DNA of 37,320 bases, taken from Flavobacteriaceae bacterium. Its GTDB lineage: Bacteria; Bacteroidota; Bacteroidia; Flavobacteriales; Flavobacteriaceae. The notes below the pieces were generated by a model that had not been told where the DNA came from, searched no databases, and saw only the letters and a program-made list of their open reading frames with translations. The stretch is taken from the NCBI GenBank assembly GCA_002707745.1, contig PANU01000057.1, positions 1 through 37,320 on the forward strand. Direction: 5' to 3'. A program made the position numbers and the translations under genes. Of the stretch, positions 1 to 37,320 are shown piece after piece (positions within the stretch are counted from its first letter, which is position 1; every line of letters begins with the position of its first letter).

Positions 1-1
1 A

Positions 2-1597
2 AAAGGGGGCAACGATGCACAATGGTGGACCATAGGCTTAAGTGTAATGGCAACACAAGCAAGTGCCATTACGTTTCTTTCTACCCCTGGACAGGCATTT
101 CATAGCGGGATGGGGTTTGTTCAGTTTTATTTTGGACTGCCCATTGCCATGGTAGTCATATGCCTGGTTTTTATTCCTATTTACCATAGGTTAAACGTTT
201 TTACAGCCTATGAGTACCTGGAAACCCGTTTCGATTTAAAGACCAGGACATTAACGGCAATCCTGTTTCTTATCCAGCGCGGTCTGGCAGCTGGAATTAC
301 CATCTTTGCTCCTGCTATTATCCTTTCGGCAGTACTGGGATGGAATCTTATTTATTTAAATATTATTATTGGCTTTCTGGTAATTATTTACACAGTAAGT
401 GGTGGCACAAAAGCAGTAAGCGTTACCCAAAAGCAACAAATGGCAATTATTTTTTTAGGAATGTTACTTGCTTTTTTAATTATCCTAAATTATCTACCAC
501 TAGATATTACCTTCAACAAAGCCCTGGAAATTGCCGGGGCGAGTGGCAAAATGGAAGTGCTGGACTTTTCTTTCGATTTTGAAAACAGATATACTTTCTG
601 GAGTGGAATGATTGGTGGAACCTTTCTGGCATTGTCCTATTTTGGAACCGACCAAAGTCAGGTACAACGATATCTTTCAGGTAAATCGGTAAAACAAAGT
701 CAAATGGGACTCATTATGAACGGTTTACTGAAAGTTCCTATGCAGTTCTTCATTTTATTAGTGGGGGTCATGGTGTTTGTATTTTATCAGTTTAATACTT
801 CCCCTTTACATTTCAACCCAGCAGCTGTAAAAGACGTGATGGATAGTGAATTTGCTTCGGAGTATGTGGCATTAGAGGAAGAAAAGAAAGGTATAGATTC
901 TCAATTGAGAGAAGCACAAATGACCTATTCGGTTGCTGAAAGTGATTCAGAAAAAAATGCGTTGAGCACAGAAATTGTAACCCTTCAGAAACAAGAAGAA
1001 GCCCTGCGTGAACAATCAAAAACTGTGATAAAAAAGGCGAATCCAAATGCCGAAACCAACGATAAAGATTACGTGTTTATCCATTTCATCTTAAATAACC
1101 TACCCCGCGGTTTAATTGGCTTACTTCTGGCAATGATTTTAAGCGCTGCCATGTCCTCTACTGCATCTGAATTGAACGCTCTGGGCTCCACCACTTCTGT
1201 AGATTTATACAAGAGAAATAAACCCGGAAAAAGCGACAAGCATTATGTAAATGCCAGCCGTATGTTCACCATGCTTTGGGGTGTTATTGCTATTTTAATT
1301 GCTTGTGTAGCCAATTTATTTGAAAACTTAATTGAGCTGGTGAATATTATAGGATCTATTTTTTACGGAAATGTATTAGGGGTCTTTTTATTGGCTTTCT
1401 TTATTAAGTACGTAAAAAGCAATGCTACTTTTATAGCTGCGCTTATTACCCAAGCTATAGTAGTTGTAGTATGGTGGCTGGATATAATGCCTTATTTGTG
1501 GCTTAATTTGCTGGGATGTGCACTAGTAATGGGTATCGCTATGGTATTGCAAGTGCTTTTGGGAAATACAACAAAACCAAATACTGAAAATACGTAG
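2..1597 (+). CDS. Sodium:solute symporter (SSS) family transporter, 5'-truncated by the window edge
   Basis: The frame stays open to base 2 (KGGNDAQWWTIGLSVMATQASAITFLSTPGQAF), typical of the SSS N-terminal core. Many TM segments. The listed ATG at 47 is internal. Confidence 0.85.
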   Translation, partial: KGGNDAQWWTIGLSVMATQASAITFLSTPGQAFHSGMGFVQFYFGLPIAMVVICLVFIPIYHRLNVFTAYEYLETRFDLKTRTLTAILFLIQRGLAAGITIFAPAIILSAVLGWNLIYLNIIIGFLVIIYTVSGGTKAVSVTQKQQMAIIFLGMLLAFLIILNYLPLDITFNKALEIAGASGKMEVLDFSFDFENRYTFWSGMIGGTFLALSYFGTDQSQVQRYLSGKSVKQSQMGLIMNGLLKVPMQFFILLVGVMVFVFYQFNTSPLHFNPAAVKDVMDSEFASEYVALEEEKKGIDSQLREAQMTYSVAESDSEKNALSTEIVTLQKQEEALREQSKTVIKKANPNAETNDKDYVFIHFILNNLPRGLIGLLLAMILSAAMSSTASELNALGSTTSVDLYKRNKPGKSDKHYVNASRMFTMLWGVIAILIACVANLFENLIELVNIIGSIFYGNVLGVFLLAFFIKYVKSNATFIAALITQAIVVVVWWLDIMPYLWLNLLGCALVMGIAMVLQVLLGNTTKPNTENT

Positions 1598-1599
1598 GG

Positions 1600-1785
1600 T
1601 TAATCTGGTAAATCCTTCATAAAAACTTTTGCAACAAACGCATAGTACAAGTTTTTTTTTGGAAGGTTTTTTCCTCTATGACGTGCTGTATGTATTTTTT
1701 GCACTGTATAGATAACAAGTACTAATAAGGAAATTATTATAAAAAAGATAATGTAGTATGCCACTGTTTCGGGGATTGGAGACAA
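1600..1785 (-). CDS. Small single-TM hypothetical protein (61 aa)
   Basis: ORF fills an otherwise empty gap; hydrophobic segment YYIIFFIIISLLVLVIYTV followed by a basic tail. Confidence 0.4.
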   Translation of the reverse strand: MSPIPETVAYYIIFFIIISLLVLVIYTVQKIHTARHRGKNLPKKNLYYAFVAKVFMKDLPD

Positions 1786-1829
1786 TATAAAAAATAAAAT
1801 CGAAATAGTTGTTTTTTTAACTTCGCACG

Positions 1830-2771
1830 CTATAATTTTTGAACATTACTTTTAGCTTCTTCAAACTCCGCGATCATTTCGGCAACAATCTGTGCTGCGG
1901 GTTTAATATCGTGTATTAATCCGGAAATTTGCCCTATTTCCAGCTCACCATCTTCCAAATCTCCTTCAAACATGCCTCGCTTGGCTCTTGCCCTTCCCAG
2001 AAGTTCTATAAGTTGTTCTTTGGTTGGGTTTTGAGTATAGAGTTCCATGACTTCGCTAAAAAACTTGTTTTTTAACATTCGAACAGGAGCTAATTCTTTT
2101 AGGGTTAACAGCGTATCTCCCTCTTTGGCTTCAACCACCATTTTTTTGAAATTTCTGTGAGCACTACTTTCTTCAGAAGCTACAAAACGGCTTCCTACCT
2201 GTACACCATCGGCTCCTAAAACCATAGCAGCTAACATTCCTTTTCCGTTAGCAATACCTCCGGCAGCAATTAATGGTACCTCTATTTGTTCCTTTACCAT
2301 TGGAATTAGCGTAAAAGTGGTTGTTTCTTCACGACCGTTGTGGCCTCCTGCTTCAAAACCTTCAGCTACCACAGCGTCTACACCGGCTTCTTGAGCTTTT
2401 AATGCAAATTTCACACTGCTTACCACGTGTACCACGGTAATCCCATGTTCTTTTAAATGCGCAGTATAAGTTTTTGGGTTTCCAGCAGAGGTAAAAACAA
2501 TCTTGACCTTCTCTTCTATTATAATCTGAATAATTTCCTCCAGATTGGGATACAACATAGGTACGTTTACTCCAAAGGGTTTATTGGTTGCTTTCTTGCA
2601 CTTTACAATGTGTTCTCTTAACACATCAGGATACATAGAGCCAGCTCCTAAAATACCCAGGCCGCCAGCATTGGAAACTGCACTTGCCAGACGCCATCCA
2701 CTATTCCAGATCATTCCCGCCTGGATTACTGGATATTTAATATGAAAAAGTTCTGTAATCCTGTTTTGCAC
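1830..2771 (-). CDS. Nitronate monooxygenase / 2-nitropropane dioxygenase family (FabK-like TIM barrel)
   Basis: MQNRITELFHIKYPVIQAGM, GGLGILGAG, EGFEAGGHNG, LIAAGGIANGKGM, GADGVQVGSRF. GTG start overlaps the upstream stop by one base (TAGTG). Confidence 0.85.
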   Translation of the reverse strand: MQNRITELFHIKYPVIQAGMIWNSGWRLASAVSNAGGLGILGAGSMYPDVLREHIVKCKKATNKPFGVNVPMLYPNLEEIIQIIIEEKVKIVFTSAGNPKTYTAHLKEHGITVVHVVSSVKFALKAQEAGVDAVVAEGFEAGGHNGREETTTFTLIPMVKEQIEVPLIAAGGIANGKGMLAAMVLGADGVQVGSRFVASEESSAHRNFKKMVVEAKEGDTLLTLKELAPVRMLKNKFFSEVMELYTQNPTKEQLIELLGRARAKRGMFEGDLEDGELEIGQISGLIHDIKPAAQIVAEMIAEFEEAKSNVQKL

Positions 2772-4393
2772 TATTTTTTCAGGATTTTGAAATTATTTAC
2801 AATACCTTCAGCACTAATACTTGCTATGTAAACTCCACCGGATAACTCAGAAATAGATACCTTGTTTTCCAGAACAGAAATTTCTTTTACAAAAACCTGT
2901 TTTCCGAGTACGTCAAAAATAGTTACTGTAGCTCTTTCGGTTTGCTGTGGAAAAGACACGTTAAACACATCGGTCACAGGGTTAGGATAAATTGCAAATG
3001 TTTCCTTTAGCAACTGGTCTTCAACACCTAATACCTGCAGGGCATTGTAAGCTTCCTGAAAATTAGGAATTCCGTAGCCCATTTCATCGGTAGGATTGTT
3101 AAACAAATGCGCAGATTCCCGTACCAATTGCATGATAGTACTGTTTTTAACCTCGGGTCTGGATTGCCACAAACTTGTTACGGCACCAGCCATAATTGGT
3201 GAGCTGAACGACGTTCCGTTATTAAAATCTACATTTCCGTTCTGATTTATAACTGCGGCATCACGACCTTGTGCCATCACATCTGGCTTAATACGACCGT
3301 CCACGGTAGGACCAAAAGAGCTAAAATCTACATAATCCCCATCATCATCTACTGCCCCAACCGTTAATATGCCTTTAGAATCTCCCGGGGTTGCCACAAA
3401 GCCAAATCCATTACCATCATTCCCTGCCGAAGTTACCAGCAACATGCCCTTTGCAAACGCAAAATTACCACCCCGTGCGGCAATGGTAGTTTCACCATCC
3501 AGATCCTGATAGGTATGGTCATAATTTGAATTGTCGTAGTCCTGATATCCCAACGATGTATTTACAACATCTACACCCAGGCTATCTGCACGTTCCAGCG
3601 CTTCTACCCACCAGGCTTCTTCAACAGGATTTTCGGTTGGACCAAATTCGGTTCTGAATAAATAGAAAGAGGCATCTGGTGCGGTACCTACAAATTTTTG
3701 ATTACCGTCTAAAAAAGCACCAATATCACTAAAAGTTTGTGTTCCATGAGAGCCTGTACCATCTACATTTGTTTGTCTCTCGGCAAAATCGTACGTTCCA
3801 AGAAGACGTCCTTCTGAAACCACTTCAGAAAAAGCAGGATTGGTCATTACGCCAGGAAAGCCACTATCCATAACGGCTACAATCATTCCTTCTCCTGTAA
3901 AATCCTGTTCGTGAAGAAAATCTACTGCCAGCATTTCGGTTTGGTTAGCGGCAGCACCATAATCGTACAGTATCCTATTTTCTTCATTTTCAATTATAAA
4001 TTTATCTTCAGTATCTTTTTGAAATGGCTCTCTGTTTAGTCCTTTATCTGCAAATTCAATGTCTATTACCGAGCTAAGATCCATTAAATTGGTAATGCTT
4101 TGTTGAGATCCTCTTACAAAAACAGCATTCATCCATTTACTCTTTGCGAGTACCGTAATTCCGGCTGTATTTTTAATTTGAGTAACATACGCTTCATTTA
4201 CAGGAACATCCAGCTCGTCTATCGCAATATTATGCAATGCTTTTCTGTCAATAGCTTCCTGGGTTAAAATTGAAATAGGATTGGCTATAGAAGCTTCCAC
4301 ATTTTCTTTATCGGCAAAAAACACCAAAGCATCCTGCTGTGCTTTGGCGATGGTAACAGACACTAATGCTGCTACTAAGAGTAATTTTTTCAT
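2771..4393 (-). CDS. S8 subtilisin-like serine protease with T9SS type A C-terminal sorting domain
   Basis: Catalytic triad motifs VAVMDSG, GSHGT, NGTSFSSPIMAG; signal peptide; C-terminal IYPNPVTDVFNV...GVYIASI...KILKK. Confidence 0.92.
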   Translation of the reverse strand: MKKLLLVAALVSVTIAKAQQDALVFFADKENVEASIANPISILTQEAIDRKALHNIAIDELDVPVNEAYVTQIKNTAGITVLAKSKWMNAVFVRGSQQSITNLMDLSSVIDIEFADKGLNREPFQKDTEDKFIIENEENRILYDYGAAANQTEMLAVDFLHEQDFTGEGMIVAVMDSGFPGVMTNPAFSEVVSEGRLLGTYDFAERQTNVDGTGSHGTQTFSDIGAFLDGNQKFVGTAPDASFYLFRTEFGPTENPVEEAWWVEALERADSLGVDVVNTSLGYQDYDNSNYDHTYQDLDGETTIAARGGNFAFAKGMLLVTSAGNDGNGFGFVATPGDSKGILTVGAVDDDGDYVDFSSFGPTVDGRIKPDVMAQGRDAAVINQNGNVDFNNGTSFSSPIMAGAVTSLWQSRPEVKNSTIMQLVRESAHLFNNPTDEMGYGIPNFQEAYNALQVLGVEDQLLKETFAIYPNPVTDVFNVSFPQQTERATVTIFDVLGKQVFVKEISVLENKVSISELSGGVYIASISAEGIVNNFKILKK

Positions 4394-4449
4394 ATCATTT
4401 TATTTTTTGAAGTTATACCCTATACGTATAACTGAAATAGTTTTTCATT

Positions 4450-5640
4450 TTAAGAAATCACACCGCTGCCAATTAATTCTTCTCCCTGATACCAGGCTAC
4501 AAACTGACCTTCAGTTATGGCAGCTTGCGGATTGGTAAATATAATATAAAGCCCCGAAACTGTACGATGTAAGGTGGCACTTTCTAAAGGTTGACGGTAT
4601 CTAATTCTTGCCATTACATCCATAGTTTTATCTATGTCAATTTGCAGGTCTTCACGAACCCAGTGAATTTCGTCTTCCTGCACAAACAAACCTCTTCTGT
4701 ACAATCCCGGATGACTTTTCCCCTGGCCGGTATAAATTATATTTTCTTCTACATCCGTTGCTATTACAAATAGTGGTTCCTGTGTTCCACCTACTGCCAG
4801 GCCTTTGCGTTGCCCATTGGTAAAATAATGTGCTCCTTGGTGTGTTCCCACTACGTTTCCGTCAGATTTTTTGTACTTAATTTTTTCTGAAAGTACTTTC
4901 AATTCATTTTCTGCTGAAATTTTATCATCTTTAGTATAGCCTTCAAAATTGGCAGCTACCTCAATAATGGCTCCTTCTTTGGGAGCTAATTGCTGTTGTA
5001 AAAACTCTGGTAAACGTACTTTTCCTATAAAACATAGTCCCTGAGAGTCACGCTTTTCAGCAGTAATCAAATTTTGTGCCGCTGCTAATTTACGCACTTC
5101 GGGTTTTAGCAATTCCCCAATAGGAAACAAGGTTTTGGAAAGCTGTTTTTGTGAGAGTTGACATAAAAAATACGATTGGTCTTTATTGGGATCTTTTCCT
5201 GCTAACAATTGATGAATTGTTTCTCCATTTTTCTCAAAACTCGATTTTCTGCAGTAATGACCCGTCGCTACAAAATCGGCTCCCAAATTGAGGGCAATTT
5301 TCATAAAGACGTCAAATTTTATCTCTCTGTTACAAAGTACATCCGGATTTGGAGTGCGTCCCATTTCATACTCTCTAAACATATAGTCTACAATGCGCTC
5401 TTTGTACTGCTCACTTAAATCTACAGTTTGAAAAGGAATATTGAGCTTCTGGGCAACTAACATAGCATCGTTACTATCTTCCAGCCAGGGACATTCGTTA
5501 GAGATTGTAACGGTATCGTCGTGCCAGTTTTTCATAAAAAGCCCAATTACCTCATATCCCTGCTCTTTAAGCAAATATGCGGCTACGCTGGAGTCTACTC
5601 CTCCACTTAATCCTACTACAACACGTTTTTTCTTTTTCAT
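4450..5640 (-). CDS. mnmA: tRNA-specific 2-thiouridylase MnmA
   Basis: [74 protein letters not shown]. Confidence 0.95.
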
Positions 5641-5718
5641 CAGGCTGCAAAATTACATAAAATGTACGTTTATAATAAACATTTTAGAGTAAGACGACAC
5701 GTTTACTTAAAAATGACA

Positions 5719-5752
5719 AAGCCCTAACCAAAAAACAGGATTAGAGCCTTGT
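5719..5752 (-). terminator. Possible intrinsic terminator downstream of the beta-helix protein gene
   Basis: Imperfect inverted repeat aaagccctaacc / ggattagagcctt with wobble pairs; weak U-tract. Confidence 0.3.
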
Positions 5753-5777
5753 ACCTTACTTAACTAACAACTAAATC

Positions 5778-8723
5778 TTACTTATTTACAAGCATTTTGT
5801 GGGTGGTTGTTGCACCATCAACTTCAATATTCACTAAATACATTCCTGTAGGTAATGAAATAGTAAGGGTATTTGTTCCCGGGATAAGAGTTGCATTTTT
5901 TACAACACGACCCGAAATAGACGTAATTTGATAGTTTATTCTTCCGGTTACAGATGCGGCAATTTCAATAGTAAACGTACCATTATTAGGGTTAGGATAT
6001 AAGGTGCTTATAGTATTTAATGTTGCATCATTTATTCCTAATACGCCTCCTCTTTCGTAGGCTCCTATATCACGAATATTAACGATAGAGAAGCTTCTCT
6101 GATCAGAAAAAGTATCGGTAGGGTCTCCAGCGTCTATTCCTGGGCTGCCTTCTAAAATTTCGTGAGTAAAGGTATCTCCTCCATTGTATTCCAGAGGGCC
6201 TAACAGCGGTGTTACTCCTTCTAAATCGTTTGCTACTTCCGGGAACGAATTTGTGTCGTCTATACCAATTAAATTGTAATCATTAGAGACAAATAATCCA
6301 TCTACATCGATACCTGCACCGGCTGCGTTATTGGCTATTATGGAATTTTTAACCTGGGTATTTGCAACTCCACTAATTCCACCACCATTAACTATGGCTG
6401 TATTTAACGTGATAGTTACAGCGTTTACAGTAGCCGTAGCATTATTTAAGAGGCCTCCACCATCTGTAGCAGCAGTATTTGCAGACAAGGTACTTCTGCT
6501 TAGGTCTAGTATTCCTGTGTCGTTTAAAATACCACCACCTGTAGCAGTTGTAGCATTATTACCAGAAAGTACACTTTGATCTATGTTGGTGTCTCCTCCA
6601 TTGTTATACACTCCTCCACCTCCGGCACCATTGGCGGTATTCCCGTCTACTGTGGTTCTGGTAATGTTCATTATAGTTCCGGCTTGGTTCCAAAGCCCCC
6701 CACCTTCATTCGCTGCACTATTTCCCTGAACAGTTGCTCTTGTAATATTAATGGTACTATTCATACCTGTTACGTGTAATCCGCCACCATTTCCTGGGTT
6801 TGCAGTACCGGCTAGATCATTTACATCGTTATTGATCATTTCTGAAGTGACAAAATCCAATGTTCCATCTACAATTTCGATAGCTCCTCCTGCTCTATTA
6901 GCAGCATTACCTTCAAAAGAGGTGTCGGTTATAGTAATGGCACCGTCAATACTTAATAATCCACCTCCAGAAGCCGAAATTCCTGTAGCTGTATTGTTAC
7001 TAATAACAGAATCGTCTGAAATATTTAACGTACCGCCATTATTAAAAACACCGGCTCCTCCATCGTGGGCTTCATCGCCTAAGGCTATGTTTCCATCAAT
7101 TTCACTATTGGTGATGGTCATAATTCCAACACTGTTCCAAAGGCCTCCACCTTCTTGTCCGGCAGTATTATCTGCTATTAAACTATCGTCTATAGTTATA
7201 TTTCCATCTCCAGAAATATGCAATCCTCCCCCGTTTCCTGGCGAGGTCATTGTTTCATTATTTGTAATTTCTACGTCTGTTAGAGTTACTTCAGAAGCTA
7301 CACCAGAGTTGTCTTCAATTCCTCCTCCTGCACGGTTAGAAGTGTTTCCATCTATTGTAGTGTTGTCTATAGAAAGAGTTGCACCTGCATCATTCAGAAT
7401 TCCACCTCCAGAACCTGAAGCGCCATCGGCAACGTTATTTGAAATAACCGTTTCGTCCGAAATTGTTACCGTACCGCTCAAGTTGTAGATTCCTCCACCA
7501 CCTTGATCAGCTTCGTCTCCACTTGCGGTGTTTCCGTCTATAGTTACCCCTTCAATAGTCATGAGTCCAGCCCCATTCCAGAGACCACCACCTTCGGCAC
7601 CTGCACTGTTTCCTGAAACTGTACCATTTACAATTTCTATCGTTCCATCGCCTGTAACATGTAATCCACCACCGTTTCCTGGTGCGTTCATGGTTTGGTT
7701 ATCACTTAGGGTAACATTGGTAAGGGTTACAGTTGTTCCCATTGCAGAATTGTCTTCAATTCCTCCTCCTGCTCTGTTGGAGGTATTTGCGTTAATTTCA
7801 GAATCTTCAATAGAAAGTGTAGCCCCGGTATCATTTAAAATTCCACCTCCAGAACCTGAAGTTCCGTCAGCCACATTATTCGAAATAACTGTTCCGTTTG
7901 TAATGGAAAGCATTCCACTTAAGTTGTAGATTCCTCCACCTCCTTGATCGGCTTCATCTCCGCTTGCGGTATTTCCATCAACGGTTGTACCATCTATGGT
8001 CATTTCTCCAGCGCCGTTCCAAAGTCCGCCCCCTTCGGCAGCAGCTACATTGTCATTTACAGTACCGTCTGTAATACTTACATCTCCTGGTCCTGTTACG
8101 TGCAAACCACCACCATTTCCAGGCATTGCGGTTGCAGGGGCTACTCCTGCATTATTGTTATCGAGATTTACATTGTTTAGGATTATATCCAGCCCTGCTC
8201 CAGAGTTATCTTCAATTCCTCCACCAGCGCGATTGGCCTGGTTTCCTGAAATTTCAGAATCTGAAACCGTGATACTACCTCCTGTATCTACAAAAATACC
8301 GCCACCTGAACCTGACGCTCCGTTAGCAGTACTGTTGCTAATTGTACTATTCATAATAGTAACGGCTGCATTTGTTATAAACAATGCTCCGCCATCTTCT
8401 GCAGTACCGTTTGTTATTGTAAGTCCATCCAAAGTTACGGGACCAGCCGTTATATTAAATATCCTGCTGTTGTTATCTGCATCTATGGTTACTCCTATTA
8501 AAGGACCAGTAATGCTAAGTTCTTTATCGATAACAATTTCGCTGGTAAGGTCTACATTAGTGACCAAAACTCCGAATGTAATTTCATCTCCAGCTGTTGC
8601 GTTTGCAATTTCATCTCGCAAAGAGCCAGGCCCACTATCATTTCCGTTTGTTACCTGGGCAAGTAATGGTGTGGTTAAGCACAATGCTACAAGCACAGTG
8701 ATCAATCTTGTAAAATTTTTCAT
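5778..8723 (-). CDS. Secreted polymorphic right-handed beta-helix repeat protein (choice-of-anchor Q-like) with T9SS sorting domain
   Basis: Signal peptide; repeated GGGI/GGGL...NNTA beta-helix rungs; IDAGDP...RDIGAYE motif; C-terminal LYPNPNNGTFTIEI...GMYLVNI. Confidence 0.88.
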   Translation of the reverse strand: MKNFTRLITVLVALCLTTPLLAQVTNGNDSGPGSLRDEIANATAGDEITFGVLVTNVDLTSEIVIDKELSITGPLIGVTIDADNNSRIFNITAGPVTLDGLTITNGTAEDGGALFITNAAVTIMNSTISNSTANGASGSGGGIFVDTGGSITVSDSEISGNQANRAGGGIEDNSGAGLDIILNNVNLDNNNAGVAPATAMPGNGGGLHVTGPGDVSITDGTVNDNVAAAEGGGLWNGAGEMTIDGTTVDGNTASGDEADQGGGGIYNLSGMLSITNGTVISNNVADGTSGSGGGILNDTGATLSIEDSEINANTSNRAGGGIEDNSAMGTTVTLTNVTLSDNQTMNAPGNGGGLHVTGDGTIEIVNGTVSGNSAGAEGGGLWNGAGLMTIEGVTIDGNTASGDEADQGGGGIYNLSGTVTISDETVISNNVADGASGSGGGILNDAGATLSIDNTTIDGNTSNRAGGGIEDNSGVASEVTLTDVEITNNETMTSPGNGGGLHISGDGNITIDDSLIADNTAGQEGGGLWNSVGIMTITNSEIDGNIALGDEAHDGGAGVFNNGGTLNISDDSVISNNTATGISASGGGLLSIDGAITITDTSFEGNAANRAGGAIEIVDGTLDFVTSEMINNDVNDLAGTANPGNGGGLHVTGMNSTINITRATVQGNSAANEGGGLWNQAGTIMNITRTTVDGNTANGAGGGGVYNNGGDTNIDQSVLSGNNATTATGGGILNDTGILDLSRSTLSANTAATDGGGLLNNATATVNAVTITLNTAIVNGGGISGVANTQVKNSIIANNAAGAGIDVDGLFVSNDYNLIGIDDTNSFPEVANDLEGVTPLLGPLEYNGGDTFTHEILEGSPGIDAGDPTDTFSDQRSFSIVNIRDIGAYERGGVLGINDATLNTISTLYPNPNNGTFTIEIAASVTGRINYQITSISGRVVKNATLIPGTNTLTISLPTGMYLVNIEVDGATTTHKMLVNK
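6354..8350 (-). repeat. In-gene tandem super-repeat, period 441/441/444 bp (147/147/148 aa)
   Basis: GNGGGLHVTG/ISG anchors have first-codon 5' ends (minus strand) at 8120, 7679, 7238 and 6794. Each unit carries EGGGLWN, GDEA(D/H), SGGG(I/L)L and NRAGG blocks. Outer limits approximate. Confidence 0.8.
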
Positions 8724-8891
8724 AGATCTTTTTTTTAGTTAATAAATTCGTATTGTTCTTCTTCTTGAAAAATGTACGAACTCAATAAAAAAAAAGATGT
8801 TGAAAATATTAGGTTTAACCCAAGATTAACAGGTTTGTTAATACGGTATTAAAAAATGCCTGTTTTGAAAAAAGTATGTTAAAAATGTTTG

Positions 8892-9581
8892 TTACCCTCT
8901 CTTTTGAGGCTTTGGGTAAGTTTCTTCCAGTTCAACTTTACCGTCTTTGAAATATTGCCATAGCCCATGTTTTTTACCATTTTTATAATACCCTTTAATG
9001 GTAACATTGCCATTGGCATCGTAATACTCGGCCGGACCATGAAGCTGATCGTTGTGGTAAATTAATTTTTTAAGCAATACGCCTTCTGGAGAATAGTAGT
9101 TATTTTCTCCTTGTTTTATTCCTTTTGTATAGGTGATTTCTTCGGTTATTTTACCGTTGGGATAATACGTGGTTTGTATGCCGTCCATTTCACCGGCTAC
9201 ATACACTTCCTTGCTCATGATGTTGTTTGAATTCTTTTGAAAATAAACCCACTCGCCAATCCGGTCTTTTCCCTTCATCTGCCCTTCACTTACCACCTTT
9301 CCTTTTATGGTGTAGTATTTTACGTTGGCAATATCACTATTGGCTTTAAAGTCTTTGGTCGTGGTGGGTTTATCACCACATTCCTCGCAGTAAAACTTAA
9401 AGGTTCCGATTTCTTTCCCGTGGTTAAACTCGCCTTCGTACCTAAGTTGTTTGGAATTAGGGTAGTATTTCTTCCAAACCCCGTGACGTTTGCCAGTCTC
9501 ATCAAATTTATTGACTTCCTGGGCACTCAAAGCAGTTACTGAAATGATTGCAATAAGAAATAAGATATAAGGTCGTTTCAT
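8892..9581 (-). CDS. MORN-repeat variant / YwqK-family exported protein
   Basis: Signal peptide MKRPYILFLIAIISVTALSAQ; repeated GKRHGVWKKYYPNGK...EGEF-like units. ATG at 9581 preferred over the GTG at 9590. Confidence 0.82.
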   Translation of the reverse strand: MKRPYILFLIAIISVTALSAQEVNKFDETGKRHGVWKKYYPNSKQLRYEGEFNHGKEIGTFKFYCEECGDKPTTTKDFKANSDIANVKYYTIKGKVVSEGQMKGKDRIGEWVYFQKNSNNIMSKEVYVAGEMDGIQTTYYPNGKITEEITYTKGIKQGENNYYSPEGVLLKKLIYHNDQLHGPAEYYDANGNVTIKGYYKNGKKHGLWQYFKDGKVELEETYPKPQKRG

Positions 9582-9775
9582 AAAATACACTATTTTAAAC
9601 TAACGTGAATTTAAAAGTTCTATTGAATTCTATGGATTATTTTTCAAAAAGAATGCCAAAAAAGAAGTAAGAAAAAATATTACTTTCCTGAAAGGGGAAA
9701 AAATTTCTCTACTACATAAACAAGACTTGTCAAAATCTTTCAAAACTCAGCCTCTAGCCTCTAGCCTGAAAAAAA

Positions 9776-11650
9776 CTACTTCTTCTTATTCTGTGCTTTT
9801 TTCTGTGCTTCGGCCTGCTCCATCATATCGGCCATTTTGCGCTGAAAACGATTTTGCTTTTTTGGTTTCTTTTTGTTTACCTGTATTTGTGCGTGAATTT
9901 TATCTTCGTCTATAATATAATTTTTAATCACCAACATAATACCAATGGTAATAAGGTTGGAGGTAAGATAATATAAAGACAGTCCACTTGCGTAGTTGTT
10001 AAAGAACACCAACATAAAAATAGGCGATAAGTACATCAGGAATTTCATATTAGGCATTCCTGGCTGTTGTTGTGCCTGCATACTTTGTCCCGTACTCATA
10101 ATCATATACGCTCCAATGGCAACAGACGCCAAAATTGGAAATAAACTTACATGATCTCCATAAAACGGAATGTGAAACGGGAGCTCTGCAATAGTATCAT
10201 AACTTGATAAATCTTCAGCCCAAAGAAAGCTTTTTTGTCTTAAATCGAATGCGGTTGGGAAAAACGTAAACAACGCATAAAACACTGGTATTTGTAACAA
10301 GGCAGGTAAACAACCCTTCAGTGGACTCGCACCTGCTATGTTTTGAAGTTTCATCGTTTCCTGCTGAATCTTCATGCTATTTCCTTCGTGCTTCTTGCGT
10401 ATCTCATCTATTTCCGGCTTTAAAACCTTCATTTTTGCCTGCGATAAATACTGCTTGTATTGCACTGGCGACAGCGCCAATTTTATGAGCACCGTTAACA
10501 TAATAATGGCGATACCTGCAGGTAAGAAACCACTTAACAGTCCAAATAATGGAATTACCACATACTTATTAATCATCCCGAAAATACCCCAGCCCAATGG
10601 CATAGCTTCGTCCAGGTTTCTGTCGTAGTCGTTAAATATCTGGTAATCGGTTGGGCCGTAGTACATATTCATGTTTTCTGCCAAGGCTCCACCTTTGGGT
10701 TCAATCAATATTTTAGCACCGTATTTTTTGGTAAAAACCGTGTCTACTTCTTCGTCGATGACATAGTCTTTTGAAGAGAATGCTACTTCCTTAAACGGCG
10801 TGTCTGTTAACAACATAGAGCTAAAAAAGTGTTGTCGGAAATTCATCCAGTTCACCCCTGTTTCTACTTCAGCATCTTCTCCTGTAGGGTCTAGTTTGCT
10901 GAAATCTTCATCCTCATGCTCATAGGTTAACCTTGAATACCGATTCTCATACGAAATACTCTTGGCATGGCGATACCCTTTTAAGGTCCAATCCAAGTAA
11001 ATAGGAGAAGATGTATCCATTACCCCTTGTAACCCTTGCGATTTTATGCTGAAATCTAACATATAATCGCCAGGCTTTAGGGCGTAGCGGTATTCAATAA
11101 AAGAGTTTTCACCCGATTTTAAGCGCATGGTGAGTACATTGTTCTCGCCATTTTTAGTCAAAGAAGGTTCAAAATACAGATCGCGGGTGTTCAGCAATCT
11201 GTTTTCTGCATTAAACTGAAGGTTAAAATCGTTGTTACCATCCTTAATTAAGTATACCTGTTCACCAGTATACGTAGTGTGCTCTTTTAGCATCGCTTCC
11301 ACAATATAGCCACCCTTGTTACTTACTTTTAAAAACAGTACGTCATTTTCTAGTGTAGTAACAGCATCGGTTGCTGAAGGCAGAGTTCCAGAATAGGCAA
11401 AAGAACCTAATCTGTTTTTAAGCCCTTCTACGGCAACAGAATCTGTAGCCGAAGCAGTATTTATTTCGGCAGGAGTAATTTGTTTTGTTGTGGTAGTATC
11501 CTGAAGGTTTTTAGTTTCTTCTGCTACTTCTTCGGTAGTAACTTCGTCCTTTGCTTCTTCGTTTTTGTTCATATACAGCATCCAAAGAAGGATAGCTCCA
11601 ATTATTAAAAAACCAATCAGTGAATTTTTATCAAACTTTTTTTCTTCCAT
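9776..11650 (-). CDS. yidC: Membrane protein insertase YidC (long Gram-negative form)
   Basis: MEEKKFDKNSLIGFLIIGAILLWMLYMN; large periplasmic domain; KLALSPVQYKQYLSQAKMKVLKPEIDEI; GCLPALLQIPVFYALFTFF. ATG at 11650 preferred over the TTG at 11656. Confidence 0.95.
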   Translation of the reverse strand: MEEKKFDKNSLIGFLIIGAILLWMLYMNKNEEAKDEVTTEEVAEETKNLQDTTTTKQITPAEINTASATDSVAVEGLKNRLGSFAYSGTLPSATDAVTTLENDVLFLKVSNKGGYIVEAMLKEHTTYTGEQVYLIKDGNNDFNLQFNAENRLLNTRDLYFEPSLTKNGENNVLTMRLKSGENSFIEYRYALKPGDYMLDFSIKSQGLQGVMDTSSPIYLDWTLKGYRHAKSISYENRYSRLTYEHEDEDFSKLDPTGEDAEVETGVNWMNFRQHFFSSMLLTDTPFKEVAFSSKDYVIDEEVDTVFTKKYGAKILIEPKGGALAENMNMYYGPTDYQIFNDYDRNLDEAMPLGWGIFGMINKYVVIPLFGLLSGFLPAGIAIIMLTVLIKLALSPVQYKQYLSQAKMKVLKPEIDEIRKKHEGNSMKIQQETMKLQNIAGASPLKGCLPALLQIPVFYALFTFFPTAFDLRQKSFLWAEDLSSYDTIAELPFHIPFYGDHVSLFPILASVAIGAYMIMSTGQSMQAQQQPGMPNMKFLMYLSPIFMLVFFNNYASGLSLYYLTSNLITIGIMLVIKNYIIDEDKIHAQIQVNKKKPKKQNRFQRKMADMMEQAEAQKKAQNKKK

Positions 11651-11812
11651 TTTCAATGTCCGCGGAGGCGGGTAAGTTTAAGATTTTTCAGAATTACTCT
11701 GAAAATTATTACTTTTTCACGGTTAAGTAGGTTTCGACTGCGCTCAACCAGACACAGCTCAATAATTAGGTCAACAATCTCACCTTTCTATTAAAAGCGA
11801 CATATTGTCTTG

Positions 11813-13519
<1,707 letters not shown>

Positions 13520-13567
13520 TTACAATTTCAAAACATACGTTTGCTGAAAAATTACTACTTTGGTCGT

Positions 13568-14017
13568 ATGGTTTTAGACACTCTAAACAATTGGAAAACA
13601 TATAAAGCATTACATAAACATATAGCCAGTGCTTTTCAGTTTATAGTAGAAAAAGATTTGCAAACATTAGCCGAAGGCACCTACGAGCTGGACGGTACCA
13701 ATTGTTTTGCTATTGTTATGAGCTACACCACCAAACCAAAAGCCGAGGGTTTTTCTGAGTCCCATTTCAGCTATATCGATATACAATATATTATTTCAGG
13801 AACCGAAAAAATTGGGACTGCCATTCTGAAAGATCAGCAGCCGTTTGAAGTCAACAAAGAAAAAGACTACGCATTTTACAATTCGCCAACCGAAAATTTT
13901 ACGCTACAGGAAGGTTCCTTTGTTATATTTTTTCCGCAGGATATTCATCAAACGGGAATAGTTACAGACACTCCGGAACCTTTAAAGAAAGTTGTTTTTA
14001 AATTAAAAATAACTTGA
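13568..14017 (+). CDS. YhcH/YjgK/YiaL (DUF386) family protein
   Basis: MVLDTLNNWKTYKALH...FAIVMSYTTKPKAEGFSESHFSYIDIQYIISGTEKI...FFPQDIHQTGI. ATG at 13568 chosen over 13541. Confidence 0.8.
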   Translation: MVLDTLNNWKTYKALHKHIASAFQFIVEKDLQTLAEGTYELDGTNCFAIVMSYTTKPKAEGFSESHFSYIDIQYIISGTEKIGTAILKDQQPFEVNKEKDYAFYNSPTENFTLQEGSFVIFFPQDIHQTGIVTDTPEPLKKVVFKLKIT

Positions 14018-14153
14018 TAAAAAGACGAGCTGCATCTGGAAATAAAAACACTTGTTTTTCAATATTCCTATCTCTTACCTAACGTTAAACTTACGTTAAC
14101 TAGACCGCATACCTCAACCAAATAGGTATCTTAGAGCTATAAAAATAATAACT

Positions 14154-14447
14154 ATGAAAAATTTAGGATTATTGGCAACGTTAAAAGCCAAACCAGGAAA
14201 AGAAAACGAAGTGCAGGAATTTATAAAAGGCGCTGTAGAACTTGCCCGTAAAGAGGATAAAACCCTAACGTGGTACAGTTTTAAAATAGACTCTAACACG
14301 TTTGGGATTTTTGACACTTTTGAATCAGAAGAAGGACGCGATGCACATTTAAACGGGGATATTGCACAAGCACTTATGGCAAATGCAGATAGGTTACTGT
14401 CTCAAGCACCAGATATCAAAAAAATTGATATCCTATCTAATAAATAA
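14154..14447 (+). CDS. Antibiotic biosynthesis monooxygenase (ABM) family protein
   Basis: [42 protein letters not shown]...[25 protein letters not shown]. Confidence 0.82.
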
Positions 14448-14461
14448 TAAAATACTTTTTA

Positions 14462-14863
14462 ATGAATACAGTAAATTTAAAAACAGCGGAAAAAATAATT
14501 CAAGCTGCCAAAGAAAAAGCAAAAGAGATTGACACAAAAATGAATATTTGCGTCGTCGACGCAGGTGCCAATCAAGTAGCATTCGTGAGAATGGACGGAG
14601 CCTGGTTAGGCTCTGCAGATATTGCGCTCAAGAAAGCAAAAACAGCTCGCTATTTTGATATGAACTCTGGAGAAATTGGCAAACTATCACAACCCGGTAA
14701 ACCACTCTTTAATATTGAGCATTCTAATGGGGGGCTCATTACTTTTCCTGGAGGCGTGGTGCTTAAAAACAAAGACGGTGAGGTAATAGGCGCGGTTGGA
14801 GTTAGTGGCAGTACGGTAGAAAACGATCACGCAGTTGCTACAGCAGGTGCAAAAGCAATGTAA
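14462..14863 (+). CDS. GlcG/HbpS-like (DUF336) heme-binding family protein
   Basis: [35 protein letters not shown]...[30 protein letters not shown]. Confidence 0.85.
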
Positions 14864-14885
14864 TTACAAAACAATATTAATTTTA

Positions 14886-14915
14886 AAAGCCGCGTAATCA
14901 GCGCTGCTTTTTTTT
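14886..14915 (+). terminator. Intrinsic terminator after the ABM-HbpS pair
   Basis: aaagccgcg-taatca-gcgctgcttt stem with one mismatch followed by a T run. Confidence 0.7.
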
Positions 14916-14933
14916 ATACGACCTTAAAATAAA

Positions 14934-15176
14934 TCACCGCTCTACAAAAGGTTTCAACAAACCTTCCAGGCCGTTTACCTTTATTTCAAACATTTCCTGC
15001 ATCATACGGCCCAGCTTTCCTTGTGGAAACCCTTTTTGCTGAAACCACACAAAGTATGCTTCAGGTAAATTTAACAACCGCTGATTTTTATATTTGCCAA
15101 AAGGCATTTTGTAATTGGCAAGCTCCTTTAAATGATTGGGGTTTGGGAAAGGATTGGTATCACTCAGATTTCCAGC
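14934..15176 (-). CDS. DUF3820-family protein
   Basis: YKMPFGKYKNQRLLNLPEAYFVWFQQKGFPQGKLGRMMQEMFEIKVNGLEGLL. Start at 15176 inferred; it overlaps the end of the preceding gene. Confidence 0.72.
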   Translation of the reverse strand, partial: AGNLSDTNPFPNPNHLKELANYKMPFGKYKNQRLLNLPEAYFVWFQQKGFPQGKLGRMMQEMFEIKVNGLEGLLKPFVER

Positions 15177-15693
15177 GCTCATATTTTTTAAGTTCTTTGG
15201 CCACAAAGCGTCTCCATTGTATTTCAACGGGTTCATTTTTTGAGTGATCGGTTTCAAAATCGTATTTTATTTGAAGTTGCTGGCGCGCACTTTCCAGTTT
15301 TTGATACAGTTTATTTACTTCTTCTTTAGGATCGTTCGAAAACGACGTTTCTTCCATGGCCTTGCGTAGTTTTCTTGTATAAAGTTCAGAAATATCAAAA
15401 TGGGTTTGCTCGTGCTTCAGTATATAATCGGTTACCAGATCAGGTTTGTACCAGGATAGTTCGGGATAAAAATTACACTCAACTTCATAATCCATTGTCA
15501 TTTTACCTCCTGTCACTTTGTAAGAAAAAGAAAAAGACATGCCACTATTGGTGCTCGCCACAAAACTATCTCCCGCATCAGGTTTTCCTTTAAAATCGCG
15601 CCATGTAAGTTGGCGATGTTCCCTCCATTGTATTTGTACAGCATCATTTATTGGGAGCGAACTTATTAAAAACAGAAAAAGTATTATTTTCAT
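15160..15693 (-). CDS. DUF922-like secreted putative zinc protease
   Basis: Signal peptide; QLTWRDFKGKPD...; LKHEQTHFDISELYTRKLR (HExxH-type). Confidence 0.72.
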   Translation of the reverse strand: MKIILFLFLISSLPINDAVQIQWREHRQLTWRDFKGKPDAGDSFVASTNSGMSFSFSYKVTGGKMTMDYEVECNFYPELSWYKPDLVTDYILKHEQTHFDISELYTRKLRKAMEETSFSNDPKEEVNKLYQKLESARQQLQIKYDFETDHSKNEPVEIQWRRFVAKELKKYERWKSE

Positions 15694-15740
15694 GATATAA
15701 TTAACGTATAAATTTGAATTTTATTGAAATTTCATAAATA

Positions 15741-16151
15741 TTAGTTCCTGTCTTGAGAGGGGTTAGGGGTGTTTGCTTCATATGTTTTAATATAATCCTC
15801 AATCGCCAACAACACATTAAACGTATCTTTCAGCACTTGATTATCTGTGAAACGTAATACGAAAATTCCTAATTCAATCATTTTCTTTTCTTTAATTACA
15901 TCTTTTTTATAAACTTCTACAAGCTCATGTGAATAACCATCTACTTCAATCCCTAGCATTAATTCATGACAGAAAAAATCTAATATATAATTATCAATGG
16001 GCTTTTGTCTATGAAAATCGTAACCAAAATATTGCTTTCCTTTTAGTTTAGTCCATAAAATTATTTCAGCTTTGATGCTAGTATTGCGCAATTCTCTTGC
16101 TAATAATTTGAGTTTAGGATTATATGGAATAATTTTTCTTCTAGAAGACAT
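15741..16151 (-). CDS. DUF559 endonuclease-domain protein (Vsr-like PD-(D/E)XK fold)
   Basis: LRNTSIKAEIILWTKLKGKQYFGYDFHRQKPIDNYILDFFCHELMLGIEVDGYSH. Confidence 0.88.
   Translation of the reverse strand: MSSRRKIIPYNPKLKLLARELRNTSIKAEIILWTKLKGKQYFGYDFHRQKPIDNYILDFFCHELMLGIEVDGYSHELVEVYKKDVIKEKKMIELGIFVLRFTDNQVLKDTFNVLLAIEDYIKTYEANTPNPSQDRN
15752..15775. repeat. REP-like G-rich repeat copy at the 3' end of the DUF559 CDS
   Basis: cttgagaggggttaggggtgtttg; similar to 16298-16322. Confidence 0.6.
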
Positions 16152-16202
16152 TAAAAAAGTTAAAAAAATAAAATTTAGAAATTTAATTTAAACATTGGGC
16201 TA

Positions 16203-16323
16203 TACACACCCCAATTTTTAGCAAGCCAAAAATTTTCCCCTCTCCAGAGGGGAACTCCACTTTCACAGTTTAAAATTTCAGATAAATTAGCTCCCCTTTT
16301 GAGAGGGGCTAGGGGTGTGTTTA
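16203..16323. repeat. REP-like repeat cluster upstream of the DUF559 gene
   Basis: Palindrome cccctctccagagggg (16237-16252) and ctccccttttgagaggggctaggggtgtgtt (16291-16321), with an inverted acacacccc at 16203-16211. Confidence 0.6.
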
Positions 16324-16346
16324 GCCAATTTTTGAAATAACAATAG

Positions 16347-16751
16347 CTATTTCCAATTAAAGGAAATCACTTTTTCAATATTTGGATGCAAACTATGAAG
16401 TACAGGACAAGTATTCCCTGTGTTTTCCAGTATGGTTTTATTTTTTTCTGAAACATTTTCGGGCAAAAAAAACTCAAGTTCAATTTTGGAAATTCGTCTT
16501 GGATTTGCAGCCATGGTTTTAGTAACAAGCGCTGTACTTCCTGTTAAGTCTACCCCAGTATCTTTTGCTTTAATTGCCATTACGGTAAGCATACAGTTGG
16601 CAAGACCAGTCGCCACGGTATCGGTGGGTGAAAAGGCTTCCCCTTTACCATTATTATCGGTTGGGGCGTCTGTGATATAGGTGCATCCCGATTTTAAATG
16701 CTCACATTCGGTGCGTAAATTTCCCAGGTATGTTACTTTAGATGTACTCAT
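16347..16751 (-). CDS. OsmC-family protein
   Basis: FSPTDTVATGLANCMLTVMAIKAKDTGVDL...RRISKIELEFFLPENVSEKNKTILENTGNTCPVLHSLHP. Overlaps the upstream stop (ATGA). Confidence 0.88.
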   Translation of the reverse strand: MSTSKVTYLGNLRTECEHLKSGCTYITDAPTDNNGKGEAFSPTDTVATGLANCMLTVMAIKAKDTGVDLTGSTALVTKTMAANPRRISKIELEFFLPENVSEKNKTILENTGNTCPVLHSLHPNIEKVISFNWK

Positions 16752-18670
16752 TTTACCACATCAAATGTTAGTTCTTTGTTGTACTGCAAAATATACATGG
16801 CTTTATTGGCATAGCCAGAACCTGTTTGAGGCTCGTACCTAAACTTACTTTCAATATATTCGGTTTCAAAAGCTCCCATGGTTTCGGCATATATATCTTC
16901 GGAAGATGCTAACCGCAATAAAACATCGTAGGTAACATCAAAGCCTCTCACTGCATATTTGTTGGGCAATACGCCATATTTATTTTTATAGCTAATTAAA
17001 AAGGGAGTTTTATCATCGTACGCATATCCTTTGCTTACCGAAGGAAATGTTAAGCCCAGTCTCGCCAGATTCAGATTGCTGATATCATCAAAATCGTAGG
17101 CATCGTTTTTGTCCAACGTAAACATGCGTACATTATAATCTTTTGGCATCCCATTTAAAATAGTTACTACGTTACTTAAAATTACGGGATCTACTGTTTC
17201 CACGATTACCCAGTTGTCTGCGGTCCCTCTTGCCATATATGTATCTATATCGCCAACATATAAAAAACCTTTGTCTCTGGGAGTGATTATTTTTACAGAG
17301 GGTATTGCAGCTACAATTTTACTTTTTTGTTTTGCTCGTTTTGAATCTGAAATAAGCACTATATTTTTTCCTGCACTGTTGTTTTTAAGCCATTGTAGCA
17401 TTCCATTTTCAAGCATCTCTTCTGAAGGTAACGTCTGGAATACATTACCGGAAGCTTTAATGTTTCTGTTGCTTAAGGGTGAAAAAACAGGGATTTTGCT
17501 ATTACCTAATGCTGAAGAAGCCTTTGTAATATTGGCACTTAGCAGAGGGCCAATCATAGCATCCATTTGTTCCACATTGTTATTTGAGATTAATGTGGCT
17601 ACTTTAGAAGCACTTGCCTCCGTATCAAACACATTTAATGTTACCGAGATCCCCTGATCCTTAGCAAACTCTGCTGCCATTAGTGCTCCGCTGTAAAAAT
17701 CCAACGCAATGCGCATAGTACGCTCTTTTTGTAATACATTCTCATTACTTACGGAGTCTATAGATGCCCGGTTCAGTAAAAAAGGAAGCATTAATGCAAT
17801 TTTCTTTTCATTTTTGTTACTTAGTATATCCTCTAAGTTGACTTCAGAAATATCCTCTGCCGAAATAAGGTCACCATCCTTGGGTAGTTTTAGAATCATT
17901 CCCTCTTTCAATCCGTCTTTTGCATAGGGATTTAAACGTACTATTTCTTCTTCGGTCAATCCGAATTTTACTTTTAGACGGTAAAAACCTTCTTTAGACT
18001 GTACTTCGTATAAGGTATATTTTTCGGGATCTACAGTTTCAGAAGTTACTTTTTGAGCAGGTACATTCAGCTTTGTATTTATAGGCAGGTTTTCTCCAAG
18101 GTCTGGGTTTAGCGCATCCAATTCGGCTACGGTAATCCCATACATTCTTGCGATACCAAATTTGGTTTCTTTTGGTTTTACAATGTGTATAGCGCCAGGA
18201 TTTTCTTCCTGGGAAGTTTCAGAAGTTATAACAGGGTTTTGAGAAGATCCGGTTTTCAGAATTGGAATTTTTAATTTCTCTCCCTTTTTTACCTGTTGGG
18301 CATACAACTGCTTGTTATACTTTTTAAGATCGTCTATAGAAACCCCATATTGTTGCGAAATACTAAATAGTGTTTCCTTGCGCTTTACTTTATGTGTCTT
18401 AAAAGTAACGTCGCCCGAAGTATTAATAACGTCTGCAGCGGGAATAACCAGCACCGAATTTACCTTTACTCCATCTCTGGCGTCAGGATTTAAGGCAAAA
18501 ATAGCTTCTTTGGTTGTGTTGTACTTTTTTGCGATACTAAAAACGGTTTCGCCTTTGGCCACTTTATGGCTTTTGTACGTCTCTTGTGCTGGGGATGATA
18601 TGGCGTCGCAACTCACAATTAAGAAGCCTACGACGGCAATAAAGAGGAAATATTTCAATGTTTGAATCAA
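16748..18670 (-). CDS. Lipoprotein with multiple LysM domains plus a type-1 periplasmic-binding-protein-like domain
   Basis: Lipobox FLIVSC; repeated HxVxxxET.FSIA..Y..s...L...Np units; C-terminal KIALMLPFLLNR...DFYSGALMAAEFAKDQG...MDAMIGPLLSANI. Confidence 0.85.
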   Translation of the reverse strand: MIQTLKYFLFIAVVGFLIVSCDAISSPAQETYKSHKVAKGETVFSIAKKYNTTKEAIFALNPDARDGVKVNSVLVIPAADVINTSGDVTFKTHKVKRKETLFSISQQYGVSIDDLKKYNKQLYAQQVKKGEKLKIPILKTGSSQNPVITSETSQEENPGAIHIVKPKETKFGIARMYGITVAELDALNPDLGENLPINTKLNVPAQKVTSETVDPEKYTLYEVQSKEGFYRLKVKFGLTEEEIVRLNPYAKDGLKEGMILKLPKDGDLISAEDISEVNLEDILSNKNEKKIALMLPFLLNRASIDSVSNENVLQKERTMRIALDFYSGALMAAEFAKDQGISVTLNVFDTEASASKVATLISNNNVEQMDAMIGPLLSANITKASSALGNSKIPVFSPLSNRNIKASGNVFQTLPSEEMLENGMLQWLKNNSAGKNIVLISDSKRAKQKSKIVAAIPSVKIITPRDKGFLYVGDIDTYMARGTADNWVIVETVDPVILSNVVTILNGMPKDYNVRMFTLDKNDAYDFDDISNLNLARLGLTFPSVSKGYAYDDKTPFLISYKNKYGVLPNKYAVRGFDVTYDVLLRLASSEDIYAETMGAFETEYIESKFRYEPQTGSGYANKAMYILQYNKELTFDVVK

Positions 18671-18755
18671 GGTTTTTTCTTTTTCCTAAAAATACGGATA
18701 AAGCAGGTTTGTACTTCTTAAAATAAGTTTAAAGTTACAAGCGGCGTGCCAAAAT

Positions 18756-20285
18756 TTATTCCCACTCAATGGTGGCGGGTGGTTTGCTACTTATATCATA
18801 CACTACTCTATTAACGCCTTTTACTCTGTTTATTATATGATTGCTGGTTTCTTGCAGGAATTCGTAGGGTAAATTCACCCAATCTGCAGTCATTCCATCG
18901 GTACTTTCCACGGCTCTCAGAGCAACTACTTTTTCATAGGTACGTTCATCACCCATTACGCCTACGCTCTGCACAGGAAGTAAAATGGCACCCGCCTGCC
19001 ATACTTTATCGTATAAATCCCACTTGCGTAGCCCTTCAATAAAGATAGCATCTACTTCTTGTAATACACGTACTTTTTCGGCAGTAATATCGCCTAAGAT
19101 TCTAATTGCCAGTCCAGGTCCCGGGAAAGGGTGACGTCCCAGTAATTTTTTATCGATACCTAATTGTGCTCCCACACGTCGTACTTCATCCTTAAAAAGC
19201 ATTCGTAATGGCTCTACAATCTTTAGTTTCATAAAATCTGGCAAACCACCTACGTTGTGGTGACTTTTAATAGTTACCGAAGGTCCGTTTACCGAAACGC
19301 TTTCAATCACATCGGGGTAAATAGTTCCTTGAGCCAAATAAGTTACATCGGTAATTTCGTGGGCTTCATCATCAAAAACTTCAATAAAAGTTCCTCCAAT
19401 AGCTTTACGTTTTTCCTCAGGATCGCTTTTCCCTTTTAATGCTGAAAGAAAACGCTCACTGGAATCTACTCCTTTTACGTTTAGCCCCATGTCTTTATAT
19501 TGCTCTAAAACGCTGTCAAATTCATTTTTGCGAAGCAAGCCGTTATTTACAAAAATACAGTACAGGTTTTTCCCAATTGCTTTGTGCAACAAGACAGCTG
19601 CTACGGTAGAGTCTACACCTCCGCTTAATCCTAACACTACTTTGTCCAACCCAATTTTTGTCTTTAGCTCTGCAACCGTGGTATCTACAAAAGCTGCGGG
19701 TGTCCAGCTTTGCTCCACACCGGCCATTTTTACCAGGAAGTTTTCCAGCAACATTTTGCCGTGTGTAGAATGATATACTTCCGGGTGAAACTGTATGGCA
19801 TAGGTTTCTTCTCCTTCAATTTTATAGGCGGCGTTAATTACATCGGCAGTACTGGCCAGCCGCACTCCGTTTTCAGGAAGCTTTGCAATGGTATCGCTAT
19901 GGCTCATCCATACCTGGGTTCCTTCCGGAATGCCTTCAAAAAGGGCTTCGCCGTCTTTAAGCATGGCCAATTTTGCACGCCCGTACTCCCTAAGGTTGGA
20001 AGGCTCGACGCTCCCTCCGTGAAAATGTGCCAGATACTGTGCGCCATAACAAACTCCCAACAAAGGCAATTTTCCTTTTATGTTGGAAAGATCCGGATGG
20101 GCTGCATCGTCATTCCTAACCGAGAGCGGACTTCCGGAGAGGATAACTGCCTTAAAGCTGGAAAGGTCTTTTGGAATGTTATGGTATGGGTATATTTCGC
20201 AGTATATGTTGAGTTCTCTTACACGTCTTGCGATAAGCTGTGTGTACTGCGAGCCGAAATCGAGGATAAGGACATTGTTTTGCAT
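18756..20285 (-). CDS. guaA: GMP synthase (glutamine-hydrolysing)
   Basis: [74 protein letters not shown]-term IEWE. ATG at 20285 preferred over 20378. Confidence 0.96.
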
Positions 20286-20543
20286 CCGCAAAAATACTAT
20301 TTCGATACAATTTTTCATACAAAATGTCTTGCTTTTTATATGAAATAGAACTCTGTAGTTTATTTGCTTTACACTCAATATGATTTGAAAAATAAATTTT
20401 ATAAAAAGGCGACTAAGGGAATGATGATGCCATACAGTTTATTTTCATCTATTCAAAACAGTAATCAAATGCACGTTAAACATATCCTAATCTATTCGTA
20501 AAACAGGTAATGGCATTCAATTTTTGGGTAATTTTAAAGCTCT

Positions 20544-22367
20544 ATGCTAGACCAAAAACTATTACAAACGCTTAGCGAAAATTTAGAAAACGAACTTCCT
20601 ATAAACGAAGTCCTTCCAGAAGGGGGTAAACTTCATATTGATAAAATATTACCCTACATCTGTGTGTATCGGTACAAAAAAACTGACAGCTACTTTTCAG
20701 GTTTGCTAAAAACACAGGCATCGTATATTATTGTAAAGGACACGGTAGCTATTTCAGAATTAATAAAAACGCTTGCCATTGCCATTTCAAAAAAACTGAA
20801 TTCGTTTCTTATACTTGAAATGTGGCCCCTGCGAAAAAACCACGAAGCCGAGTTTGAGATCTCTTGCCCTGCAGGCAAAGCACCTGCAACCATTAAAGCC
20901 TTACAGGATGGCATTAATGAAATGCGCCTTATTTATCCTGAAGTTTCAGCAATAGTATCCGACACGCACAACAGACATCCCGACCGGCTGGAGCCACTGT
21001 TAAATCTGGACCAGACAAAAGAATCGGGAAGTTTAATTATTGGGTTGGCCGTTCCTACAATTTACCAAAGGCCAGAAGAAAACCAGATGTTTTCCATTTT
21101 TTATAGAAAATTTGCAACACATTTTTCAGAAATAATAAAACGCGCAGTATACGAATTTATAAGAGTACAAACATCCAATCCGTTTGCACATTACTTAATG
21201 CTTGGAAAAACAAATCTGGACCGGATTACCATGGAAGCAGACGAAGCCCTGGCTGAAATAAGCGAAGGAATGTCATTTTTAATGCGAACCACACCGGTAA
21301 ACAGTTCTCAGGAGTGGGAAAAATTTAAAGCCTCTAATTTTACCGAAAAACCAGCATTTAATTATAGGTTAGTTGCCCTGGATCCCGAGCAGCAAAAAAG
21401 AAAACTGTATAAAATTCCGTTGGAAAAAGTAGACGATCCAACCCTGGCCTATATCTTACGCGACAAACGGCTGGAAATTGAAAAACAACTTACTATGCTG
21501 GAAGAACGCGGAACCAATAGCTTTCGGTTTGTGGGGGAAAGTTTATACGGTGCTATTGAAGACAATGTACTGGTTGGAGCGCAGGAAATTTTAAAAACAT
21601 TTCCCGAAGGGGATAGCCCTTCCGAAAAAGAAAAATTTAGTTGTTACGACTTTGCCAAACACGCACAAAAAGAAATAGATTATTACCAGGAGAAATTTCC
21701 GCAGTTGCAATTATCCCTTGAAATAAGAAAAGATATTGCAGGCATCATGGTTTCTGAAACCAAGCTTTTAATAAGCAATCAAATAATGATGGATTCTCAA
21801 CGGTGCGACGCTTTAATACAACATGAGGTAGCTACCCATATTTTAACGTATTGCAACGGTAAAAAACAACCTATAAGGCAAATGTATGCAGGCTTTGCAG
21901 GCTACGATCAATTGCAGGAAGGTCTTGCTGTGCTAGCCGAATACCTGGTTAACGGACTTACAGTAAACAGACTGCGGTTACTGGCGGGACGTGTTATCGC
22001 TGCACATAGTCTGGTAATGGGGGCTTCTTTTATTGAAACATTTAACCTTTTAAAGAATTTCCATAGTTTCCCGGCACGTACCAGTTATTACATTAGCATG
22101 CGTATTTACAGGGGTGGCGGACTTATAAAAGACGCTGTTTATCTTGCTGGTTTAATGAATGTACTGGATTACATTAAAAAAGGTGGAAACTTAGAAACCT
22201 TATACGCTGGAAAATTTAACACCAACCATGTGCCGCTCATAGAAGAACTTATGCACCGGAACGTACTTAAAAAACCTGTTCTTCCAAGATTTTTGGAACG
22301 CGAAAACGTACAGGAACGTCTCAAAAACTTAAGAAACGGAATACAACTTACAGAATTACTTAACTAA
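20544..22367 (+). CDS. DUF1704 'QEGLA motif' protein; MATCAP-like putative zinc carboxypeptidase
   Basis: HEVATH (HExxxH, 21822-21839) followed by QEGLAVLAEYL (21915 onward); SMRIYRGGG; family-typical length. Confidence 0.87.
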   Translation: MLDQKLLQTLSENLENELPINEVLPEGGKLHIDKILPYICVYRYKKTDSYFSGLLKTQASYIIVKDTVAISELIKTLAIAISKKLNSFLILEMWPLRKNHEAEFEISCPAGKAPATIKALQDGINEMRLIYPEVSAIVSDTHNRHPDRLEPLLNLDQTKESGSLIIGLAVPTIYQRPEENQMFSIFYRKFATHFSEIIKRAVYEFIRVQTSNPFAHYLMLGKTNLDRITMEADEALAEISEGMSFLMRTTPVNSSQEWEKFKASNFTEKPAFNYRLVALDPEQQKRKLYKIPLEKVDDPTLAYILRDKRLEIEKQLTMLEERGTNSFRFVGESLYGAIEDNVLVGAQEILKTFPEGDSPSEKEKFSCYDFAKHAQKEIDYYQEKFPQLQLSLEIRKDIAGIMVSETKLLISNQIMMDSQRCDALIQHEVATHILTYCNGKKQPIRQMYAGFAGYDQLQEGLAVLAEYLVNGLTVNRLRLLAGRVIAAHSLVMGASFIETFNLLKNFHSFPARTSYYISMRIYRGGGLIKDAVYLAGLMNVLDYIKKGGNLETLYAGKFNTNHVPLIEELMHRNVLKKPVLPRFLERENVQERLKNLRNGIQLTELLN

Positions 22368-22377
22368 AGAAAAATAT

Positions 22378-23418
22378 ATGAAAATTGCTTTTATTATTAA
22401 CGATCACGCAACCGAAAAACCTAATTATACTACACCAGCATTAGGGTATGCGGCTTACAAACGAGACCATGAGGTCTATTTTATTGGGGTTGGAGAATTA
22501 GCATATGCTAGTGACGGTCATTTGTCTGCCCGTTGTAAAACAACTTCTGGAAAAAAATTTAAAACTCAGGAAACATATTTTAAGACAGTACAAAAAGAAA
22601 AATTTTCTAGAATCAGTTCGAAAGATTTAGATGTATTATTTCTTAGAAATGACCCCAGCGATGAAATTGGCGAGCGCGAATGGGCACAAAATGCTGCCTT
22701 TATTTTTGGTGAAATTGCTACACGGGATAATGTAATTGTACTAAACCATCCAAAAACACTGGCGAGCGCGGTAAACAAAATGTACTTTCAACATTTTCCT
22801 GAAATATTGCGCCCCAAAACGATTATTTCCAGGGATCACGAAGAAATTAGAGCCTTCTTTAAAGAGCAGAAACAAAAAATGATTTTAAAACCACTACAAG
22901 GCTCTGGCGGCACGAATGTTTTCATGATAGACAAAAAGAATGAACAGAACTTAACTCAAACTATAGATGCTATTAGCCGCGATGGCTACGTAATTGCACA
23001 AGAATACCTTCCGGATGCCAAAAATGGCGATACCCGATTATTTTTAATGAACGGAGAACCACTGGCGGTAGATGGAAAATATGCCATTATGCAACGTGTA
23101 AATGCAAAAGGTGAAATACGTAGTAATATACACGCAGGAGGAAAACCCCAAAAAGTAAAAATGACCGATCAAATTATGAAACTTGCAGAAATAGTACGCC
23201 CTAAATTAGTCCAAGATGGTATGTTTTTGGTAGGAATTGATATTGTTGGAGATAAGTTGATGGAAATAAATGTGTTTAGTCCCGGAGGATTAAATGTTAT
23301 GGGACAAATGTATGAAGCAGATTTTTCCACAGAAGTAATTAAGTCTATCGAAAAAAAGGTATACTATAATAAAACGTATGAAGATTACCTCTTCAATAGC
23401 CGCTTAGCCACTTTATAA
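22378..23418 (+). CDS. ATP-grasp glutathione synthetase-like ligase
   Basis: MKIAFIINDHATEKPNYTTPALGYAAYKRDHEV; KMILKPLQGSGGTNVFMI; AQEYLPDAKNGDTRLFLMNGEPL; MEINVFSPGGLNVM. Confidence 0.87.
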   Translation: MKIAFIINDHATEKPNYTTPALGYAAYKRDHEVYFIGVGELAYASDGHLSARCKTTSGKKFKTQETYFKTVQKEKFSRISSKDLDVLFLRNDPSDEIGEREWAQNAAFIFGEIATRDNVIVLNHPKTLASAVNKMYFQHFPEILRPKTIISRDHEEIRAFFKEQKQKMILKPLQGSGGTNVFMIDKKNEQNLTQTIDAISRDGYVIAQEYLPDAKNGDTRLFLMNGEPLAVDGKYAIMQRVNAKGEIRSNIHAGGKPQKVKMTDQIMKLAEIVRPKLVQDGMFLVGIDIVGDKLMEINVFSPGGLNVMGQMYEADFSTEVIKSIEKKVYYNKTYEDYLFNSRLATL

Positions 23419-23435
23419 AATAAAAACTGAAATTC

Positions 23436-24332
23436 ATGGCATTTTTAGATTATTATAAAATTTTAGGCATCAATCAAAACGCTACGGAACAGGAAATAAA
23501 AAAAGCCTACCGTAAACAAGCCAGGAAATACCATCCCGATGTAAACCCCAACGATCCCGAAGCGCAGCGGAAATTTCAAGAAATAAACGAAGCCAATGAG
23601 GTCCTGAGTAATCCGGAAAATCGTAAAAAATACGATCAATACGGAAAAGACTGGAAACATGCAGACGATATTGAACGCGCAAAACAACAACAGCAATACC
23701 AACGACAAGCAGGGCAACAGGATTTTGGCGGATTTGGCGGGGAGGCCTCAGGGTATTCCGATTTTTTTGAGTCTATGTTTGGAGGCGGTCGCGGCGGCTT
23801 TGGGCGTTCGGCACAATTTAAAGGCCAGGACTACAACGCCAGCCTGCAAATTAACCTGACCGATGTGTACACCTCCCAAAAGCAAACCCTGACTGTAAAC
23901 GGTAAAAATATCCGGCTCACAATTCCCGCAGGTGTGGAAGATGGTCAGACCATAAAAATAAAAGGCTATGGCGGCGAAGGTGTTGGCGGAGGTCCTAAAG
24001 GAGATCTTTACATTACCTTCAAAATTAATAACAATACCAAGTTTAAAAGAGATAAAGCCGATCTACACCATACGGTTACACTGGATCTGTACACGGCTGT
24101 TTTGGGCGGCGATATTACAGTGGACACCTTTAAAAGCAAAGTAAAACTAAAGGTAAAACCTGGCACCCAGAACAATACAAAGGTAAAATTGAAAGGTAAA
24201 GGCTTTCCAAAATATAAAAAAGAAGACACTTTTGGCGATTTTTATATTACCTATCAGGTAACCATTCCTGAAAAGCTTTCCGCTAAAGAAAAAGAATTAT
24301 TTGAAGAACTTGCTAAACTACAAACATCATGA
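23436..24332 (+). CDS. cbpA: DnaJ-family co-chaperone, CbpA-like
   Basis: J domain with HPD: DYYKILGINQNATEQEIKKAYRKQARKYHPDVNPNDPEAQ; G-rich linker; C-terminal DnaJ substrate domains; no zinc-finger region. Confidence 0.9.
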   Translation: MAFLDYYKILGINQNATEQEIKKAYRKQARKYHPDVNPNDPEAQRKFQEINEANEVLSNPENRKKYDQYGKDWKHADDIERAKQQQQYQRQAGQQDFGGFGGEASGYSDFFESMFGGGRGGFGRSAQFKGQDYNASLQINLTDVYTSQKQTLTVNGKNIRLTIPAGVEDGQTIKIKGYGGEGVGGGPKGDLYITFKINNNTKFKRDKADLHHTVTLDLYTAVLGGDITVDTFKSKVKLKVKPGTQNNTKVKLKGKGFPKYKKEDTFGDFYITYQVTIPEKLSAKEKELFEELAKLQTS

Positions 24333-24622
24333 GCACCACAGAATACATCACGGTAACCCATCTTTGTAGCCAATACAAAGTGACATCACAGTTGTTTCAG
24401 CAATTACACGAAACGGGGTTAATACAGGTTATAACTGTAGAAGAAGAGCCTTGCGTACATATAGAAACTGTCCATCAGGTAGATAAAATTATGCGGCTTC
24501 ACCAGGATTTGAACGTAAACCCTGAAGGAATTGACATTATCCTAAATCTCCTGGAGAAAATCGACACCCTGCAAACCGAGATGAACTCTCTGGAACGAAA
24601 GCTTCGGCTATATAAAGAATAA
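24329..24622 (+). CDS. cbpM: CbpA modulator CbpM-like protein
   Basis: MerR-like small protein overlapping the cbpA stop by 4 bp (ATGA); EYITVTHLCSQYKV...HQDLNVNPEGIDIILNLLEKI. Confidence 0.8.
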   Translation: MSTTEYITVTHLCSQYKVTSQLFQQLHETGLIQVITVEEEPCVHIETVHQVDKIMRLHQDLNVNPEGIDIILNLLEKIDTLQTEMNSLERKLRLYKE

Positions 24623-24626
24623 AAAC

Positions 24627-26219
24627 CTATAACGTTAACACGGTAAATTTTAAATCCAGGGGATCGAGTGTATCTTTTAAAGTTTGGAGTAAATCATCTC
24701 CATAAACGAGGTAATATTCAGAAAAATTGGTGTTGCGCTCCTGCAAACTCTGCTTTGGGAAGAGCCGGTCTTGTAGTGCTGTTAAGCGCGCTAACTGATC
24801 TGCTAGTTTTCTTTTTTGGGCTTTTAACAGTCTTTTTTCCAGGTTGTCCAAGCCATTTAATTGTTTCTTTTCCTGTGCTCCCACAGCTCCTACAAAAGAA
24901 GCATCGGTTTTTTTCGCTAACTCATACAAGTCTTTAAATTGCTGCTGCAAATGTTCCCGTTGGGGAGAAAGATCTATTTTTATTGCTGAAATTTGATGCG
25001 TAAAAGCTGTTCTTAAGTCGGTTTGCTTCTGGAATAACCGTTCCACCGAGACTTCCAGATTCTGAAGTTTTTCTGAAAGTTTTTCGGGCACCAACAACAC
25101 CGAGTTTCGCAATAAAAGTATTGGGAACGGCACCTCAACCGCTTCAAAGTACTCTTTTAACTGAAACCAATACGCCAGCTCACCGCCGCCGCCAACATAA
25201 CAAAGGTTTGGTAAAATCACTTCCTGATATAGGGGGCGTAACAAAGCATTGGGGGAGAAACGCTCGGGATGGGTTTGCAGTTCGTTGAAAATTTCATCCT
25301 TGGTGAATATAAGTTCGGTTTCGTTTACATAGAATTTTCCATCCCGTTCTATGATGCGCTCGCGAACACCTTCAGCCAAATAAAATAAATTGATTTCCCG
25401 CGGATGTACTTGTTCCCCGTAGCCCAAGTCCACTAGTTTTTCGGTAGTTTGAGTTACTTTTTTAAAGGATAGGTTTTCGATGAGTTCCTTTTCAGCATAC
25501 GGGATAAATTGTTTTTTAAGCTCCGCATCGTTTCCGTCTATGATTACCAGGCCGTATGCTTTAAACAGCTCATTCCCTAAATAGCGGGTGGCATCTGCCA
25601 GATTTTTATGTTTTGTATAAGCTTCGGTAAATAACTCCTGCAAGCGTTTTCCATTTTCACTCTCGCCAAAGGCTTTTGCAGTTTCTTTAGCGACCTCTGC
25701 TAACCCTTCTGTAGAAAATTCACCCACTGCCCCACCGTCCGGTCGTTCCCAAACCATCTTTTTTCCTTCAACATTAAAATAATTAATCTCCTCAAAATCG
25801 TGGTCTTCGGTTGCCATCCAGTATACGGGTACAAAATGGTTGGTAGGATATTCAGCAATCAGTTGTTCTGAAAGATTAATCACCGAAAAAATTTTATATA
25901 AAAAATACAATGGCCCGGTAAAAAGATTCAGTTGGTGGCCGGTGGTAATGGTAAACGTGTTTTCTTGTGAAAGGGATGCGATGTTCTTTTGAGTTGCTTC
26001 TGAAATTTCAAAACCTTCGTATTGTTTTTGAAGTTGATTCACTAAAGTTTGGCGGTCCAAATTGCGTACATTTCGACTCCGCTCAGTGTGCTCCTTAAAA
26101 TTTTGAAGTTTCGGAAACCTTCCGTAGAACTCTTTTAGTTCGGGTTTTTCAGCCAAATAATCACACATCAATTTGGAAAAATAGCCGGTTTCGCTGTACG
26201 GAATGGTAGATTTTGACAT
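24627..26219 (-). CDS. bshC: Bacillithiol biosynthesis cysteine-adding enzyme BshC
   Basis: TITTGHQLNLFTGPLYFLYKIFSVINLSEQL; FVPVYWMATEDHDFEEINYFN; LCYVGGGGELAYWFQLKEYFE; FVGAVGAQEKKQLNGLDNLEKRLLKAQKRK. ATG at 26219 preferred over 26243. Confidence 0.93.
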   Translation of the reverse strand: MSKSTIPYSETGYFSKLMCDYLAEKPELKEFYGRFPKLQNFKEHTERSRNVRNLDRQTLVNQLQKQYEGFEISEATQKNIASLSQENTFTITTGHQLNLFTGPLYFLYKIFSVINLSEQLIAEYPTNHFVPVYWMATEDHDFEEINYFNVEGKKMVWERPDGGAVGEFSTEGLAEVAKETAKAFGESENGKRLQELFTEAYTKHKNLADATRYLGNELFKAYGLVIIDGNDAELKKQFIPYAEKELIENLSFKKVTQTTEKLVDLGYGEQVHPREINLFYLAEGVRERIIERDGKFYVNETELIFTKDEIFNELQTHPERFSPNALLRPLYQEVILPNLCYVGGGGELAYWFQLKEYFEAVEVPFPILLLRNSVLLVPEKLSEKLQNLEVSVERLFQKQTDLRTAFTHQISAIKIDLSPQREHLQQQFKDLYELAKKTDASFVGAVGAQEKKQLNGLDNLEKRLLKAQKRKLADQLARLTALQDRLFPKQSLQERNTNFSEYYLVYGDDLLQTLKDTLDPLDLKFTVLTL

Positions 26220-26384
26220 AAAATTTTCAGAAGGTTTGTTCAAAAATACAGGATAATTAAGAATTCAGAATTTAGAATTTAGAATTTGTGAGAACTTTAA
26301 GTAGGTTTCATTATTTTAAAATTTCAGCATAGCCTGTTAAAAATGGAAAATCTAGTATCTTAGCGACCCTTAAACAACCATACC

Positions 26385-28874
26385 ATGTTGAAACACCTTA
26401 CGCTTACTTTTCTTTTTATTTCAGTAACACTTACTGCGCAACTACAATCTCCAGCCGATTTCCTGGGCTACGAAATAGGCACCCAATTTTCCCGTCATGC
26501 CGATGTGGTGCGTTATTTTGAACACGTAGCAGCCAATAGCGATATGGTAACCTACGATACCTACGGAAAAACATACGAGCGCAGACCCCTTACCTATGCA
26601 GTAGTTTCAACAGCGCAAAACATTGCAAATATTGAGCAGATTAGAAAAGATAATCTAAAAAACATAGGCCTGGAAAACGGTACTGCGAGTCCGCAAACCG
26701 CCATTGTCTGGCTAAGCTATAATGTACATGGAAACGAAGCGTCCAGCACCGAAGCTGCGATGAATACCCTCTACAAACTCATAACCGAAAAACAAGCCTG
26801 GTTGCAAAACACCGTAGTTATAATTGACCCTTGCGTAAACCCGGATGGGCGCGATCGCTACGCTAACTGGTACAATCAGGTAAAAGCTACGCCGTACAAT
26901 GCAAAACAGGCAGCCATAGAGCATAATGAGCCCTGGCCTGGAGGAAGACCCAACCATTATTTATTTGATCTCAACCGTGATTGGGCGTGGGCAACGCAGG
27001 TAGAAACACAGCAACGATTAGAAGTTTACAACCAATGGATGCCACATATTCACGTAGATTTTCACGAGCAGGGCATAAATGAGCCGTATTACTTTGCCCC
27101 GGCGGCAGAGCCTTACCATGAGATTATTAGTGAGTTTCAGCGCGATTTCCAGACTGAAATAGGTAAAAATCACGCCAGATATTTTGATGCCGAAGGGTGG
27201 TTATTTTTTACCCGAGAACGTTTCGATTTATTGTATCCCAGTTATGGCGACACCTACCCTACTTTTATGGGGGCTATTGGAATGACCTACGAACAAGCAG
27301 GCCACGGTAGAGCTGGACTAGGAATTAACACCGACGAAGGTTTTGAGTTAACATTGGTAGACCGGGTAGCGCACCACACCACCACAGGACTTTCTACTAT
27401 TGAAATGGGAAGTAAAAATGCTGTAAAACTAAATTCAGAGTTTAAAAAATTCTTTAAAAATGACAACCTTACCTATAAAAGCTACGTCTTAAAAGGACAT
27501 CCGGACAAACTGAATGCACTAGCCAAGTTACTGGATAAACACCAGATTACCTACGGAATAAAAAGCAACGGTACCGTAAATGGCTTTAGGTATGCTGAAA
27601 ATAAAAATGGTAAAATGGATGTCACCAACGCACTTTTGGTAAGTACCAACCAGCCAAAAGGAAAAATGGTCAAGGTGTTGATGGAACCCAACGCAGTACT
27701 AACCGAACCGTTAACCTACGATATTACCGCATGGAGCATCCCACATGCGTACGGGCTGGAAGCAGTGGCTTCTACCGGTTTTGTTGCAGTAGATAAAGAA
27801 ATGTCGGCTTTAAAAACAACAAATACAGCTTCTCCGAACTCAGCTGGATACCTTGTTTCCTGGAATAGCATGTACGATGCACAGTTTTTAGCCGAGCTAT
27901 TGCAAAACGATATTCGCGTACGCTTTTCTGAAAAAGATCTTAAATTTAATGACAAAGATTTCGGTAAAGGAACCCTTGTCATTACCAAAAGTGATAATAA
28001 AACAAATGACCATTTCAACGAAAAAGTAGTTGAAATCGCCAACAAGCACAACCGACAATTATATGCATCCAACACCAGCTTTGGAGATACCAGAACCGAT
28101 TTTGGGTCGCCAGACATAAAATTAATTAACAACCAGCGCATTGCTGTTTTACGTGGCAATGGCGTTTCTTCGTTAAACTATGGCGCTATCTGGCATTTCT
28201 TTGAACAACAACTTAACTACCCTATTACTTCAATTGATACGGGCGATTTTAAAGCAGCTACGCTCCATAGTTTTGATGTGTTGGTTCTGCCTAGTGGTTG
28301 GTATTCCAGTTTAAAAGGTGATACTATGGATGCTGTGAAAACCTGGGTACAACGCGGGGGAAAAATTATAGCCATTGGGAGTGCCATAAACAGCTTTACA
28401 GACCTGGATGGTTTTGATCTTAAAAACAATGTTTCAACAGATACAACGAACGACACCGGGGAAACCAATAAAAGTGAAGGAAACCTTACTCCCTACGATC
28501 AACGCGAACGTACCCATGTAAAAAATCTTATTACAGGAAGTATTTATAAAGTAAAAATAGACCCCAGCCACCCAATGGCTTTTGGATATAGTGATACGTA
28601 TTATAGCTTAAAATTAGGGAGTGCTTCGTATTCATTTTTAGAAAACGGCTACAACGTTGGGTATATTGAAACTCCAATGTCGGTAGCTGGATTTTCTGGG
28701 GAAGACGCCAAAAATAAACTTACAAATTCATTGGTTTTTGGAGAAGCAAGAGTAGGCAGTGGTAGCGTTATCTATATGGTAGACGATGTACTATTTAGAA
28801 GCTTCTGGGAAAACGGAAAGCTGTTTTTTGTGAACGCACTGTTTTTTGTAAATAATAATAAGTTTACGTTGTAG
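26385..28874 (+). CDS. M14-family zinc carboxypeptidase (secreted)
   Basis: Signal peptide; YNVHGNEASSTEAAMNTLY; DPCVNPDGRDRYANWYN; DLNRDWAW; HVDFHEQG. Confidence 0.9.
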   Translation: MLKHLTLTFLFISVTLTAQLQSPADFLGYEIGTQFSRHADVVRYFEHVAANSDMVTYDTYGKTYERRPLTYAVVSTAQNIANIEQIRKDNLKNIGLENGTASPQTAIVWLSYNVHGNEASSTEAAMNTLYKLITEKQAWLQNTVVIIDPCVNPDGRDRYANWYNQVKATPYNAKQAAIEHNEPWPGGRPNHYLFDLNRDWAWATQVETQQRLEVYNQWMPHIHVDFHEQGINEPYYFAPAAEPYHEIISEFQRDFQTEIGKNHARYFDAEGWLFFTRERFDLLYPSYGDTYPTFMGAIGMTYEQAGHGRAGLGINTDEGFELTLVDRVAHHTTTGLSTIEMGSKNAVKLNSEFKKFFKNDNLTYKSYVLKGHPDKLNALAKLLDKHQITYGIKSNGTVNGFRYAENKNGKMDVTNALLVSTNQPKGKMVKVLMEPNAVLTEPLTYDITAWSIPHAYGLEAVASTGFVAVDKEMSALKTTNTASPNSAGYLVSWNSMYDAQFLAELLQNDIRVRFSEKDLKFNDKDFGKGTLVITKSDNKTNDHFNEKVVEIANKHNRQLYASNTSFGDTRTDFGSPDIKLINNQRIAVLRGNGVSSLNYGAIWHFFEQQLNYPITSIDTGDFKAATLHSFDVLVLPSGWYSSLKGDTMDAVKTWVQRGGKIIAIGSAINSFTDLDGFDLKNNVSTDTTNDTGETNKSEGNLTPYDQRERTHVKNLITGSIYKVKIDPSHPMAFGYSDTYYSLKLGSASYSFLENGYNVGYIETPMSVAGFSGEDAKNKLTNSLVFGEARVGSGSVIYMVDDVLFRSFWENGKLFFVNALFFVNNNKFTL

Positions 28875-28905
28875 AAATCTTTAACGCTTAAAATCAAAAC
28901 GTTAT

Positions 28906-28934
28906 AAACCGAAGCATTTGTTTCGGTTTTTTTT
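28906..28934 (+). terminator. Intrinsic terminator after the M14 peptidase gene
   Basis: aaaccgaa gcatttgt ttcggttt followed by a T run. Confidence 0.8.
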
Positions 28935-29073
28935 ATATAAAGATTTTTCTTACTTTGTGTGTCTTCCCCACAAAATTTGTTAAAAATTAAAAATAAGATT
29001 GAAAAGGTATTGCACTATTTATTATGCAAAACCTCAAACTTTTTAATTTTATAAAAAGTAATCGAAAACATTT

Positions 29074-29165
29074 AAAAAAGAAAGGTGATAGATATAAATC
29101 TACCACCTTGAATGTTTTCACAACGGAATAGTCCTTATTGTGAATTGCTTTCAGATTGTAAATCT
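29074..29165 (-). ncRNA. tracrRNA for type II-C Cas9 (ends approximate)
   Basis: Minus strand reads CTGAAAGCAATTCACAATAAGGACTATTCCGTTGTGAAAACATTCAAGGTGGTAGATTTATATCTATCACCTTTCTTTTTT. 17-nt perfect anti-repeat (29138-29154) plus a wobble pair; nexus AATAAGGNCTANTCCGTT resembles known tracrRNAs; 11-bp terminator stem (29083-29108) and U-tract. Confidence 0.93.
29082..29109 (-). terminator. tracrRNA intrinsic terminator hairpin
   Basis: AGGTGGTAGAT-TTAT-ATCTATCACCT followed by TTCTTTTTT on the minus strand. Confidence 0.9.
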
Positions 29166-29246
29166 ACAAAATTTATAGTTACTAAAAATGAGGATAACCT
29201 CAAAAGAAAAAAAATGAAATAATAGTTTTATAAAAAATATATTATT

Positions 29247-32200
29247 ATGAAAAGAATATTAGGATTGGATTTGGGCACCACCTCAATAGGTTGGGCATTT
29301 GTTAATGAAGCAGAAAACGAGACAGAGATGTCATTTATAGTGAAAACAGGTGTTCGAGTGGTTCCACTTTCAACAGATGAACAAATTAGTTTTGAAAAAG
29401 GACAGAGTATTACTATTAATGCAGATCGAACTTTAAAAAGGGGAATGCGAAGAAACCTGCATCGCTATAAAATGAGAAGGGCTGCCGTGATCGACACTTT
29501 AAAGTCTATTGGTTTTATTACAGATGAAACGCCACTTTCTGAAAACGGAAATGATACACACAGCACATATAAGTTGCGAGCGAAAGCAGTATCAGAAAAG
29601 TTGTCCAAACAAGATTTCGCTCGTGTTCTTTTAATGATAAATAAAAAACGAGGTTATAAAAGCAGTAGAAAAGCAAAAAACCAAGAAGAGGGACAACTTA
29701 TTGACGGTATGGCAGTTGCGAAACGCCTTGAAAATGAAAAGCTATTACCTGGGCAACTTTCATTTATTTTATTAAATGAAGGTAAAAAAATGCTACCAAC
29801 TTATTACAGGTCAGATTTGCAAAATGAGTTTAATGCTATATGGGACTTTCAAAAACAATTTTATGAGGAACACTTGACTGAAAAACATAAAGAAGCTCTT
29901 GAAGGTCTAAACAAAACAGCAACAGGACAGTATTTTGAAAAGACTATTAAAACTCAGAGAGCAGAGAACAAAGGGAAAAACAAAAAGCTGCAAGAGTATG
30001 AATGGCGGAACAAGGCAATAACAGAGCAACTTACCTTACCGCAAGTAGCATATATTTTAACTGAAATAAACAATCAAATCAATCAGTCAAGTGGTTATTT
30101 GGGTGCTATAAGCGACCGTAGTAAAGAGTTGTGTTTTAATGATCTTACTGTTGGACAATTTCAATACAACCAACTAAAACAAAACCCCCTTGCATCCTTA
30201 AAAAATCAAGTTTTTTATAGACAGGACTATATGGATGAATTTGATGCTATCTGGAAAGAACAATCGAAACATTATTCAGAATTAAATAAGAAAATTAAAG
30301 ATAAACTTAGAAACATTACGATTTTTTACCAGCGCAAGCTAAAATCACAAAAGGGACTTATAAACATTTGTGAACTAGAAGGTGTGGAACGCAAAGTAAT
30401 GACAGATGGAGAGCTAAAGAAAAAGCTAATAGGCCCAAGGGTTGCGCCTAAATCTTCACCTGTTTTTCAGCACTCTAAAATTTGGCAAAATATCAATAAT
30501 ATTATTTTAAAAAACGAAAAGACAAAAGAAATTGTTGAATTAGGTGAAGATTTAAGGGAATTGCTGTTTCAGTATCTTAATTGGAAAGATAATATTTCGG
30601 CAAGCCAGCTCATAAATTTTTTAATAAAAAATTCAGATATACCAAAAGGAAAGTGGAAAGTAAATCTTGAAAAGGTAGAAGGTAATAGTACCAATGCTGT
30701 ACTATTAAGTGTTTATGAAAAAATTACTGAAATTGAAGGGTATGATAAACTCAAATTCAGTAACCCCAATGAAGAACTCATTAAAAGTTTAAAGGTTTGC
30801 TTTACTGAAATAGGAGTTGAACCACAAATCCTGGAAATGGATTATACTTTAACGGGTAATGATTTTAGCAAACAACCGGCTTACGAGTTGTGGCATTTGT
30901 TATATTCTTATGAAGATGATTGCTCAATAACGGGAACAGAAAGCCTAGAACAAAAACTACAAGAAAACTTCGGCTTTAAAAAGGAGCACGCCAAATTACT
31001 TGTAGGTGTCAACTTTCAACAGGATTATGGAAATTTAAGTGTGCGGGCATTACGTAAAATATATCCCTATTTAGAGGAAGGCAAAGTTTATAGTGAGGCG
31101 TGTGCTTTGGCGGGATACAATCACTCCAAGTCCTTAACTGCCGAAGAAAACAACAAGAGAATATTACTTGATAAATTAGAGCTTTTAAAGAAAAATTCAC
31201 TACGAAACCCCGTGGTCGAAAAGATTCTAAACCAAATGATACACGTGGTAAATGCTGTGATTGAGAATCCAGAAATGGGTAAACCCGATGAAATTAGAGT
31301 CGAACTTGCAAGAGAACTCAAAAAGACAGCAAAGCAAAGAAATGAATTGATCAAGGTAATTACCAAAGCTACCACAGACCATATCGCATTTAGAGATAAA
31401 ATCAAAAAGGAATTTGGCTTACCCTATGTTAGTAGAAAAGATTTAATAAAATACAAATTATATCTCGAGTTAAAATCCAATGGATTTCGTACACTCTATT
31501 CTAACACTTACATAAAACCTGAAGAGCTTTTTACCAAGAAATTTGATGTAGAACACATAATCCCACAATCAGTATTATTTGATGATTCGTTTTCCAACAA
31601 AACCTTAGAATTGAGAGATGTAAACCTCGAAAAAGGAAATGAGACCGCTATTGAATATTGCAGACGTAAAGGTTGGGGAGATGATTTTAAATCTCGAACT
31701 GATGAAATTTTTAAAGCTAATGGCATAAAATACGGAAAGCGCAAAAAACTGTTGATGACCAAGACAGAAATTCCCGAAGGCTTTTTAAATCGGGATTTGG
31801 GAAATACCGCATATATTTCTCGCAAAGCAACTGAAATACTGCAACAATTAACGAGAAAAAAAGTGGTCTCCACATCTGGGAAGATTACTAGTAAACTGCG
31901 TAGCGATTGGGAACTTATAAACGTTTTACAAGAACTCAATTGGGATAAATACGAAGTCTTAGGACTTACATATTATGATTATAATAAAGAAGGAAAGGCA
32001 TTGGCAAGGATAAAAGATTGGACTAAAAGAAATGATCATCGCCACCATGCTATGGATGCAATCGCCGTTGCATTTACAAAGCCTGCTTTTATTCAATATT
32101 TAAACAATATGCACGCTAAAAGTGAAAAAGCAGGAGATATATATGGCATAGAAAAAAAATACACCTATCGAGATAAGGAAGGTGGGCGTAAATTTCACAA

Positions 32201-33353
32201 ACCTTTTGAGAACATAAGAGAAGAATCAAAAAACCACTTAGCTTCTATTTTAGTTTCCCACAAAGCAAAAAACAAAGTGGTAACTCGCAATAAAAATAAG
32301 ATTAAGATAAAGGGTAACAATAGTTTCAAGACTAAAACTGAACTCACACCAAGAGGGCAACTTCATAAAGAAACCATCTATGGAAAATCATTTTACCCAG
32401 AAGTAAAAGAAGAAAAAATAAACGGTTCTTTTTCAAAAGAAAAAATAAAAACAGTTACAAAACCAATTTATCGAGAAGCACTTTTAAAACGACTTTCAGA
32501 AAATAACCATGATGCCAAAAAGGCATTTACTGGAAAAAATTCATTGACCAAAAACCCCATTTTTATTAATGAAAAAACAAACGTACCTGACAAAGTAAAA
32601 ACGCAACAACTGCAACATCAATTTACAATACGAAAGGTAATTACCCCAGACCTTAAAATTGATAAAGTAACAGATGAAGGCATTAAAAGAATACTGGAGG
32701 AACGTCTAAAAGAATACAACGGCAAGAAAAAAGCAGCCTTTTCAAATTTAGATGAAAACCCCATTTGGCTCAATAAAGAAAAAGGTATTTCAATTAAACG
32801 AGTTACAATTTCGGGAGTCAGCAATGCAGAACCACTCCATATTGCCAAAGACCATTTGGGTAATGATGTCTTGGATGAAAAAGGCAATACAGTTCCCACG
32901 GATTATGTGAGCACTGGGAATAATCATCACGTTGCTATTTATAAAGACGAGAAAGGAAATTTGCAAGAAGAGGTTGTTTCCTTTTATGAAGCTGTCATAA
33001 GAAAAAACAATGGTTTGCCAATTGTTGAAAAAAATCATCCCAAGGGTTGGGAATTTCTTTTCACTTTAAAACAAAATGAAATGTTTGTCTTCCCAAATGA
33101 AGATTTTGACCCTTTAAATATAGATTTATATGATGATGCAAATAGAGAGTTAATCAGTAGAAATCTATTTAGAGTTCAGAAAATAGGTTCAAAAGATTAT
33201 TGGTTCAGGCGTCATTTAGAAACCACATTAGTTACCACTAAAGAATTAAATGAAGTCGTTTATCATAGAAAGCGTAATCCTAATTCGATTAGTAAAATCA
33301 TCAAAGTTAGACTAAATCATATAGGCGAAATAGTGCAAATAGGAGAATATTAA
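29247..33353 (+). CDS. cas9: CRISPR-associated endonuclease Cas9, type II-C (1368 aa)
   Basis: RuvC-I ILGLDLGTTSIGWA; bridge helix NADRTLKRGMRRNLHRYKMRR; RuvC-II IRVELARELK; HNH FDVEHIIPQSVLFDDSFSNKTL...NLEKGNETA; RuvC-III NDHRHHAMDAIAVA. Flanked by cas1, cas2, array and tracrRNA. Confidence 0.98.
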   Translation: MKRILGLDLGTTSIGWAFVNEAENETEMSFIVKTGVRVVPLSTDEQISFEKGQSITINADRTLKRGMRRNLHRYKMRRAAVIDTLKSIGFITDETPLSENGNDTHSTYKLRAKAVSEKLSKQDFARVLLMINKKRGYKSSRKAKNQEEGQLIDGMAVAKRLENEKLLPGQLSFILLNEGKKMLPTYYRSDLQNEFNAIWDFQKQFYEEHLTEKHKEALEGLNKTATGQYFEKTIKTQRAENKGKNKKLQEYEWRNKAITEQLTLPQVAYILTEINNQINQSSGYLGAISDRSKELCFNDLTVGQFQYNQLKQNPLASLKNQVFYRQDYMDEFDAIWKEQSKHYSELNKKIKDKLRNITIFYQRKLKSQKGLINICELEGVERKVMTDGELKKKLIGPRVAPKSSPVFQHSKIWQNINNIILKNEKTKEIVELGEDLRELLFQYLNWKDNISASQLINFLIKNSDIPKGKWKVNLEKVEGNSTNAVLLSVYEKITEIEGYDKLKFSNPNEELIKSLKVCFTEIGVEPQILEMDYTLTGNDFSKQPAYELWHLLYSYEDDCSITGTESLEQKLQENFGFKKEHAKLLVGVNFQQDYGNLSVRALRKIYPYLEEGKVYSEACALAGYNHSKSLTAEENNKRILLDKLELLKKNSLRNPVVEKILNQMIHVVNAVIENPEMGKPDEIRVELARELKKTAKQRNELIKVITKATTDHIAFRDKIKKEFGLPYVSRKDLIKYKLYLELKSNGFRTLYSNTYIKPEELFTKKFDVEHIIPQSVLFDDSFSNKTLELRDVNLEKGNETAIEYCRRKGWGDDFKSRTDEIFKANGIKYGKRKKLLMTKTEIPEGFLNRDLGNTAYISRKATEILQQLTRKKVVSTSGKITSKLRSDWELINVLQELNWDKYEVLGLTYYDYNKEGKALARIKDWTKRNDHRHHAMDAIAVAFTKPAFIQYLNNMHAKSEKAGDIYGIEKKYTYRDKEGGRKFHKPFENIREESKNHLASILVSHKAKNKVVTRNKNKIKIKGNNSFKTKTELTPRGQLHKETIYGKSFYPEVKEEKINGSFSKEKIKTVTKPIYREALLKRLSENNHDAKKAFTGKNSLTKNPIFINEKTNVPDKVKTQQLQHQFTIRKVITPDLKIDKVTDEGIKRILEERLKEYNGKKKAAFSNLDENPIWLNKEKGISIKRVTISGVSNAEPLHIAKDHLGNDVLDEKGNTVPTDYVSTGNNHHVAIYKDEKGNLQEEVVSFYEAVIRKNNGLPIVEKNHPKGWEFLFTLKQNEMFVFPNEDFDPLNIDLYDDANRELISRNLFRVQKIGSKDYWFRRHLETTLVTTKELNEVVYHRKRNPNSISKIIKVRLNHIGEIVQIGEY

Positions 33354-33357
33354 AGTC

Positions 33358-34624
<1,267 letters not shown>

Positions 34625-34729
34625 AATTCAAATTGTCTGGTCGAGCGTCCATCAGAATGAAAATTCCTTTCGGGCTGACAGTCGCAATCTAATATAACAG
34701 ATTCAAATTTTAATCCTATGATTGTATTT

Positions 34730-34767
34730 AAAAAACAGTATACCAGCCAATTACGGCGGGTATACTG
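34730..34767 (-). terminator. Intrinsic terminator at the leader-distal end of the CRISPR array, sharing 4 nt with the last repeat
   Basis: Minus strand CAGTATACC-C-GCC-GTAATT-GGC-T-GGTATACTG-TTTTTT: 9+3 bp stem with one internal mismatch, then six T. Confidence 0.85.
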
Positions 34768-35797
34768 CGAATTATCTCTAAAATTAAAGAACTGAAAGCA
34801 ATTCACAACAAAAGCATCTAATTGTCTAACGTCTTTCTTACTGCGAATTATCTCTAAAATTAAAGAACTGAAAGCAATTCACAACTCGACCCCATTCAAG
34901 ATACTTTATCTTTTGACTGCGAATTATCTCTAAAATTAAAGAACTGAAAGCAATTCACAACATCCTTTGTTGTGGTGAGTTACCATAAGGCACTGCGAAT
35001 TATCTCTAAAATTAAAGAACTGAAAGCAATTCACAACTAAAGCCAATCTATTAGAAGCGGCCACGGTACTGCGAATTATCTCTAAAATTAAAGAACTGAA
35101 AGCAATTCACAACCACTGGAATACCTTGTACCTGGATGCAAGCACTGCGAATTATCTCTAAAATTAAAGAACTGAAAGCAATTCACAACAAGAAGAAATA
35201 GAAAAAGGTGCTTTCGACGACTGCGAATTATCTCTAAAATTAAAGAACTGAAAGCAATTCACAACGGGCACAGGTTTATTGTAACCGCAGTGCAAACTGC
35301 GAATTATCTCTAAAATTAAAGAACTGAAAGCAATTCACAACCATCTTCCAGGTCTTTTGCATACCCACGGTACTGCGAATTATCTCTAAAATTAAAGAAC
35401 TGAAAGCAATTCACAACCGGAAAATTGGATACCACTACGCGAAAGCGACTGCGAATTATCTCTAAAATTAAAGAACTGAAAGCAATTCACAACTATCACA
35501 CTACCGTTTGCATTGTAAATGTCACTGCGAATTATCTCTAAAATTAAAGAACTGAAAGCAATTCACAACAGGTTGCAAAGAAAACCTTTCTACCCTCTCA
35601 CTGCGAATTATCTCTAAAATTAAAGAACTGAAAGCAATTCACAACTGCCTCACCGACTTTAACAATTTTATACATACTGCGAATTATCTCTAAAATTAAA
35701 GAACTGAAAGCAATTCACAACTGCTGAAGTAACCAAAATAAAACGGGTGCCACTGCGAATTATCTCTAAAATTAAAGAACTGAAAGCAATTCACAAA
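34764..35797 (-). CRISPR. Type II-C CRISPR array: 14 repeats of 46 nt, 13 spacers of 30 nt, inferred transcription on the minus strand
   Basis: Repeat (+ strand) ACTGCGAATTATCTCTAAAATTAAAGAACTGAAAGCAATTCACAAC at exact 76-nt spacing. Copies appear identical except the outermost right copy, which ends CACAAA. Orientation from the tracrRNA match and the terminator. Confidence 0.99.
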
Positions 35798-35968
35798 AAA
35801 AAATAAACCCTGCTTTGTGAAGTTTCTAATCTGTGATTAAACGGCTGTTGTGTTACACACAGGTATCATAAATTTTAAATAGCTGCCTGGCTCAATTGCT
35901 TTGAAATATTTATAAAAATGGCAGAATTCAAAAAACTGAAGGAACCCTTGCATTAAAATTCTCTTACA
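35798..35968 (-). promoter_or_regulatory. Putative CRISPR leader
   Basis: AT-rich non-coding gap between the array's inferred 5' end and the next gene. No promoter confidently identified. Confidence 0.5.
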
Positions 35969-37207
35969 TCACTCAAACCGAATTGCCTTCACAGGAGAAA
36001 TTTTCGATATAATATAACTGGGCAGCAATAACATGACCAGACACAATACAAACGTGCCAAGGTTTAATGCCAGAATATAACTAATATCAAGGTAAACGGG
36101 GGCTTTGGTCACATAATAGGTGTCTGGGTTTAAGGGAAAAAGTCCAAAATATTTTTGTGTGAAGAGTAATCCCAAACCAATTACATTTCCCCAAAAAAGC
36201 CCTACTAGTATTAAATACATGGCATTGTATAAAAACACTTTTCGCACACTCCAATTACTACTACCCAGGGCTTTTAAAATTCCTATCATCTGTGTGCGTT
36301 CTAAAATAAGTACCAACAAAGCAGTAATCATATTAATACCCGCAACCAGAATCATAATCCCTATAATTAGATACGTGTTAAAGTCGAATAAATCGATCCA
36401 TTCAAAAATAGACCCGTACTTTTGCCTAATGGTCACTGCATCCAGATCGCTGTCTATAGCTTTATACACCTTGCCACCTACCGCATCTATAGCATCAAAA
36501 TCCTCTACAAACACTTCAAAAGAGCCAATCTGGTCATCTTCCCATTTATTAAGGAATTGTATGTGCCTAATATCTGCAATGAGGTATTGCTCATCAAATT
36601 GCTGAAAACCGCTGTTATAAATTCCTACAATGTCAAATCCTCTGGTACGTGCTTTTTGTGTTTTCCCTTCCTGCATAAAAAAGGTGATCACTTTATCGTT
36701 TAACTGGAGTCCCAGACGCTTGGCAAGGTATTCTGAAATTAGTATTTCTTCGTTTAAATCGCCTTTCGTATATTTTGGAAGACGTCCTTCCCGAAGAAAC
36801 TCTTCAAAATACTGCCAGTTATAATCGGTACCCACGCCTTTTACAACCACCCCTTCAAAATTGGTTTCAGTTCTAATTACAGCTCCTTTTTGAGCAGTAA
36901 CCTGAATATGCTTTATACCTTCCACCAGATTAAAAACCGGGTAAAACGCTTGCTTTTTGCTTATTGGAATTTGCGATTGGTTACTCTGGTTGGTATCGTA
37001 GTTGGTAATTATAATATCTCCGTTAAAAGCCGATACCTTTTCACGAATCTTTTTTTGAAGTCCCATACTGGTAGCAACACTTACTAACATCATAATTATC
37101 CCAAGTGCAATTGCAGTGATCGCAATTTTTATAATTGGCCCCGAAATACTACTTTTATAGTCTTTGGCAGCAATGATGCGTCGAGCGATGAAAAATTCGA
37201 AATTCAC
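35969..37207 (-). CDS. FtsX/LolE-family ABC transporter permease
   Basis: FEFFIARRIIAAKDYKSSISGPIIKIAITAIALGIIMMLVSVATSMGLQKKIREKVSAFNGDIII...GILKALGSSNWSVRKVFLYNAMYLI...ISPVKAIRFE. GTG at 37207 preferred because the longer ORF overlaps a divergent lipoprotein start. Confidence 0.85.
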   Translation of the reverse strand: MNFEFFIARRIIAAKDYKSSISGPIIKIAITAIALGIIMMLVSVATSMGLQKKIREKVSAFNGDIIITNYDTNQSNQSQIPISKKQAFYPVFNLVEGIKHIQVTAQKGAVIRTETNFEGVVVKGVGTDYNWQYFEEFLREGRLPKYTKGDLNEEILISEYLAKRLGLQLNDKVITFFMQEGKTQKARTRGFDIVGIYNSGFQQFDEQYLIADIRHIQFLNKWEDDQIGSFEVFVEDFDAIDAVGGKVYKAIDSDLDAVTIRQKYGSIFEWIDLFDFNTYLIIGIMILVAGINMITALLVLILERTQMIGILKALGSSNWSVRKVFLYNAMYLILVGLFWGNVIGLGLLFTQKYFGLFPLNPDTYYVTKAPVYLDISYILALNLGTFVLCLVMLLLPSYIISKISPVKAIRFE

Positions 37208-37217
37208 AAAAATAATT

Positions 37218-37320
37218 ATGCGGTTATTATTCTTCAAAAATACCATTTTAATAGTTTCTCTCGCGATTTTTTCCTGCGGAAGTACCCACAATGAAACAAA
37301 CGAAGGTGATGATGGTGCTA
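37218..37320 (+). CDS. Putative lipoprotein, N-terminal fragment truncated by the window end
   Basis: MRLLFFKNTILIVSLAIFSCGSTHNETNEGDDGA: classic lipobox; open to the window end; absent from the ORF track. Confidence 0.65.
   Translation, partial: MRLLFFKNTILIVSLAIFSCGSTHNETNEGDDGA

Follow-up and report, generated by a model that had tools for sequence, protein, structure and literature searches.

The window, a stretch of 37,320 nucleotides from a Flavobacteriaceae bacterium, carries on its forward strand two closely spaced genes, one for a putative metallopeptidase and one for an ATP-grasp ligase. The first gene (20544 to 22367, forward strand) is a single open reading frame encoding a long-form metallopeptidase of 607 amino acids that belongs to PF08014 (E = 6e-94), a Pfam family now named MATCAP and earlier DUF1704/QEGLA. 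The protein scored 315 bits against a cut-off of 27 and covered profile positions 1 to 362 of 365, with the catalytic domain spanning amino acids 259 to 598 (21318 to 22337, forward). Sequence reading and alignments placed the HExxxH metal-binding motif, HEVATH, at residues 427 to 432 (21822 to 21839, forward), and His 427, Glu 428 and His 432 were invariant in the alignments (A3–A5). The QEGLA motif is found at residues 458 to 462 (21915 to 21929, forward), where Glu 459 is the putative third metal ligand. In an alignment, QEG (458–460) corresponds to the EEG motif of human TMCP1, whose role has been reported (PMC10499314). An earlier note on this DNA had pointed out an HExxxH sequence with a downstream EGLA glutamate in this reading frame, and both are indeed present within a full PF08014 domain.

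A search of the PDB with the family profile retrieved a single protein, human KIAA0895L/MATCAP (7z5g/7z5h/7z6s; E = 9e-17). Structure prediction, which had been proposed as a check of the MATCAP fold, agreed with this, as the top fold match of the AlphaFold model was 7z5g (E = 3e-8, probability 1.0, TM 0.68 by target length). The score of the protein against TIGR02421, the flavohemoglobin expression-modulating QEGLA protein, was 324.6, below the cut-off of 338.65. We therefore rejected a flavohemoglobin function, which is a database label and had already been doubted in the earlier note. No measured activity of any bacterial MATCAP member was found in the searchable literature. Reading of the sequences gave no evident signal peptide in either the peptidase or the ligase, and the pair therefore probably acts in the cytosol.

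The first ∼220 amino acids of the peptidase had no match in Pfam. However, comparison of a profile of 16 N-terminal domains from long MATCAP proteins with one of 90 N-formylglutamate amidohydrolase-like proteins (FGases) encoded beside MATCAP genes gave a probability of 78% (E = 1.8e-5) over 197 collinear columns. The region of approximately residues 1 to 222 (20544 to 21209, forward) is thus probably a degenerate FGase. The AlphaFold model is of low confidence over most of residues 28 to 222, a region absent from the underlying alignment, and so it is the profile–profile match that carries this assignment. His 44, His 47, Asp 87, Glu 91, Asp 93, Asp 153, His 155 and Glu 234 are kept in at least 95% of the FGases, whereas the N-terminal domain of the long MATCAP proteins contains no conserved His, Asp or Glu, and all putative metal-site residues of the FGases are gone. 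This part of the protein is therefore a likely FGase homologue that looks like a dead remnant. True FGase–MATCAP fusions were found in two other families of the order (L021, L033) and in Photobacterium sp. GJ3 (L125). Taken together with the profile match and the missing residues, this suggests that the long MATCAP form is a former FGase–MATCAP fusion whose first activity was lost. The earlier note, correct on the motifs, had overlooked this homology.

Ten bases downstream of the peptidase gene, as described earlier, lies the gene for a 346-amino acid ligase of the glutathione synthetase (GSH-S) type (22378 to 23418, forward; PF02955, E = 2e-54; PF02951, E = 7e-11), with its ATP-grasp catalytic domain (PF02955) at 22774 to 23301 (forward). 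The protein is annotated as ‘glutathione synthetase’ and falls in the NF009110 (PRK12458) subfamily of that name, scoring 449 bits against a cut-off of 408, and the ligases adjoining MATCAP in Rhizobiales and Photobacterium also scored above this cut-off. The score against the RimK family TIGR00768 was 78.8, below the cut-off of 143.4. In a fold search with the predicted structure, E. coli GshB (1gsa) ranked first (E = 1e-21, TM 0.79/0.87), followed by RimK, both free and RpsF-bound, so that the fold is of the GshB type. Asp 288, Glu 296, Asn 298, Arg 240, Arg 248 and Asn 250 were invariant in 24 homologues. The window ligase therefore resembles GshB in its Pfam domains, its fold, and conserved acidic/Asn and Arg residues of the kind that serve ATP-grasp catalysis, but it differs from GshB in its C-terminal motif (SPGG(L/I) instead of SPTC), in its co-inheritance with MATCAP, and in scoring below the equivalog cut-offs.

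The ligase gene is followed after 17 bases by the start of a DnaJ/CbpA-like co-chaperone gene (23436 to 24332, forward), and then by a gene for a CbpM-like MerR_2 protein (24329 to 24622, forward) that belongs to the context of the DnaJ gene. A DnaJ gene follows the pair in three of the four guaA/bshC-type loci of one set and is absent from three further loci. We considered the DnaJ and CbpM genes as members of the module and rejected them owing to their absence from L024 and L143–L145; they are probably context that lies outside the core. Elsewhere in the window, an open reading frame of 1368 amino acids resembling Cas9 is directly followed by one of 304 amino acids resembling Cas1 (29247 to 34272), which reads as a type II CRISPR-Cas locus. 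An 829-amino acid protein (26385 to 28874) begins with a signal peptide-like stretch and looks, on reading, like a secreted zinc carboxypeptidase of the M14 kind. Segments resembling a parallel beta-helix recur in a secreted protein of 981 amino acids (5778 to 8723), which has a sorting-type tail at its C-terminus.

Across 151 Flavobacteriaceae genomes, the ligase was present in 79 of the 84 genomes with MATCAP and in none of the 67 without it (Fisher p = 2e-37, calculated genome by genome and ignoring phylogeny). Within this set, 90 of 98 MATCAP genes had a ligase gene no more than about 5 kb away, and 92 of 94 ligase genes adjoined MATCAP. A comparison of 60 relatives showed a strong GSH-S-type ligase in all 24 genomes with MATCAP and in none of the other 36, where the best GSH-S match reached 82 bits and was of the RimK type. 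The pair was also found in Rhizobiales and Photobacterium, and on plasmids that appeared in both protein searches the two matches were adjacent. The pair is also present on pSymB of Sinorhizobium meliloti 1021 (L123). For Vibrio vulnificus, a published list of clade-2-specific genes includes both VV2_1203 (COG3930) and VV2_1204 (‘glutathione synthetase’) (PMC3091676). Co-occurrence of the two families, on which the earlier note had made its proposal depend, is thus conserved.

The source genome is an assembly of 111 contigs with a total of 2.76 Mb and a completeness of 82%. Each of its three MATCAP genes has one of its three strong GSH-S-type ligases as a neighbour. In the window (type B), a long MATCAP gene precedes the ligase gene; type A (L004) has the order ligase, FGase and short MATCAP, and type C (L005) has long MATCAP, ligase and AstE/AspA. 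The same architectures were seen across all loci of the family that were fetched, and rhizobial plasmids have the order FGase, long MATCAP and ligase. The gap between MATCAP and ligase genes had a median of 3.5 bases (16 loci). Most modules share a third enzyme, an M14-like N-acyl-amino-acid hydrolase of either the FGase (PF05013) or the AstE/AspA (PF24827) kind. No such gene adjoins the window pair, but nearly every other module has one. Both of these families hydrolyse N-acyl-Glu/Asp and small N-acyl amino acids. A PF00375 symporter gene of the dicarboxylate/glutamate type usually lies just upstream of type-A modules. The two-gene system of the earlier note was therefore right about the pairing but had overlooked the hydrolase. 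What is new here is the module of GSH-S-type ligase, MATCAP and M14-like hydrolase, since pairs of ligase and peptidase already have a precedent in RimK/RimB.

Some type-A modules (L014, L017, L023, L029) have a two-domain rhodanese gene between ligase and FGase, a possible link to sulfur. Two loci showed related enzymes without MATCAP. In L141 (6276 to 9677), three genes form an operon: one for a hydrolase resembling AstE/DoeB, one for a GSH-S-type ligase that has diverged (115 bits), and one for a 475-amino acid protein that has no NCBIfam match and, on reading, resembles another ATP-grasp ligase. In L140 (6905 to 7948), a type-A ligase gene has a large NRPS-like gene and a membrane protein gene in its vicinity. 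No conserved precursor peptide was found near the modules, the largest cluster of small open reading frames (11 loci) being antisense near the ligase start, and a graspetide/RiPP cluster was rejected, as no small reading frame is conserved across modules. The viral contigs scanned contained no relatives of the module.

Maximum-likelihood trees of MATCAP and of the ligase showed a common deep split, with type A and the fused forms on one side, and type C together with a group of type B and Rhizobiales on the other. The window type was sister to Rhizobiales in both trees (support 100/97 for MATCAP and 95/100 for the ligase). In three genomes (L031, L138, L139), a window-type MATCAP and ligase were found as a unit at a type-A locus, beside a type-A FGase, in the position of the type-A MATCAP. 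The conserved pairing is therefore borne out by adjacency across phyla, deep congruence of the trees and relocation as a pair.

Among the 80 best loci, 11 had a type-A MATCAP gene directly after the symporter gene with no ligase or FGase there. Nine of these 11 genomes (L045, L046, L063, L068, L070, L071, L073, L076, L093) had no strong GSH-S-type ligase anywhere, and the catalytic motif was intact in all nine. MATCAP without a GSH-S-type ligase was seen in five genomes of the 151-genome set, which may overlap with the nine. Solitary genes with an intact motif directly follow a dicarboxylate-type symporter gene in Muricauda, Arenibacter, Maribacter, Croceivirga and Galbibacter. In Salinimicrobium (L025/L112) the MATCAP motif was lost, and a type-C module is present elsewhere in the genome. 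Two gammaproteobacterial members are also solitary (L124, L126), and a solitary gene in Pseudoalteromonas adjoins bet and ast genes. A ligase loss in L066, suggested by the calling of reading frames, was ruled out by tblastn. The retention of MATCAP without a ligase in some lineages indicates that the peptidase does not strictly require this partner.

A RimB–RimK fusion, judged by an open frame of about 460 amino acids and read as sequence in L128, L129 and L131, was present in all nine ligase-less genomes. It was also found in five of the five ligase-less genomes of the 151-genome set, compared to nine of the 79 paired genomes (p = 6e-5). This correlation ignores kinship and was noticed after the fact, and we therefore treat it as a lead only. 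In the source genome, a stand-alone RimB-like gene lies between two genes of the RimK type (contig C90, 4626 to 6415), so that the known poly-Glu writer and eraser coexists with the MATCAP modules.

The annotation of the ligase as a glutathione synthetase was not supported. Its scores fell below both GshB equivalog cut-offs (NF003573, 224.9 against 272; TIGR01380, 213 against 299). A search of the 24 genomes with MATCAP found type-I gamma-glutamylcysteine synthetase (PF04262) in none and GCS2 in only four. GCS2 was likewise not found in any of five genomes of the genus, where four near-complete congeners agree with the 82% complete source genome. On the reverse strand of the window, beside the pair, lies a gene for BshC, the cysteine-adding enzyme of bacillithiol synthesis (24627 to 26243; TIGR03998, 475 bits, cut-off 265.8). 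Contig C99 begins with a truncated match to BshA, which runs off the contig end (205.7 bits over positions 216–374, below the full-length cut-off). These two matches suggest that the low-molecular-weight thiol of this bacterium is likely to be bacillithiol and not glutathione. Given the missed cut-offs, the failure to find gshA families in the genus and the adjoining bshC, glutathione synthesis by the window ligase is unlikely, as the earlier note had argued. In Photobacterium damselae, 1% compared to 3% NaCl raised ‘GshB’ 38-fold, QEGLA 27.5-fold and RimK 52-fold, and the ‘GshB’ and QEGLA genes carry consecutive locus tags, adjacency being judged from the tag numbers (PMC10308900). The authors of that study take the induced ‘GshB’ to be a glutathione synthetase (PMC10308900), but the induction may concern the module described here.

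Since the two enzymes are inherited together, MATCAP and the ligase probably build and dismantle the same peptide, which is not glutathione. We favour a conserved cycle in which ligase, MATCAP and M14-like hydrolase make and break an acidic N-acyl peptide, and give this reading a probability of about 0.5. The ligase would activate a carboxylate with ATP and join to it an amine (an amino acid), MATCAP would take the same residue off again at the free C-terminus, and the M14-like hydrolase, whose gene lies either inside the module or at another place in the genome, would split the remaining N-acyl acidic amino acid. The substrate would most likely be an N-acyl peptide containing Glu or Asp, and we slightly prefer a small free peptide to a protein tail. 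Underlying this proposal are the genes present, their preserved active-site motifs and folds, their joint inheritance and deep co-divergence, and the lack of detected gshA families. We infer from these that both enzymes act on one bond and that the substrate is acidic and small. An acidic peptide is the simplest common reading of the trimming of tails by MATCAP relatives, the chemistry of the FGase and AstE/AspA families and the symporter of type-A modules. However, a ligase and a hydrolase of one operon may serve successive and not opposite steps, the ligase-less genomes (nine and five, with possible overlap) show that the peptidase can act apart, and the window module has no adjoining M14-like gene.

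A doubtful though possible alternative is that one particular protein is the target, its C-terminus being extended by the ligase with one or a few residues (Glu, Tyr or others) and trimmed back by MATCAP. The characterised MATCAP relatives do work on protein tails (PMC10499314), RimK/RimB provide a precedent (PMC11957791; PMC12239564), TTL and MATCAP act in this way on tubulin, and RimK is the second-best fold match of the ligase. The presence of the RimB–RimK fusion in every ligase-less MATCAP genome examined (9/9 and 5/5, possibly overlapping) and the induction of RimK together with the pair in P. damselae (PMC10308900) point in the same direction. However, the ligase is nearest to GshB, a small-molecule enzyme, and not to RimK or TTL, its hydrolase partners come from families whose substrates are small N-acyl amino acids, the correlation with the fusion is post hoc and blind to phylogeny, and the neighbourhood contains no conserved target gene. 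Less likely still is a catabolic or salvage route, in which MATCAP and the M14-like enzyme would digest an imported acidic peptide and the ligase would make a storage or detoxified conjugate, with no opposed cycle. The intact solitary MATCAP genes next to symporter genes and the one beside bet and ast genes would fit such a route, but the near-perfect inheritance of the ligase with MATCAP and their joint relocation suggest direct coupling.

Thiol metabolism, with the ligase as a true glutathione synthetase or acting on a glutathione-like or bacillithiol-derived thiol that the peptidase degrades, appears very unlikely to us. E. coli GshB is the best match of the ligase in sequence and in fold, the ligase of Photobacterium scores above one of the GshB cut-offs (284.6 against 272), some modules include the rhodanese gene, and bshC adjoins window-type loci. 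Nevertheless, the window ligase lies under both cut-offs, gamma-glutamylcysteine synthetase families are lacking or rare in the MATCAP genomes, and the adjacency of bshC represents a single vertically inherited locus. That the genes are neighbours by chance or position alone, with no shared function, is hardly credible: although each locus taken by itself is largely syntenic in Flavobacteriaceae, the pair occupies three distinct genomic positions and occurs in two phyla, and its co-occurrence and relocation already contradict this explanation.

The proposed cycle of ligase, MATCAP and hydrolase can be compared with several known systems. The window peptidase shares PF08014, the HExxxH motif with the EG glutamate, and the fold with the eukaryotic tubulin metallocarboxypeptidases MATCAP/TMCP1 (KIAA0895L) and TMCP2 (KIAA0895), but it has ∼19% identity in the structural match, a different N-terminal region, an adjoining ligase gene and no identified tubulin partner. 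Human and Tetrahymena MATCAP/TMCP enzymes trim the C-terminal residues of acidic tails and shorten poly-Glu chains, and the published survey of the family covers eukaryotes only (PMC10499314). RimK/RimB, including the RimB–RimK fusion, which act on poly-Glu of ribosomal protein S6, likewise link a bacterial ATP-grasp ligase to a peptidase and form a characterised pair of the writer/eraser type (PMC11957791; PMC12239564). MATCAP and its ligase share the genetic linkage and co-inheritance of such a pair. However, RimB is a retropepsin-like aspartic protease, RimK belongs to another ATP-grasp subfamily, and the source genome has both kinds. RloA/RloC of Pseudomonas aeruginosa are also an ATP-grasp and peptidase operon, with a hypo-osmotic phenotype (PMC12239564). 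They differ from the module in having a secreted aspartic peptidase and a transmembrane, transglutaminase-like third part. The N-acetyl-aspartyl-glutamate cycle of animals employs the ATP-grasp synthetases RIMKLA/B, glutamate carboxypeptidase II and aspartoacylase. All three chemistries match those of the module, but the peptidase families are unrelated and the module ligase is nearer to GshB, so that the resemblance is an analogy only. Judging by its title, a 2009 study by Iyer et al. (10.1039/b917682a), cited in PMC12239564, surveys the gene neighbourhoods of amidoligases, ATP-grasp enzymes among them, that serve the synthesis of metabolites or the peptide modification of proteins.

The starting point was a puzzle of annotation: a large bacterial family bears the name of a human tubulin enzyme, and its neighbour is labelled ‘glutathione synthetase’ in genomes that yielded no gamma-glutamylcysteine synthetase. 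These results turn the puzzle into a three-enzyme module that can be tested, and they bear on the origin of the tubulin-tail peptidases. A bolder and, in our estimate, improbable version is a bacterial C-terminal tail code, in which ligase, MATCAP and M14-like hydrolase would add residues to a cytosolic protein and take them off again. Such a code would have three enzyme classes in common with the eukaryotic tubulin code (TTL/TTLL, MATCAP and CCP), and, if it were true, the enzyme that reverses tubulin tyrosination would have its ancestry in bacteria, in a system that was already coupled to a ligase.
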